Positions 1-64,000 of a stretch of 64,000 bases of DNA are shown here, piece by piece. The first letter of the stretch is position 1. Every line of letters begins with the position of its first letter. Under the pieces are notes generated by a model that did no database searches, had not been told where the DNA came from, and saw only the letters and a program-made list of their open reading frames with translations. The stretch is taken from the NCBI GenBank assembly GCA_013306675.1, contig JABLUY010000056.1, positions 62,001 to 126,000 on the forward strand, written 5' to 3'. A program made the translations under genes and the position numbers. The stretch comes from Thraustochytrium sp. TN22 (lineage: Eukaryota; Sar; Bigyra; Thraustochytrida; Thraustochytriidae).

Positions 1-784
1 CGTGCTCATCAATATTGGCGAGCAGGCCACGGACGAGGAAGTGGATGAGATGATCGCGATGGTGGATAAGGACGGCGACGGCCAAGTGTGCTTCGACGAG
101 TTCTACGAAATGATCACGGGCCGTAAGCCGCCGCCAGGCCTGTACGATGGGCCCGGTGGCGGCGGTGGCAGCGGCGGCTCGAACGTGCCGCCGCCGCCTC
201 CCGGAGGCGCCTCCACGCGCCCGCAGGGCGGCGGCAACCCGGTCATTGCGGAGCGCAACGAGCGCAAGGAGCTGCTCAACGACTTCGCGTCCTCCAACAA
301 TCTCAAGCCGGAGTCTATCAAAAAGGCCTTCAAGCGCTTCCAGGCTATTGACAAGGACCAGAGCGGCCTCATCGACTACACGGAGTTCTGTGAGGTCATG
401 CAGATCGACCCGAGCCCACAGGCGGAGAAGATCTTCCAGACCTTCGACCGGGACAAGGTGGGCCAGCTCGACATTCGCGAGTTCATGATCGCCATCGCCA
501 ACTTCACCGGCGCGTCCAAGGACGAGAAGCTCAAGTTCTCCTTCCTCATCTTTGACGAGGACGGCAATGGTGTCATCACGAAGCAGGAGCTCGTCAAGAT
601 CCTCAAGGCCAACCACCTTGCTACCACCGACAAGGAGGTCACGCGCAAGGCCGACACCATCATGGCGCAGGCCGACAAGGACGGTGACGGCGTCATCAGC
701 TTCGACGAGTACCAGGTCATCTCCAAGCGTTTCCCCAACCTGCTCTTCAGCTCCTATGCCATGGCTACGCAGGCCATGAAATGA
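1..784 (+). CDS. Multi-EF-hand protein, calmodulin-like lobe joined to calcineurin-B-like half (5' partial)
   Basis: Calcium sensor cut by the left window edge; the frame is open from base 2, so the true start lies outside. What is visible is the end of a calmodulin/centrin-like EF-hand (loop [12 protein letters not shown]), a Gly/Pro-rich linker at about residues 45-80, then four EF-hand loops ([48 protein letters not shown]). Three of these four have canonical ligands; the second has Val at loop position 5. The spacing and the FxxFDxD/ELVKIL patterns of the last four resemble calcineurin B, so this looks like a calmodulin-type lobe plus a CNB-like module. With at least one more EF-hand expected upstream, it would carry six or more. 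It could act as a phosphatase or kinase regulator, but no partner is evident. Family is certain; exact orthology is not. Confidence 0.85.
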
Positions 785-897
785 TGGACGTGAACCCTGT
801 CAATCATCCTTCTGTTGTGTGTCTGTGTTTGTGTGTGTCTGTGTTTGTGTATGCGAGAGTCGGTTCGCGTGGCTCGCGTGAGTGTGTGTGCTTGTTT

Positions 898-1689
898 TCA
901 AGTGCTTGGTGATCTTGGCAGTGACCCACCCGACGGTGCAAGCGGCGGCACCAAGGCGGCGAGCGAGAGCAGTGCAAAAGCAACCACGGCTGTCGAGGAG
1001 CTCGGGATTCTGTGGCGGTCGACGATGGTCACCAGGACGTTAACGAGACTCAGCAGCAGGACCACCGGGGCCGGCAGGCCGAGGCCGGCGTTCGAGACGC
1101 GAGCCAGGCTGACCAACACCGCAGGTAGGGCGAGAGCAAAGTCCACGTTGCGGTGGCCCTGCACGGCGAGTGCCGGGACCCACGTCGCCGGACGCCAGGG
1201 CGCGTGCTCAAGGTCGCCGGCGCCGGTCTGGTGCGTAATGTCCCAGAGGCGCGCGTCAATACTCTCCGCGGTGCGCAGCGCCGCCCAGGCCAGGACCGCC
1301 GGAGGCGAGGGGCGACAAACCAGAACAGCGACGCAGGCGCCACCAAGCTGGACCGCAAAGCTCGCCACGCTTGCCGGCGCGGGCCCGAACGCGACGCCGG
1401 CCCAGGCTGCGTCAAGCGCCGCGCCCCGGGCGAAGACTCTGGCGCCCCAGAACACGGCAGCGTCCTCGACGATGAGCAGGATGACGGTCCGAACGGCCTC
1501 CTCGGCCGGGTAGAAGGCAGCGCCCCTCCGCAGCGCGGTCGCCAGGTCCGCCACGAAAAAGAGCACGAGCGCGGCGCCCGTGCCGCTCGCCGTGCGCGCG
1601 GTGGTCCACTGGCCGCGGCCAAGGAGGGCGCGCACGGCGAGAATCTGCGCGGCACCGGCGAGCGCCAGCGCCAGCGCCAGCGTAATCAT
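898..1689 (-). CDS. Polytopic membrane protein, unknown family
   Basis: Predicted 263-residue hydrophobic protein with no recognised family. I chose the ATG at 1689 (MITLALALALAG), because the longer reading to 2019 adds a Ser-rich low-complexity stretch that runs through a CTG triplet repeat and into the divergent gene. From that start there are about seven or eight hydrophobic segments, beginning at residue 1 and including VLFFVADLA, VILLIVEDAAVFWG, VVLLLSLVNVLVTIV and VVAFALLSLAALVPPLA. Loops are short, with little charge apart from a central hydrophilic stretch (residues about 140-180). The gene is tail-to-tail with the EF-hand gene and head-to-head with the rhomboid gene. Membrane location is well supported; the role is unknown. 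Confidence 0.6.
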   Translation of the reverse strand: MITLALALALAGAAQILAVRALLGRGQWTTARTASGTGAALVLFFVADLATALRRGAAFYPAEEAVRTVILLIVEDAAVFWGARVFARGAALDAAWAGVAFGPAPASVASFAVQLGGACVAVLVCRPSPPAVLAWAALRTAESIDARLWDITHQTGAGDLEHAPWRPATWVPALAVQGHRNVDFALALPAVLVSLARVSNAGLGLPAPVVLLLSLVNVLVTIVDRHRIPSSSTAVVAFALLSLAALVPPLAPSGGSLPRSPST

Positions 1690-1825
1690 CCTGGCCGCCG
1701 CTGCGACCGCCGCATGAGCGCCGCGTCGGCGAGTGTCAGAGTGATCTTGATCTGGACGGAGCCCGGCCGAGGGGCTCGTGACGCAGAACTTGAACGAGTC
1801 CAACTTGGACGAGGCGCTCGGCGCG

Positions 1826-1828
<3 letters not shown>

Positions 1829-1861
<33 letters not shown>
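1829..1861 (+). repeat. (CTG)11 triplet repeat in a head-to-head intergenic region
   Basis: Eleven perfect CTG units lie between the start codons of the divergent membrane-protein and rhomboid genes. A degenerate CAGACAGA tract follows at about 1895-1930. Part of the shared promoter/5' leader interval; no gene is supported across it. Confidence 0.85.
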
Positions 1862-1862
<1 letters not shown>

Positions 1863-1968
1863 GCGGCGGTGGCGGCGGAGAAGGACTGGCAGACAGACAG
1901 ACAAGACAGACAGACAGGCAGGCAAGAAGACTGGCGCAAAGCATAGAGGCGCATAGAGCAGCAGGAGC

Positions 1969-2895
1969 ATGTTCCCGCCCTTTGCAATGCGCGGGCACCA
2001 GCGGCGCGGGCGCGGCCATCGCGGCGGCGTCGATCCCATGCTAGCGCTGCTCGCGATGCGCCTGCTACAGCAAGTGCAGGCGCTACCAGTGAAACCGCCC
2101 GTGACGCTGGCGCTCATGGCGCTGCAGACGGCGCTCTTCATGAACCCGCCGCCGTATCTGGATCGCGTGTCGGACGTCTGCCTGAGCGCGCACGAAGTGC
2201 TGCACCACGGCGAGCTGCAGCGCCTCATCCTGGCGGCCCTCTTCCACATGGACGCCTATCACCTGTACTACAATATGTCGAGCTTTCTGGTCAAGGGCGT
2301 CGCACTAGAGCAGCGCCTGGGCAGCCCGCTCATGCTGGGCCTCACGGCTGGCCTCCTCGTGGCCACCAGCCTCATTCATCTCGTGCTCAGCGTCCTGCTG
2401 GATGACTGGTTCACCTGCACGCTCGGCTTCTCCGGGGTGCTCTTCGCGCTCAAGGTGGTGGTCACTTATGATCTGCAAAACCCAAACCAGGACGCCTACT
2501 TTTATGGCATCCGCCTGCCCTCCAAGCACCTCGTGTGGCTCGAGATCCTCCTGATTCATGCTCTCGCGCCCGGCACGTCTCTTCTCGGCCACGTTTCGGG
2601 CGCTCTCGCCGGCTTTGGGTTTTTGCTCGTGCGCCGCGCGCTCCCTGGCCTCCTGCGCTTTCTCCCTCGCGAGCCGTCTCGTACGTACGGCAGCGGCTAC
2701 GCAGACGGCACGGCCAGGCAAGCGGGACCGCCGCCGCCGCGGCAGTATCAGCAGTATCAGCAATACCAGCAGTATCAGCAAGGGCCGCCGTCGCCGCCCC
2801 GTGCCGATGAGCCGTGGCAAGCCCCGCGCGAGACGGATGTGCTGACGCCCGAGCAGCTTCGACGCCGCCGGCTGGAACGCTTCCAAGGGCGTTAG
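1969..2895 (+). CDS. RHBDL4/RHBDD1-like rhomboid intramembrane protease
   Basis: Six-TM rhomboid serine protease of the ER-associated RHBDD1 (RHBDL4) type, which in animals cleaves unstable membrane proteins and hands them to p97/VCP for ERAD. The catalytic Ser is in GFSGVLFALK (S155) and the catalytic His in GHVSGALAG (H208). The family signature HLYYNMSSFLVKG is at residues 98-110 with LEQRLGS just after. The cytosolic tail carries a QYQQYQ repeat (about 259-274), then a C-terminal TPEQLRRRRLERF, which matches the Arg-rich VCP-binding motif ending animal RHBDL4. Possible starts are 1969, 1987 and 2038; an Arg-rich N-terminus like the animal protein favours 1969 or 1987. Length (308) is near the animal 315. 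Divergent from the membrane protein at 898-1689. Confidence 0.9.
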   Translation: MFPPFAMRGHQRRGRGHRGGVDPMLALLAMRLLQQVQALPVKPPVTLALMALQTALFMNPPPYLDRVSDVCLSAHEVLHHGELQRLILAALFHMDAYHLYYNMSSFLVKGVALEQRLGSPLMLGLTAGLLVATSLIHLVLSVLLDDWFTCTLGFSGVLFALKVVVTYDLQNPNQDAYFYGIRLPSKHLVWLEILLIHALAPGTSLLGHVSGALAGFGFLLVRRALPGLLRFLPREPSRTYGSGYADGTARQAGPPPPRQYQQYQQYQQYQQGPPSPPRADEPWQAPRETDVLTPEQLRRRRLERFQGR

Positions 2896-3081
2896 CTGCG
2901 TCGCTACCTTGGTCGCGCTGCATCGCATTCGTTGCCTCGGCTTCGTCATCATCAGCATCATCTTCCGAGTCATCACAATCATCATTGTACACTTTTTAGC
3001 CTGCTTTGGGTCTTGAGATCTTCGTGAGTCTCTTCTTCAGCAGCGAGATGAGGGAGATTTGGGTCGTAGAGTAGGAACGAA

Positions 3082-4722
3082 TTAGCTGTCGCCAGCCGTG
3101 GGCACGCCCGGGCCCGGGGCCAAGGGCGGCGTCTGCGAAGGGCCGGGCGCGGCCGAGGAGGACGAGGACGAGTAGGCGTGCGGGCCGCGGTAGTGCTGGA
3201 TCTCCTGGATCATGGCCTGGCGCAGCTGCTTGCGGTTGAGGTTCATGTGCTCGATGGACTCGAGGTCAAAGGGGCGCGGCGCAGAGCGGATAGGAAGGCG
3301 GTGATAGGTTTTGAGGTAGGGGTGCTTGAGCGCGTCGAGCGCAGTGATGCGGTCCTTGGGCGAAAAGGTCAGCATCTTGTCGAGGAGGTCGAGCGCGTCG
3401 GGCGGCGCATTCTCAAGGCCCTTGACGGAGGTCCAGGGTTTGCGCGGGCGGAACTCGAGCTCGCGCAGGTAGCGGTTGGCGGAGCCCTCGGACATGAAGG
3501 CCATCTCCTCGTTGGAGGGCGAACCGAGGACCTGGCATATGAGGCGCAGCTGGTGCAAGAAGTCCTCGCCAGGGAACAGCGGGCGGCGCGAGATGAGCTC
3601 TGCGAAGATGCAGCCGACGGACCAAATGTCAATGGCGCTCGAATAGTGGTCGCAGGCCAAGATGAGCTCGGGCGCGCGGTACCAGCGCGTGACGACGTAG
3701 ACCGTGAGATCCTCGGTCTCGGCCTGCATGCCGCGCGCGAGACCAAAGTCGCAGACGCGCAGCTCGCAGGCCGAATTGACGAGGATGTTGCTGGGCTTGA
3801 GGTCGCGATGAATGACGTTGGCCGTGGCCAGGTAGTGCACGGCAGAGAGCAGCTGGAACATGAGGAACTGGATGTGCTGGTCCGAGAGCTTCTGGTCGGA
3901 ATAGATGACGCGGTTCAGGTCCGTGTCCATCTTGTCCAGCACGATGTAAATATCATCAAACTTCCACGAGGGCTGGCCCGGTACAGGCGCCGGCCGCATC
4001 AGGTCGATGATGTGGCTGATGTTCTTGTGGTTCAAGAAGCGCAGCAGCTTGACCTCGCGCAGAATGCGCTTGCCATCGATCATATTCTCAAAGGCGCCGC
4101 GGATGCGCTTGATGGCCACCTGGTTGCCCGTGACGGAGTCGTTGGCCGCCACCACCATGCCGTAGGCGCCCTGGCCGATCACGTCCACCAGCGTGTACCG
4201 CGTGTCGACCTCAAAGGTGCTGCCGCCGGCGCGGAAGGTGTGCGTGCCGCGGCCCGTGCTGCCCAGATTCTGCGGCACGCGAAGCTCACGTGCCTTGCGG
4301 CGCACGTCTTGAATCTTGTTGCGGCTCACCTGCGCGTCGCGGATCACAATGTTCAGGCTGGCCTTCCACGTGTCGCGCTCGCGCTTCGACTCGGCTTCCA
4401 CCACCATCGTCACGTAGGGCGTCTCGATCTGCAGGCAGTGTGGCCGCTCGCCGCCCACAGCCAGCTCGCGCAGCTTCGTCTTGTCCGTCACCAGCACCTG
4501 CCCGCGCAGCCTCCCCTGCGTCTGGTCATAGTACGCCAGGTTGCGCTGGTCGTCCAGCACGAAGTAGTGCCGCTTCCACGAGTGCCGCCCAAACCGCTGC
4601 GTCACGCTGCGCTTGTGCAGGAACCCCTCGATCAGCACTGCGCGTTGCGCCGCCGCCGCCGACGCCGTCCCGGCCTCCGCCCCGCCCTCGCCCGCGCCGC
4701 CCGCGCCGGCGGCCGGCGACAT
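3082..4722 (-). CDS. PH-domain MAP kinase
   Basis: Ser/Thr protein kinase of the MAPK family with an N-terminal PH domain. A Gly/Ala-rich leader (1-26) is followed by the PH domain (about 29-126, GFLHKRS...RHYFVL...W), a basic helical linker, and the kinase domain (about 175-475). Kinase landmarks are all present: IGQGAYGMV, VAIK (K205), HRDLKPSN (D307), DFGLAR (325-330), RWYRAPE, and the insert and C-lobe typical of MAPKs. The activation loop reads EDLTVYVVTRWYR, so the TxY motif is T340-V341-Y342 rather than TEY, TDY, TPY or TGY. The tail is Ser/Pro-rich. The PH domain suggests recruitment to phosphoinositides or membranes. PH-MAPK fusions are absent from animals and I believe scattered in protists. 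Start chosen at the first ATG upstream of the PH domain. Confidence 0.92.
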   Translation of the reverse strand: MSPAAGAGGAGEGGAEAGTASAAAAQRAVLIEGFLHKRSVTQRFGRHSWKRHYFVLDDQRNLAYYDQTQGRLRGQVLVTDKTKLRELAVGGERPHCLQIETPYVTMVVEAESKRERDTWKASLNIVIRDAQVSRNKIQDVRRKARELRVPQNLGSTGRGTHTFRAGGSTFEVDTRYTLVDVIGQGAYGMVVAANDSVTGNQVAIKRIRGAFENMIDGKRILREVKLLRFLNHKNISHIIDLMRPAPVPGQPSWKFDDIYIVLDKMDTDLNRVIYSDQKLSDQHIQFLMFQLLSAVHYLATANVIHRDLKPSNILVNSACELRVCDFGLARGMQAETEDLTVYVVTRWYRAPELILACDHYSSAIDIWSVGCIFAELISRRPLFPGEDFLHQLRLICQVLGSPSNEEMAFMSEGSANRYLRELEFRPRKPWTSVKGLENAPPDALDLLDKMLTFSPKDRITALDALKHPYLKTYHRLPIRSAPRPFDLESIEHMNLNRKQLRQAMIQEIQHYRGPHAYSSSSSSAAPGPSQTPPLAPGPGVPTAGDS

Positions 4723-5512
4723 CCCTCCTCGAGCCGGCCCGCCCGCCGCCGCCTCCTTCGCCGCGCCGCCTCGCCGCCGCGCCGCCTCGCCGCCGCGCCG
4801 CGCTGCGCCGCGCCCGGCCCGCCACGCGCTGCCGCCGCGCCGCCGCCGCCGCGCCGCGCCGCCGCGCCGCGCCGCGCCGCGCGCCTGCCGCCGCGCGCGC
4901 TGCCGACTCTCGTCTGCCTGCCTGCCTGCCTGTCAGAGGCTCCTGCCGCCTCCTGCCTCACAGTCGGCCCTGAGTCGGGCGTAGCTATCTTGCCTACTAG
5001 TAGGCCTCTAGCTAGACAGACCTCGACTTCGAGCTGGTCGGGCTCGCGCAGTCGCGACTCCGAGCGACGACGGCTCGAGCGACGTCGACCACGAGGCACC
5101 ACGAGCGACGTACTAAGTAAGTAGCTAGCTAGCTAGCATGGTTGGTAGCTCTAACGTTGGTAGTAAGAGAGAGCGACGACTCGGACCGAGCGAAGAACAG
5201 CCACGACCAGCTCCGGCCGAGGATGCTGCTGCGGATGCTGCTGCCCCGCACCACCTGCACGGCCTCGTCTGGCTGGCGCTCCAAACCGCGCCTCGACGCA
5301 GCCTTCGTGTCTTTTTCTTGCCTGCCTTCAAGTTGTTTGTCTTGTTCCTGCCTTGTCTCATTTGTCTTGGTCTTTGGCTTGTCTTGTCTTGTCTTGCCTC
5401 TTGTCTTGTCTCGTCTTGTCTTGTCCCTGTCTTGCTTGACTTGCCTCTTGTCTTGTCGGAGCGGCGGCGAAGGCGGCGCGCGCGCGGGCAGAACCGCGCG
5501 CGCGCGGGCGGC
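4723..5512. promoter_or_regulatory. Head-to-head intergenic region with CTAG palindromes and TTGTC repeats
   Basis: This 790-bp interval separates the PH-MAPK start from the downstream + strand gene. It holds an extremely GC-rich CGCCG stretch (4723-4900), a CTAG-rich block with TAGGCCT (4994-5015), a run of TAGC units (5122-5137), and imperfect TTGTC/TCTTG pentamer repeats (about 5340-5460). An open frame crosses the last part but only gives low-complexity peptide. Promoter function is inferred from position. Confidence 0.4.
4994..5137. repeat. CTAG palindrome cluster A
   Basis: CTACTAGTAGGCCT followed by CTAGCTAG (4994-5015), then a TAGC run at 5122-5137. Shares TAGGCCT and CTAG runs with clusters B and C. 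Confidence 0.75.
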
Positions 5513-6295
5513 ATGCGCGCGCGCTGGGAGCGCGCGGCGCTGGCGGCGGCGGCGCTGGCGGTGCTGGTGGCGCTGGCGTGGCCTGTCGGCGGGCCGGGGC
5601 CGGGCGGCATGGCGGCGCCCTGGTGGCCGTGGGCCGCCGCCGTCGGCCGCGCGCAGGCCCAGGCACAGGCGCAGGCGCAGGCGGCGGCGCAGGCGCAGGC
5701 GGCGGGCCAGGGGTGGACACACGCGGCCGGCACCCGCAGGAGGGGCGCCTCACAGCACGGCCCGCAGGCGTGGGGCGTGCACGGAGCGCTCACGGCGGCA
5801 CTCGTGGTGTTCACCATGTATTACTATAGGCACCGGGCCTCGGCGATCCTGGACGCCTGCGGGCTCTCCGCCATCGCGGACCTGCTGGGCGTGGCCGGAA
5901 CGCAGGCGCTCCCGCCCATGGAGGACCAGGAGGAGGACCTCTCCGACATGCCAGCGCTCGTTGACGACGAGGAGGACGAGGATGATGCCATAAAGAAGCA
6001 GGACGAGCCCGTGGTCGCGGACCTGGCCGAGGCCGGCAGCGACGAGGAGCCCGGCGGCGACGGCCTCGGCGCGTACGAGGGCGATACGCCCGGCGGCGCC
6101 TCGCCCCGCTCGCAGACCCCGCGCGGCGTGCCTGCCACACGCTTCGTGCGATGCGACCCCAACCAGCACGCACCCGACCTCGACCGCTTGCCCGTGGGCT
6201 GGCTCGTCTACGACGACTCCCTCGGCCTGGTTCCGGCGGACCCGGGCCTGCGCTGGCGCAGTGCGCCGCCGGATGCTCAGGCGCTCGCCAGCTAA
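5513..6295 (+). CDS. Small secretory/membrane protein with acidic cytosolic tail, unknown family
   Basis: Predicted 260-residue protein. The ATG at 5513 begins a good signal sequence (MRARWERAALAAAALAVLVA); the frame is open back to 5138 but that part is TTGTC-repeat peptide and I exclude it. After the signal comes a Gly/Ala/Gln-rich segment (QAQAQAQ, residues about 45-65), one membrane span (about 88-106, ALTAALVVFTMYYY), an acidic region (about 130-175, with EEDEDDAIKK) and a conserved-looking C-terminal module with RFVRCDPNQ and LPVGWLVYDD. A type I single-pass topology fits. It converges tail-to-tail, 42 bp apart, with the LRR receptor-like gene. I do not recognise the family. Confidence 0.6.
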   Translation: MRARWERAALAAAALAVLVALAWPVGGPGPGGMAAPWWPWAAAVGRAQAQAQAQAQAAAQAQAAGQGWTHAAGTRRRGASQHGPQAWGVHGALTAALVVFTMYYYRHRASAILDACGLSAIADLLGVAGTQALPPMEDQEEDLSDMPALVDDEEDEDDAIKKQDEPVVADLAEAGSDEEPGGDGLGAYEGDTPGGASPRSQTPRGVPATRFVRCDPNQHAPDLDRLPVGWLVYDDSLGLVPADPGLRWRSAPPDAQALAS

Positions 6296-6337
6296 AGCCT
6301 AAGTGCAAGTGAGCCTACGCAAGTAAGATAATTTTCT

Positions 6338-9300
6338 TCATCTGACGGCGTGGTCTGGCGGCTCGCAGACCGCCAAGAAGCCGCCCGCCTCGCTCGCAAA
6401 CTCCACGTGGTGGTCAAGATCGGCGCGGTCGCGCGCCTCCACCTGCGCGCGCCGCACGTTGCACAGCGCTTGCAACGAGGCCAGCCGCTCCTGCGCCGCA
6501 GGGCCGAGCCCTGGGCAATTCGAGAGGTCGAGCATCGCGAGCGAGGCGCCACTGGACTGGACCGCCCCTCCAGAGTACAGGCCCACCTCAGCAGCGGCGT
6601 ACGCCCGGTGTTCGATCGCGTCGACGAGCATGTCAATCGACACATGCGACAGTTGCGTGCCGGCAAGCGAGAGCGTGGAAAGCTCGCTCGGCTCGCGGAG
6701 CCCGTCGCAGAGCGAGAGGATGCCCCCGTCCGGAATTGGGTTGTAGCCCAGGAACAGGTCTCGCAGGGCGCCAAAGCCGCGGCCGCCCATGGCCACGGCA
6801 CCGACCTCGCCGATGTCGTTGTGCTCCAGACTCAGCACGCGCAGCGTCCGTGCCCGTGGGAGCGCCGCGGCCAGGGCCGCGCAGCCTTCGTCAAGCAGCT
6901 CGTTCCAGTCCAAGCTCAACTCCTCGAGCACCTCATTCGCCTCTAGCGCACCAGCCAGAGCCGCAGCGCCCTCTTCTGTGATCTGATTTCGGGTCAGTCG
7001 CAGCACCCGCAGCGCGGGACTCTCGCCCGCAAGCATCTTCGCACACGCCTGCGCACCGGCATCGCCAACGTCATTCGCGCACAGCTCCAGAGTGTCCAGG
7101 TGCCGCAGTCGGTGCGTCAGCACGAGCGTGCCGCAGCCAGCTGGGCCTAGTCGGTTGTTGCGTATGTCCAGAGCTCGAAGCTGGAGGCCCCGCGACACCG
7201 TCACCTCCTCTCCGAAGAGCATATCAGCCAATACGCCGGCCCCCACGGGACCCAGTAGGTTGCCACCACGCCACGAGCCAAGGTGCAGTGCCCGAACGCT
7301 GCGCGCGTAGCGCCGCAGCGCCGCGCCAAGGATGACGCCCACGCCAACGTCACCCAGCTGATTGCCTTCCAAGCGGATGCACTCAATGGCTTCGCCGCCA
7401 CTGGCCGCGTCCGACCGATCGGCGAGCGCGCGTTCCACGAGGAAGGCGTCCACGTCCGCCAGAAGCCCATGCGTGCACGCTAGCGTCGTTTCGGTGCGGT
7501 TTGCGACCTCGGCCACGAAGTGCGTCACGCTCTTCTTCACCTCCTCGCGGTGGGTAATTTGCGGACAGAACCTCGTCGAATCCCGCGCCCGGGCTTTGGC
7601 CAGGGCAAGGCGCGCGGCGTGTGCCGGTGGTGCTTGCGTCTTGACTCGCGTCTGCGGCGGGAAGAGTTCCTCGCGCCACGTCTCGCCGGCCGAGCCCGGG
7701 CCCTCGCTCTCGCTCTCGCTCTCGCTCCCGCTCCCGCTCCCGCTCCCGCTCCCGCTCCCGCTCCCGCTCCCGCTCCCGCTCTCGCTGCTGCTGATGATGA
7801 TCTTCGCCTCCTTCTGGTCGCCCTCTGCGACGCGGCCAGCCTCCGTCATGGTACCCGGCTTCTCGTCCACCTCGTCCAAATGGCGCTGCGAGGCCGCAAG
7901 CGCAAGCGAGACCGCCAATGTCGTGTCCTCGGCCAGCACGCCCGACGTGCCGCGCAGGGCGTCCATGACGAGGTAGCAGCTGTGCAGGCGCACGAGCCGT
8001 GTGTGCGGCTGCAGGCTGGCTGCAAGCTTTCGCGCGAACTCCATGGCGCCCAGCTGGGCCGTAAGCGCCGCGCCGAGGTCCACCACGAGGAGGCGTGGCA
8101 TCCTCGCCACGCACGCCAGTACGAGCGTGGCATCGGTTGCGTCCAGGTGTGCGGGCTCTCCGTCGCCCACGTGTAGACGGAGCTCAGGCGAGCGAAAGTC
8201 CTGGGTCCAGCCGAAGAGCTCGAGGCGCGCCACGCGTGTGGACGCGCTCGCGTTTGCCCGGATCGCCTCTGCGAGTTCCTCCTTGGCCGCCTGCGCCACG
8301 GCGCTCCCGCCGGCCAGCGCCACGGTCAAATGCCTTACGTTCTTGGACGTGGACTGTAGCAGGCTGTTGAAGAGCGTACGCACCCAGCGAGGGTGCCGCT
8401 CCCCCGGCTTGCCTGGTCTGTAGCGGTGCAGCTCGACGCGGAGCTTGGCTTCGGTGAGCGCGTGGTCGCCTTCCGCGTCGTCGTCCTGGCCATTGTCGTT
8501 TTCGGTCTTCCCGGCGCCTGAACGCCGCACAGCGCGTAGTCTCGCGCGCGTGTTGAGGTTCGTACACGGCAGATCCCGCGTGACGAACAGCTTGTCACCC
8601 ACAAGGAGCGCCGCCACGAGCGTGTTACGTGCGAGCGTGGTGCTCAGCGCCCCGACCGGGTCCAGGTCGAACGGGTCAAGCCCTGGATTGCCCCGCAAGT
8701 CCACACGCACGAGGCCGACGTGCTCGGGCAGCACGTCTCGCAGAAAGGGCTCCACGGAGGCCGTGGTGAGCGCGTTGCCGCGGAGGTCCAGATGCGCGAC
8801 CTGAGGCAAGAAGACAATCGCCTCGAGCATGCGGGCTCCGGCCACGTCGTCGAGGCCGGCGTGCGCGAGGCAAACCTTGGTCGCGAAGCGAAAGGCGCTG
8901 CCCATGAAGGTGGCGCGGCCCGAGGCTGGGCGCACCGCGACTTCGCGTCGGCGAGGCCACAAGCGCCGGACCCGGCCCGCTGCGAGAATGTTTGCCCGGC
9001 GCTCGGCAGCCACGCACTGCGCTTCGAGCGCAAGCACAGCGCCCCCGCGCCCCCCGGCGCCGAGTGCCTCCAGCATGCGGTGCACGAAGCCCGAGGCGAG
9101 ACCATACTCGAGGGCATAAGCCGTGGCCGTGGCCGCGTCCTCGCTTGAGTCCTCGTGCACGGCGTGTCGCTCGCGCAATTCCGCGGCCAGGCGGCGCTTG
9201 AGCTTCTTGGCGGATACCACGGACCGCGCGCTGTTGAGACGCGCCATGCCCCAGGCTGCGGGCGGCAGCAGCAACATCAGAGCAATCAGGTGACCGAGGG

Positions 9301-12082
9301 TCCAGACGGACCCGATGGCCCCCGCGAGTGCGGTCACCAAGGCCGCCAGACTCTGTGCAGCGAGGCTCCCGGCGGCAGCATCGTTGACGCGGTGCGCCCA
9401 AGGCGTGCCAAAGTATGGCTGGCGCAGCACGTGCACCGAGAGCAGGATGCAGGTGGTGAGAAAGCATGCGAAGAGCGGCGCGACGGCGCGGTTTGCATCC
9501 ACGAGATCGGTGAGCGCCTGGAACACCACCATAGCGGTCTTGCACCACAGAGTAAGCCATGCGACCATGGGAACGCAGGGCCACGCGACGCGCTCCAGCT
9601 TGGGCTTGCGCTCTATGAGATGCTCGTCTGCCAGCGCGAAGAGGGCCACGCTGAGAAACATGCCGGAGAGCGCGAGCACCGTGTGGCGCGCGTCCAACCA
9701 GCACTGCAAGTCGTCACTGAGCCGGATCTGGTCGACCCATTCGGCCGCCGACTCATAGGAGCAGCCTGTTGCCGGGTAGAGCAGGAGCGCGAGCACGGGG
9801 CCGTAGAGCGCCTCTAGCACAAGCGGCGCAAGGACGCGGCTGCGCAGAGCGGCGCCATGCTGTATCTGTGCGATCGGGATCTCGCCGTCAAATTGCCAGC
9901 GCTCGACACGGGTCGCAACGAGAAGGCTGGCGACCAGCACCTGCACGGCAAGGAGCAGGGCAATGGGTACCGAGGCAAGCTGGGTCCAGGAGAGGACCGC
10001 AGCGGGAACCTCGAGGCCGAGAGAGGCAGCGCCAAGCCATGTGGCCCAGGGCGCCGGCCGGTAGCGCTTGAAGAACCCGCGGAAGCGCTTGTACTCTGAC
10101 AGCTTGGCGTTGTCCGGCCGTATTGATGTTTGAGACCAGACGCGGCGCGTGCACACGCCAAGCACCCATCCGGCGTAGGCGGGCCAAAGAATACAGGCAA
10201 CAATGAGCCACTGCGTGCGCGCCGCGCGGCCTGTGACCACCTCGAAGCGCTCTGACATTACGGTTCGCCAGCCGGCAGAGCCCGAGTAGAAGCGCGCGCA
10301 AAATGCGTAGGCGCCGCCAGACGCGGGAAAGTCGCGCGGAATGGCGTAGGTGAGAACGCCCAGATGGACCTCCGGGTTCTCGTTCAGAGCGACCCTCGGA
10401 AGCTCCTGCACCAGGCTGACGGCCACGGGCGTTCCGTCCTCCTCCGTGCGGTCTGTCGCACACACTTGAAGTCTGCGCGCCTCCGGCGTTGTGGTGGCTG
10501 CTACCGTGGCGCCCCGGATCCACACATCGACGCGCAGCTCCGAGAGGCCGCGCTGCAGCGCGTAGACTGGCAGGTCATTGCTGCGAAGGTAGATGAGCGC
10601 CTCATCCACGGTGACGCCCTCAGAGCTGGCGTAGTCCTCCGCAAGGTCCGAGAGGCCCGAGGTATTCTGCGTGATGGACTCGCTGCTTATGAGGCTATAC
10701 AGCGAGACTTCGAGCCGCACGGTGCGGAAGCGGGCGCTCGTGCTGTAGCGCGAGCAGTAGTAGCCAGGCTCCTCACAGAGGATGGGTGCCGCGGTACCAG
10801 CCTCGCAGAAGTGGTTGAACGGGCAGGCCTCCTGCGTATCATAGGTCGCGCCGGGCGGGCAGTAGGTGCCGGCCGGACACTCGCATTCGGTGTCAAAGCC
10901 TGGGTAGCTGGTGAAGTTGCAGTAACAGCCGAGCAGGCTGTTGAGGCCGCTGCGAGAGGCGCGAAGGCCCGCCGGGCACTTAAAGTCGTCCTCCGGCAAG
11001 GAGATCAAACTCCCGTTGACGACAGTCAGGACGCCGGGCGTCCCCTCTGGGCACCAGAAGCCCACGGGGCAGCCCATGAAGGACTCATCGGAGGAGCCCG
11101 GCGGGCAGTAGAAGCGCGCCGGGCATGTTGCGTTGCAGCCTGCCGCAGCGCTCGCCTGCTCTACCTCGACACCGTACGAGCCCGCAGGGCACGGTTCCGG
11201 CTTCGCTGAGCCTGTGGGGCAGTAGTAGCCCTTGGGGCAGATAAACTGCTCTGGGTCGTAAGAGCCCTCGGGGCAGTAGTTGCCCGCTTCGCACAGAACG
11301 GGCAATGTGCCTCCTGGGCACGCAGATCCTTCCGGGCAAGGCAGACTGGCGTCCGCGGAGCCTGTTGGGCAGTAGGTCCCGGCGGGGCAGGCCTGCGGAC
11401 AAGCCTCGCGCGATCCTGCGGGACAGAAGCAGCCGGCCTGACACTCCAGCGGCTCAGGTGCCCCTTGGGGGCAGTAAAACCCCGCCTCGCAGAGTACGGG
11501 CGTCGCCGAGGTGCTTCCCGGAGCGCACGAGTAGCCGGCATCGCAGGGCCCCGAACATGCGCTGTCTGCGAGGCCGGTCGCGCCACCGAAGCGCCCAGCG
11601 GGGCATGCGAGGGCCTCGTTGTCGAGACAGTAGTAGCCTAGCGGGCAGTCCGTGAGCTCGTCCGGCGCCGTGCTGCCCTCTTCGCAAAAGGATCCCGGTC
11701 GCCGGTTGCACGGCCCCGTGCAGTTTGCGTCGCGAAGCCCGGTCTGCGCGCCGTAGCGGCCGCGTGGGCAGGGCACGGGCTCGCCCGTGCCGCGCGGGCA
11801 GTAGTGGCCTCTTGGGCACGTGTGCTGCGTCGCGTTGGTGGCACCATCCTCGCAGAAGCTGCCTGCGTCGCACAGCTCGCACTGCGTCGCGTTCTCCGCA
11901 TCGCTGTACGAGCCCGCGGCGCACTCCAAGCACAGCCCGCGCTCCGCCACCAGGTAGGTGCCCTGCGCGCAGCCCTCCGCGGCCAGCCGCACGTACAGCG
12001 CCCCCCACGCGGCCGCGGCCCCCACCGCCGCCGCGGCCGCCACTGCCGCCACCGCGCGCCACCGCGCCCCTGCGCATCCCAT
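6338..12082 (-). CDS. GCC2/GCC3 Cys-rich, multi-TM, leucine-rich-repeat receptor-like protein
   Basis: A 1,914-residue predicted surface protein. The ATG at 12082 gives an N-terminal hydrophobic signal/anchor ([18 protein letters not shown]); an in-frame ATG at 12148 adds 22 hydrophilic residues. Residues about 35-450 are more than a dozen Cys-rich GCC2/GCC3 (ephrin-receptor-like) repeats of the CPxGxYCPxG type. A beta-rich segment follows, then seven to nine membrane spans (about 640-1000). The cytosolic part has ribonuclease-inhibitor-type leucine-rich repeats in two groups: a short set (about 1130-1190) and a long set (about 1580-1880, with LDIRNNRLGPAG and LSLEHNDIGEVG). Between them is a Gly-Ser/Glu-Ser low-complexity linker. 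The layout suggests an outside sensor coupled to an internal LRR scaffold; the ligand is unknown. All domains sit in one uninterrupted frame. Confidence 0.85.
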   Translation of the reverse strand: MGCAGARWRAVAAVAAAAAVGAAAAWGALYVRLAAEGCAQGTYLVAERGLCLECAAGSYSDAENATQCELCDAGSFCEDGATNATQHTCPRGHYCPRGTGEPVPCPRGRYGAQTGLRDANCTGPCNRRPGSFCEEGSTAPDELTDCPLGYYCLDNEALACPAGRFGGATGLADSACSGPCDAGYSCAPGSTSATPVLCEAGFYCPQGAPEPLECQAGCFCPAGSREACPQACPAGTYCPTGSADASLPCPEGSACPGGTLPVLCEAGNYCPEGSYDPEQFICPKGYYCPTGSAKPEPCPAGSYGVEVEQASAAAGCNATCPARFYCPPGSSDESFMGCPVGFWCPEGTPGVLTVVNGSLISLPEDDFKCPAGLRASRSGLNSLLGCYCNFTSYPGFDTECECPAGTYCPPGATYDTQEACPFNHFCEAGTAAPILCEEPGYYCSRYSTSARFRTVRLEVSLYSLISSESITQNTSGLSDLAEDYASSEGVTVDEALIYLRSNDLPVYALQRGLSELRVDVWIRGATVAATTTPEARRLQVCATDRTEEDGTPVAVSLVQELPRVALNENPEVHLGVLTYAIPRDFPASGGAYAFCARFYSGSAGWRTVMSERFEVVTGRAARTQWLIVACILWPAYAGWVLGVCTRRVWSQTSIRPDNAKLSEYKRFRGFFKRYRPAPWATWLGAASLGLEVPAAVLSWTQLASVPIALLLAVQVLVASLLVATRVERWQFDGEIPIAQIQHGAALRSRVLAPLVLEALYGPVLALLLYPATGCSYESAAEWVDQIRLSDDLQCWLDARHTVLALSGMFLSVALFALADEHLIERKPKLERVAWPCVPMVAWLTLWCKTAMVVFQALTDLVDANRAVAPLFACFLTTCILLSVHVLRQPYFGTPWAHRVNDAAAGSLAAQSLAALVTALAGAIGSVWTLGHLIALMLLLPPAAWGMARLNSARSVVSAKKLKRRLAAELRERHAVHEDSSEDAATATAYALEYGLASGFVHRMLEALGAGGRGGAVLALEAQCVAAERRANILAAGRVRRLWPRRREVAVRPASGRATFMGSAFRFATKVCLAHAGLDDVAGARMLEAIVFLPQVAHLDLRGNALTTASVEPFLRDVLPEHVGLVRVDLRGNPGLDPFDLDPVGALSTTLARNTLVAALLVGDKLFVTRDLPCTNLNTRARLRAVRRSGAGKTENDNGQDDDAEGDHALTEAKLRVELHRYRPGKPGERHPRWVRTLFNSLLQSTSKNVRHLTVALAGGSAVAQAAKEELAEAIRANASASTRVARLELFGWTQDFRSPELRLHVGDGEPAHLDATDATLVLACVARMPRLLVVDLGAALTAQLGAMEFARKLAASLQPHTRLVRLHSCYLVMDALRGTSGVLAEDTTLAVSLALAASQRHLDEVDEKPGTMTEAGRVAEGDQKEAKIIISSSESGSGSGSGSGSGSGSGSGSESESESEGPGSAGETWREELFPPQTRVKTQAPPAHAARLALAKARARDSTRFCPQITHREEVKKSVTHFVAEVANRTETTLACTHGLLADVDAFLVERALADRSDAASGGEAIECIRLEGNQLGDVGVGVILGAALRRYARSVRALHLGSWRGGNLLGPVGAGVLADMLFGEEVTVSRGLQLRALDIRNNRLGPAGCGTLVLTHRLRHLDTLELCANDVGDAGAQACAKMLAGESPALRVLRLTRNQITEEGAAALAGALEANEVLEELSLDWNELLDEGCAALAAALPRARTLRVLSLEHNDIGEVGAVAMGGRGFGALRDLFLGYNPIPDGGILSLCDGLREPSELSTLSLAGTQLSHVSIDMLVDAIEHRAYAAAEVGLYSGGAVQSSGASLAMLDLSNCPGLGPAAQERLASLQALCNVRRAQVEARDRADLDHHVEFASEAGGFLAVCEPPDHAVR
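7697..7788 (+). repeat. Hexanucleotide GCTCTC/GCTCCC repeat coding Ser-Glu and Ser-Gly
   Basis: Tandem hexamer array within the LRR receptor-like gene, encoding alternating Gly-Ser then Glu-Ser dipeptides on the minus strand. It forms a flexible linker between the two LRR groups. Likely length-polymorphic. Confidence 0.85.
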
Positions 12083-13203
12083 CCCATTCCGAGACTGCGC
12101 GCGGTGAGTCCGTTGCGCGGCGTTGTTGTCACTCCGAGTCGAAGTCATCAGATTGCGAGAACGTGAACGCGAAGCGGGGCTGGAGGGAGCTTCACTGAAG
12201 AGAGTTCCTGCGAGCTCCGTGCAGCAGTTCTAGCTGCAAGTTCGCTCGGGACCACCTGCCTCGCGAGCCCGCGCGCTGCCTATGGGCATGCCCAAGGGTA
12301 ACAAGTCAAAAGTAAGCTCTCCGACAGACGCGGCGAAGACAAAGCCAAACGACAGACCTCTTTGCTCTTGCTGGCCAGCACGTCCATGGGCCAAGGCCAT
12401 CCGGGTTCCGTGTCCTCGATAGGGGCTGTCGAGCAGCGCCGCGTCCGCGTGGCGCCATGTCAGTTGCTAAGCTACTGAGGTCAGCACCCAGGCGGAGAGG
12501 AGCACCTCTTCACCCACACAACGCACGTGTTTGCCACCAACTTCGAAACAGGCCTGGAGATCTCGACACTGGCGATCCTGCCTTCACTGTCAGTCCGTAA
12601 AACCTGGCTGGCTGACAAGAGCGCCTCTCCAGGCCCAGAGCAACAGAGAGCCATGCCACGGTCAGTCAGTAGGCTAGGAGAGAGCAGAAAACGCTGTCGT
12701 GCGCCCCTTGCCGATTGCAGCGCTCCCGGCCAAGCTCGTGTGGCCGACGCAAGAGCATCTCCGCCGCAAGCTGCCAAGCCCAACCGAGGCTGCGCTGGCG
12801 CTGGCGTCATCGTGGGGACGCTTGCCTGCCAGTGCCCTGCTTGCGCCACGCCGCATGTGACTCACCGGCAGCCACTGACAGTGACTGACTCGACTCACTG
12901 GCGCTCTGGCGGCCACTTCAAGTTCAAGTTGGCTAATTTTAACTTACTACCACCAAGTTCAACCTGAAGTTGTGGCACGTTGTGCTGCAGTGTGACTGCA
13001 GTGTCGCGCAGTCGCGGTCGAGAACATCTCGGCACGCGCCGCTCGGCGCCGCTCGGCGCCGCTCGCGGCTGGCGGCACGGGACGGCCGGCGCGGACGGGC
13101 AGCAGACCTACGCGGCGGCGAGGCGGGCGGGGCGGGGCGAAGCGGGACGAGCGCGGCGGGCGACCTGCGGCTGGAGGCAGCCCCGCGCGGCCGGTCGCCA
13201 GAC
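12083..13203. other. Intergenic, 1.1 kb between divergent genes, no gene supported
   Basis: Separates the LRR receptor-like gene (minus) from the secreted oxygenase gene (plus). Open frames here, such as a 146-codon plus-strand one at 12527-12967, show no domain, no hydrophobic pattern and no family resemblance. Base composition is less GC-rich than the neighbouring genes. It probably holds both promoters; I see no clear TATA element. Confidence 0.5.
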
Positions 13204-14421
13204 ATGCGCCTGCTGGGGGGGCTCGCGGTGGCGGCGCTGGCGCTGGCGCAGGCCCTGGCGCGGGCGGAGGGCGGCGCGCTGGCGACGGCGTGCGGGGAGC
13301 AGCAGCACGCGGCGGTGGCGCTGGAGGACTCAGAGGCGTCGATCGTAGGCGGGTGCCCGCCGTGCAGCATCCGCAACAGGGAGGCGTGTGGGCCGGGCCA
13401 GCGCACGTGCGGCGCGTGCTTGGCGGGCTTCGTGGCGCACGACGGGTCGAACGGGACGCTGCCGGGCAACGCGCCGTGCTCGCGCGCAGGAGACCAGGGG
13501 GCACTGCGCACTGCGGACTCTCTGGACGTGCCGGTGGTGAACCTGGCGGCCCTGGGCGGCTCGCTGGGCGAGGCGGCGCAGCTGGAGGCGCAGGCGCAGC
13601 TCGAGCGCGGCGTGACGGATGTGGGCTTCTTGCAGCTGGAGGGCCACGGCGTGGATCCGGCGCTGATCGCGGCTGCCCTGAGCGCCTCGAAGCAGTTCTT
13701 CGCGCAGAGCGAGGCCACCAAGCTCGAGGAGGGGGGCGCCTTCGATTTGGATGCCAACCTCGGGTACCTGGGTCGCGGCGGCGAGAACCTGGACGACGAC
13801 GAGGGCCGCGGCGACCCGAAGGAGACGCTGGACCTCAGCCGCGCGGCGCTGGCCGCGGGCCGCGCCGGCGCCGCCAGCACGACAATGCTCGAGTACTGGG
13901 AGGCGCTGAACCTCGTCAAGACGCGATTGCTGCGCGCCTGGGAGGCCCTCCTGGGTGCCCCGGCTGGCGCGCTGGTTGATCTGCACGAGAGCGGGCGCAA
14001 CAACATGCGCATGCTGCACTACTTCCCGGTGGGCGCCGACGCGGCGGCGCAGCCGCGGTGCCAAGCGCACACTGACTACGGCGTCATGACGCTGCTGGTG
14101 GCGGACAGCGAAGGCCTGGAGGTCTTCAACCGCCGCACGGGCACCTTTCAGCGCATGCCGCTTGCGCCAGAGCGTATCATCGTTAACACGGGCGACCTCA
14201 TGCACCGATGGAGCAACGGACGCTTCGCCAGCACACTGCACCGGGTTGTGGCGGTCGCGGCCTCGACCGCCTCTCGTTACTCGCTTGCCTACTTCGTGCA
14301 CCCTGACCGCGACGCGCTGGTGGATCCGGCGAGCTTCTCGCGCGGCGAGGCGCCGCGCTTTGCGCCCGTGCTGGCCGGCGCCTACCTGCAAGATCGCCTC
14401 CGCGCCACCATCGCGACCTGA
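13204..14421 (+). CDS. Secreted isopenicillin-N-synthase-like 2OG-Fe(II) dioxygenase with Cys-rich domain
   Basis: Non-heme iron, 2-oxoglutarate-dependent dioxygenase. The ATG at 13204 begins a signal peptide (MRLLGGLAVAALALAQALA); an upstream in-frame extension to 12970 is Arg-rich noncoding-type sequence. Residues 51-92 form a small Cys-rich module (CPPC, CGAC, GFVAHDG). The oxygenase domain runs from about 108 (VPVVNLAAL) through the IPNS-type GFLQLEGHGV (141-150) to the double-stranded beta-helix. Iron ligands are H289 and D291 (QAHTDYGVMTLL) and H346 (TLHRVV); the 2-oxoglutarate-binding R358-x-S360 is in SRYSLAYF. All catalytic residues are present. Most IPNS-like enzymes are cytosolic, so the signal peptide and Cys-rich module are unusual. 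The substrate cannot be told from sequence. Converges with the next gene, 84 bp apart. Confidence 0.88.
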   Translation: MRLLGGLAVAALALAQALARAEGGALATACGEQQHAAVALEDSEASIVGGCPPCSIRNREACGPGQRTCGACLAGFVAHDGSNGTLPGNAPCSRAGDQGALRTADSLDVPVVNLAALGGSLGEAAQLEAQAQLERGVTDVGFLQLEGHGVDPALIAAALSASKQFFAQSEATKLEEGGAFDLDANLGYLGRGGENLDDDEGRGDPKETLDLSRAALAAGRAGAASTTMLEYWEALNLVKTRLLRAWEALLGAPAGALVDLHESGRNNMRMLHYFPVGADAAAQPRCQAHTDYGVMTLLVADSEGLEVFNRRTGTFQRMPLAPERIIVNTGDLMHRWSNGRFASTLHRVVAVAASTASRYSLAYFVHPDRDALVDPASFSRGEAPRFAPVLAGAYLQDRLRATIAT

Positions 14422-14505
14422 GCGCCACATAGAATGGCGTGGCCTTATTAGATTTCTGAACAAACACCTCCTTTTTCTTTATTCAATCTGCCCTCCGTCT
14501 TGTGC

Positions 14506-15132
14506 TTAGTTCTTCTTCTTGGCGGGCGGGATGAGGCCTGCCTTGCGCATGAAAGCCGTCTGCAGTTCGAGCAGCTTGAGCACGGCCTTGGGCGGGCGCC
14601 CCATGACCTCGAAGCGCTTGATCTTGCCGGAGGCGGGGTCCACAGTAACCAGGTCGATGCCACGCAGAAAGTGGCCGTCCTCAGTCTCCACGTTGCATTC
14701 AAACTCCAGCGCAAAGCCCTCGTTGTTGAGAAAAACGCGCGTGTACTTGAAGTTCTTGAACGCCTTGGTGGCGCCCAGCAGTGCAAACTTGATGAACTCC
14801 TTGCTGCGCCGCTCCTTCCAGTACGTGGGCGCCAGAAACACCACGTCGTCTGCCATGATATCATCCAGCAGGCCCAGCATGCCCTGGTCATCGCCCGCAG
14901 CCGCCGCCTCCAGCGCCTTGTGCCAGAGCGCCAGCGTGCGCGAGGTGCCCTCGTTCGTCAGCGCCCCGTTGTATACCTTGGTTCCCTCCGCCTCGAACAT
15001 GCGCTGCACGTCCGCGGGCGAAGTGCCGGCTGCCGTCTCCTGCCGCTCCACGGCGCACGCCTCCGCCCTACCGCCGGCCGTCAAGTGCGCCGCCAGCTTG
15101 CTCGTGCGCCGCTGCGCCGCCATGGCGTCCAT
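14506..15132 (-). CDS. SnoaL/NTF2-like domain protein
   Basis: A 208-residue protein with a C-terminal NTF2-like/SnoaL-like fold. Helices (LALWHKALEAAAAGD...MLGLLDDIMADDVVF) lead into strands (YTRVFLNNEGFALEFECNV, GIDLVTVDPASGKIKRFEVM), ending in a helix and a Lys-rich tail PAKKKN. The pattern of a small cone-shaped domain with VDPASGKI-KRFEV is typical of uncharacterised SnoaL-like proteins in algae and stramenopiles. ATGs at 15132 and 15123 are both possible; the frame continues to 15270 but without plausible protein. No catalytic residues can be assigned. The N-terminal 60 residues are low in hydrophobicity, with a few basic residues; a mitochondrial targeting role is possible but unproven. 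Confidence 0.72.
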   Translation of the reverse strand: MDAMAAQRRTSKLAAHLTAGGRAEACAVERQETAAGTSPADVQRMFEAEGTKVYNGALTNEGTSRTLALWHKALEAAAAGDDQGMLGLLDDIMADDVVFLAPTYWKERRSKEFIKFALLGATKAFKNFKYTRVFLNNEGFALEFECNVETEDGHFLRGIDLVTVDPASGKIKRFEVMGRPPKAVLKLLELQTAFMRKAGLIPPAKKKN

Positions 15133-15612
15133 GCTGAAGCTGCTCGTGCGTCGCGCGGCTCCGAGACAGACTTGAAGACAGAGTCGGAGCTCTACGCTCT
15201 GGGCTGCTCGCTGCCTCTCGCGCTGCGCACGCGTACCGGAGCTCACCTGGCTGCCCGCCGCGAGCTGCACTGCTGTGCCGCTCTGCTGAGCTGCGATTCT
15301 GCTGTGCTCTTGACCCGAGGCTTGGGACGGACGGACAGCGACACGAAGCGGGCCTAGCTTGAAACCTCCCTCGGAGTCAGGCTGTCTTCACATTTTTTAA
15401 GCCCAAGCCTGGCTGCAGCAAGGCGCGTCGATCAAGGAATGGCTCACAAGGCATCGTGTCAGACTTGGCGGACTTGGCGGCCAAACTTGCCAAGCCAGCT
15501 ACTGCTATTTAGCTAAGAGAGAGGCCAGGCCTCGCGCGCGCTGCGCGCTCAATCTAAATAGCCCGTCCCAGTCCTTGGAGCGCCCTGGCCTTGATTTCTC
15601 AAATCTTCGCGC

Positions 15613-15671
15613 GTAGGCCTAGCTAGAGCTAGCTAGCTCTAGCTAGCTAGCTAGCCTAGTAGAGGCCCTAG
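15613..15671. repeat. CTAG palindrome cluster B
   Basis: TAGGCCT at 15614 followed by about 40 bp of CTAG/GCTAG units and GAGGCCCTA repeats. Confidence 0.8.
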
Positions 15672-15676
15672 AGGCC

Positions 15677-15957
15677 CTACCCTACACGTTGTTGACATCC
15701 TCGTCTCTTGCGCCCTGATGTTCGTTCATCCCGAAGTCTTCCGACTTTCTTCGGGCGCTCCCCAGACAAGCCTTCAAATGGTCTCGCCGCGCGCCCTTCA
15801 CGAGACATGCCTCCGTGCCGCAGCCGGCAGCCGGCGCATTGCCTCGCGTCGTTCTTCCCATGGTCCGAGTCGGGCTCCTCGTTGTCGTCGATCGCGAGCA
15901 GGTCACCGTCGCCGTTGAGCGGCAAGTCAGCGTTCTCTTCACTCTGACTGGCAGAGT
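15677..15957 (-). other. Possible minus-strand coding fragment, unsupported by homology
   Basis: An open frame encodes an acidic, then basic peptide (motifs QSEENADLPLNGDG, DDNEEPDSDHG, CRLRHGGMSREG). Its composition is more protein-like than other intergenic frames. A possible splice acceptor (GTTGACAG) at its 5' edge would fit an internal or last exon. I find no convincing upstream exon and no known domain, so this is a weak candidate only. Confidence 0.2.
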
Positions 15958-16277
15958 CTGACTGTCAACGAGCCGGCCAGCTGCACTGGCAGGCATATCC
16001 GCTCGCGCTCGCTGCGCGCGGCGCGGCGGCGGCGGCTGCAGAGCGCGGAGGAAGGGCGCGGGCGGGCAGGCGAGCGGGCGGCGGCGGAGGGCGGCCGCGG
16101 GCCCGCTCCGTCGCGCGGAGAGGCGGCGCCTCGCGAGTCGCGTCGCGTCGCGCCGCGACATCTTCGTGCTTAGCAAGGGGAGGGAGGGCCAACCCGAGGA
16201 CCCGCGAGCTTGAGCCGCGCTCCGGCGCGCGCGGCGCGGCACGGCGCGCGCGGCGCGGCACGGCGCGCGCGGGCGAG

Positions 16278-17429
16278 ATGCGGACCAACCAGCCGGCCTC
16301 GTACGGGCCGATGGCGGCGCTGGTTGTGGTCGCGGCCTTCCTCTACTCGGTGTTCGTGCTGGCGCTCGTACCGCAGGCGGAGGACGAGGGTACACGCCTG
16401 CCCAAGGACGCCATGTACCCGCACGCGGACGTGGTGGACCTGGTGGTGGTGCATGTGTTCTTCTTCCTGGCGCTGGTGAGCTTCTTGCGTGCGAGCTTCA
16501 CGTCGCCGGGCGTCGTGCCGGCCATATACCCGTTCGACCCGGACCTGGACGTGGACGCGGCGCCGGCGAACCCTGCGTCCTTCGCGAGCGAGGGCAGTTC
16601 GCTGCACCAGGCGCTGCAGGAGAGCGGGCCACTGCTGAACTTGCGCATGATTGAGCGCAAGCGCAACGGACGGCTGCGCTTCTGCCGAATTTGCGGCTTG
16701 TATAAGCCGGACCGCGCGCACCACTCGTCGCAGGCGGGCACCTGCGTCCTGGAGCTGGACCATATGTGCCCGTGGATTCGCCAGGTCGTCGGCTACGGCA
16801 ACAAAAAGTACTTCTTTCTGCTCATCTTTTACGGCGCCTGCGCGCTGATTTCGTTCGCGGTAGCGCTTGCCCCGCGCTTCCTCTATTCGTGCAAGCAGCT
16901 CTCTACGGCGTTTGACGCCGTGATCATCTTCGCCTGGGCGCTGGCCGTGGCGATGGGTTCCGCGCTCACCGTCTTTACGTGTTTCCACATTTTCCTCATG
17001 TCTCGGGCGTACACAACGATCGAGTTCTGCGAGAAGCGCCGCGGGTGTGCGAGCCGCGAGGGCGACAAGCGATCTGACGACAGGCGGTCCATGCACGTGC
17101 TGTACGCGCGCAGTCCGTACGACCTTGGTCTCGTGCATAATTTGTGTCATGTGCTCGGCCCGGTGTGGACCTGGCTGCTTCCCACGCGCTATGGCATGCC
17201 GGACGGCCCCTTGGCGGGCGTGGTCTTTGACGTGGACGAAGAGCACCCGCTGTGTAGGGCGGCTCGCGAGGAGGACGCCAAGGCCACTTTCGGTGGCAGT
17301 GGGACGGCCGATGATGGGCCCCAGCTCGGCTCGTCCTCGACGGCGGCTTCCGCCGCAGACATGGATAATTCCATCCTCAGGCCCGCGCCTGGCAGCTACG
17401 TGGAAGAGGTCGTGCATTCGAGGCCATGA
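16278..17429 (+). CDS. DHHC-type palmitoyltransferase-like protein with altered zinc site (DHMC)
   Basis: Four-TM protein of the DHHC S-acyltransferase family. Spans lie at about 12-32, 52-72, 179-200 and 212-238, with the Cys-rich domain (134-180) between TM2 and TM3 and the TTxE motif as TTIE at 246-249. The catalytic motif reads D161-H162-M163-C164, so Asp, His and the acyl-accepting Cys remain. By alignment to DHHC20, zinc-site-1 ligands are all present (C136, C139, H149, C156), while all four site-2 ligands are changed (S150, A153, M163, V170). The rest is normal: KPDRAHH, CPW, and NKKYFFLL. The tail is acidic and Ser-rich. It may be an active enzyme with one zinc, or a pseudoenzyme. Yeast DHYC enzymes such as Akr1 show that variants of this motif can be active. 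Confidence 0.88.
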   Translation: MRTNQPASYGPMAALVVVAAFLYSVFVLALVPQAEDEGTRLPKDAMYPHADVVDLVVVHVFFFLALVSFLRASFTSPGVVPAIYPFDPDLDVDAAPANPASFASEGSSLHQALQESGPLLNLRMIERKRNGRLRFCRICGLYKPDRAHHSSQAGTCVLELDHMCPWIRQVVGYGNKKYFFLLIFYGACALISFAVALAPRFLYSCKQLSTAFDAVIIFAWALAVAMGSALTVFTCFHIFLMSRAYTTIEFCEKRRGCASREGDKRSDDRRSMHVLYARSPYDLGLVHNLCHVLGPVWTWLLPTRYGMPDGPLAGVVFDVDEEHPLCRAAREEDAKATFGGSGTADDGPQLGSSSTAASAADMDNSILRPAPGSYVEEVVHSRP

Positions 17430-17518
17430 TGAGAGGAGCTCGGGGAAGGGCGGAAAAGGCAAACAAGCGAGCAACTAACTGCCTGGCAAGCAAGCCGCAT
17501 GGCGAAAAGAGCAAGTAC

Positions 17519-17580
17519 GTCGCCCGGCGAGCGAGCGATTGGCGAGCAAGTCGCCCGGTGAGCGAGCGACTGGCAAGCAA
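17519..17580 (+). repeat. Two tandem 31-bp repeats downstream of the DHHC-like gene
   Basis: Copies at 17519-17549 and 17550-17580 differ at a few bases; partial copies flank them. They lie in the convergent 3' interval (17430-17744) between the DHHC-like and MIC10-like genes, where I see no other feature. Confidence 0.8.
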
Positions 17581-17744
17581 GTCGCTTAGCGCGCATGGCA
17601 GGCGCGTCCGTGTAAGAGTAAGGAAGTAAGGAAAGCGAGAAGGGCGGTAGCCATGCCATGCAGAGCTGATGAGAGAGGTGACAGTGAGGTGGGAAAAAAA
17701 AAGTCACAGAGCGATGCTAGTAATTATACGAATGGGACTCATCT

Positions 17745-18233
17745 TCAGTTTTCCTGCACAGGGGCCTCAGCCGTGAGCTTAAAATCATGGCGGACCTCGG
17801 GCCAGGCAGAGCCGACCGCAAGGCCAGAGCCGAAGCCGGCAACGAGCAGGCGCGGGCCAGTCCTGCGCAGGAAGATCAGCGAGAAGAGGCCGCCAACGGC
17901 GAGGCCGCCGAGACCAGCAATGGTCATGTCCTCAACGGCAATCTGCAGGCGCTTGCGCAGGCGGAGCTCGCTGGGCACGCCGCCCAGCTGCTCCTCGCGG
18001 CGCTGCTCAATGGTCTTGTGGAGCTCGGCGCGCTTGTCCTGGACCTGGGCGCCGAGACCGCTCAGCTTGCGCTGCGCCTGAGACGCCAGCGACTGCAGCT
18101 GGCTCTGAGCCTCCTCGGTGCTGTGTGGCAGCGTCAGCCCGGTCACCTGCTCCAGCTGCGCCTGGGCGTCGCCCAGCGACGACGGCACGTGGAGGCCGCC
18201 GGCCGCCTGCTTGTCCTCGCCCTCGCCAGCCAT
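17745..18233 (-). CDS. MIC10-like MICOS subunit with long N-terminal extension
   Basis: Predicted inner-mitochondrial-membrane protein that shapes cristae junctions. The C-terminal part matches MIC10 (MICOS10): a first Gly-rich span at about 104-122 (IAGLGGLAVGGLFSLIF), a short basic hairpin loop RRTGPR (123-128), a second Gly-rich span at about 129-145 (VAGFGSGLAVGSAW) and the conserved RHDF ending (148-151). These Gly repeats drive oligomerisation in known MIC10. Usual MIC10 proteins are 80-100 residues; here the N-terminus adds about 95 residues, largely Gln/Ala-rich helix likely to form a coiled coil (about 22-85). No obvious N-terminal presequence is seen, as usual for MIC10. It is followed on the same strand by V-ATPase subunit C upstream, about 0.7 kb away. 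Confidence 0.85.
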   Translation of the reverse strand: MAGEGEDKQAAGGLHVPSSLGDAQAQLEQVTGLTLPHSTEEAQSQLQSLASQAQRKLSGLGAQVQDKRAELHKTIEQRREEQLGGVPSELRLRKRLQIAVEDMTIAGLGGLAVGGLFSLIFLRRTGPRLLVAGFGSGLAVGSAWPEVRHDFKLTAEAPVQEN

Positions 18234-18791
18234 GCTTGCTCTTTACTGCCGCTGCCGCTGCCGCTGCCGCTGCCGCTGCCGCCGCCGCCGCTGCTGCCGC
18301 CGCCGCCGCCGCTGTAGTTCCGCTCCGGCTGCTTCTCGCGCGCGCGCAGGTTTGCCGCACGCTGCCACCGGCCGGCCGCGGGGCCGCAGCCGGCGGCTCC
18401 TTGAATCCAGCGACGCGCTGCTGGGTCCGGCGCGAGCCTGGGACCTTGGCAGGCGAGCGCAACAGCTGTGAGCACGCTCCGCACGACATTGACGACAAGA
18501 GAACGAAAAGCCGGACCATGACAGGACAAGGATCGCCATGGTCGATAAATCATTCGCAAACATGGGTTCTTCTTGGCTTGGCTCGGCCACTGCGCGGGGT
18601 GAGATAAAGGGATGGTAAGGGCCGGAGGTGTGATCACAATGTCCGGCGACGATGCGCAGCGGGAAACAGACGACGAGCGACCGCACCCGCACGCAAAACA
18701 GACGCTTCGACGCCGGAGCGACGCGGCAGGGGGCCGGGACACCCTGCCCCCCCCCACCCCCCGCCTGGCTCTCCCTTTTCTCTCTTTCTCT

Positions 18792-18847
<56 letters not shown>

Positions 18848-18915
18848 GACCGCGGTGCCGCGAACCACGATCATCCATTCCTTCGTCTTCCCGGTGGCTT
18901 GCTTGTTGGTGTAAC
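18234..18915. other. Intergenic with CCGCTG and CT repeats
   Basis: Lies between the MIC10-like start and the V-ATPase subunit C stop. It contains a CCGCTG hexamer array (about 18247-18312) and a nearly pure CT tract (about 18775-18843, read as GA on the gene strand). A short poly-C run (18747-18760) is also present. Open frames through these are repeat peptide. No gene supported. Confidence 0.6.
18775..18843 (+). repeat. CT dinucleotide tract
   Basis: About 69 bp of nearly perfect CT repeat. Similar CT/GA tracts occur at 46437-46468, 48275-48314 and 55047-55094, always in noncoding sequence near start codons. Confidence 0.9.
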
Positions 18916-20142
18916 TTAGTGCTTGTCCGAGTAGGGAGCAATCTTGTAGGACACGTAGGGGAACATCTCCTCGCCGCCCGTGCCGGCCTGCGCCTCATCG
19001 GCCTGCATCTGCATCATGTTATGAAGGTCGAAGTGCGCGTAGAGCTTGAGAAGCTTGTCGCGCACGCGCTTCTCACCGGACTTCTTCTTGGGCTTGAGTA
19101 GCGCCGCGGTGAAGTTGACCGGGAGACCGTAGCGCAGGACGGACTCGACGAACAATCTGATGGCCTTGACGTGGATCCAGGCCATGAAGGCGTCGCTGTA
19201 GTGGCTCTTGCACCACTGCGCAAGCTGCAGCGAGGCATCGCTGTGGTCCTGCTTGGCGTGTGTGAGTGCATCGCCATGACCCTCGAGGCGCACGCGCTCG
19301 TACTCCTCAAAGGCCTTCTCGAAGTCGTAGTCGCGCACGAGGAAGCGCGCAGTCTGCGCAGCCACCTTGAACTCCTCAACGAACTTCTTGAGGATGGTCA
19401 CCAGGTAGGCCGAGTAGCCCTCGCGATCCTCCATGACGCGGCGCGCCGACCCGGGCACGACCGGCGAGCCCTTGACGCTCTCCCGGTCCGACTCCGGGCC
19501 GTAGCCCACAATGTCGGCGCCCAGCGTGTCGTAGTTGGCGAGGAACTCCTTCTCCAGAGACTTGCTCACGATGACCACCACAGTCTTGAGGTACTGAGAC
19601 TCGTACATCATATCCGGCTGCACGTTGGGCGTGAGCACGTCGCCGAGGTCGCACACCATAAGGTTGCCGCCCTTCTGGCGCTCCAGCGCCTGCACGCGCT
19701 GCTTGCGCTCCTGCACGAAGCCGGAGCTCTCCTTGAGCTCCGCCTCCGTCTTATTGGCCGTCTGCACGATCTGCCGCACCAGCTCGTCCACGGGCCGCTG
19801 CACCGGGTACTTGGCCGCGTTCCAGCGAAAGTTCTCCACGTACTGCAGCGGCGGCCCGCCCTCCACCGTGAGCACCTCGTTGTTCACGTTCAGCTCCTGG
19901 TGTTGCCGCTCGATCTTGCGGATGACCTGCTCCACGGTCACGTCCACCTTGGACAGCGCGTCGCCGGACGCCATGAGCTTCTCCAGCGTGCCCACGCGCA
20001 GCTCCGGCATCTCGAACCGGTACACGTCCGCGCAGTCGCTCACCGCGCTCTGCAGCTTGTCCATGCTGGCGCGCGTCGCCGAGTCGTCGCCCGGCGCGGG
20101 CGCGCCCTCATTCTTGGTCGAAATCAGGATGTACTCCTCCAT
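18916..20142 (-). CDS. V-ATPase subunit C
   Basis: Subunit C (ATP6V1C/Vma5) of the V-type proton ATPase, the peripheral-stalk clamp that controls V1-Vo assembly on acidic organelles. The ATG at 20142 (MEEYILISTKNEG) aligns with the usual start; the frame continues to 20610 but that extension is Arg/Ala-rich and lies in a GAGTC-repeat region. The 408 residues compare with 382-392 in human and yeast. Landmarks include LVRDYDFEKAFEEYERVR and the highly conserved AIRLFVESVLRYGLPVNF followed by LLKPKKKSGEKRVRDKL, then the C-terminal FPYVSYKI. No insertions or missing parts are apparent. Orthology is clear. Confidence 0.95.
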   Translation of the reverse strand: MEEYILISTKNEGAPAPGDDSATRASMDKLQSAVSDCADVYRFEMPELRVGTLEKLMASGDALSKVDVTVEQVIRKIERQHQELNVNNEVLTVEGGPPLQYVENFRWNAAKYPVQRPVDELVRQIVQTANKTEAELKESSGFVQERKQRVQALERQKGGNLMVCDLGDVLTPNVQPDMMYESQYLKTVVVIVSKSLEKEFLANYDTLGADIVGYGPESDRESVKGSPVVPGSARRVMEDREGYSAYLVTILKKFVEEFKVAAQTARFLVRDYDFEKAFEEYERVRLEGHGDALTHAKQDHSDASLQLAQWCKSHYSDAFMAWIHVKAIRLFVESVLRYGLPVNFTAALLKPKKKSGEKRVRDKLLKLYAHFDLHNMMQMQADEAQAGTGGEEMFPYVSYKIAPYSDKH

Positions 20143-20749
20143 CCTCCTGGTGCCGCTCGCCGCTCGCTCGCTCGCCCGCTCGCCCGCCCGCCCGCCCGCT
20201 CGCTCGCTCGCTCGCTCCCGCCGCCGCGCCCGCGCCCTCCGCCGCCGCCCCGCCGCGCGCCCCGCCGCGCGCCTCAGCCGCGCTCTGCCGCCGGCCGCCC
20301 GCTGGCCTCGCCGCGCTCGCGCCGCGCCCGCCGCGCCTGGCCTCGCGCCTCGCCCCGCGGCCTCGGTCGAGTCGGGTCGGGTCGAGTCGAGTCGAGTCGA
20401 GTCGCGCGCCTCGCCCCGCTCGCGATCTTGCGCCGGCCGGACGCCGCAACCGCGCGCTGCCACTGCCGCGCGCGCGCCGCAAGTCCGCCCACGCCTGCCC
20501 AAACCCAGCCAATGCGCCGCGCCACTCGCGCAAACCCGCGCCAGCCCGCCGGAGATGGATGAAATCTTTGCGCAGTGTGTGTCTGTCTGTGTGACTGACC
20601 TGGTCTGCAAGAGGCAGTGAAAGGCCGGTCAGCTTTAGCCTAGTTAGCGCGCTTGAGCCAAGCAGTGCAAGCTCTCCACTGCCCGTGGCCAACTGGAAGA
20701 TACTGCAAGATACTGTCACGTAGTACGTACTCGGAACTGACGGAGCTTT

Positions 20750-20784
20750 CACTGCACTGCACTGCACTGCACTGCACTGCACTG
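20750..20784 (+). repeat. (CACTG)7 pentamer repeat
   Basis: Seven perfect CACTG units followed by a broken CTGCACTGCA end, upstream of the V-ATPase C gene. Confidence 0.9.
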
Positions 20785-21091
20785 CTGCACTGCACCCGCG
20801 CCGACCCTGACCGCACCCTGCCCGCACCAGGGCTGCTGGGTGGAGGGAGGGGACGGGGGGAGAACGTCCCGGGCCGTGCGAGGCCGAGTGTCGCTGACAG
20901 TGATCTCTGGTCAGACAGGCGCGCGAGAGAGCGGGATGCGAGGAGCACGGCTGTCTCCGTTGGGACTCGGGGCCGGGTCGCATCGGTGCCGAAGGGCCCT
21001 TTGGGCCGAGGGGTCTGTCTAGTCGGGACCTGGTTGGGTTTTATTAGCGTCGTGGCGCTTTGGTTGACGGTGGCGCCCGTCGGTTCGCGGC

Positions 21092-21095
<4 letters not shown>

Positions 21096-21129
<34 letters not shown>
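21096..21129 (+). repeat. CAG triplet repeat
   Basis: About eleven CAG units in noncoding sequence downstream of the dynein gene. One of several CAG/CTG arrays in the window. Confidence 0.9.
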
Positions 21130-21130
<1 letters not shown>

Positions 21131-21393
21131 GATCTTTCGACGGCGCAAGGACGTTGCGGCGCAAGAGTTGCAGTGGCCTTCGGGTGGTTAGCGGCGGAAA
21201 CGGGCATCAATTCGCATGGTGTTTGCTTGTGGCCTTTCATTCATCAAACCTTATCGTATCCAGGTCCCACGGTACCCCACCTCTGCCAGAGATACTGGGT
21301 GGGATCATTCGTTTCTTCATGACATCTTGATAATCTTTGTCAGCCGGCTTGGTCATCAGCTTCACGCTGTAGTTCAAACGCCTGCCTCGGTGT

Positions 21394-24300
21394 TCAAAGT
21401 GGCGGCTCGAGCAAAAGGGCGACGGAGCGAATGGTCCAGTGGTCGGGTGCCTGGGCAGTTGGAAGGTCCACCATCATGACAAAGTTGGAGGAACGGCCCG
21501 TGGTGGCCAATACGCCCCGGCGGTCCGGCGTTCTATAGAGCGGGCACGCGTAGGTAGACGTGGGCGTGGGCGTGGGCGTGGACGTGACCGTGCCGGCAAC
21601 GGCGGCATCCTCGGACCCCATCACAGCTGGAAGCAGGTGCAGCGGCGGCGCAAGGGAGAAGAGCTCCTTGGGGCGGCACTCTGCGAGAACTCGCTCGTCC
21701 TTGTCCCAGATGGCGCCCTGCATGAAGATGCCATCGACCAACGCGCCGTCCGCGGGGCGGTTGACAGGGCGCTGGTCGGACGAAAGTACCCCAAAGGAGA
21801 AGTCAATGCTGTCAATGGGGAGCTTGTGGTGACGCGCAAAGTTCTGAAGAATAGCCGTGTTGAAGGACTGCGTAAAGTAAATGCCGCCAATCCAAAAGAC
21901 CACGGGCGGACCCTCCTGCAGCCAGCGGTCGAAGAAGGTGAGGCGCTCGAAGAGGTCGCCAATGTAGCCCGGCAGGTCGCGCAGCGAGGGGTAGGAGCGC
22001 GCGGTCCAGAGGGCCGGCACAACGCCATCGAGCAGCGCGTAAAACACCTGCTCCAGGTCGGCGCTCATGACGACCAAGCCCTGAGTCGCCTTGATAAGGT
22101 TGTGCAGACTCTCGCGGATGACATCGGTAAGGACGTTGTAACGGCCCAGTTCCTGCGTCAGCACCGTGTTCATGCTCTCCTCGTAGACCACCGGGTAGCG
22201 CGCCTGCGCAGCCTCCACATCGAAGCGCGGCGGAAGCCGCTCCAAGATGGACTCCGCAAGCTCCTCGACAGCCTGCTCGGGGGATCCGGCCTCGCCCCCG
22301 CCGCTTCCGCTTCCCCCGCTGCTGCGCGGCTGCGTGCTCTGGACGCAGCGAAAGAGCTCGGCAGTCTCATTCTGTGCGCGCGTGATGTCTGCGTTGGCGT
22401 GCAGCCCGAAGACCTCTGGAGTGGCCTCGGCTGGGAGGTCGCGGAGCAGCTCTACGTACGCGCCGTGCGAGGTGGGCCGCGGGACGCGGTAGGCACCGCA
22501 CTCAGAGAGCGCAAAGTCGTCCTTGAGGCCGACTTCGGCGTTCATGTACGCCTTGAGCACGGCCGTGAGCAGGCGGCGGTCCTGGTCGTCCGTGACGCGA
22601 CCGCCGTAGTTGCAGGCGCCAATCGTGTAGGTGAGCGCCTTGAAGGGAAGCGGCCCGCCCTCGGAGTCCTCAACGAACATGCGTAGATGCCGCACCGAAA
22701 TGCGCAGGTCGTCCTCGTTGAAGCCATATGGCACGTTCCAGCCGAGCGCGCCGAAGCTGCGGCGCTCCTGAATGACGGCGTGGAAGAAGCAGAGCCCAAA
22801 GACCAACCGCTTAAACACCGGCACCATACCGAGCGAGCAGGTCTCGAAGAACTCCGGGTCCGAGATCGGGTCCGTGAAGAACGACCGCACCAGATTTGCT
22901 CGCAAGCCCTTGGGCGGCTCGTTGGTCATCTTGACACCGCCCTGCAGAATCGACACCGGCATCTTGTCCGACGGGTACGAGGTCAGCCACAGGCGAAAGG
23001 ACTGCGCCGCGGCCGGTGCCGCCGCTGCCGCCCCCGCTTCGCCCGTTTGCTGCTCCTGGTGCAGGTACGCACGCGCAACGCGCTCCATAATCTGTTCCAG
23101 CGTCGGCATCCAGCTTGGGTACAGGTGGCAGTTCTGAAGAACGACCCAAGAGCCGGACTTCATGCCGCGCGCGATCATGCGCTCGGCGATCACGCCCTGG
23201 CCCTGGCCGAGCGAGAGCTGCGCCAGCGACATGCCCTGCGCGGTGGCCAGTTTCGTGAGCGCCTGGATCGGGTCGGCGCCCGGCGACAGCACAAAGATGA
23301 GTGGCGTGTGCGGGCGCGAGTCGCGCCAACAAGCCTCCAGGTCAAAGCGTGGCGGTTCCACAAAACGCGAGCCCATTTTGTCCTCCACGAAGGCCGTCAC
23401 GGCCGGCACAACGCGGTCCGGTCGCAGGCAGCGCAGCGCGCAGAGCCGCAACAGGCCATCGCTCGCGTACGGCTCCGGGAAGCCCGCGAAGACTTCAGCG
23501 CGCGGGTCGCCAAAGATCTCCCTCCACACGCCCTCATCCTGGCAGAACGCCGTCGCGCGCTCCTCGACGCTCGCTGCACGCCCGGCGGTCACCTCTGCGT
23601 CCCACAAAAGGTCCAGCGCTGCCCAACACGTGTCGGGCAGCCAGGCGGAGCATGGGTTCTCCGGTGGCTCGGAGGCGGCCGTCGGGCCAGAGACGAGAAA
23701 GCGAAAGAGCGCAGGGGCAGCGGCGTCCTCGCCGTTGATTCGAATGCACAGAAGAAAGGAGAAGAGCAGCTTGTCCTTCTCGAAGAGAGAGCGGCAGATG
23801 TTCCGGTACAGTGCGTCGGTAAAGTACGCGGAGAGTTCGTTGAGGCGGCGGTCGATGGCGGAGACAGCCTCGCCGGGCTCGTCGGCGGTCGACGTCGACG
23901 TCGACGTTGCCGCCGCCGCCGCCGCCGCTGCGCTGCCCTCGCGCGCCGACCCGTCGATGCTCGCCACGTACAGGTCGACAAACCAGTTGAGCGAGTACTG
24001 GTACATGGGATCGACAAAGGCGAGATCGCTGCAGCAAAAGAACATGGTGGCGGCGCGCCGCGCCACCGGCACGTAGCTCTGGCGCGCCAGGTCGATCTGC
24101 TCCGAAGTGGCCTCGGCCACCTGCTGCTTCTCAGAGATCTCCTTGGCTACAGCCTGCGACTTGCTCAGCACCTCGATGGCGGAGGCGTCCTCGAGGATGT
24201 TGCCCTCGGATGAGCTCATCACCTGGAGGATCTTGTCCTCGATCTCGCGTAGCATGGCCTGGTTTTTCGAGGTCTCCACGATGAGCTCGCTCTTGGCGCG

Positions 24301-27300
24301 CTCCAGGTCGGGGCGCTCGCGCGCCACGACGATGCCAAGCATCTGGTCCTCGAGACCCACCGGCGTGATCATGAAATTAAGCAAGGTCACCTTGACGCTG
24401 ACCTCAGGCAGATAGTGCGGGTTTCGCAGCTTGGTCGTCATGAAGAAGCGGAAGCTCTCCGCGTACTCGACGGTGGCGTCGCCCAGCTTGATGCAGGAGA
24501 CGCCGCCCTTCTTGAAGACCTGCTTGAGCAGGAGCGGCTCAAGCGCCGCCGGCAGCGTCTCCTCGATATTTTCCAGCAGCACAGGCTTGCCGAACTGCAC
24601 GGCGTTCTCCATGGTACGCAAAAAGTTCGCGTCGCTCAGCTTGCACACCTGTAAATCGTGCTCGGCCTCCATGTTACGCACCCACTTGTTCGCCTGGCCT
24701 TGCGGGTCAATCATAAGCGGCCATCGGCGCGAGTTGCTGAGAATGATGCCATTCTCGATGCTATATTCATCCACGGGGAGGCCCTGCATGGTCCAGGTAC
24801 GGATGCGGACCGGGTCGCCCAGCGTCTGCACGAGGTTCATCTCCTCCGTGCTGGAACACGGAATCCGCATCGCCATGGCCTCGCCGACCCAGGCCGCCGT
24901 GATCTCGCGCCGGTACGTGACGGTAAAGGGCCCGAGGTAGGCGACCATGGCGGAGCACACCAACACGTTGCCAATGAGCTTGCCCAGGAGCTCGCGCAAG
25001 CGGACGGCCTCCTCGGACCAGCGCGCCTTCTCGCCGCCCAGGCCGGAGATGAGGCGCTCGGCGCGGTCAAGCTTTGCGGCGCAGTCGCTGACTTGCTGCT
25101 CCAAGTCGCGCTTGCGCGCCTTGCATTGGTCGAGCTGCTGCGCAAGGCCGGCGACGCGCGCCTCGATCTTGGCCAGCTCAGCCTGCTTGGCGCGCAGGCC
25201 GGCCATGACGGTCTCGAACTCGTTCTCGGCCTCAGCCAGGGCCGCGCGCTTGGGAGCCACCACCTTGGCGACGCTGTCATACTGCACCATGGCGCGGATC
25301 CAGCTGCATAGGCCGCAGGCGGCGCGAGAGGCCTTCTTGATGTTCTCCGGGTCGAAGTCCGGGTTCTCCACATAGCTCGTGGCGCGCTGGATGATCTTTG
25401 GGTCGATGTTGTCCTTGTCGTAGTCGATCAGGCTGGAGAGCAGCTTTGGGTCCGAGAGCAGCTGCTTCTTAGCCGGCTCCCAGTAGTCGTTGATCTTCTT
25501 GGACGCGTCGTTCGGGTCCTTGACCTTGACGGGCTTCACGCCCATCATGATGCAGAGCGCTTCCATGACCAGCTTGACGCCGTCCGGCGGCGCCTTCATG
25601 GCCTTCACCTCGGTGAGGTCATTCTTGGAAAGCGTGTTAAGCGCGGCGATGGCCGACTCCAGCACCGGCATGGCCTCGGCCAGGTCTGCCTCGCACTCAT
25701 CCTTGATGCGCTTCGCGCTCTGCGCCTTCTCGTTCGCGACCGCCTCCTCGCTCTTGACCACAATGGCAATTTTGTCTGCCTCCGCTTGCTCCTTCTCCAC
25801 GGCCGACATCATCTCTTCGGTCTGCGCCGTGGTGCGGACCAGTACGGGCTGCAGCTCTTGCAGCTCCTTTTGCATACCCTGCACCGAGTCCTCGGTGAAC
25901 TGCAGCTTTTCTAAACCTACCTCGTAGCGCCGCAGCGTCTGCGCCACCTGCTGCCGCTTCACCGCCAGCATGGTTTTGAAGGTCGTGATGAGCTCCAGGT
26001 ACGAGGTGGGCGTCACGTAGTACGGCCGCCGCAGCTCGTCCATAAAGCGGCTCGCATATGTGCTGGTGTTCACGTGGAAGCGCTGGCACATGGCCACGCA
26101 CTTGGCCTTGAGCATGCCGTCACTGTCCGAGCCGAGGTCACCGTCGTCCAGGAAGCGCTCCGCCACGGAGGTGAGCGCGTCCTGCGGCCATTCCGAGAAC
26201 CAGTCGATCACGCAGCAGTTGACGAGCGAGGGGAACTGGCGAATGCGCGACCGAAAGGCGTCGCCAATCGGGCTGAACGCCAGCACCACGTGCAGTCGCG
26301 TGCGTACACGATCCACAACAAAGGCGTAGAGCGCCTCGGGCGTGTCCGCCTTGCGGCGCTCCGCCTTGGCGGCTGGCCGGGCCAGCTCGCAGAGCTCCGC
26401 CTTCTCGTCCGGCGCCAGCAGGTTCGGCACCTCGCCCGCGTTGAGCAGGCTGTTCATGTCCTCCACAAAGGACTCTTGCTTGATCTGCGCGTCGCTGAGC
26501 AGGAAGACAGTCTCCTGGCCGCGCCCGCCCGCCATGGCCAAAACTCGGCGAAGGTCGGCGTGCCAGTCGGCCGTGGCGTAGTTGCGACTCAACTCGATCT
26601 GGAAGACCTCATGACCGCGGATCGAGGCGGCAAGCCGCGTCAGCGACTGCCGTCCAGACCCACCCACGCCCACGAGGAGCGCGTTGCCGCCGGGGATGCC
26701 AATGATGCGGCAGATGCGCACGGTGTGCTCGATTGCATACAGGAACATGACGAGGTCCATGGGCTTGGCCGTCAGAGCATTGTAGGCCTCGAGCTTTTGC
26801 TCGCAGAGCGTCTTGAGCGCGCCCAGATCGACCACCTGCTCATACGCCGTCGAGTGCAGGCTACCAAACAGCACGCGCCGTGCCGTGGTCCAGTTCGCCT
26901 CGCTCTCGCGGAACGAGCCAGATGCCGAGACCATGCCGGTGGACTCGTCCGTCAAGTGCGAAAAGACCTCCGCAAAGGTCTTGCCAAAGTGCGTCTTCAT
27001 CGCCGGGCTCATCATACCGGCAACCAGCTTGTCCCGGTCCACGGCGTCCACGAGGCGGTCCCCGAAGACGCGCAGGCACTCGTGCGCCCAGAGGCGCGCC
27101 ATGGTGGACGCTACCTCGTCCGGGGAGCGGCTGCCGCCGCCCCCGCTGCCGCCATCGGTACCACCCGCGCGAAAGAGCGTCATGCCCTGGACGACGCGGC
27201 TCACGTCGCGCAGGTTGAAGAGGTAGTGCGAGCGGGACGGAGTGGGCAAGAGCTCCTTGACGCTGCGCTGATACACCTCCATGGTGGCTTCGACGGCGCT

Positions 27301-30300
27301 CTGGCCAGCACGCAGCACACTCGTTCCGCGGCAGCCCTGACTGGTGACCAGGTTCCAGCGCATGAGTGCAGAGAAGATACGCGTCATGGAGGCGTCGTCG
27401 AACTCCGTGACGCCGATCATGTGGAAGTGGCGTATGAAGCGCGGCGAGACTTTGTTGCGGCCGCCGCCGGGTGGGCCCATAGCAGCCACGAAGAAGGTGT
27501 CCACGACGTTGCGGAAGCTGAGGTCCTTGAGGTCGTACCAGCCGCCGTACTTCATGCCCTGCCGCAGCAGCTCCAGCGGCGGCTGCGCGCCATATGTTTC
27601 GGGCTGCGGCATGTTGACGTCGTCGAGGAAGACGACGCAGGTGCGGCCGAGCGCCGGCCCGTAAACGCCCTTGCGCCGGCGGTCCAGACTCGCGTCGATG
27701 ATGCCCTGCACCTGCGTGGCCGTGGTCTGCGCCGAGAAGCCCAGCGAGAGCACCTTGTAGACGTTCGCATCGAGCTCCTCCAGGAGGTAGCGCTGCGTGT
27801 ACGCGGACTTACCCGTGCCGGTGGGGCCGACGAAGAGCACGGACTTGCGTCGCTGCACGGCAAGGCGGAGCAGCGCCGTATAGCGCACCGTGTCCTTGGT
27901 CGGCACGATGATGGACGAGTAGGAGGCCGTCGCTGGGAATTCCGGGTCGGCCTCCAACGTCGAGGCCCACGCGCGCCACTCGCAGAGGCTTCGCGCCTCA
28001 TCGATCTGCACAAAGTAATCATAGACCAGGCCGTCCGCGGGCAGCGCCAGGGCCAGGGTGCGGCCGCCAGAGGCGGCGGTTGACGACACGAGGGAGCGCA
28101 CGAAGCCATCAAAGGCGTGACGGCCGGCCGCGTCGGCAGTGCCGCCGACGGACCAAACGAGCGCGAAGGCGGCGAGCGGTTCGAGCCAGGCATCCGCTAC
28201 GGGCGAGGCGGCGACGTCGTGGAGCAGCGTCTCAAGCAGCTGCGTCATGGAGCGCACGAGCATGAGGTCCGAGGAGGGCGCCAGCTCGGTAATGTTCTTG
28301 CGCACAAAGTAGAGCGCAGGGTCCACGAGCCATTCGAAGAGATCGCGCACGACTGCACGGCCGTCGTTGGAGAGCCTATCACAGCGACGCAGCCAGGCGT
28401 CAACGAGCGGCCGCCATCCGAGCTTCTCCGGTTCCATGTACACCATGCCGCAGCGCGAGACGGTGGCGGGCGAGGCGACGGCCAGGTCGATGGGCTCGAA
28501 GATCATGTTCATGTACTCGGACATGGCAATGATCTCGCCGCTCATGAGGCAGAGCTTCTTGTTGTCGTCGAGCACAGTGTTGAGGTTCTCGATCCAGACA
28601 GCGTCAACTGGGCCGTCAAAGAGGATCCACTTGCGTCGGCCATCGGCCGACTTGCTCGCGTCGCGGAAGGTCTTGGCCAGCACGCCGTCGGACCACTCAT
28701 GTGAGACAAGGTCGAAGCATCCGTAGAGCTGCTGCATGGTGACTGCCTTGGGGTTGATCTGCACGACATCGGTGGCCAGCTCGTGCTCGCCGAGCTTGCA
28801 AGGCATTTGCTGGCGCTCGCAGAGCGTGGTGAGCGCGCGCTGGAGCACACGCCAGCTCATGGTCTTGCCGGCCAGCGGCGGGCCCACCACCATGAGGCCA
28901 TGGCGCACGACGAGCATCTCGTAGAGCTGCACAACCTTTTCCATGAAAAAGGGCACCGGTTCGATGGCGATGTCCTCGTCCGCGCAGGCTGCCTCGGACG
29001 CGCTCATCATGTGCACGTAGTCTGGGTCCGGCAGCGTGACGCCCGGGAAAAGGTCGGAGATGATCCCTTTGAAGAGCGGGACGTCCTGGCTGAGAAATTT
29101 GGCCAGGTTGACGTCGCAGATGGAGCGCAACACAATGACGGCCTCGTCCTCGTCCGGAAACTGTCGCTTCAGCGCGCCGGCGGCCGTGAGCACGCTAATG
29201 ACGGCGCGCATGCCGTAATCGTAGTGGTCTTGCGAGGAGAGCTGCTCGCTGCAGAGCTTGTAGGTGGTGACGATTTTTTTGGCGAGGGCGCGTGAGTCGG
29301 CGTAGCCATAGCTAAAGAGGATGATCTCCGCAATCATGCTATAGTCCGGCACCATCATCGCCACCGTCCGAAAGAGCGCCTTGAGGTTATCCGGCAGCTC
29401 AGAGCGGCCCGCGTAGCCCGGATTCATGGTGATGAAGACATTGGCGGTCCAGCGCAGCTGAATCTCCGTCCCCTCGAACTCGAAGCTGTGCACGCGGCGC
29501 GCGATCGCGCCTTGGATGCTGGAGATCTGTTGCGCGATGACCGAGAGCACCTCGAGCTCGATACGATTGAACTCATCGAAGCACGCCCAGGCGCCGCTCG
29601 ACGCGAGGCCCTTGAAGAACTTGGCCATGGCCAGGTAGTCGAGGCCATCGGAGCAATTGAAGACGACACACTGGCGCGCGAGCGCTTTGGCCAGGTCCTT
29701 GACGGTCTCCGTCTTGCCCGTGCCTGCGGGTCCTTCCGGCGCTCCACCGTACTGCAGGTGCAGCGCGCCCATGAGCGTGCGATAGCAGCGGTCGGTGAGC
29801 GGCGTGATGACTAGACGTGAGGAGTTTCCCAGATACTCGTAGCCGTACTCCAGCGAGGACGCGATGATTTTAACATTGAGCGTGCTGTCCTCCCAGTAGT
29901 AGCGTAGCTGGCTGGTCCAGTCAAAGTCCTGCGGCGAGCTGACGCCAGCATCCGCCAGCTGCTTGACCACATCGCGTGCGTGAACGTCAATGACCGCGAG
30001 AGCCGACAGCGTGGCGCGCTCCAGCTTGCTGAGCTCGCCGCGCACAAGCGTGACGAGGGACGCGAGCTGCGCGCTGAGCGTCTCTTCGTACGAGACGAGG
30101 CCGGCCTCGCCACGACCGCGCAGCTCGGCCTCCACTTCCTGCGTCCAAAACGCAGAGCCCACAGCGAGAACGACCTGGCCGGGCCAGTCGAGGATCCAGC
30201 GGCCGCGCGACTTGCTCGGGTAGTCGGTGATGGCCTCCTTGATGAAGTGCTTGACGCTGCGGCACATCTCCTCCTCGAGCTGCAGCAGCCAAACCTCGAC

Positions 30301-33300
30301 GGCGCCGCTCGCTTCGTGCGGGGCCACCTCCTGCGTGAGCTCCACGCTCTCACCCTGCGCGCTCATCATATGCGTGATCACAGGCTGGGCAGCCGCCGTG
30401 GCCGGGGAGGAGCTCGTGGTCGCCTCGTCCAGGGCGCTGTCACGGAAGCGCAGCGACTTGATGCCCTCGAAGCACTTGCTCAGGAAAGGCTGCACGCGGG
30501 TCGGGTCTTTGGTCTCGGCGAGAATTTCGAGCAGCTCGTCGTTGGACAGAAAGAAGAAACGCGAGAAGTAGAGACGCTTCGTCTCCAGGTACGAGGCCAG
30601 CCCCTTGTTGATCTCTTCAAGCAGCTCGTGGAGCTCGTTGAACTGGTCGAGCAGGTGGTCGACCTTTGCGATCATGGTAACCTTGGGCGCCGAGTGTACG
30701 AGCTCCATTATCTCGCGCCACGTCTTGCTGACCTGCTGAAACTTGAGTCCCTCCTGCGGCATCTGGCGCATGATGTCGTCAGACGCAAAGATCGGGTCCA
30801 GGTAGAGCCAAGCGGCTTGAACCTTGACCCAGGCGTCGATGAGGTCGCGCGTATAGACCAGAAAGGTCTCCCAATCGGCCATCTTGGCCTCCATGAATTT
30901 GCAATAGGGCGAGCCGCGCATGGTCTGCGTCTTGACGAGGTGGTCGTCCAGCAGGGTCTGCAGCTCGTCCACGTTGGCGCCCTGGAGTATGTAGGAACCG
31001 GAGTCCTTGTAGGCCTGCATGGCATACTCGAGCGGCGCCCACTCAGCGACCATCTTGGCGTGCGCGTTCTCGATGGAGTGCTCCTTGGAGGCGCCCTCGG
31101 AGATGGCCTCGAGCGCCTCGAGGTGGGCGCCAACCTGAAGCTCGAGCAGACGAGCCAGCGTGGTGCTGCCGTCCGGCACGAGGGGGAAGCCGACCAGGTC
31201 GGAGATGCGCGTCCAGTGGCGCTGGCGCAGGCCATCATTGGAGATCACGGCGAGCAGCGGGAGATCCTTGCGAAAGTCAGTGAGTTTGTCCTTGATGAGG
31301 CGCGCGCACTCGGCCACGGCCACGCTACCGCCGGCCTCGAAGCTCTCTGCGAGCTGATGTGCGGATCGGAACATGTCTGAGACCTCCTTTTCGACCTGCT
31401 CGCCATCAAGCTCGAAGATGACGCCGTGGTTCCAGCGTTGGAACTGCTTTTGGAAGCGATCCGCGAGCCGCCAAAAGGTCTCATACGGCTGGAGTGCCGC
31501 GTCGTGCTGCGCCAGCGCCTTGAACTCAGTGGAGGCCAGGCCGAGGCGGTCCTCCTCCTCGTGCAGGAGGTCAGCGCGGCGCGCGGCCGCCACCAGGAGC
31601 TCGCGCGCCTCCTCGGTGGCGCGCAGCTGCGCCTTGGTGTAGCGAATGTCGCCGTTCTCCTTGAGGCGTGCCACGACCTTTTCGACACCGTCGAGCTCTT
31701 TGCCAAAGCCGTCGCAGTCGAGCCTGAACTGGTCCTCGAGCTTGGCGCGCGCGTCGCGTAGCTGAGCGCCAGCGGCCTCCACGACGCGGTCGATCTTGCG
31801 CGCCCAGGACAGCGTGATACTGAGCGGGCGCAAGAAGTCCGCCTCCACCTGCATCTCGTGGCGGAACAAGAAGTGCAGGCGGGCCTCGATAGCCGCAACG
31901 TCTGCGAGCAGTGCGTCGCAGCCGCGGCCCTGGAAGTCTCGCAGAAATGTTTCGGCGGCGATGAGCTCATGCGAGTCGCGCGGCACCTCCGCGAGGCGCT
32001 CGGCCGTCTCGCTGAAGGCCTTGCACACCTCGAGGTTGCGCTGGATGCCGTCCTGCACGATGAAGCGGAGGACGCGTAGGCGCTGCGCCTCGGATTCCGA
32101 CTCGATGAGCTCGTACAGAGAGGCCGTCTCGATGGTCTGCACGCCGGCGACCACAGCCGGGCGCGCTTCGTGCGCGGCACGCGAGCGTAGGCGCTCGATC
32201 TCGTCCAGGTCGGCCTGCACTTCCTCCAGGCTGCGCTGTGAGGTGAGCGCCGCCTGCAGGCGTGGCCGCGCGTTGAAGACAGCTTCGAAGCCCGTGAAGC
32301 GCGCCACGGCGTCGCGCGCCAGCGCGTCGCTGGCGTGCAGCACCGCCTCAATATCGAGCCGGATGCGCGTTACGGCGTCCTCGGCCGGGGAGATGTCGAG
32401 GACGTAGATGCCCTGTTGCGCGAGCGCCGTAGCGAGGCCCGTGGCCAGGCCAGCCGCCGGACCCGCGCCGGCCTCGGCGTCAGCGTCGGCGGGCGAGGAA
32501 GAGGGTGCCGACACCAGCGCGCCGCTGCCTTCGTCGCCGTCGAGGAACTCGAGGTTGAGCCCGAGCCCCTTGCGCTCGATGCGCACCACCCGGTTGAGGC
32601 AGGTAGCGACGACCTGGATGATTTGCTCGACGCCGGCGACGACGGCCTCATGCGGAGTCTCGAGGACGATCTCGCGCGGCGTGACAGGCACGACGGTAGG
32701 CCCGCCGTCGGCGTCCTCGGAGACAACGAGACGGTTCTTCAGGGCGGAACGGAGCGGCTCGGTGAGGTCCGACAGGAACGGGTGCGGCGATGGCGCGAGC
32801 TGGCCCAGGCCGAAGCGCAGGAAGAAGGCGCGCAGACGCCTGAGCGAGCGCAGCACGAGCGAGCGCAGCTGGCGCGCCATGAGCGTCGCGGCGCTCTCAA
32901 AAAGTGCCTGCAGCATGTCCTGGGAAAACTCACAGAGGCGCGCACCGTATCCCGCGAGCGGCGAGGCAGTCGGCTTGGCGGCATCCGCGAAGATGCGCAA
33001 GACCTCCGGATACCACTCGTGGAGGAGCTGGTCGCGAGTCTTGATGGCGTGCGCGATCTGCAACTGGACAAAGTCCTCGAGGAGAGGCGGCTGCCAGCCG
33101 CGCTGGAGCGCGTCCTCGTCCGTTGCGGGCACATCGATGAGGGAAAGGTGCGCGTGGTCCTGCCAGAGCGCCAAGAGCTCGCGCACGAGCGGATTGACGA
33201 GGGTGAGGCGCTTGGCGAGCGTGACTCTGGCGGCGCGCATCGATTCGCGCCAGGGCCGCGGCGCCTCCGCCAGCATGGCGCGGCTGGGCGCGCCAAGGCG

Positions 33301-35133
33301 GCAGCTGGCCGGCGTGTACGGCATGCGAAGACGCACGCGCTGCTGTGCGTCCTGCAGCACATAGTCGAGCGCGGCGCGACGCGCGGCGCGGTAGTACTCG
33401 GTCTCCACCTCGCTGGTGAGCTGCACGAGGAGCTCCTGCACGACGGCGATGCGCGCCGGATCGGAGGCAAATTCGCCGGAGGGAGTCGGGAGCAGGTCCG
33501 TCACGCGCACGAGCCATTCCGCGCGCACGGGCGCCAACACGGCAGTGTCAACGCCGTTCTCTGCGTACCACATGTACTGCTGGGTGATACGCGTTTCGTC
33601 GTCATCGTCGTCAATGTCCTCGGCCTCGCCTCCTCTGTGGTGATCAGCGGGCGAGTCAACCTCAGGTCTCTGCGCGTCCAGGCTGCCCCTGCCTAGGTGC
33701 GTGAGTCCCTTGCCGAGCCTGCGACGTTCGTGACGGCCGGGCGCCTCGCGCGCGTCGTGGGCTTCGTCTCGGGCACTGAAGACCCGACGTGCATCCGGGA
33801 CGGCCCGCGGCGAACACTGCGGTAGGGTGAGTGGGTCGCGCTCTACGGCACCCAGTGCTTGAGCCCGGCGTGCCTCCAGCTCCAGGCGGTCGCGGACCTG
33901 CTGCCGCGTCTCCTTGGAGCCGGGCATTGCCCCCATGAGACTCGCACGAGGCGGTGCGGCCGACGTGGCGGCGGCGGCGGCGGCGGTGGCGGCCGTGGCG
34001 GCGGCGACGGCGGCGGCAGACCATGCGTGCAGGCTGTGAAGGTCAAGGTCTCGCGCAGCAGGCGAGTAATAAACGGCGATGCGATCCGGCAGCTTGCGAT
34101 CCGCCTCGCCTTCAGGCGCATAGACGGCCGCCCGTGTCCGTGCGTACCGATTGAGCAGCGTCGGGTGCGCCTGCTCACTACGAATACTCTGGTTGAGCTC
34201 TTGCAAGCTCTGCTCGCGCTTGATACTTGCGAGTCTCGAAGTGCCTGGGGGCCGCAATTGGTGTGTGGCTTCGCTGAAGCCTCGTGAGCTATTGAATCGG
34301 TGCGAGGAATCCCCCCCTTGCGTGCGCCAGCTCGGGGCTCGCATCAGCATGGCACCACCTGGGTCGAGCGAGGTTGAGCTTAAACTGAGGCGCCGCATCG
34401 TGGCTTGGCGCGCCCCAAGGCGCTCCACGGCGGGCGACTCGTAGGCGGCGTCAACGCAGGTACCGTCCCGGTACCACGTGCAGAGTACGCTGTCGTGGCG
34501 GCCCGTGGCAATGAGGCGCTGGCCCGTTCGGTGAGCACGCGGAGACGCTGGCTTGCCCGCGCTGGCACTGGACGGCGACGATGGCGGGCGCGGCTCGCAA
34601 AGCTTCTGCAACGGCGATGTCGGCAGGCCGCCGCCCGGCGCGAATTGCAGCTGCAAGGTGCCGTCGCGTGCCACGAGCTTGCCGCAGCCAATATCAAGCG
34701 TGATGGCGGCTGCTCCAGTCCGTCGACCGGCCCGCGCCGCCTTGCCAAAGCCGTTCATGACGGCGCGCAGCACGACCGCAATAAGTTCCACTTCGAGCGG
34801 CGCGCCATTCAGCCAGCTCGGCGCCACGGCACGCAGGTTCACGCGCCACGCACGCACGCTGTCCTCCGCCCTCGGAAGCTCAGCGGCCGACTGCACGTCG
34901 AAGTTCTCCGCGAAGCCCTCCCCCAGAAGGAAGGTCGGCACCACCGCGCCCAGCTTGTACTTGCGGAACTGCACAACGCCCACCTCCGGCACCACGAACG
35001 ACATGCGCTCCTGGCTCAGCGCCAGCGTCCAGTTGCACAGCCCGTCCCACACGCCCTCCACGGTCGCCTCGGGCACGTCCACCTGCAGCTGCGCGCGCGC
35101 CAGCGCTACCGCATCGAGCTCCTGCGTCTCCAT
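21394..35133 (-). CDS. Axonemal inner-arm-type dynein heavy chain with N-terminal CCDC81-type HU domains
   Basis: A 4,579-residue microtubule motor in one uninterrupted exon. The motor is complete: AAA1 P-loop GPAGTGKTET (about 1800) with Walker B ACFDEFNRIE; AAA2 GPPLAGKT (about 2080); AAA3 GPTGTGKS (about 2430); AAA4 GVGGSGRQS (about 2820); then stalk, AAA5/6 and the C-terminal domain ending in SVALLLEPPL. The tail begins at about residue 545 with NGVDTAVLAPV, a pattern of the single-headed DNAH3/7/12 inner-arm group. Before it lie two small domains, residues about 22-75 (VWDGLCNW...VPEVGVVQF) and 105-167 (LNG...ITLDIGCGKLVARDG...QFAPG), which resemble the paired HU-like domains of CCDC81. 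A Ser/Arg-rich linker with DIDDDDDE joins them to the tail. ATG at 35133 chosen; 35262 is in frame upstream. Confidence 0.93.
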   Translation of the reverse strand: METQELDAVALARAQLQVDVPEATVEGVWDGLCNWTLALSQERMSFVVPEVGVVQFRKYKLGAVVPTFLLGEGFAENFDVQSAAELPRAEDSVRAWRVNLRAVAPSWLNGAPLEVELIAVVLRAVMNGFGKAARAGRRTGAAAITLDIGCGKLVARDGTLQLQFAPGGGLPTSPLQKLCEPRPPSSPSSASAGKPASPRAHRTGQRLIATGRHDSVLCTWYRDGTCVDAAYESPAVERLGARQATMRRLSLSSTSLDPGGAMLMRAPSWRTQGGDSSHRFNSSRGFSEATHQLRPPGTSRLASIKREQSLQELNQSIRSEQAHPTLLNRYARTRAAVYAPEGEADRKLPDRIAVYYSPAARDLDLHSLHAWSAAAVAAATAATAAAAAATSAAPPRASLMGAMPGSKETRQQVRDRLELEARRAQALGAVERDPLTLPQCSPRAVPDARRVFSARDEAHDAREAPGRHERRRLGKGLTHLGRGSLDAQRPEVDSPADHHRGGEAEDIDDDDDETRITQQYMWYAENGVDTAVLAPVRAEWLVRVTDLLPTPSGEFASDPARIAVVQELLVQLTSEVETEYYRAARRAALDYVLQDAQQRVRLRMPYTPASCRLGAPSRAMLAEAPRPWRESMRAARVTLAKRLTLVNPLVRELLALWQDHAHLSLIDVPATDEDALQRGWQPPLLEDFVQLQIAHAIKTRDQLLHEWYPEVLRIFADAAKPTASPLAGYGARLCEFSQDMLQALFESAATLMARQLRSLVLRSLRRLRAFFLRFGLGQLAPSPHPFLSDLTEPLRSALKNRLVVSEDADGGPTVVPVTPREIVLETPHEAVVAGVEQIIQVVATCLNRVVRIERKGLGLNLEFLDGDEGSGALVSAPSSSPADADAEAGAGPAAGLATGLATALAQQGIYVLDISPAEDAVTRIRLDIEAVLHASDALARDAVARFTGFEAVFNARPRLQAALTSQRSLEEVQADLDEIERLRSRAAHEARPAVVAGVQTIETASLYELIESESEAQRLRVLRFIVQDGIQRNLEVCKAFSETAERLAEVPRDSHELIAAETFLRDFQGRGCDALLADVAAIEARLHFLFRHEMQVEADFLRPLSITLSWARKIDRVVEAAGAQLRDARAKLEDQFRLDCDGFGKELDGVEKVVARLKENGDIRYTKAQLRATEEARELLVAAARRADLLHEEEDRLGLASTEFKALAQHDAALQPYETFWRLADRFQKQFQRWNHGVIFELDGEQVEKEVSDMFRSAHQLAESFEAGGSVAVAECARLIKDKLTDFRKDLPLLAVISNDGLRQRHWTRISDLVGFPLVPDGSTTLARLLELQVGAHLEALEAISEGASKEHSIENAHAKMVAEWAPLEYAMQAYKDSGSYILQGANVDELQTLLDDHLVKTQTMRGSPYCKFMEAKMADWETFLVYTRDLIDAWVKVQAAWLYLDPIFASDDIMRQMPQEGLKFQQVSKTWREIMELVHSAPKVTMIAKVDHLLDQFNELHELLEEINKGLASYLETKRLYFSRFFFLSNDELLEILAETKDPTRVQPFLSKCFEGIKSLRFRDSALDEATTSSSPATAAAQPVITHMMSAQGESVELTQEVAPHEASGAVEVWLLQLEEEMCRSVKHFIKEAITDYPSKSRGRWILDWPGQVVLAVGSAFWTQEVEAELRGRGEAGLVSYEETLSAQLASLVTLVRGELSKLERATLSALAVIDVHARDVVKQLADAGVSSPQDFDWTSQLRYYWEDSTLNVKIIASSLEYGYEYLGNSSRLVITPLTDRCYRTLMGALHLQYGGAPEGPAGTGKTETVKDLAKALARQCVVFNCSDGLDYLAMAKFFKGLASSGAWACFDEFNRIELEVLSVIAQQISSIQGAIARRVHSFEFEGTEIQLRWTANVFITMNPGYAGRSELPDNLKALFRTVAMMVPDYSMIAEIILFSYGYADSRALAKKIVTTYKLCSEQLSSQDHYDYGMRAVISVLTAAGALKRQFPDEDEAVIVLRSICDVNLAKFLSQDVPLFKGIISDLFPGVTLPDPDYVHMMSASEAACADEDIAIEPVPFFMEKVVQLYEMLVVRHGLMVVGPPLAGKTMSWRVLQRALTTLCERQQMPCKLGEHELATDVVQINPKAVTMQQLYGCFDLVSHEWSDGVLAKTFRDASKSADGRRKWILFDGPVDAVWIENLNTVLDDNKKLCLMSGEIIAMSEYMNMIFEPIDLAVASPATVSRCGMVYMEPEKLGWRPLVDAWLRRCDRLSNDGRAVVRDLFEWLVDPALYFVRKNITELAPSSDLMLVRSMTQLLETLLHDVAASPVADAWLEPLAAFALVWSVGGTADAAGRHAFDGFVRSLVSSTAASGGRTLALALPADGLVYDYFVQIDEARSLCEWRAWASTLEADPEFPATASYSSIIVPTKDTVRYTALLRLAVQRRKSVLFVGPTGTGKSAYTQRYLLEELDANVYKVLSLGFSAQTTATQVQGIIDASLDRRRKGVYGPALGRTCVVFLDDVNMPQPETYGAQPPLELLRQGMKYGGWYDLKDLSFRNVVDTFFVAAMGPPGGGRNKVSPRFIRHFHMIGVTEFDDASMTRIFSALMRWNLVTSQGCRGTSVLRAGQSAVEATMEVYQRSVKELLPTPSRSHYLFNLRDVSRVVQGMTLFRAGGTDGGSGGGGSRSPDEVASTMARLWAHECLRVFGDRLVDAVDRDKLVAGMMSPAMKTHFGKTFAEVFSHLTDESTGMVSASGSFRESEANWTTARRVLFGSLHSTAYEQVVDLGALKTLCEQKLEAYNALTAKPMDLVMFLYAIEHTVRICRIIGIPGGNALLVGVGGSGRQSLTRLAASIRGHEVFQIELSRNYATADWHADLRRVLAMAGGRGQETVFLLSDAQIKQESFVEDMNSLLNAGEVPNLLAPDEKAELCELARPAAKAERRKADTPEALYAFVVDRVRTRLHVVLAFSPIGDAFRSRIRQFPSLVNCCVIDWFSEWPQDALTSVAERFLDDGDLGSDSDGMLKAKCVAMCQRFHVNTSTYASRFMDELRRPYYVTPTSYLELITTFKTMLAVKRQQVAQTLRRYEVGLEKLQFTEDSVQGMQKELQELQPVLVRTTAQTEEMMSAVEKEQAEADKIAIVVKSEEAVANEKAQSAKRIKDECEADLAEAMPVLESAIAALNTLSKNDLTEVKAMKAPPDGVKLVMEALCIMMGVKPVKVKDPNDASKKINDYWEPAKKQLLSDPKLLSSLIDYDKDNIDPKIIQRATSYVENPDFDPENIKKASRAACGLCSWIRAMVQYDSVAKVVAPKRAALAEAENEFETVMAGLRAKQAELAKIEARVAGLAQQLDQCKARKRDLEQQVSDCAAKLDRAERLISGLGGEKARWSEEAVRLRELLGKLIGNVLVCSAMVAYLGPFTVTYRREITAAWVGEAMAMRIPCSSTEEMNLVQTLGDPVRIRTWTMQGLPVDEYSIENGIILSNSRRWPLMIDPQGQANKWVRNMEAEHDLQVCKLSDANFLRTMENAVQFGKPVLLENIEETLPAALEPLLLKQVFKKGGVSCIKLGDATVEYAESFRFFMTTKLRNPHYLPEVSVKVTLLNFMITPVGLEDQMLGIVVARERPDLERAKSELIVETSKNQAMLREIEDKILQVMSSSEGNILEDASAIEVLSKSQAVAKEISEKQQVAEATSEQIDLARQSYVPVARRAATMFFCCSDLAFVDPMYQYSLNWFVDLYVASIDGSAREGSAAAAAAAATSTSTSTADEPGEAVSAIDRRLNELSAYFTDALYRNICRSLFEKDKLLFSFLLCIRINGEDAAAPALFRFLVSGPTAASEPPENPCSAWLPDTCWAALDLLWDAEVTAGRAASVEERATAFCQDEGVWREIFGDPRAEVFAGFPEPYASDGLLRLCALRCLRPDRVVPAVTAFVEDKMGSRFVEPPRFDLEACWRDSRPHTPLIFVLSPGADPIQALTKLATAQGMSLAQLSLGQGQGVIAERMIARGMKSGSWVVLQNCHLYPSWMPTLEQIMERVARAYLHQEQQTGEAGAAAAAPAAAQSFRLWLTSYPSDKMPVSILQGGVKMTNEPPKGLRANLVRSFFTDPISDPEFFETCSLGMVPVFKRLVFGLCFFHAVIQERRSFGALGWNVPYGFNEDDLRISVRHLRMFVEDSEGGPLPFKALTYTIGACNYGGRVTDDQDRRLLTAVLKAYMNAEVGLKDDFALSECGAYRVPRPTSHGAYVELLRDLPAEATPEVFGLHANADITRAQNETAELFRCVQSTQPRSSGGSGSGGGEAGSPEQAVEELAESILERLPPRFDVEAAQARYPVVYEESMNTVLTQELGRYNVLTDVIRESLHNLIKATQGLVVMSADLEQVFYALLDGVVPALWTARSYPSLRDLPGYIGDLFERLTFFDRWLQEGPPVVFWIGGIYFTQSFNTAILQNFARHHKLPIDSIDFSFGVLSSDQRPVNRPADGALVDGIFMQGAIWDKDERVLAECRPKELFSLAPPLHLLPAVMGSEDAAVAGTVTSTPTPTPTSTYACPLYRTPDRRGVLATTGRSSNFVMMVDLPTAQAPDHWTIRSVALLLEPPL

Positions 35134-35691
35134 CCTGCCTGCTTCCGCGCACGCCCGCGCGCAGCCGCAGCAGCGGGCGTTGCACTTGTGCCGGCCCGCT
35201 GGGCTCGTGCGCGCGCGCCGCGCAGACCGCAGACCGCAGAGCGTGGCGAGAGCCCAGCCCACCCAGCCTGAGCCGAGCAGCGTCCGAGTCCCGCCGTGCC
35301 ACGCCGGGCCGCGGACTCTGCGTCAACGGCCACATGTGAGTTTTTCCCATCAGCCGACTCGGACTCGGAAGTCGGAGTCGCTGCCGGCGGCTTGCTTCCA
35401 CCACCACTGCATGACTCCGTGACTCCGTTTGAGTTTGACACTGCACTGTGAGTCCGTGCGTGGATCGTGACTCCTCGTCACGTTGGCGGTCAGGTCGAAG
35501 AGCATCTATGTGCTTACGCCGGCTCCGTCTCACTGACAGTGAGTGGCAGCTGAGCATGGCCAGCTGCTGCCGCTCCCTGCTTGATGCCTGTCCATTTGCG
35601 TCAATTATGCCCGGTTGCGTGCAAAGCAAAAGGATGAAAAACTCTACGAACTTCAGCTCTTGCCGCCTCAGCGCACTGGTACCTCTAAAAC
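35134..35691. other. Intergenic between two minus-strand genes, no gene supported
   Basis: Upstream of the dynein start and downstream... of the gene order boundary with the ABC1 protein stop at 35692. It contains several GACTCGGACTC-type pentamer/hexamer variants (about 35355-35385) but no gene. Presumed dynein promoter lies here. Confidence 0.4.
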
Positions 35692-36170
35692 TTAGAATAC
35701 ACCCTGGAAGATTTCTGTGACGCCGGCATTGGTGACCTGCAGGTGCTTGAAGATGAGGCCGAGGAGGTCACGAGAGAGAGCCCGGTCAAGCGTGAGGCAG
35801 TTGACGAGGACGACGACAGCGAGCTTGCGCGCAGGGACGACCACGAGGAGGGCACCACCAAAGGCGTGCTGCAGGAGGACATGGAGGCCTGTGTCGGGCA
35901 TGATGAAGATCTGAAAGCCAAAAGAAAAAGGCATCTTGCCGAAGAGCGGACCAGTCTCGGAGCGCAGCGGCTTGCGCAGGAGCTTGGCGAGGAGGTTCTG
36001 GGATGCGTGATGCGTGAAGAAGGAGGCGGCGAAGTGGGCCAGGCCGCGCGCGGTGCCAAAGCCTCCAAAGGATGGTACGATACTCTCGCGAATCGCGGGT
36101 GCGTTGACACAGCACGGGTCGAGCAGCGTGCCAGGCGGAAGGCGCACACCAGGAGGCAGCAGGCCACCAG

Positions 36171-36203
<33 letters not shown>

Positions 36204-36340
36204 TGCCATCGTCGTCATCTTCGCGGACGTTATCAGGCTCTTTGGCCTTGGCCTCATCCTGTGCTGCAGCGCGAATGTCGAGCGTGGCACGAGGGCGCGA
36301 GAGCACGGTCTTCTTCTTCTCCTTAGCCTCTTGTTCCGAC

Positions 36341-36415
<75 letters not shown>

Positions 36416-39400
36416 GAGAGGGCGAGACCTGCAGCAACTGTGGAGGCATTTTCAGTTCCAGATACGGGGCTGCTGGCTGCCGGTGGCCCCGCTGCTGCGT
36501 CCATCGCCATGCCGCGCAGGAACTTTGCAAAGCCATTGCTGACCGCAGCGAAACGACTGGCCTCTGGGGCGTCCGCAGCGGAGAGGTAAAGCGCAGGAAC
36601 TTGGGAGGCGTCCGCAGCGCGACGAATCTCCTGGCGCACGATGTCGGCAATTGGCGCATCAAGAACAGCCTCTAAGAGGCCGGCGAGGACATAGCCGAAG
36701 GAGAAGACTGAGTAGACGGCGCGCGTGTCGTCGGAGGCGAGAGCTCGGCGGCGGTGGCGGCGGTGGCGACCGGCGACCTCAAAGCGGGCCTTGAGCGCCT
36801 TGTAGTCGCGCAGAGTGGTGGCCACGGAGGTGCCAGGTACATGGTCGGCGAGCTGCGGCGCATACGTGAGGAGCTCGCCGATCGTGAGGTCCGTGTCCGC
36901 GAAGGCTGTCCAGTGCGAGGCGACCGTGTCAGCGAGCGCGAGGCGGCCCTGGTCGAGAAGGCGAAGCAGCGCGATCAGGGGAAGGACACGCGTCATGTCC
37001 ATGAGCGGGAAAAGCGTTTCCGTGGACACCTTGAGCGGGGAAAGCTCGGCCTCTGCGCCGAGCGCGGCGTTGACGAGGACCCGGCCGTTAGAGACGACAG
37101 CGACCTGCGCCCCGACGAAGGAGTCCGCAACAAAACCCTCGGAGGGAAGTGTGGCCATGTCGTCGGAGGCGGCGATCTGGGCGTCGCGGAGCGCGTCGCG
37201 CACCTTGGCGTCGAGCGTGAGCTCGCGTGCGGAGAGGCCCGCGGAGGGCGTGGTGGGCGGCGCGGGGAGAGCAGGCATCGTAGCCCCGCGCGCCGAGTCA
37301 GCGGCGCGGTCGAGCTCCTCGTACATGATGCCGAGCTTGGCGTAGTCGGCCATCATGTCAAGGTAGCCAATTGGCGCGTCGAGCGTGGTACAGAGGCCGC
37401 GGATGAGGCCGAGCACACGAAAGAGGAAGATGAGGGAGTCCGGGAAGCTGGCAAAGAAGCGGCCCTCCTTGGTCGGGTCCTGAGCCAGATCCGTCTTCCG
37501 CTGCGCCTTGCGGCGCTGGCGAAAGGCGGCCTGCTGGCGGCGCTGCGAGGCGCGGTCGCCCGTGTCGCGCAGCAAGAACGCGAAGAACTCCAGGTCGCGC
37601 TCCGGGTGCGCCTCAGACTGAGAGTTCTTGTAGCCGACGGCAGCAATGGCGTCGGCCAGCGCCGAAACGGAAATGTTGGAGAGCGCGGCGACGAGGCGGC
37701 AGTAGCCGAGGCGCTGGTGCGGCTCGAGGTCCATCACCATGCCAAAGTCGAGCAGAACGGGTCGCGCCGTGCCGTCGTCCGAGATGGCCACCATGAGGTT
37801 GCCTGGATGCGGGTCGGCGCTGGTGAGACCGTCAACGAAGATCATGCTGCCGTAGGCTTGCACGACCCGCGTGACGAGCGCGGAGCGGTCCACACCAAAC
37901 AGCGCGAGCTGCTCAAGGTCGGTGATCTTGAAGCCGTGCAGAAAGGTCATGCAAAAGGCGCGCTGGCCAACAAGCCCGTGCACGGGCCGCGGCACGAGCA
38001 CGAGGCTGCCAGCGCACTCTCGGTCGAGGTAATCGTGGTCGTTGTCGGCCAGGAGGCCGGCGCGGCGCAAGTTGGCGCGCACGGTGCGCAAGTTATCGGC
38101 CTCGACGCGAAAGTCCAGCTCCTTGAGCATCTCCTTCTCCCAGGCGCGTAGCAGCGTCTTGGCAACCTCAAAGCGAGGGTTGAGCCAGGCGATGAGCGCG
38201 ATGATGCGGCGGAAGGCCACGACATCGGACCGCATGATGTCCTCGATGCCCTCATGCTGCACTTTGACGGCGACTTGCAGCGGCGCGCTGAGCAGCTCGG
38301 GTTTACCATCCGGGCCGATGCGGCCGGTGGAGCAGGTGCCGGCGCGCAGCACGGCGCGGTGCACCTGGGCGATGCTGGCGCTCGCCATGGGCTCGAGGTC
38401 GAAGGACTCAAAGAGTGCGTCCATCTTGACGCCGAACTGGTTCTCCACGCAGCGCTCCACGTACTGGCGGCGGTCGGCAGGGAGATCGTCCTGCAGCTTA
38501 GCCAACACGGATCCCCAGCTGGGCGGGATGATGTCGGCGCGACTGCCGATGTACTGGCCAAACTTGACGAAGACGCTGCGCAAGTGCAGGATCTCGTTGC
38601 AGGCAAAGGGTGCCATGATGAGGTCGAGACGCTCAAAAACCGCCGTGTACGCCGAGACGCTCATGCGCATCACGCGGACGCAGACCAGGTGGACGGAGTA
38701 GTAGCTCAAGATGATGACGCCGGCCGTGGAGTAAATGCGGAGCAAGCGCCCAAAGAAGTAGCTGAGCAGGTTCATGATGAGCGTGCATGTGAGCATGGCA
38801 CTGAGCAGCACGGGACGCGCGCGGGCAAGGTCCACGACATAGGGCGCCCATAGCGCGCTCGACAGCAGCGGCGTGAGCGAGACGCCGTGGGACCAGGCCG
38901 CGACGCCCAAGGCGCACGCCTGCGAGAGCGGGCGCGTACAGTAGAGCGCGATGAGGGCGAGGCTGAGTATGCCTTGCACCGGGTGCGCGGCGCCGTGACC
39001 CTGCAGCGCACCCGAGGTGAGCGCACTCCAGGCGTAGGTGAGCCCGGCGATGAGGGGCAGGCGTGGCAGGGTGATGGCCAGCAGGCGCGCGAGGCGTCCT
39101 TCGACGCCGACGCGCGCCTGCTCGCGCACGGTCTCTTCGAGCGCACGGATGCGCAAGAGCAGCTTGCGCGAGGTCTGCAGCACGGCCAGGGCGGATGCCT
39201 CAACCGTGGCGCCAATGGGCCGCGCTTGCAGGGCGCGCACGTGCTCGATGAGGCGCTGATATGGGAGCACAATGGTCTTGGGCTGGGCCGGCTGCGACTT
39301 GTGCTCGGCCGGGGCCGCAGTCTCCGTCGTAGGGCGCGGGCGCACCGCCTGCACATGCTCCTGCCAGCAAGCGGTACAGACGCGGTGGCCTCGCAGCTGG

Positions 39401-40041
39401 TGGTTGGAGCAATTCGCGCAAATGGCGGCGCCGCAGCGGCGACAGTGGTGCTCGCGCGTCCAAAAGGAGAAGCGCGAGAGGCAGAGCTTGCAGCGCTCGG
39501 CGTTGTTCTCCCACTCCGGGTGGCTGGAGTCGAGAATGAAGGTGAGCTTGTTCCACTCTTCGCGCGCCGCGCGCGTCTCGCGGCCCTGGCTGAGCGAGGC
39601 AAGGTGGGAGCCGAGGTTCTCCGGGCCGATTTCGGCGAGCGCGGTCTCGCCGGCGCGGCGCATGGGGCCTTGCAGGTTGCGCAGCACCGTGTAGGTGCCG
39701 GAGTAGCGCACCTTGCCCCTGAGCAGCGCCATGGCAGGTTTCATGTCGCCATTGGCCAGCTTGGCGATCGTGCGCATGTCCGTCTCCACGCGGCATTGCA
39801 CCTTGGCGCCGGCGTCCACGCCCTCCACGCCCTCGCGCACGCAGCCGACGCCGTCCTGCACAAGCACCAGCCAGCGGCCGCCATGGGCGCCCGCCACGAC
39901 CAGCTCCACCGCCGTGTCCGCTAGGCCGCCCGACGCGCCGCCGCCGCGCAGCTCGCGGTCCAGGTGCCGGAACACCGTCTCCAGCTGTGCGCGCCGCGCT
40001 GCGGCCTCCTCGTCCGCCGACGCCATCTCGGACTCGGGCAC
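35692..40041 (-). CDS. SCP2-FYVE-TM-ABC1 kinase-like-beta-lactamase-like multidomain protein
   Basis: A 1,449-residue chain with five modules. Residues about 30-140 resemble an SCP2 lipid-binding domain (KLANGDMKPAMALLRGKVRYSG). Residues about 178-230 are a FYVE-type zinc finger with all eight Cys and REHHCRRCG. Hydrophobic spans follow (about 330-460). The ABC1/UbiB atypical kinase domain (about 480-860) keeps KFGQ (KxGQ), the Ala/Ser-rich SIAQVH loop, VAVK, DPHPGNL and DFGMV, so it looks intact. The C-terminal part (about 935-1440) resembles a class C beta-lactamase fold but has D1015-M-T-R1018 where SxxK is expected; a polyQ tract (about 1209-1237) interrupts it. ABC1-beta-lactamase fusions are known in plants (for example At5g24810). 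The FYVE domain suggests endosomal PI3P membranes rather than mitochondria or plastids. Confidence 0.88.
36333..36415 (-). repeat. CAG (polyQ) repeat inside the ABC1 protein gene
   Basis: About 27 CTG units on the plus strand, coding polyglutamine on the minus strand, within the beta-lactamase-like region. One CTG unit is replaced by TTG. Likely variable in length. Confidence 0.92.
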
Positions 40042-40253
40042 GCACGCCTCCGCGGCCGGCGATGATGAGGTTCTGGCGGTGCGTCAGCACGACGACTTGG
40101 AGAGTAGGGTTGCCGACACGACAGTGGCCGTGGACGGCAAGGCGTACCAGTGAGAATAAGTCGAGAATAAGGCAAGGACGACTCCTCAGGCTCTTTGGAA
40201 GAAGCACTGTTCTGCAGCCGAGGTCAACGAGCGAGCGGAGCGAGCAGGGCAAA

Positions 40254-40285
<32 letters not shown>

Positions 40286-40355
40286 GGAGGCGGCCACGAG
40301 ATTTCATATCTTATACATTACCAGCTTTGCCTCTCAGAGCTCGCTCGCACTCACG
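40042..40355. other. Intergenic with CGG triplets
   Basis: A 314-bp interval between consecutive minus-strand genes. It has a CGG/GGC array (about 40254-40290) and otherwise nothing I can identify. Confidence 0.5.
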
Positions 40356-43300
40356 TCATTGCGGCTCGCAGGCAAGGAGTTCTTGGTCGAGATGCCGCAA
40401 CTGCGGACTGACGTCGATGAGGGTGCGAAGCTCGCGGCGCACGCGGGGCATTAGCAGGACAGCGCGATGGTGAGCGTGGTGGGCGTGGTGCGCGTCGAGG
40501 TGAGCGTCGAGCGCGGCGAAATGGTCCATCGCGAATCGCGTGAGGAGATAGCGGAGCAGGTCGTGGCGTGCGTTGAGGGCGGCGTAGCGAATGCAGGTGA
40601 GTGCGAGGCGCGCGTCAGCGCCGAGACGCAGGTGCTTGCGCACGGCCACGTCGAGCGCGTTGCGCGAGGCAGGGAGCTCCGGGATGTTAAAGATATCCAT
40701 GTTGGTCTCGCCGTCTGCGTCGAGGAGCGCCTGGAGCAGAGCAGCAAAACAGACGGAGGCGTGGTCCGAAGGACGCACGAGGCGCACGACAGGTAGCAGA
40801 AGGTCGTTGATCTCGCGTCGCGCTTGCTGTAAGCCGCCGCGCTTGGCGTCCAAAATGGCGGCCCACCAGAGTGCCATGCCCTTGCCTGCAGACTCAACAT
40901 AGCGAAGCGCAAAGTTCGGTGGCGCGGCGGGACCGGAGAAGACGTGGATGGCCGCCGCCACGCGCACGCCGAGCGCCGGGGCGTCCTTCGCGCACCAGAG
41001 CACGCCAAAGGCAGCAAGGCGGCGCGTGAACGTGTGCAAAAGGTCCTGTGGTTGCTGGTGCTGGTGGCTGGCGCGGACCGAGGGGTCTGCCACGGCGGCG
41101 AGCCAGGCGGAGACCAGCGTGCCGGCGTGGTGGTGGAGCTGGAAGGCGTCGAGCGCGCCGACGCGATGCGAGGTGTCGAGCAGCGCTGTGAGCATGGCGA
41201 CCGGGGCGGTGTGAGCGACGCGGTCTGGGACAGCCCGCCAGGACGCGAGGTCCGCAAGCCCCGGACGAAGAAGCGCGTCGAGAGCGGCCTTGCTGCTGGA
41301 CCCCGAAGACCCAAAGCGCAACGAGAGCGCCGCGGTCACGGCGCAGGTGTCGCATATGGCGGCGAGCGCACGAGCGCGGTGGCGGCGGATCTCGCGGACC
41401 TCACGCTCCGCGAAGAGCTTGCGCAGGGCGTCAAGACTGGCGTCGGCGGGCTGGAGAAACCAGGCCCGCACAGCGCCGACGAGGGCTCGCAGGTGCGGCG
41501 CGACGGCCGCCACGGCGGCTCCCAGCGCCTGCACGAGGCGTGAGTCGGCCTGGACCGCGCGTCGATGGTCCGCGTATGCCTGGGCAAGAGCGCGCTCGGC
41601 GCTGCGCCGCTTTTGGGCCTGGGCCTGCGCGATGAAGGCAGCCTCGTCGACCTCGGCGAAGAGATCCTCGAGCGAGGCGGGCTGCGGACCGTGCGAGGGC
41701 GTCGACGGGGGCGGCGGGCGCACCGGCGGTGGCAGCGGGGCGTGGTCGCCGAGGTAGTTGAACTGCGGGGCAGCCTCGAGTGCAAGTCGATGCAATACGC
41801 GCGGCAGGCGAAGCGCGGTGGCTAGCAGGTCAGGCGCGTAGACGAGAATATGCTGCGAGTGCACGGCACGGCGCAGAACACCATCGACGATCGCAGTGGC
41901 CTTGGGCGGGTCCATCGCCGGCAGCAGGTCGGCGAGGCGACGTAGGCAGAGGCGCGAGGCGTTCGTGCGTGCGTGCAGCTCGCGCGCCGCGACGCGACGA
42001 GCCATCGTGTCGCCGAGGTCGGCGTCGCGACGCAGTTGATCCAGGCGTGCGGCCCAGCGGTCGAGCGACGCCGTGAAGAGGCGGTGTACAAACGCCGCGG
42101 AGGCGTGCAATGCATGCGATACGTGCGATGCGTGCGAGCCCCTTTCTGTGCGCGGGGAATCCTCGGCGCGCACCGAGCTAGCGATTTCCGAGGCGGCCTC
42201 GGCCATGATCGAAATGACCGCCGGTGAGGCACCGGACGGGTCGCGCAGCAACTCGAGCTGCGCGAGCAGCTTGGCCGGCATACCAACCTCCTCCTTGCAG
42301 AGCGGGGCGAGTGCGACCAGAACTGCAGCATAATTTCGCAACGCACGGTCTGTGGCGGCAGGGGGAGGGCTATCGCTTGTGGCGTGCAGGCCCTGGAAGC
42401 CACCCGGGTTGGCGCGACGCTGCGGAAAGGACTCAAGCACGCGCACGAGAGCGCGGATGCGCTGATGGCTAGGCAGCGGCTGGAGCTCGCGGCGTATAAG
42501 TTCACAAAAGGGTGGGAGTGAGCGCGGGCCCTGGTCGCCATCGAAGAGCGACAGCAGCGGCGGCGCGGTCGTCGCCTCTTCCTCTTCTCCTTCTTCTTCT
42601 CCTCCTCCTCCTCCTTCGCCTTCTTCGTTAGCGATCGCCTGCAGGCGCGGCAGCAGACGTGCGAAGAGATCGCGCGGGAGCGGCGCTCCGGGAATGCAGG
42701 TGGCCACGAGCGCGACGCGGGGCAGCAGAGTCCGCTCGGCAAAGTCAGAGAGGCTGGCGACGTCGGCGTCCATCCACTGCAAGGCCTGCGTCCATTTGCG
42801 AAGTGCGCCGGCACGCAGCGGCGCACCGAGCGGCGAGAGCTTGAGCAGATTCTCAAGAAGGGTCCAGGCCGGGTGCGGCTGCGGCTGTGGATGTTGCAGT
42901 GCCTGTGCTTGTGGCTGTGGCTGTGGCCGTGGCGCAAGACCAGTGGCAGTTTCGCAGCCAAGGACGGTGAGTACGAGATCCCAGGCGGTCTCTGTGAACT
43001 CAAGCGCCTCGGCGGGCCGCAGACGTTGCCTAGCCGCGTCACTCGAAAGGTCCGAGGGCGTCTCGGCAGCCTCCTTGGCGCGGCGGCGCCTGAGCTGGTC
43101 AACGACAGCGGTTCGCCAAGCGCCGGTATCGTCAGGGCGCTGCAGGAGGAGCACGCGAGTTGCGGCAGGGAGCAGCGCCTCGTCAGCGTGCTGCATGAGG
43201 CTGGAGGAGAGCATCAAGCGCAGCGCGTCCCAGAGCTCGTCGGGCCCAAGAAGCGCGACGATGCGCCCGAGGAGGCTGCGCTCCGCCCCGGTGAGGCAGC

Positions 43301-46205
43301 CGCGCTTGCGCACAAAGAGTGTCACCAGGTCCGAGAGCAGCACGCGGCCGACCATGAGCTGCGCGTTTCGCGACAGCTGGAACCCGGCGAGGCTCACGAA
43401 AACGTGCTGCAGGGCAGGTGCCCAGAGCGCGGGCCACGGCCGCTGCGCGGAACGCACGAGCGCGGCGCGCATCCACACCATCGCGGTGCCCTTGTCGTCG
43501 CCCACCCAGAGCGCTGCGTCCGCGGACTGCAGAACAGTGTGGAGCTGCGAGATGAGCGTGTGCATGTGCTCCGTTTCGGGCGGCTCGGGCCGCACCAGGC
43601 CGAGGAGCGAGCCCACGTGGCGAGGCAGGTCTCGTAGCTCCATGTCGGCGCGCGCTGCAAGCCAGGACGGTATGCACTGCGCGTCTTGGCGTGCGGCCAG
43701 CAAGTTGCGCGCGCTAACGTCAAGCGAGCTGACATGGTAGCGCGGCGCGCGGCGCGGTAGCGAGTTCTCCTGCAGGATGGCAGTATTTTGCCAGGTCGCT
43801 GTACCGGAGGTTTGCGAAGCAGCGGCGTCTGTCGCTGACGCAATCTCGAGCTGGACGCGGCGTAGCACATTGCGCTCCGAAGGCGTGGTTGCCCCTCTAC
43901 AGGACGATTGGCGCGGTTGTGAAAAGACTTGGAGTGGCAGCGGTGCGGGGCGCTTGCGCGGCGATGCCATGGGCCGCTGCAAGGAGAAGATGCGCTCCAC
44001 GCTCTCCATGGCGCTAATCCGCGTGGCTCGCGCGGCGGTGTCTTCTTCCTCCCCGCGTCCTCGTCCTCGTCCTGGGCCGTCTCCTCCGCCTCCTCGTCCT
44101 TCACCTGCTCCTGCTCCGTATGTGCCCTCCTGCCCTGCTGCCGCCTGCCGGCGAACCTGGTCATGCCGGCGCGCAGTAGGCGGCTGCCGTCTCTGGGATT
44201 CCTGCAGCTGCTGCTGCTGCCGCTGCTGGTGCGACGCCTTGGCGGGAAAGAAGGAGTGCAGGTCGCGAGCACCAACGCGGGACTTTCTTGAGACCATTCT
44301 CGAGACCGAGGCGCGATGTGGCGTGCCGCGCAAGGATTGTGCGGCGGGTCGAAGCAGGTCATGCAAGTCAGCAGGCTTACGCGGGGCATGACTGACCAGC
44401 TCGACCTCGTCCTCCTCGTCCTCACCCTGGTCGATGACAGCGTCTCTATCTCGAAAAGGGCCCAACGGCAAAGAGCTGCCGTCATCCTGGTCGCCGTCTG
44501 AGCCAAAGCCGGTGTCCGAGTCCTCGTGAGCGTCCGACTCGTCCTCATCGTCGTCCGACTCGTCCTCATCGCGGCGACGAATGCCACGCAGAGTGCGAAG
44601 GCGCTTCTCGAGCGCCGTGACGCGCTCGTCATGGCTGCGGTGCGCCGCATCGAACTGAATGAGCGCGAGTTCGGAGACTTGGAGAGCCTCAAGGCGTTTG
44701 AGCAGAACGCGGCCAACGTCGAGCAGGCTGCCGCGGACGCCGTCCTGAAGGTCGCGCTGCAGCTGCTCGAGTTGGTTCTCGTCGAGCTTCTCAGCAGACT
44801 TGAGGCGGCGTTCAAGCTGATCGAGGCGTGCGGAGGCTTGCGCCTGGACCTTGGCGATCTTTTTGCGTGCGCGCGTTCGGCCGAGCCCCATGAGCTTGTC
44901 GTACTGCGCAGCGGCCATGCCGTGCGGACGCGCTGCGAGTTCGTCATCGTCCCAGCCGTTGAGGAAGTCGCGGTCCAGCTCGTTCGCGGCGTCGCCCTCG
45001 TCCGAGGGCGCCTCCGAGGAAGAGGACGAGACCGAAGACGCAAAGGGCGCCTCGGCGGCAGCAACTTGCGAGTGAGTGTCGTCCTCGTCGGAGCTGACAA
45101 TGATGGCCTCGCGCATGCTGCGAAAGTTGACCTTGCGGATTCGAAAGGACGCGGAGCTGTCGGAGTCCGAAGTGTCCGAGGCGGCGGCCGCACGCTGAAG
45201 CTTGCGCTTGCGCCTGGGGCGCTGTGTCTGGGTCTGATGTTCCTTGCGGGACTTGCGCTGCGCAAGGAGGTTTGCGAGGGAGGTGCGCGCGTCATGCCTG
45301 GCGGGTGGCGGCGCTGGTTGCTGGTCTCTAGCGTCCTCAGCCTCCTTCTCCTGCGCTACGGCGTCTTCGTCTTGCTCGTAGTCGCTGTCCTGCTCGTGCT
45401 CGCCGCTCCAGTAGGGCTCTTCCTCTTCCTCTTCCTCGTCGTCGTCGTCGTCGTCGCCGCCGCCGCCATCGCCGCCGACGACATGATTTTCAATTTCGCT
45501 CCTGATTTCGTTCCCGTCCCCATTGTCTTCGTCGGTGTCTTTGCCCTTATCCTCACTCTCGTCGTCGGCATGGGATGGGTCAGGGCCGGCTAGGCCCCCT
45601 GCGACAGAGCTGTCGTCACTGTCATCCTCGTCATCCTCTTCGGAGGGTCGAGAGCGCGGAGCCGCCTGCAAAGGCGAGGCGAGGACCCGGAGTCCAGGCT
45701 GGTACGACGGCGAGCCGAAGCGCACTTTGGTGTGGATGAGCTTAGCGAGGCGGTGCACGACGGTGCGGTCGACAACGCGCGCCTGCGCCGTGTCAAGCGC
45801 GGCACGGGCGCCGGTGAGGTGGTCGGCGACCCAGTCGTCGCGCGATGGCCAGCGCTCGTTGGCTTGCTCCTGCTCCTGCTCTTGGTCTCGCGGCGTGAAG
45901 AGGTGGCGGCACGCGAGGTAAGAGTCTCGGCACTGACGGCCGGTGCGCAGCGCGCCGGGCAAGGTGACGGAGATCAAACCCCAAGCTTCCTCGTCGAGCT
46001 GCCAGCCGCGCGTCAGGAGCGGCGAGAGTGCCGCGCACAGCGCGTCCACCTCGCCCTGATCGAAGGGTCCGAGGCGGCCCCGACCCGAGACCGTGAAGAG
46101 GTACAGGTACGCGGCCGGATGCGTGCGGCGCTGCGCCCAGGCGCGGCGCTCATGCCGCGTCCAGCGCCGCAGCCGCCGCGCCGCCACCAGGTCCGCGACC
46201 TCCAT
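40356..46205 (-). CDS. Large Myb/SANT-like nuclear protein, possible Mms22/Mus7 relative
   Basis: A 1,949-residue protein from the ATG at 46205 (MEVADLVAARRLRRWTRHE); an in-frame extension to 46412 is Lys/Arg-rich and comes from a T-run. Residues about 30-105 resemble a Myb/SANT-like domain in which GPF-E-ALCAAL and AWGLISVTLPG-RTGRQCRDSY fit the W-G-SMTIPGRVGYQC pattern of protist Myb-like proteins. Residues about 150-700 are acidic and low in complexity, with many SDEDD and EEEEEE runs. DLHSFFPAK (near 44260-44285) resembles a PIP box but lacks the leading Gln. The C-terminal 1,100 residues are helical without a recognised domain. A large acidic protein with Myb-like N-terminus and helical C-terminus could be a genome-stability factor such as Mms22/Mus7, but this is a guess. 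Confidence 0.7.
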   Translation of the reverse strand: MEVADLVAARRLRRWTRHERRAWAQRRTHPAAYLYLFTVSGRGRLGPFDQGEVDALCAALSPLLTRGWQLDEEAWGLISVTLPGALRTGRQCRDSYLACRHLFTPRDQEQEQEQANERWPSRDDWVADHLTGARAALDTAQARVVDRTVVHRLAKLIHTKVRFGSPSYQPGLRVLASPLQAAPRSRPSEEDDEDDSDDSSVAGGLAGPDPSHADDESEDKGKDTDEDNGDGNEIRSEIENHVVGGDGGGGDDDDDDEEEEEEEPYWSGEHEQDSDYEQDEDAVAQEKEAEDARDQQPAPPPARHDARTSLANLLAQRKSRKEHQTQTQRPRRKRKLQRAAAASDTSDSDSSASFRIRKVNFRSMREAIIVSSDEDDTHSQVAAAEAPFASSVSSSSSEAPSDEGDAANELDRDFLNGWDDDELAARPHGMAAAQYDKLMGLGRTRARKKIAKVQAQASARLDQLERRLKSAEKLDENQLEQLQRDLQDGVRGSLLDVGRVLLKRLEALQVSELALIQFDAAHRSHDERVTALEKRLRTLRGIRRRDEDESDDDEDESDAHEDSDTGFGSDGDQDDGSSLPLGPFRDRDAVIDQGEDEEDEVELVSHAPRKPADLHDLLRPAAQSLRGTPHRASVSRMVSRKSRVGARDLHSFFPAKASHQQRQQQQLQESQRRQPPTARRHDQVRRQAAAGQEGTYGAGAGEGRGGGGDGPGRGRGRGEEEDTAARATRISAMESVERIFSLQRPMASPRKRPAPLPLQVFSQPRQSSCRGATTPSERNVLRRVQLEIASATDAAASQTSGTATWQNTAILQENSLPRRAPRYHVSSLDVSARNLLAARQDAQCIPSWLAARADMELRDLPRHVGSLLGLVRPEPPETEHMHTLISQLHTVLQSADAALWVGDDKGTAMVWMRAALVRSAQRPWPALWAPALQHVFVSLAGFQLSRNAQLMVGRVLLSDLVTLFVRKRGCLTGAERSLLGRIVALLGPDELWDALRLMLSSSLMQHADEALLPAATRVLLLQRPDDTGAWRTAVVDQLRRRRAKEAAETPSDLSSDAARQRLRPAEALEFTETAWDLVLTVLGCETATGLAPRPQPQPQAQALQHPQPQPHPAWTLLENLLKLSPLGAPLRAGALRKWTQALQWMDADVASLSDFAERTLLPRVALVATCIPGAPLPRDLFARLLPRLQAIANEEGEGGGGGEEEGEEEEATTAPPLLSLFDGDQGPRSLPPFCELIRRELQPLPSHQRIRALVRVLESFPQRRANPGGFQGLHATSDSPPPAATDRALRNYAAVLVALAPLCKEEVGMPAKLLAQLELLRDPSGASPAVISIMAEAASEIASSVRAEDSPRTERGSHASHVSHALHASAAFVHRLFTASLDRWAARLDQLRRDADLGDTMARRVAARELHARTNASRLCLRRLADLLPAMDPPKATAIVDGVLRRAVHSQHILVYAPDLLATALRLPRVLHRLALEAAPQFNYLGDHAPLPPPVRPPPPSTPSHGPQPASLEDLFAEVDEAAFIAQAQAQKRRSAERALAQAYADHRRAVQADSRLVQALGAAVAAVAPHLRALVGAVRAWFLQPADASLDALRKLFAEREVREIRRHRARALAAICDTCAVTAALSLRFGSSGSSSKAALDALLRPGLADLASWRAVPDRVAHTAPVAMLTALLDTSHRVGALDAFQLHHHAGTLVSAWLAAVADPSVRASHQHQQPQDLLHTFTRRLAAFGVLWCAKDAPALGVRVAAAIHVFSGPAAPPNFALRYVESAGKGMALWWAAILDAKRGGLQQARREINDLLLPVVRLVRPSDHASVCFAALLQALLDADGETNMDIFNIPELPASRNALDVAVRKHLRLGADARLALTCIRYAALNARHDLLRYLLTRFAMDHFAALDAHLDAHHAHHAHHRAVLLMPRVRRELRTLIDVSPQLRHLDQELLACEPQ

Positions 46206-46434
46206 GCAGCGCGCGGGCGCCGCCGCGTTGTGGTTCCGGTGGTCGTTAGGCAAGGCTTGTCTCTTCGATCGTTCGAGCTTTTTTTTTTTTCGTGCACGAG
46301 AAAGGTATTGAGCACACACACGACCACGCAAAAAATCAAACCAAGGCGACGCAGAGCGAAGGGATCCACCGCGACCTGGCTGCAAGGACCTGGCTGAGGA
46401 CGACAAGGACATTGGTTTTGCGGCGAGCGCTCCC

Positions 46435-46469
<35 letters not shown>

Positions 46470-46513
46470 AGCCTCCTTCTTCCTTTGCTCGATCCTCGAT
46501 CTTCAACAAACTA
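46206..46513. other. Intergenic with CT tract, between two minus-strand genes
   Basis: Upstream of the Myb-like gene. Contains a poly-T run (46279-46291) and a CT dinucleotide tract (46437-46468). No gene supported. Confidence 0.5.
46437..46468 (+). repeat. CT dinucleotide tract
   Basis: About 32 bp of pure CT repeat, in the interval upstream of the Myb-like gene. Confidence 0.9.
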
Positions 46514-47203
46514 TCAGCTCTGGAGAGGGTGGCCGAGAGAAATGCTGGCCCCCCGAACCTGATCGATGAAGCGGATCCATTCCGAAGAGGACCAACCGCC
46601 AGCATCGAGTGGGGCGAGCACGCCATTGAGGAGGTAGGTCGGTGTGCCGGAGACGGCGCGCGAGCAGGCGTATTTCCAGGAGACACGCGTGGCGGAGTCC
46701 ACGTCGGAGCTGCGCAGGCCGTGGGATACGGTGTCGCGCGAGAGCCCATGGCGATCAGCGAGGTCGGCAAAGGCAGTCTGGATCTCGGTGTTGGTCATGC
46801 GCTGCGTGGCGGCGTTGCCAAAGGTCTCCTGGTTAGCAAAGACGATGCGCATCCAGTCCCAGACGTGAGCGCTGCCGAGCGCGTGCGCTGCTTGCGCCGC
46901 AGCGAAGGCGTTGCGGTGATACGGCAGCGGGAAGGTGTGCAGCGTGATGCGTAGCGTGCCGTCCGCCTCGTAGTGGCGCAGCGTCTCGTTCACGGCCGGC
47001 CACGCGTCGCGGCAGTTCGGGCAGAGCAGGTCGTAGAAGAACTCCAGGTGCACCGGCGCATCTGCCGGCCCCAAGCTGTACCCATCGTACGTGGGCGGAA
47101 TGGGCACTGCCTGAGCGCTTGTCTGTGTTGTCAGCAGCCCGACGGCTGCGACGCTCGCCACGAGCGCGAGGCGCATCATCGTCATCTTCTTCGTGGTCAC
47201 CAT
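46514..47203 (-). CDS. DsbA-like secreted thioredoxin-fold protein
   Basis: A 229-residue thiol-disulfide oxidoreductase-like protein. A signal peptide (residues about 1-30, MRLALVASVAAVGLL...TSA) directs it to the secretory pathway. The mature part starts YDGYSLGPADAPVHLEFFYD, the usual DsbA/thioredoxin_4 opening, then the redox motif C61-P-N-C64. A helical insertion (about 95-175) and the cis-Pro loop GTPTYLLNGV follow. CPNC differs from the bacterial CPHC but retains both Cys. Start chosen at 47203; an ATG at 47185 would shorten the signal region. The frame continues far upstream, past the start of the divergent FABP gene, but without plausible protein. Head-to-head with the FABP-like gene, 370 bp apart. 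Confidence 0.85.
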   Translation of the reverse strand: MVTTKKMTMMRLALVASVAAVGLLTTQTSAQAVPIPPTYDGYSLGPADAPVHLEFFYDLLCPNCRDAWPAVNETLRHYEADGTLRITLHTFPLPYHRNAFAAAQAAHALGSAHVWDWMRIVFANQETFGNAATQRMTNTEIQTAFADLADRHGLSRDTVSHGLRSSDVDSATRVSWKYACSRAVSGTPTYLLNGVLAPLDAGGWSSSEWIRFIDQVRGASISLGHPLQS

Positions 47204-47572
47204 GCTTCCTCCTTCGCCCGCCGGCGCGGGCCTCTCACGTGTGGAGAGAGCGCCAGCGGCGCCAGCGGCGCCCTGCCCCCAGCGGACGCGCGCCTGCCGC
47301 CTGCCCGCGGCCCTCTGCTCCGAACCGTGGACCGCACGAACTCCGGCCGCTGTATCCTGGATTTGGTGCCAGCGTCGAGCAAGGCCCGGAGGAGCCGGGG
47401 TCCACGATTCAGCCGCCACAGAACTTTGATCAGAACATTCACCATGGGCAGGGCACGATGACCGATGACTTCCTGCGCGTCCGTCGCCTGCGCGTCCCGG
47501 GGCCGCGGCAGACCCGCAACCAAGATCTGGCGGCACCGCGAGCAAAAGCAAAAGCATCAGACCAAGCCAAGC

Positions 47573-47989
47573 ATGGACGGCGAATGGATCAACTCGGGCC
47601 AGGAGAACATGGACGCACTGCTCCAAGCAGCTGGCGTTGGATGGGCGACACGCAAGGTGGCAAGCGCAATGAACTACGGCGTCGGCAAGCATCGGCAAAT
47701 CGTCGAGGTACGCAGCACAAACTGCGTGCGTGTGGTGAGCGTAGGACAACGCACCGTGGACAACGAGCTGCACGTGGACCAAGGCGCACAGACGGTCGAC
47801 AGCGCAGATGGCCCCGTGCAGGCGACGGCTACCTGGGGTCCCGACGGCGCTCTCATCGTACGCACGTCCATGTCGGGGCGGCCCGTGGTCATCTCTCGCC
47901 GCCTGCTGGACGATGGTCGCCTGGAGATGCAGCTCGAGATGGGCGGCGTCGTGGCGAAGCGCTTCTTCACCGCCGCGAGCTTGCCATGA
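47573..47989 (+). CDS. Fatty-acid-binding-protein-like calycin
   Basis: A 138-residue intracellular lipid-binding protein. The ATG at 47573 (MDGEWINSGQENMDALL) lines up with the FABP start, where the first strand GEW is followed by the helix-turn-helix with the family signature ALLQAAGVGWATRKVA (compare AVGVGFATRKMA). Ten strands can then be traced, finishing with GGVVAKRFFTAA, the counterpart of the GVxxxRxY end that binds the fatty-acid carboxylate; Tyr is replaced by Phe. Length matches the family (about 132). The in-frame upstream part to 47465 is not FABP-like. Likely cytosolic carrier of fatty acids or similar small lipids. Confidence 0.9.
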   Translation: MDGEWINSGQENMDALLQAAGVGWATRKVASAMNYGVGKHRQIVEVRSTNCVRVVSVGQRTVDNELHVDQGAQTVDSADGPVQATATWGPDGALIVRTSMSGRPVVISRRLLDDGRLEMQLEMGGVVAKRFFTAASLP

Positions 47990-48270
47990 TGTGAGCAGGC
48001 AGGCAGGCCGCGGGCTTAGCTACCGCAAGCTGATTCTAAACGAAACGAAGCTTCTCCTCCTCGTGCATGTGCGCGTTTACCGACTCTGGTCGCGGGCCTC
48101 CGGACCGCAGGGCTCGGCTCGATCGCTCGCTCAGCTCGCCTAGCTCGCTCAGCTCGCTCAGCTCGCTCAGCTCGCTCAGCTCGCCCGAGGCGAGTCCGAG
48201 TCCGAGCCCCGGGCCGTCGAGCTTCGGTTTCATTCGGTGAGGAGGACGGTCCCTTCAAGTTGTAGGCTGC

Positions 48271-48274
<4 letters not shown>

Positions 48275-48314
<40 letters not shown>
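48275..48314 (+). repeat. GA dinucleotide tract
   Basis: About 40 bp of GA repeat, 110 bp upstream of the Cdh1 start codon. Confidence 0.9.
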
Positions 48315-48319
<5 letters not shown>

Positions 48320-48424
48320 CAAGCAGAGAGCAGCAGAGCCTGAGCAGAGCGCGTTGGGCGTTTGGCGGCGCGGCGCCGGCGGCGCGCGCGTGAGGCGCGG
48401 CGCGGTCGGGCGGCGCGGTGGAGG

Positions 48425-50125
48425 ATGTCGGCGGCGGGCGCGCGGGAGAGCCCGCCGTCGTCGCCGGCGCGGCGGCTGGACTCGAACTACGAGGCGCGGC
48501 TCAAGAGCCCCGGGCGGCAGTTCAGGCCGTCGCCGGGGAGGCGCAAGAGCCTGCTGTCGTCGCCGGCGGCGTCGCCGGCGTCGACCACGCCGAAGCGCGA
48601 CAGGTCCGTGTACTCGGACAGGTTCATCCCGAGCAGGTCCGGCACGCAGCTGGAGACAGGGTTCTCCCTGCTGGGCGGCGAGGATGGCGCGGCGAGCAGG
48701 CCAGGATCCGCAGGCGGGCGCGGCGGCGGCGGCGCGGGCGGCGGCGGCAGCAGCGCGGGCGGCGGCGGCGGCGGCGGGAGCGGCGCGGGCGGCGGCGGCG
48801 GCGGCGATGGCAAAGAGGGCTTCTCGACGTACTCGATGCTGCTGCGCAGCGAGCTGCTCGGGCTGGAGGGCTCGCCGCAACGCAAAGGCGCCTCGCCGAG
48901 CGTGAGCGCCGTCAGCTCGTCGCCTGGCGCGGCGTCCGCGGACGCCAAAGAGAGCCCGGAGCAGCGCGCGGGCAGCGGCGCGCGCAGCGCAAGCTCGCAC
49001 GCGTCGCCCGGGCGTAACCTCTTCAGGTTCAAGGCGCCACGGCAGACGGCCCTGGACCTGAAGAAGTCCTTCACCATGTCGCCCATCGGGCCGAACTCGC
49101 CCGGGCTGCTTTCGTCGTCAACCTCGCCGCGCAAGGCTAAACGCAAGATCCCCAAGACGCCGTTCAAGGTGCTGGACGCGCCGGCGCTGCAGGACGACTT
49201 CTACCTGAATCTCGTGGACTGGTCGTCCCAGAACGTGCTGGCCGTGGGGCTCGGCTCGTGCGTGTATCTGTGGAGCGCGTGCACGAGCAAGGTGACGAAG
49301 CTGTGCGACTTGGGCCCGCACGACAGTGTCACATCGGTTTGCTGGACGCAGCGAGGGCACCATCTGGCGGTGGGCACGAATACGGGCTTCGTGGAGCTCT
49401 GGGACGCGACCAAATGCAGCAAGATTCGGACCATGGTCGGCCACAACGCGCGCGTCGGGTGTCTGAGCTGGACGTCGAACATGTTGGCGTCCGGCAGCCG
49501 CGACCGGTCCATCTTGCTGCGCGATGTGCGGCAGTCTGCGAGCTCATGCAAGAAGCTCTCCGGCCACAAGCAGGAGGTTTGCGGGCTAAAGTGGTCCTTT
49601 GACGACCAGCAGCTCGCCTCGGGCGGCAATGACAACAAGCTGCTCATCTGGAACCACCACAGTACGAGCCCAGTGCTTCGATTTGCGGAGCACTCTGCCG
49701 CCGTAAAGGCCATCGCCTGGAGCCCACACCAGAATGGGCTCCTCGCGTCGGGGGGCGGTACCGCGGACCGCTGCATCCGCTTCTGGAACACGCTCACCGG
49801 CACGCCCATCAAGTGTATCGACACCGGGTCGCAGGTCTGCAACCTGCTCTTCGCCAAGAACGTCAACGAGCTCGTCTCCACGCACGGCTACTCCTTGAAC
49901 CAGATTATCATCTGGCGGGTCCCGCAGATGACCAAGGTCGCCACGCTTACGGGTCACCTCACGCGTGTTCTCTATCTAGCATGCAGCCCAGACGCGCAGA
50001 CCATTGTCACCGGCGCCGGCGACGAGACCTTGCGTTTTTGGAACGTTTTTCCTGCACCCAAGAATAAGGATGGCTCGCGCCTTGGCACCAGCCTCCTCTT
50101 TCCTTCCGGCGCTGACATCCGCTGA
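48425..50125 (+). CDS. FZR1: Cdh1/FZR1-type WD40 activator of the anaphase-promoting complex
   Basis: A 566-residue APC/C co-activator that binds D-box and KEN-box substrates late in mitosis and G1. The ATG at 48425 (MSAAGARESPPSS) precedes the C-box DRFIPSR (65-71). Many Ser-Pro/Thr-Pro sites in the N-terminal part fit CDK control. The motif YSMLLRSELLG after a Gly-rich run identifies Cdh1/Fizzy-related rather than Cdc20; NLFRF follows. The WD40 propeller begins about residue 247 (FKVLDAPALQDDFYLNLVDW) and the chain ends in Ile-Arg, the APC-binding IR tail. Gly-rich low-complexity tracts (about 98-128) are an insertion not found in animal proteins. An AATAAA lies at 50249-50254. Confidence 0.95.
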   Translation: MSAAGARESPPSSPARRLDSNYEARLKSPGRQFRPSPGRRKSLLSSPAASPASTTPKRDRSVYSDRFIPSRSGTQLETGFSLLGGEDGAASRPGSAGGRGGGGAGGGGSSAGGGGGGGSGAGGGGGGDGKEGFSTYSMLLRSELLGLEGSPQRKGASPSVSAVSSSPGAASADAKESPEQRAGSGARSASSHASPGRNLFRFKAPRQTALDLKKSFTMSPIGPNSPGLLSSSTSPRKAKRKIPKTPFKVLDAPALQDDFYLNLVDWSSQNVLAVGLGSCVYLWSACTSKVTKLCDLGPHDSVTSVCWTQRGHHLAVGTNTGFVELWDATKCSKIRTMVGHNARVGCLSWTSNMLASGSRDRSILLRDVRQSASSCKKLSGHKQEVCGLKWSFDDQQLASGGNDNKLLIWNHHSTSPVLRFAEHSAAVKAIAWSPHQNGLLASGGGTADRCIRFWNTLTGTPIKCIDTGSQVCNLLFAKNVNELVSTHGYSLNQIIIWRVPQMTKVATLTGHLTRVLYLACSPDAQTIVTGAGDETLRFWNVFPAPKNKDGSRLGTSLLFPSGADIR

Positions 50126-50248
50126 CGAATGCGAGGTGGTGGTGGGACTGTGGTACAAGCACCAAAAAAAGACGAAAACCAAAACAAAACGCTGTGACAT
50201 TTTGCTGCCTACACACATCGAGAGGAGTTGACTCGGATCATGACGGGA

Positions 50249-50254
50249 ATAAAA
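50249..50254 (+). promoter_or_regulatory. AATAAA, possible polyadenylation signal of Cdh1 gene
   Basis: AATAAA about 125 bp after the Cdh1 stop. Position is suitable; no other support, and it is not known whether this organism uses this signal. Confidence 0.25.
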
Positions 50255-50451
50255 GGGCGATGTTGATTCGGACAGAGTGCTGGAAATCAGAAGGGGGGGG
50301 GAATGACGAAGAGGCGTTATGTGACTGATCGTTGCAACTCGAGATGAGAATGACGGAGGCGTGGAGAGCGAGCGCGAGCCAAGAGCAACCCTGACTGACG
50401 CTCGATATACTGGGCCACCCTGTCGCCCGTGGACTGTGCGCTCAGTGCCCT

Positions 50452-50515
50452 GCCCCATCTTCGTGAGATGAGACAGGAGCGACGCCCCATCTTCATGAGA
50501 TGAGACAGGAGCGAC
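50452..50515 (+). repeat. 32-bp tandem duplication over the GTPase 3' coding end
   Basis: Copies at 50452-50483 and 50484-50515 differ at one base. The right-hand copy contains the codons for the predicted CAAX box and the stop of the Rab23-like gene. Confidence 0.9.
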
Positions 50516-51526
50516 GCTGTCGGCCGAGCGTCCGCTGCTTGGATGGTACGAGCTGCAGGTTTCCTCGTGCATGTGTTCACGATGATCAGTTTCTATTTAA
50601 GCCCCTCCCCTCCACGGGCCAGCCACAACAACGTACCGGTGGGTGAGACTGGATTGCCATCGTCGGCATCGGCGCTTTGGCCGCTGTCAAGCTCGGCGTC
50701 GTGGTTGACGTTGACCTCAACGCCGCCTTTGCCGCCGTCTCCTCGTCCTCGTCGTCCTCCTCCCGAACCTCGCTAGCCTCAAACGCAGGGTCTTTGAGAC
50801 TTTTACCATCAATGCCATGTTTCTCGTCCACATTGTCATCGTCATCGCCCTGGAGCGTCGGTTGTACATCAGCAATATCCGTGAGCATGGCACCAGAGAC
50901 ACCCGCGCACCTGGCAGCAAGGTAGGAAAAGACCTCGTCCACCAAGTCCTTGTCGGTTGCAGAGACGCGGTAGAGCCTGACGTGGAGGTCGCGAGCGAGA
51001 TCTCGCGCCTCGGCGTCGGTGACGACGACCTGAGAAGCAGGCAGGTCGACCTTGTTCTGCACAAGGACAATGCACGGCTTGAAGGCGCTCTCAGCGCGGA
51101 GACGGTGAGCGAGGTCGGCGACGAGGTCGAAGGAAGCCCGGTTGTCCACTGAGAACACGAGAACCGCCGCCTGCGCATCGGAAAAGTACTTGGCTGCCAC
51201 GGAGGTATTAATGCTGTCGCCACCAATCTCCCAGAGCATCATGTTCACGTCTTGGCTAGTTTCCTCCAGGTAGATGGTGCGCTCCTTGAACTGCACGCCA
51301 ACTGTCCGCTGCGGGTCTTTGGGGAAGTCGCCGCGGCAGTACATGTGAACGAGGCTGGTTTTACCGGCATGACTGCCACCCAGCACGAGCACTTTGAGCG
51401 CAGCTGCAGCGGTAGTCGTCGTCGCGTCCGTCAGTGGGTGCCGGACCTCACGCACGCACTGCACGCATACGCATACACGGCAGGAAGAAGACCCCAGCAC
51501 GTACCTTCGAGGTCACCCAAGTCCAT
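50493..51526 (-). CDS. Rab23-like small GTPase, three exons, C-terminal CAAX
   Basis: Exons, in transcription order: 51526-51505, 51403-50637, 50552-50493; predicted protein 282 residues. Exon 1 starts ATG (MDLGDLE); intron 1 (101 nt) has donor GTACGT, a CTGAC branch-like site and acceptor CTGCAG; intron 2 (84 nt) again has GTACGT and CTGCAG. Both junctions keep frame. The GTPase domain has P-loop GGSHAGKTS, RTVGVQF, G4 QNKVDL and a Rab23-like FSVDNRASF/LHVRLYR layout. Switch II reads WEIGGDS in place of WDTAGQE, so the usual catalytic Gln is absent. A long acidic tail follows, ending in RQRRSCLIS, a basic stretch plus CAAX box, implying prenylation. Without intron 2 splicing the frame ends at 50586 without CAAX. 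Head-to-head with PDE6-delta. Splice sites are predicted, not proved. Confidence 0.82.
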
Positions 51527-51819
51527 GGCCGCCGCGACGCGCAGTAGGAGGTACAGCTACAGGAGCCGCCACAGCAGCAGCTGCTGCTGCAGGCGACACG
51601 CGAGGGCGGGTTGGAGAACTGCAAAGGTGGACCACGAATGGCTCTGGGTCTTGTACGACATTCGATTGCGCGGGAGCCTCGGAGAACGCGCACCAGACCC
51701 AGCGCACGCAACGGCCACCTGAATTATTAGAGCAGGCAGCCTGAGAGCAAGCAAGCAAAAGGTCAATCAAGCACTCCACTCGTACACGCCAACCTCCCCG
51801 TAGCACGGGCGCGCGCAGG
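51527..51819. promoter_or_regulatory. Shared divergent promoter interval, GTPase and PDE6-delta
   Basis: A 293-bp region between the predicted start codons of the divergent Rab23-like and PDE6-delta genes. No other gene fits. It includes a short CAGCAGCTGCTGCTG palindrome (51570-51588). Promoter activity is inferred from position. Confidence 0.4.
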
Positions 51820-52569
51820 ATGGAGGCGAAGCACGCGGAGGGCGGCGCGGCGGGCCTGAGCGCCAAGGCGGGCGTCAAGGCCAAGGCGGGCGCCAAATGC
51901 AAGCAAACGGCCCGCATCCCGCGTGCGGGCCAGCTCGACGATGGCGAGACCGGGTTACAGCGAGATGAGGAAGTGGAGGTGAGGTGCGAGACGGACACCA
52001 CAGAGCGCGGAGAATACGGCGGGGCGTACGATGAGGAGGAGGAGAGGCTGGCGAACCAGGAGTGGGACGCGCTGAAGCGCAGGCGGCACCAAGGCGAGAT
52101 CCGCGTGTCGTCGCACCCGGCCGCGCAGCGCATCTTGCGCGGGTTCCGCATCAATCACATGCGCATGCGCGACGCCGAGAGTGGCCAGCTCATGTGGCGG
52201 TCGGATGACTGGGGCGAAGACATGTTCGAGGCCGAGAAGGAGGCACACGTGCCGGCGAGCATTCTCGAGTGCCGCGCCGTGGCGCGAGAAATCAACTTCA
52301 CCAGCGAGGAGGAGATGACCAAGTTCAGGCTCGAGCAGCGCGTCTACTTTCAGGGCGTCTGCATGGAAGAGTGGTTCTTCAAATTCGGCTTTGTCATCCC
52401 GGGATCCACCAACAACTGGGAGCAGACCATTTATGCTGCCGAAAAGTCCGCAATGCTCCCGGCGCACCTCATCTCCGGTCAGATCACCATCGAGACCAGC
52501 TTCTACGATGACGACCTCTTTGTCTCAAAGAGCCTTGTCCGAGTCTTTTATGACGCCGACGAGCCTTGA
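51820..52569 (+). CDS. PDE6D: PDE6-delta-like prenyl-binding protein
   Basis: A 249-residue protein whose residues about 100-249 are a complete PDE6D/GDI-like solubilising factor. This immunoglobulin-like beta sandwich binds farnesyl or geranylgeranyl groups and carries prenylated proteins between membranes, notably into cilia. Matches with the human protein are dense: ILRGFRINHMRMRDAESG, VPASILECRAVAREINF, MTKFRLEQRVYFQG, CMEEWFFKFGFVIPGSTN and ETSFYDDDLFVSKSLVRVFY. The N-terminal 95 residues, absent from the human protein, are charged and low in complexity (Ala/Lys then acidic) and probably disordered. A shorter start is possible, but the first ATG has no better competitor near the domain. 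Its head-to-head neighbour is a predicted prenylated GTPase. Confidence 0.93.
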   Translation: MEAKHAEGGAAGLSAKAGVKAKAGAKCKQTARIPRAGQLDDGETGLQRDEEVEVRCETDTTERGEYGGAYDEEEERLANQEWDALKRRRHQGEIRVSSHPAAQRILRGFRINHMRMRDAESGQLMWRSDDWGEDMFEAEKEAHVPASILECRAVAREINFTSEEEMTKFRLEQRVYFQGVCMEEWFFKFGFVIPGSTNNWEQTIYAAEKSAMLPAHLISGQITIETSFYDDDLFVSKSLVRVFYDADEP

Positions 52570-53377
52570 AAGCCGCTTGCATTCGGGCGACCGACCAGCA
52601 CGCCTAGCTAGCTAGAGAGAGAACATTCACGGCTCCGCGGCCTTGGCTTGGCGCCAACGCCGCTGTGATTGAAGTACCAGGACATATTTCGGAAATTGCT
52701 GGCTACTGTTACGTTTAGCGAATTGCGTGTGTTTGGGTGACGTCAGGGCTGGGGGGGGTGATTCAGTCTGGCCTTGGCCGCCGCCCCCGCTTCCTTCCAC
52801 GGACCGGCTTGCGTGCGCTCTGCCATGACCTTGTCTCCGACCTGCAACGCGTCGGGGGCATCGTCGTCTCCTCCGACTCTCTCCGGCCTCGCTTTGGAAT
52901 GGGACCCGTCCTTCGAGCTCCGGCACGGCGCAGAAAGGCTCGAGGCTCAGCGGTGGCCGCAGTGACTCGCCGACTTCAAGTCAGAGAGAAAAAGCAAGAA
53001 GAAGAACTTGAAAATTAAATGCCCACGAAGGAGGGCACGACTAGAACTTATGAGGACGGGAAAATGTCCCTCGGATGGTGGGATGTTGAGGGCGCGCAAC
53101 ACCTTCTGTGTGCTCCTCCCACATGGCCAGCAGATGAGGCCACGCTTCACGAATGGCTTTCGGGTGAGTCACAATCTTGTAGGTTAGTTCCTTGACGCCG
53201 CGAAGTAACAAAAAACTCTGAGTGTTCCGTCTTGTCGTCCTAGAAACACGTGGCGGCGTGAAACGTTCTGCGCGCTCCCACATGGTCAGCTGTTTAGGCT
53301 ACCCCTTCCCAAAGGCTTCCTTTCGCGAGTGTCTCAACCTTGAATCTAAGATATCATACATGACGCCACAAAAAGAA
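52570..53377. other. Convergent intergenic region with degenerate ~160-bp tandem repeat
   Basis: Between the PDE6-delta stop and the 7TM stop. A CTAG run (52603-52616) lies just after PDE6-delta. From about 53041 to 53377 two diverged units share CTCCCACATGG, an AGGC-rich middle and GACGCC. Read on the minus strand, they give related peptides (IREAWPHLLAMWEEH and PKQLTMWERAE), so this may be a decayed coding repeat. I cannot call an intact gene. Confidence 0.4.
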
Positions 53378-54820
53378 CTATCGTAAAACTCGAAGGGCTT
53401 CGTCGTGATCTGCATCCTGATCGTCCAAAGAATACGTATGTGCGTTCCTTGATGTGGCGGAGAGGATGGACGTCTGCGAGTGAGCGTTGATGAGCTTGGA
53501 GACGAGCAGGGCGCCGGAAACGACGAGGTATCCCCAGCAAGAGTTCAGGGAGAGGTCTGTGAGACCAGCGATGGCCAGCGCGACAATGGTGAGCACAGAT
53601 GTGAAGACAGAAATCCAGGCGAGGTGCGCGATGCCGCGCAAGGTGGCGTGAAAATCAGCGTTTGGCGCGCGGTCCGAATCACGATCAGCGATGATGCGAC
53701 GCAAGGACGCACGCAGAAGAAGGAGCTGTGTGACGAGGTAGGAGTTGGCGATGAATTGCATCAGGATGAAGAAGCTGGAAGCAAGCATGAGCATGAGAGA
53801 CTGCTGAGAGATGGTGAGAAAAGGGAGGTATGCAGCTAGAGCCCAGTCGCTCAGCATTACGAGGACGGCGCACACTGTCAAGAAGCTGCGGATGCGATCA
53901 GAGCGCGCGATCTGGCGTGCCGTCTTGAAATGAACGCGGGACTTGAGAGAGCTCCATTGGAGCGCGACAAGCATGTCGGTGGCCGAGGTGGTGCCAGAAA
54001 ATAGCGGCATGCATACCATGCTGAGCCATGTCGGGAGGCCGGGCTGCGTGCGCCATTTCCCGACGAAGAGTACGACGGCGAGCAGCAGACAGGTGAGACA
54101 GTTGCCAATGAAGACGGTGAAGGCGCGCAGGTTCCTGCCTGCTCGCCGTACGCGGCAGGCAGCCGTGCAGCCGACCAAAAAGTAGGCGCCCCCAAGGCCA
54201 TAGCCGACCAGGAGCTGCAAGAAGAAGCCGTCAAAGAGCGTGCGGCATTCGCTCTCGTCGATGGTAAGATCGGCCAGCACTGGACGCCCTTCAGCCAGAC
54301 GCAGCGTCTCGTACATGAGCTCTCCGCTCTCGAAACTCGCTTCAAGCAGCAGGCAACCCTCAATGTTGCGCAACATGGTGGCTGCGTCGTAGTTGTACAT
54401 GAAGAGGCCCTCCTTGATGCCGTCCGAGCGAACGAAGACAAATGCACGTACAGACGGGAAGTACTCGCAAAAGTCGGCCTGACCCATGGAAGACGATGCC
54501 TTGGGCTCCTCTCCGCGCAGGCATGATTGCTCCGAGGTCGGCACTAGGAGCACGCCGCCTGCAAACGCCGAAACGTTAGGCGCGGCGTCGTGCTGCGCCA
54601 GGACACCGTAATAGTGCTCGTGCTCCGCAGGCCCGAACCGGAAGACCAGCACGCCCTCGAGCGTCGTTGCGGCTTGCAGACCGAGGAAGCTCGTATCCAG
54701 CGTCGTGCGCCCCGTAGAACGCCCCGCCAGGTCCTCCGGTGCGCGCACGACCAACGCGGCGCGCCCAGGACGCGTGGTCCATGAGACCGCCAGGACGAGC
54801 AGCAGTAGCCGGAGCGTCAT
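53378..54820 (-). CDS. Seven-TM protein with N-terminal ectodomain, unknown family
   Basis: A 480-residue protein. The ATG at 54820 begins a signal peptide (MTLRLLLLVLAVSWTT) ending near GRA; an in-frame ATG at 54844 adds eight residues. The ectodomain (about 25-205) is beta-rich with Cys in SEQSCLRG, DFCEYF and EGCLLL and one NVS glycosylation site. Seven hydrophobic spans follow (about 210-460), for example LLVGYGLGGAYFLVGC, CLTCLLLAVVLFVG, VCAVLVMLSDWALAAYL and LAWISVFTSVLTIVALAIAG, then a short acidic tail. The layout is GPCR-like, but I see no DRY, NPxxY or other class-specific motif and cannot name the family. Confidence 0.72.
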   Translation of the reverse strand: MTLRLLLLVLAVSWTTRPGRAALVVRAPEDLAGRSTGRTTLDTSFLGLQAATTLEGVLVFRFGPAEHEHYYGVLAQHDAAPNVSAFAGGVLLVPTSEQSCLRGEEPKASSSMGQADFCEYFPSVRAFVFVRSDGIKEGLFMYNYDAATMLRNIEGCLLLEASFESGELMYETLRLAEGRPVLADLTIDESECRTLFDGFFLQLLVGYGLGGAYFLVGCTAACRVRRAGRNLRAFTVFIGNCLTCLLLAVVLFVGKWRTQPGLPTWLSMVCMPLFSGTTSATDMLVALQWSSLKSRVHFKTARQIARSDRIRSFLTVCAVLVMLSDWALAAYLPFLTISQQSLMLMLASSFFILMQFIANSYLVTQLLLLRASLRRIIADRDSDRAPNADFHATLRGIAHLAWISVFTSVLTIVALAIAGLTDLSLNSCWGYLVVSGALLVSKLINAHSQTSILSATSRNAHTYSLDDQDADHDEALRVLR

Positions 54821-54910
54821 GGAAGAAATTCGGTTTGCTGGCACCGCCTGACTGCCAAGTTAAAATGCCAGCTCTGCCAAGGCACGAGCAGCCACGGCCA
54901 CCTTGTGTTG

Positions 54911-54942
54911 CTACTAGCTAGTAGGCCTACTAAGCTAGCTAG
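54911..54942. repeat. CTAG palindrome cluster C
   Basis: CTACTAGCTAGTAGGCCTAC followed by CTAGCTAG; most of it is self-complementary. TAGGCCT at 54922-54928. Confidence 0.8.
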
Positions 54943-55046
54943 AAAGCCTGAGGAAAAAAACGGGCCGGGCCGTTCCGTTGCCAGTAGTCAGGCCAAACTC
55001 AGCGCACACCTCTTGGGAGAAAAGTGAATAGCCTTCCGGCCGCGTC

Positions 55047-55094
55047 TCTCTCTCTCTCTCTCTCTCTCATTCTCTCTCTCTCTCTCTCTCTCGC
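55047..55094 (+). repeat. CT dinucleotide tract
   Basis: Nearly pure CT repeat turning into CGCT repeats (55091-55114), 60-110 bp upstream of the BTB-LRR start. Confidence 0.9.
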
Positions 55095-55155
55095 TCGCTC
55101 GCTCGCTCGCTCCCTTTCTCTCCCGCATGCTCGCAATGCGCGCCCGCGCGCGCGC

Positions 55156-57192
55156 ATGAATATGCTCACGCTCGTCGTGGGCAGCTCCTGCGAGCAGCTA
55201 TGCGTGCCCACAGGGCGCTGCCCGGTTCTGCGCGCGGCACTGCAGTGCGGCATGCGCGAGACTGCGACGCGCGAGATGCGCGTAAGGTGGCTCGACGAGG
55301 CGCCAGCCCGCGTGCTCGCAGGCTGGCTACGGCACGGCCGGCTCGTTGCGACGCAGGATGATGGCGGCGAGACGCTGCTCGGCGCACTCCAGGCGGCCGA
55401 TTTTTTCCTCCTGGACGAGATGCTAGAGGACGTGGCAAGGGCGCTGGCGCGTCGACTGGCGACGATCGCAAGTCTGAGAGGCGCCAGCTGGCGGGCAGTG
55501 CGGACGGTCCTCGCGCACGCGCCCGCGGAGACGCTGCTCTATGCGGAGGATCTCGCCCTGCAGGAGTTCGCGGAGGAGACGGACCTCGCCCGTGTCCTTG
55601 GCAATGCCTGGGCTCGCTGTGGAAGCGAGGGCCGGGACGCCCTGGTCGCCAAGCAGCTTCGGAGGCACGCAGACTTGCTCCGAGAGCGTGGATCGCTGCA
55701 CCCCACGGTCCAGCGCAGCCTGCCGCGCGTTCGACACGTCTGTCTCCGCCAGCTCGGGCTGGACGCGAGCCGAGCGGCGCTGGTGCTGCGAGCGGCGGCA
55801 CGCGCAGACCACTTCGACCTCTCCGGCAATGCGTGGACCGCACAGGACGTTTCGCAGCACATCATCCCCGCTTTGTGGTGCGGGAGCCTGGGCGAGCCAA
55901 GTCAGCAGCTCCAGCAGCAACGTCCGAAAGGGAGACGCCGCCCTGCGTGCGCCTCGCCCAGGCGCCGACTCGCCAAGGAAGCCCACCAGGATCTCGAACT
56001 AGCGCTGTGCAGCGTTGAGCTTGGGTCCGCTGGTATCGACGCGCTCTGTCAGCTCGCGGCAAGCCAATGCGGGACTGGGGCACGCTGTCGTACGGTGGGC
56101 GCCTTGAATTTGAGTGACAATCCTGTCGGAGACCTCGGTGTCCGCAGTCTGGCGCACGCCCTAGCAAGGACGCCGGCGCGCATCGTGTGCCTCAAGCTAG
56201 ACCGCAACCCTCGTCTCAGCACGGATGCCGTCTGCAGCCTTGTGCGGTCTGCACGCAGCGGCAAGTCGACGGCGCTTTCCTTGCGCGAGCTCTCGCTGCG
56301 GGAACTCGCGCGCTGTGACATGAATACGGTGCTCATGGCCCTATTCGTTCCCGGTGCAGGTCTCCTCTCACAGCTCCAGTGCCTCGATCTCGGCTACGCT
56401 GGTACGCAACTCTCAGGCACGGCCTTGGCGGCCTTGCTGGCGGAACCCCGGCCCGGCATGACATGCCTTATTCTTAGCGGCAACTCGTTACAGGACACCG
56501 ATGCAGCATGGAGCCTCGTCAAGGGTCTGCCGAATGCGCTCCCGCAACTCGCCGAGCTTGGACTCGCTGAAACACGGCTTGAGCCGCACATTGGCGGCGG
56601 CCCGCTTGCCGAAGCACTCCTCGCCTGCCCCAGTCTCGCTCGCGTTGACCTCGCCCGGAATAAGCTCCCGTGCACGGCCACGGTCCGCCTCGCCAAAGTC
56701 CTTGGTCACGACTCGTGCACCCAATTTGATCTGGGCGGCAACCATCTCGACGCTCTGGTCGGCGCCGCCCTCGGCGCGAGCCTCGTGCAGCACGCAAGCG
56801 TGCGCCGTCTCACCGTGCTCCGTCTTGCGACACACGACAAGTCTGCAAAGCAAGCTCGTCTCGGCCCCGCTGGGGCACTCGCTCTCTTCCGAGCCCTTCT
56901 CGCCGCTGCCCTCGAGCTTCGGCATCTCGACCTGGCAGGCCAGGCCATTCAATGCAAGGGGGCTCTTGCACTCGCCCAGCTGTTTGGCGATGCGCATGGC
57001 CCGCTGCGCAGCCTGCGCGTGCTCAATCTCCGTAGCAACGCCATACGCAGACAGGCAGCGTGCGACCTCCTCCTCCGAGCCGAGCAACACGCCACGAACC
57101 TGGAAGAGCTTTGCCTCGCGGACAATCTCTTTCAGCAGCCCTTGCCACGAGCCACCAGGCGCCAGAATCTTATTGTCATCTACGATGATTAA
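55156..57192 (+). CDS. BTB/POZ-leucine-rich-repeat protein
   Basis: A 678-residue predicted intracellular protein. From the ATG at 55156 (MNMLTLVVGSSCEQLCVP) residues about 3-105 fit a BTB/POZ fold: LTLVVG strand, the CPVLRAAL helix, RVRWLDEAPARVLAGWLRHGRLVAT and the AADFFLLDEMLEDVARAL helices. A helical BACK-like segment follows (about 110-190). The C-terminal 400 residues are ribonuclease-inhibitor-type LRRs (LNLSDNPVGDLGVRSLAHAL, LDLGYAG, VDLARNKLP, LNLRSNAIRR). BTB proteins often recruit Cullin-3; LRRs would then select substrates. That role is inferred from architecture only. Ends convergent with the rhodanese gene. Confidence 0.8.
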   Translation: MNMLTLVVGSSCEQLCVPTGRCPVLRAALQCGMRETATREMRVRWLDEAPARVLAGWLRHGRLVATQDDGGETLLGALQAADFFLLDEMLEDVARALARRLATIASLRGASWRAVRTVLAHAPAETLLYAEDLALQEFAEETDLARVLGNAWARCGSEGRDALVAKQLRRHADLLRERGSLHPTVQRSLPRVRHVCLRQLGLDASRAALVLRAAARADHFDLSGNAWTAQDVSQHIIPALWCGSLGEPSQQLQQQRPKGRRRPACASPRRRLAKEAHQDLELALCSVELGSAGIDALCQLAASQCGTGARCRTVGALNLSDNPVGDLGVRSLAHALARTPARIVCLKLDRNPRLSTDAVCSLVRSARSGKSTALSLRELSLRELARCDMNTVLMALFVPGAGLLSQLQCLDLGYAGTQLSGTALAALLAEPRPGMTCLILSGNSLQDTDAAWSLVKGLPNALPQLAELGLAETRLEPHIGGGPLAEALLACPSLARVDLARNKLPCTATVRLAKVLGHDSCTQFDLGGNHLDALVGAALGASLVQHASVRRLTVLRLATHDKSAKQARLGPAGALALFRALLAAALELRHLDLAGQAIQCKGALALAQLFGDAHGPLRSLRVLNLRSNAIRRQAACDLLLRAEQHATNLEELCLADNLFQQPLPRATRRQNLIVIYDD

Positions 57193-57367
57193 CCCGAACG
57201 AAGCGATTTGTCTCGCGGACAAACTCTTGTCAACAGCCTTGCCACGAGCCACAAGCTAGGCAGGCGGCAACACCCTACTGTCATCCGGCGCGCAAGCTCG
57301 CTTGTAGTTTGTCAGCCAGCCAGCCAGCCAGTCAGCGGCCAGACAGCCAGACAGACAGCCAGACAGC
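57193..57367. other. Convergent 3' interval with CCAGCCAG/CAGACAGC repeats
   Basis: Short interval between BTB-LRR and rhodanese stops with CAGC/CAGA tetramer repeats (about 57317-57370). No gene. Confidence 0.5.
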
Positions 57368-58018
57368 TCATGAAGAAGCCATTGGCCGCACCGTGAGTGT
57401 CTGAAGCGAACCAGGCTCGCCAATGACCGAAGTCCAGCCACTCGGGAGCAAATCCCACGCAGAGCCAAACACGTGCACTGTCTTGCTCAAAGTACCAGAA
57501 GAGTCCTCCACCACCCCAACATCGTGCGCCCAAAGAAGAATGCCACCCCGCATGTTGGCAAATTTGTGGTCGGGGTGCTCCTTTTGCAGCTTCGCAGCAG
57601 CGACTCCCGAACGATAGCCCACGGTGCAGTACAGGACGACTGCGACGAGCACGAGAATGCAATGGTGAGAGATCCTGGTCGCAAATCAAGGCGAACTCGC
57701 AGCCAAGACAAACCTACTCTCGGCATCCGCAGGCACCTCGTCTACCTTGAGGTCCGCCTGCGCGATGCTACCGGGCACGTGCGACACCTGCTCGCCCTTG
57801 GGCCGGCAGTCCACCAGCACTGGGCGCACTCCGCCCTCCGCCTCCTGCGCCGCGCGCAACTCCGTCGGATCTGCATCGCGCACGCCGTCGAAGGCCTTGG
57901 CCTTGTAGCTCGCAAACATCTTCAAGATGCGCTCACGCCTCTCTGCGTCTGTCTGCGGCTCTGCGTCGAAAAGCGTGTTCGTCGCCAGCTTGTTCGCCAG
58001 GCTCATGAGCATCTGCAT
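57368..58018 (-). CDS. Single-domain rhodanese-like protein, two exons
   Basis: Exons in transcription order: 58018-57718 and 57639-57368; 190 residues. Two separate frames each carry half of a rhodanese domain. The first half ends VLVDCRPKGEQVSHVPGSI...EVPADAE; the second begins VLYCTVGYRSGVAAAKL with the catalytic Cys in CTVGYRSG. A 78-nt intron with donor GTAGGT and acceptor CGCAG joins them in frame, giving DAEIVLYCTVGYRSG, as in intact rhodaneses. The active-site loop CTVGYR is the six-residue type seen in sulfurtransferases. The last third (WDLLPSGWTSVIG) is less typical. Sulfurtransferase activity is likely; substrate unknown. The N-terminus lacks an obvious targeting signal. Confidence 0.82.
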
Positions 58019-58458
58019 CGCGGCTTCGACGCGAGTTCGCTACAAGGCGCGAGGTCGCTGCAAGGCTTGGCCCAGCGCAGCCCAGCGCAGCCCAGCGCCG
58101 CCGCCCACGCACACCCCGGCGACAGGCGCAGCGACGATCCCTCTCTGCTGCCGGCCGTGGCGGGGCGTGTCGCGTGGTCCGCGGCGCTTTCGAGCTCGGC
58201 CGGAAAGGGGCGCCCGGGCCGCGGCCCATGACCACCACCAAGCGGCCTCTGTGGTACGCAGACCGCAAACGGCATGGAGGTATCACCGTACCGTGGCACC
58301 TCGTGCCAGCGGCCTGACGTGTGTGCGCACTGCTCCGGTCAAGCTCGCCGACGGCTTTTGCGAGACAGTATCTGTGGGCCTGCTGCTCATGCAAGAAGAA
58401 GGAAAACCATGTCAATTTCCGTTCAGGCAAAGCTGGAATATTGAGGAGGGCGGATGGT
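58019..58458. other. Intergenic, no gene supported
   Basis: Between the rhodanese start and the zinc-repeat protein stop, both on the minus strand. Contains three CCCAGCGCAG units (about 58070-58100). Presumed rhodanese promoter. Confidence 0.45.
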
Positions 58459-58828
58459 TCAGGCCAGCAGGGTTGCTTTCCCATGGGCTGTGCACAAGGA
58501 CGCCACTTGAAATCTTGCAACTTTGTCGCAACCCGGAAACTTGCATCGCTTGCCTCCTCCGTGCTTGATGCAGAAGGGAAGCCCAGAATGGCGCGCTTCT
58601 TTGTCGCAGGCTGGGTACTGGCACCGCCGACGCTTGCTGCGCGCCTTGTCATTGCGGCGTCTACATTGCCTGCAGCCCAAAGTCACACAGCGTGTGGCGT
58701 CATGTGCAGTGGCAGCAATGCCCAGTGCAAGGCTCTCTTGCGGAGGCGAGCCCTGCTCGAAGAAGCCAACTCGATGCACTTGCACCAGCTTTTGCGTCTG
58801 CGTCTGCTTCTGCTGCTTCTGCTGCTGC

Positions 58829-58864
<36 letters not shown>

Positions 58865-59061
58865 ACCACAAAGGCGCTCGTCTGGCGCACGCGCTTCAGT
58901 GGTAGAGTCTCCGGCTGGATGCCAGGCGGCTTGCGCTTGCCAGATGAACCAGTGGACGTCACGGAGGGAGCACAAACACCAAAACCGCCATCGAGAGCGA
59001 GGCCCTGGGCCTCATCGCGCCTCGTGCGCTGCGGCGAGGCGCCATAGGCTGCGTGGTCCAC
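58459..59061 (-). CDS. PolyQ protein with two HGGGKRC-type zinc repeats
   Basis: A 200-residue protein. The N-terminal half is low in complexity, with a polyQ/QK tract (about 67-92) coded by a CAG array at 58806-58863. The C-terminal 60 residues hold two tandem Cys/His units: RRCQYPACDKEARHSGLPFC-IKHGGG and KRCKFPGCDKVARFQVASLC-TAHG. These follow the C-x4-C-x-K-x-A-x-C-x2-HGGG pattern found in multiple copies in many oomycete and other stramenopile proteins, sometimes annotated as WRKY19-like. Here only two units remain and the chain stops soon after (KATLLA), so the gene is short for the family. DNA or RNA binding is often assumed; no direct evidence. Basic residues KARSKRRR may be a nuclear signal. 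Confidence 0.72.
58806..58863 (-). repeat. CAG (polyQ) repeat in the zinc-repeat protein gene
   Basis: CTG/CTT units on the plus strand coding Gln/Lys on the minus strand. Confidence 0.9.
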
Positions 59062-59390
59062 TGGCCCGCTGCCCTCATCGAGCGACGCCTCGCGACCAAA
59101 CTAATCGCAGCCAGACTAGCATCTGTGGCGCCATTTCCTCCCTGCTGTAGCGCTTGCGTTGCACGCGAAGCAGCGGGGCGACGCCGCTCTGGCCGTCCGC
59201 ACCGCGCTGCGCTGCGCCGCGCGTAGCCCGCTGTTTTGATCACCTCTGCAAACTCGCTCCTGCAACTGGCTCGAGGTTTTTCCCTCCCGATGATCGGCTG
59301 CCTGCCTTCACAAATATCTTGCGTATATAAGCACTGCGCGACCGTTAGCGACCACAAGCCAAAATCGAGGATTCGCTTCCTCACAGCACG
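59062..59390. promoter_or_regulatory. Interval between zinc-repeat gene and tRNA, with TATATAA
   Basis: Contains TATATAA at 59324-59330, 61 bp before the mature tRNA 5' end and 263 bp upstream of the divergent zinc-repeat start. It may serve either gene. No other gene is seen. Confidence 0.35.
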
Positions 59391-59489
59391 GGTTGCTTAG
59401 CTCAGTTGGTTAGAGCGTGGAGCTAATAAAATCTCATTAGAGGTCCATTAATCACTCCAAGGTCGTGGATTCGAGCTCCACAGTGACTA
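59391..59489 (+). tRNA. tRNA-Ile (anticodon AAU) with 25-nt intron
   Basis: Acceptor GGTTGCT pairs with AGTGACT (some G-U pairs), with discriminator A. The D-stem is GCTC/GAGC with AGTTGGTTA loop. Anticodon stem TGGAG/CTCCA encloses C-T-AAT-A-[intron]-A. T-arm is GTGGA-TTCGAGC-TCCAC, a good B box. The anticodon AAT (59425-59427) reads isoleucine codons (A34 becomes inosine). The 25-nt intron (59429-59453) sits at the canonical 37/38 site and contains ATTAG, able to pair with CTAAT in the anticodon loop, the usual eukaryotic pre-tRNA fold. A T6 terminator follows. The acceptor stem is weak (G1-U72, U4-G69 and G5-U68), the one reservation. Confidence 0.85.
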
Positions 59490-59492
59490 TTA

Positions 59493-59498
59493 TTTTTT
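59493..59498 (+). terminator. RNA polymerase III T-run terminator
   Basis: Six T residues four bases after the tRNA 3' end. Confidence 0.8.
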
Positions 59499-59618
59499 GG
59501 CCCTTTTCGGCTCAATTGGGTCCTTTTCCAAGTTCCTGAACTCCAGCGCCTGCGCAAGACCGTTCATTGCTTTCTTTTGTTTGATGCTGCGATGGCCGTG
59601 ACACGCGGCGTCCCGAAC

Positions 59619-59722
59619 GCGGGCTCGGACCCGGACGCGGGCTCGGACCCGGACTCGGACTCGGACTTTTTGAGTTGCAGTCCGAGTCGCAGTCCGAGTC
59701 GCAGTCCGAGTCGCAGCATCCA
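59619..59722 (+). repeat. GGACCCGGACTCGGACTCGG- and GTCCGAGTCGCA-type repeats
   Basis: Two short arrays of related hexamers and dodecamers (CGGACC/CGGACT, then GAGTCGCAGTCC units) in the interval 59490-59817 between the tRNA and the ABC transporter stop. No gene otherwise in this interval. Confidence 0.8.
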
Positions 59723-59817
59723 AGTCGACCGTGACAAAGATCTGGCAAAAAAAACTACGAGTCGCATTCACAGTCAGGTTCTAATTTGCTCCAAAACACT
59801 GAGATGGTCGAATTGAG

Positions 59818-62800
59818 TCACGAGGCTTCGGCAGCAAGACCAGCCCGGGCGAAGAGGTCGCGTAGGGCGCTGTGCGGTCTCTTGAGGAGGTCGCCGGGCG
59901 TGCCGTCTTCGAGGAGAGTGCCCCCGGGGGCCATGAGGATAACGCGGTCGAAGCGCGTGACATGCTGTAGACGATGACAAATCATGAGGACGGTGGCGTC
60001 GAGGGAGAGGAGGACGTCGTGGATCTTGCGATCGGCAGCAAGGTCAATATTTGCGGTCGGCTCGTCGCAGAGCAGGAGGCGCGGCGGGACGCCATTGCGC
60101 GGAAGCAGGGCGCGTGCGGTGCAGAGCAGCTGCCGCTGGCCGACACTAAAGTTGCGGCCGCCATCGTCGACGACGCAGTCGAGGCCGCCGACCTGCTGCT
60201 GGACAAAATCCTTCATGCGAACGCGGTCGAGGGCGTCCCAGAGGTCGTTTTCGTCGGCGTCCCGGCCGAGGTTGCTGCGCAGGGTGCCAGCGACGAGCAC
60301 GGAGTCCTGCGTGATGACTCGAATAGCGGCGCGGAGCTGTTTGAGCGGGATGCGCGAGACGTCGACGCCGTCGATGTGCACGGAGCCGGCGGAGAGGGGA
60401 AAGAGGCGGCAGAGGACGGCAAAGGTGGAGGATTTGCCGCAACCGGTGCGGCCACAGAGCGCAACCTTTTCACCGCCGCGGACTGCAAAGGTAAGCCCGT
60501 TGAGCACGCGACGTCGGTGGAGCGCGTAGCGCATCTGCAGGCCTTGCGCTTGGATGGCGCCGCGGGTGGGCCAGGCGCCGTCGCGTGGGGGCTCCACCGG
60601 GTCCCGCAGCGCGGCGAGGCGCGCTGCATCCTGGTCGAACTCGTCAGGGACGCGCGTGAAGCCGGCGATGCGCTCGACGGAGACGAACTGGGTCTCAACG
60701 TTGGTGAGGCCCATCATATAGTCCATGAAGGCACGCTGGAGCTGCGCGGAGTAGAGCAGCACGAGACCGAGCTGGCCGAGCGTCATGCGGCCTTTGGAGA
60801 CGAGCAGGACGCAGATAACGCCGCACGAAAGGTAGAGCAGGCAGCCGTTCTGCGTGGTGAGCGTCTGCGCCCACTTGGACACGGCCTCGTTGGCGTACTT
60901 GCCGCGCGCCATGGCGCGCACGAGATCGCCATTCCAGCGCTCGAAGAGAGACTCGACCGCGAACGCGTGGATGCAGAGCTTGCCGCGCAGCACGTCAGCG
61001 AATTGCGTGTACACCGGGGAGTGCGCCATAGCCTCGAGCCTGCGGCTGTCGCGCGCGGCGCAGCGCACGGTGCCAAAGACGATGAAGTAGGGCACAAGAA
61101 TGAGTGGGAGCGTGAGCATGACCCAGGGCGCAAAGAGCAAAACAAGGCCAATCTGGGTGACCATGCTGAGCGTCCTCTTGACCTGGTCCACGATGCAGTC
61201 CGGCACGCCCATGTCCAGGTTGGCGAGGTCCTGCAGAAAGCGATTCTGCACCTGGCCGGAGGGCGTGCGGTTGAAAAAGCTCATGTTGGCGCCCATGAGA
61301 GCACGCAGCATGATGTCATGAATGGTGCGGCTAGCGGCGAAGGCGCAGATCGCCAGCGTGACCACCTCCAGGCCAGCAAGCAGGGATGAGAGCGCGCCCA
61401 GACCGACGTAGATGCACAGGTAGCCGAGGTGGGCATCGGGCGTGTCGCCCCAGACGGAAAGCCAGACGTTCATGACGACGTTGGAGACGGCCGTGGCCAC
61501 AATGATGAGGCCGAGCGCGAGAAGCGTGCTGCGCGTGCCGAAGGCTCGCAGATAGACGCGAAAGTCGCGCCACGCGATGAGGCCGACGTTCTTCTTTTCG
61601 TCCTGGTGCGGGACCTGCCCACGCAATGCCGCGGAGACCTCTTCCAGCACGCGGTCGTCCAAGACACGGTCGCGCTGTTCCTCGAGTAGCATGCGCACGC
61701 GAGTCTCGCACTCGTCCAGGGAGACGAGAGCGGCATCATTGAGTTGGTCTTTTGTCATGGAAGACCTTCGCTCTTGCTGCTGCTGTTGTTGTTGTTGCTG
61801 CTGGTGCTGGGAGTGCAGGTGCTCACGATTCTCGTCATGCTGTTCTCCTCCCTCTTCCTGCTCCTGCTGTGCGTTATCATCCCGAACTACAAAGGAAGAA
61901 ATGTCCTCATGCACGCGGGACTTGACCACATCCCAGGGGCCAAGAAAAACGCCGCCGTCCGCCACGACGGCAACCAGGTCCACCTCGCGACGCGAAAGGT
62001 ACTGCAATTGGTGCGTGACGAGGATGACGGTCTTCTCGCGGCTCGCGAGGCGGCCGAGAAGCGTGTTGTTCCAGAGGAACTGACCCGTGGTGGCGTCCAC
62101 GGCAGACAAGACGTCGTCGAGAAAATAGTTGTCGGCATCGCTGTAGAGCGCACGCGCCAGCGCGAGGCGCGCCTTTTGGCCGCCGCTCAGCTGCACGCCC
62201 TTCTCGCCGATGATGGTGGCGCGGCCATCCTGCAGCGTGTCCAGGTCAGGCCCGAGCGCGGCGTCATGAACGGCCTGCTGAAAACGCGCCTCATCGAGGG
62301 GCTGCCCAAAGAGAATGTTGCTCTCGACCGTGTCGTTGAGCAGAAAGGGCAGTTGGCTCACGTAGGCGCGCGAGCCGCGAACGCGGCACCCGTCGCCCGC
62401 GAGCGGTAAAAGGCCCTTGGCGAGTGCCGCTAGGAGCGTGGACTTGCCCGCGCCCACCGCGCCAACCACCACGACGAAGGATCCGCGCGGGACAGAGACG
62501 TCCACGTCGCGCAGAATGGTGGTCGTCGACGCTTCACCCTGGTCCACGCGCCGATAGCCGAGCGAACCGCGCAGTTGCACCGCGACAGAGGCGCCCATGG
62601 CCGCGGAGTCCTCGGCGTCGCGGCTAATGTCGCTGTCGAGCCAGGCGCGTGGCCCGCCAGCCTCGGGCTCGCTAAAGAAGGCCGCCAGACGTTCGCAGCT
62701 CGGGGAGAAGACGGCGTACATGTTGTAAATGTCGGGCAGCACGTTAATGCTCCAACGCATCTGCGCGATCCACGCAAGCGTGGTGAATGCCGTGGTGCTG

Positions 62801-64000
62801 TCGAGCTGGTGGCCGTCGACCGCAGTGTACCATGCGAAGATGGAAATGGGGACGGCCAAGTAGATGACGGTGCCGAGGACCGTGTTGAAGGCGCGGATGA
62901 GGCGGATCCGAAAGATTTCGCGCATTTCCAGGCGGCGCGCCTCCAGCACGCGGTCCGTCCACTCCTGCTCGTCGGTCTGCAGCTTGATGGCTGTGATGCT
63001 GGCGAGGATCTCTTTGATGAGCTGGCTGCGCACGTCGCGACGCTGCTGCGACGCGAGGACCGCGGGCCGCGCCAAGTTTGACATTTGCCGCGTCGCCAGA
63101 CCGCCCAACAGCATGGTGCCTATGCCAACCCAGACGGCGTTGCCCACGATGCCGTACACAAAGTAGATCACGAGTGGCAGCGAGCCAAGCGCCCAGGTCC
63201 ACTGCGCAAAAAAGAAGATCATCCACGCGGTGCTGCCAATCTTGTCCGCGTCTGTGGCCATGAGGTTCGTCAAGGCGCCCGAGTCGTAGCGCGGCGAGTC
63301 CTCGCCACGCAGCACCTTGCGAAAGATGGCCGTCACCAGCACCGAGCGTGCGTTGTTGTTGACGCGCAGCGACGTGAAGAAGCACACCTCCATGAAGGTG
63401 ACGCGTATGAACATGCTCACCGACAGAAGTCCGACGAGCAGCATGCTGCCGCGCATGTCCATGTCGGTCTCATGCGTCGACTTCTTCAGCAGGCGGTTAA
63501 GCAGAATCGGGTCGAGCAGCATGAGCGCCTGGTACGCCCAACCGTGCAGGAACGAGCTAAGAAACACCCTGCGCTGTACGCTGTAGCAGATCGTCACCAA
63601 GAGCTCCCACCCGGTGAGGGATTCGCTCTTCCACTCTTCGCGGAAGCGCTCGAGGAGGTGCTGCGGGGAGTCCTCCTGCGGGAGATTGGGCAGGTCTTTG
63701 AGGTCGAGCCCGCCCGAGCGGTTCGCGGTGCGCAGCGTGTCGAAGATCCACCAGAACGTGTAGAAGGAGAGCGCCGAGGCGCGGTCCTGCGGCGAAGCTT
63801 CCGGGCTCGAGTCCGCGCCCTTGTCGTCCTTGTCACGCTGTGCAGTCTCCAGATCGTCCTCGAGATGGCCCTCGCGCAAGGGGGCAACCACCGCCGCCGC
63901 CGCTTGCGCGCGCAGCACCAGGTCAGCGACGAGCCACGGCGCGGCCACGATGCAGAGAATGGGCACGGGTGCCAGGTGGCGCACCTGGGGCGCAAACCAG
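59818..64000 (-). CDS. ABCC (MRP)-type ABC transporter, N-terminus beyond window
   Basis: ATP-driven exporter of the ABCC subfamily, which moves organic anions and glutathione or other conjugates. The frame is open to the right edge, so the N-terminus (and any TMD0) is not seen; about 1,393 residues are visible. TMD1 comes first (ends about 440), then NBD1 with Walker A GAVGAGKST, signature LSGGQKARLALARAL, Walker B YFLDDVLSAVD and H-loop THQ; the Asp in place of catalytic Glu is normal for ABCC NBD1. A Gln-rich linker, TMD2, and NBD2 follow, with Walker A GRTGCGKSS, signature FSVGQRQL, LLLCDEPTANID and CHRLQ. NBD2 keeps catalytic Glu. The order TMD1-NBD1-TMD2-NBD2 is full-length. Substrate cannot be predicted. 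Confidence 0.93.
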   Translation of the reverse strand, partial: WFAPQVRHLAPVPILCIVAAPWLVADLVLRAQAAAAVVAPLREGHLEDDLETAQRDKDDKGADSSPEASPQDRASALSFYTFWWIFDTLRTANRSGGLDLKDLPNLPQEDSPQHLLERFREEWKSESLTGWELLVTICYSVQRRVFLSSFLHGWAYQALMLLDPILLNRLLKKSTHETDMDMRGSMLLVGLLSVSMFIRVTFMEVCFFTSLRVNNNARSVLVTAIFRKVLRGEDSPRYDSGALTNLMATDADKIGSTAWMIFFFAQWTWALGSLPLVIYFVYGIVGNAVWVGIGTMLLGGLATRQMSNLARPAVLASQQRRDVRSQLIKEILASITAIKLQTDEQEWTDRVLEARRLEMREIFRIRLIRAFNTVLGTVIYLAVPISIFAWYTAVDGHQLDSTTAFTTLAWIAQMRWSINVLPDIYNMYAVFSPSCERLAAFFSEPEAGGPRAWLDSDISRDAEDSAAMGASVAVQLRGSLGYRRVDQGEASTTTILRDVDVSVPRGSFVVVVGAVGAGKSTLLAALAKGLLPLAGDGCRVRGSRAYVSQLPFLLNDTVESNILFGQPLDEARFQQAVHDAALGPDLDTLQDGRATIIGEKGVQLSGGQKARLALARALYSDADNYFLDDVLSAVDATTGQFLWNNTLLGRLASREKTVILVTHQLQYLSRREVDLVAVVADGGVFLGPWDVVKSRVHEDISSFVVRDDNAQQEQEEGGEQHDENREHLHSQHQQQQQQQQQQERRSSMTKDQLNDAALVSLDECETRVRMLLEEQRDRVLDDRVLEEVSAALRGQVPHQDEKKNVGLIAWRDFRVYLRAFGTRSTLLALGLIIVATAVSNVVMNVWLSVWGDTPDAHLGYLCIYVGLGALSSLLAGLEVVTLAICAFAASRTIHDIMLRALMGANMSFFNRTPSGQVQNRFLQDLANLDMGVPDCIVDQVKRTLSMVTQIGLVLLFAPWVMLTLPLILVPYFIVFGTVRCAARDSRRLEAMAHSPVYTQFADVLRGKLCIHAFAVESLFERWNGDLVRAMARGKYANEAVSKWAQTLTTQNGCLLYLSCGVICVLLVSKGRMTLGQLGLVLLYSAQLQRAFMDYMMGLTNVETQFVSVERIAGFTRVPDEFDQDAARLAALRDPVEPPRDGAWPTRGAIQAQGLQMRYALHRRRVLNGLTFAVRGGEKVALCGRTGCGKSSTFAVLCRLFPLSAGSVHIDGVDVSRIPLKQLRAAIRVITQDSVLVAGTLRSNLGRDADENDLWDALDRVRMKDFVQQQVGGLDCVVDDGGRNFSVGQRQLLCTARALLPRNGVPPRLLLCDEPTANIDLAADRKIHDVLLSLDATVLMICHRLQHVTRFDRVILMAPGGTLLEDGTPGDLLKRPHSALRDLFARAGLAAEAS
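61774..61812 (-). repeat. CAG/CAA (polyQ) repeat in ABC transporter linker
   Basis: CTG/TTG units on the plus strand coding Gln on the minus strand, between NBD1 and TMD2. Confidence 0.88.

Follow-up and report, generated by a model that had tools for sequence, protein, structure and literature searches.

Does the dynein heavy chain encoded in this stretch of Thraustochytrium sp. TN22 DNA (64,000 nucleotides, hereafter the window) begin with a pair of CCDC81-type HU domains, and what might such a front end do for a motor? A sequence-only reading of the window had placed two HU units, a long linker, and a DNAH3/7/12-like heavy chain in one frame. In this study, we aimed to evaluate the coding frame, the identity of its front end, the continuity between front end and motor, and the role that the combination may have. 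The features of the locus are given below; residue numbers are counted from the ATG at 35133 unless labelled 'frame', and P0002 and P0003 are two related dynein heavy chains.

21394..35133, - strand: whole coding frame (HU pair, linker, and dynein heavy chain), conserved in P0002 and P0003
34879..35112, - strand: candidate first HU unit (HU1), residues 8-85; HU_euk_1 match in P0002 and P0003, not in the window's own sequence
34639..34857, - strand: candidate second HU unit (HU2), residues 93-165; HU_euk_2 match in the window, P0002, and P0003
33526..34617, - strand: linker, residues 173-536, Ser/Arg-rich in parts; three-way alignment
34450..34500, - strand: conserved linker island RHDSVLCTWYRDGTCVD, residues 212-228; three-way alignment and structure prediction
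31504..33525, - strand: dynein tail before DHC_N2, residues 537-1210; homology to the paralogue L035 starts at 537
30232..31503, - strand: DHC_N2 (linker and tail region 2); Pfam E 3e-129
28861..29847, - strand: AAA1 (AAA_6), with Walker A GPAGTGKT at residue 1801; Pfam E 2e-154
24898..25929, - strand: microtubule-binding stalk (MT); Pfam E 3.5e-49
21409..22374, - strand: dynein C-terminal domain; Pfam E 3.6e-101

The motor part is a complete heavy chain. DHC_N2, the AAA1-AAA6 regions, the MT stalk, and the dynein C-terminal domain were found by Pfam in this order, all above their cut-offs and with E-values down to 2e-154. The P-loop of AAA1 is intact, and P-loop-like motifs are also present in AAA2-AAA4. 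The best PDB match was DNAH7, covering frame residues 1063-4618, with a bit score of 3655, followed by DNAH3 (3508), DNAH12 (3429), DNAH1 (2990), and DNAH6 (2584). By these PDB bit scores, the DNAH3/7/12-like class proposed from the sequence is probable. The tail, DHC_N2, the six AAA regions, the stalk, and the C-terminal domain are those of DNAH7/DNAH3/DNAH12-type chains; in contrast to such chains, the window protein has about 540 additional N-terminal residues, which include the HU pair. By BLASTp, the tail matched the own-genome paralogue L035 at residues 537-657 (E 0.001) and 742-1198 (E 5e-07).

The frame is open without interruption for 4622 codons (window 21394-35262, - strand), as had been described, and its first ATG (35133, residue 44 of the frame) lies directly before HU1, where the sequence-only reading had put it. 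The product from this ATG comprises 4579 aa plus the stop, and all the HU motifs quoted earlier are present in the translation. The linker was said to run without a stop for about 380 residues; it has no stop, but its length is about 365 residues, from the end of HU2 (~172) to the start of dynein homology at 537. An open frame by itself carries little weight here because the DNA is GC-rich and a frame of 669 aa lies on the opposite strand inside the dynein gene. The GC1/GC2/GC3 values of HU1 (0.74/0.38/0.94) are of the coding type, and those of the DNA upstream of the ATG are 0.56/0.66/0.70. Since the HU-linker-tail stretch is kept in the same order in two other dynein heavy chains and shows coding-type GC, it was taken as real. 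A chance frame is ruled out by the conservation in these two dyneins. The frame upstream of the dynein gene (window 35692-40041, - strand, 1449 aa) combines domains of the ABC1 kinase-like and beta-lactamase types with a FYVE finger; matches to SCP2 and DDHD in the same frame were below cut-off.

The candidate HU units were characterised by alignment and secondary structure prediction. HU1 consists of two helices followed by three strands, which include the invariant hairpin QFRKYK.GAVVP.F (predicted elements H8-16, H22-40, E45-48, E52-58, E64-71, and H72-76). HU2 consists of a strand, a long helix, and three strands (E94-99, H115-139, E144-147, E152-156, and E159-163); GCGKL and F.PGGGLP, right behind HU2, are invariant. 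The whole window protein gave no HU family in Pfam at E<=1. When the front end was cut out, HU-CCDC81_euk_2 was matched at E 0.007-0.016 (15.7-16.8 bits; cut-off 26.1), and HU-CCDC81_euk_1 gave no match. The profile check proposed for the front end therefore came out in part: HU2 is weakly recognised, but HU1 is not, and the cut-off is missed. Both families were matched in the expected order in P0002 (HU_euk_1, E 0.00013; HU_euk_2, E 0.091) and in P0003 (E 0.033 and 0.012, respectively). The curated cut-off of 26.1 was missed everywhere, the best scores being 22.4 bits for HU1 (P0002) and 16.8 bits for HU2 (window).

In a single-sequence search of the PDB with the window front end, the top row was a molecule named CCDC81 (E 0.28). 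When the three front ends were combined into a profile, the best match was CCDC81 of 9e78, a Leishmania doublet (E 0.017); one further row, unrelated, appeared at E 1, and no dynein chain was matched at E<=10. Sequence search is insensitive in the CCDC81 family, because neither the HU region of the CCDC81-like protein of this genome (no PDB chain at E<=10) nor its alignment profile found the CCDC81 of the PDB. Foldseek was run with a model built from the dynein sequences alone. All of its top five matches came from doublet-microtubule entries, with E<=0.001 for two; 8snb_1K, 8v3l_A, 8g2z_0T, and 9e2g_2N are known by their entry titles, and 9e78 alone carries the name CCDC81. The proposed structure prediction thus points to doublet-microtubule chains, but through a low-confidence model.

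Relatives of the front end were sought among 2330 dynein-length candidates from a protein collection of 5.8 billion. Two matches were obtained at E<=10, namely P0002 (a dynein heavy chain of 4528 aa, E 3.3e-52) and P0003 (a Hondaea fermentalgiana dynein heavy chain of 5305 aa, E 1.9e-46). Their front ends are about 50% identical to that of the window. Hondaea belongs to the Stramenopiles, Labyrinthulomycetes, Thraustochytrida, in keeping with the stramenopile setting named in the sequence-only reading, and its motor regions are 80% identical to those of the window. P0002, an independent model, has the HU pair at its very start and extends as far as the dynein C-terminus. In the P0003 model, a mannosidase and a rhodanese-like part (residues 1-759) have been wrongly merged in front of the HU part. 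Residues 555-748 of P0003, on the rhodanese side, have a 58% match at window 57392-58018 (- strand), about 22 kb upstream of the dynein gene, so that gene order is shared with Hondaea only in part. A tail-region search for other dyneins returned only Hondaea among the matches listed (1291 candidates). This search is uninformative on the breadth of the fusion because even P0002 was missed.

In the three-way alignment, conservation runs unbroken from HU1 via HU2 and the linker islands into the tail. Within residues 1-200, 28-52% of each 50-residue block is identical in all three sequences, and the 3197 columns of the motor reach 74%. In the linker, conserved islands alternate with variable stretches (9-48% or, at its widest, 9-52% per 50-residue block). 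The island RHDSVLCTWYRDGTCVD is predicted to form a short beta hairpin and has two invariant cysteines; another conserved island (within window 33526-34617, - strand) is LGAVERDPLTLPQCSPR. Linker block 311-420 had a faint match to L035 (E 0.1, below significance), and shared linker motifs are not claimed. All three sequences carry HU1, HU2, linker, and tail, in agreement with the in-frame fusion that had been suggested. As this conservation is continuous in three sequences, we conclude that the HU pair and the motor are very likely translated as a single chimaeric polypeptide.

The rest of the genome was searched for comparable front ends. A DHC_N2 search gave at least 22 matches, corresponding to the window gene and at least 19 other loci, the excess being split matches or the window gene's own. 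Nineteen other heavy-chain loci were scanned in six frames, up to 6.5 kb upstream of DHC_N2, with the front-end and CCDC81 HU profiles; at these listed loci no HU pair exceeded the HMMER inclusion threshold (best E 0.4 and 0.55), in a scan that could miss an N-terminus lying more than 6.5 kb upstream or split by introns. Over the 19 loci scanned, this negative result rules out the HU pair as a trait common to heavy chains. L035, whose DHC_N2 score comes closest to that of the window gene, resembles DNAH7 in its PDB matches (8glv_Kg of a Chlamydomonas entry first, then DNAH7), and no HU pair was detected in it.

Genome searches with HU_euk_1 and HU_euk_2 missed the window locus and returned two others, on contigs C147 and C230. 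The first (L001, 274-2010, - strand) encodes a 578-aa CCDC81-like protein in which both HU families are matched. Two relatives of this protein were found among 2874 candidates, P0004 (Hondaea) and P0005, whose HU regions are 64% and 63% identical to its own, respectively. In the second (L002, 1-2082, - strand), a single frame of 1389 aa encodes an HU-CCDC81 pair with several EF hands behind it. A single-sequence search with the HU pair of the window dynein found neither protein. Like the window dynein, both have tandem HU_euk_1/HU_euk_2 at the N-terminus; unlike it, neither is a dynein, the pair being followed by a charged-residue-rich region in the former and by EF hands in the latter. The window protein is not an orthologue of CCDC81: its HU pair is attached to a motor, and a CCDC81-like protein is encoded elsewhere in the genome by a gene of its own. 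The CCDC81 HU pair can thus be transferred from protein to protein as a module, since a single genome has it on a dynein, on an EF-hand protein, and on a CCDC81-like protein.

Inner-arm dyneins attach to the A-tubule near the inner junction. Published work places CCDC81 relatives at the doublet inner junction, one of them anchored on the A-tubule. There, Tetrahymena IJ34, a CCDC81 homologue, is described as stabilising CFAP52 (PMC10105768), CCDC81b is presented as an axonemal inner-junction microtubule inner protein (MIP), and a figure legend mentions inner junction holes (PMC7617938). Leishmania CCDC81 (9e78), IJ34, and CCDC81b have a tandem HU pair whose order and spacing are those of the window by profile and fold. 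They are separate proteins without a motor, in contrast to the window pair, which is fused and stays under the Pfam cut-offs. Because CCDC81 relatives are published at the inner junction, the idea of docking on the doublet becomes more specific than it was. On balance, we favour a chimaera between a DNAH3/7/12-type inner-arm heavy chain and a CCDC81-type HU pair that acts as a built-in dock. By analogy, it is plausible that the protein is axonemal and that the HU pair docks the dynein on the doublet. The N-terminus of a DNAH3/7/12-type chain would have gained the tandem pair, joined through the partly conserved linker of about 365 residues. Like the CCDC81 relatives of doublets, the pair may attach close to the A-B inner junction, either to the wall of the A-tubule or to a protein of the junction. 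The invariant basic hairpin QFRKYK of HU1 would suit an acidic tubulin surface. The linker would give reach and tether one inner-arm motor to the HU-bound site, and the tail of the dynein would be fixed at a set place by the HU module.

The HU pair could also be real and fused but serve recruitment or assembly, through the basal body, the transition zone, or an assembly factor. CCDC81 has a link to the centrosome. IJ34 is present in the basal-body core as well as the axoneme (PMC11961760). However, the closest structural matches of the front-end model are axonemal doublet entries, and CCDC81b is reported solely from the axoneme inner junction. We consider a role in recruitment or assembly unlikely, and docking on the doublet is preferred.

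Much less probable is that the front end has a lineage-specific fold that merely resembles an HU pair. Every curated HU cut-off of Pfam is missed and the structure models are weak, as would suit such a fold. Yet family order in Pfam, profile-profile alignment, and fold search, each drawing on large libraries, agree on the CCDC81 family. By hhalign, the front end was aligned to three thraustochytrid-type CCDC81-like proteins at E 2.5e-4 and 1.2e-4 over 146-147 columns, co-linear across both HU units, with a stated probability of 43-55%. The CCDC81 profile was also aligned, as a control, to 49 overlapping 180-residue windows taken along the alignment of the three dyneins and to the front end in reverse. 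The front end ranked first of the 49 with a score of 34.2; the next was an overlapping window (20.3), the others scored 18.6 or less, and the reversed front end scored 16.6. Neither the other stretches of the three dyneins nor the reversed front end point to CCDC81. A chance HU match is ruled out: of the 49 windows and the reversed front end, only the front end was aligned over both HU units. Of the earlier proposal of a paired CCDC81-type HU front end, remote homology is retained, from Pfam order in the relatives, hhalign, and fold, but no Pfam score lies over the cut-off. At this level, the front end is supported as a CCDC81-type HU pair.

Least probable is that two adjacent genes, one for the HU pair and one for a dynein starting in or after the linker, share an open frame, as such frames come cheaply in GC-rich DNA and the Hondaea model is itself over-merged (mannosidase and rhodanese-like part), but the linker islands are kept in frame in three sequences without a break between HU2 and tail, and the independent model P0002 spans the HU pair to the dynein C-terminus. 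Accordingly, we are highly confident that a CCDC81-type HU pair forms the front end and belongs to the same polypeptide as the motor.

Beyond docking, the motor may, with low probability, be a MIP as well; its HU pair would then, like IJ34 or CCDC81, lie on the luminal side at the A-B inner junction. The linker would pass the inner junction, and one inner-arm dynein would be wired directly to the internal MIP lattice; if so, the MIP wiring would set or sense dynein position. A known motor class is combined here with a known doublet-microtubule module, and no report of an HU-dynein heavy chain fusion was found in the PMC literature searched; a paper from the Aravind group, which reportedly deals with HU/IHF clades and the centrosome, may mention such architectures. 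It has long been asked what puts each inner-arm dynein in its proper position within the axonemal repeat. A heavy chain joined covalently to a doublet-microtubule module would offer a natural experiment on this question, since the binding site of such an attached dock can be sought directly.
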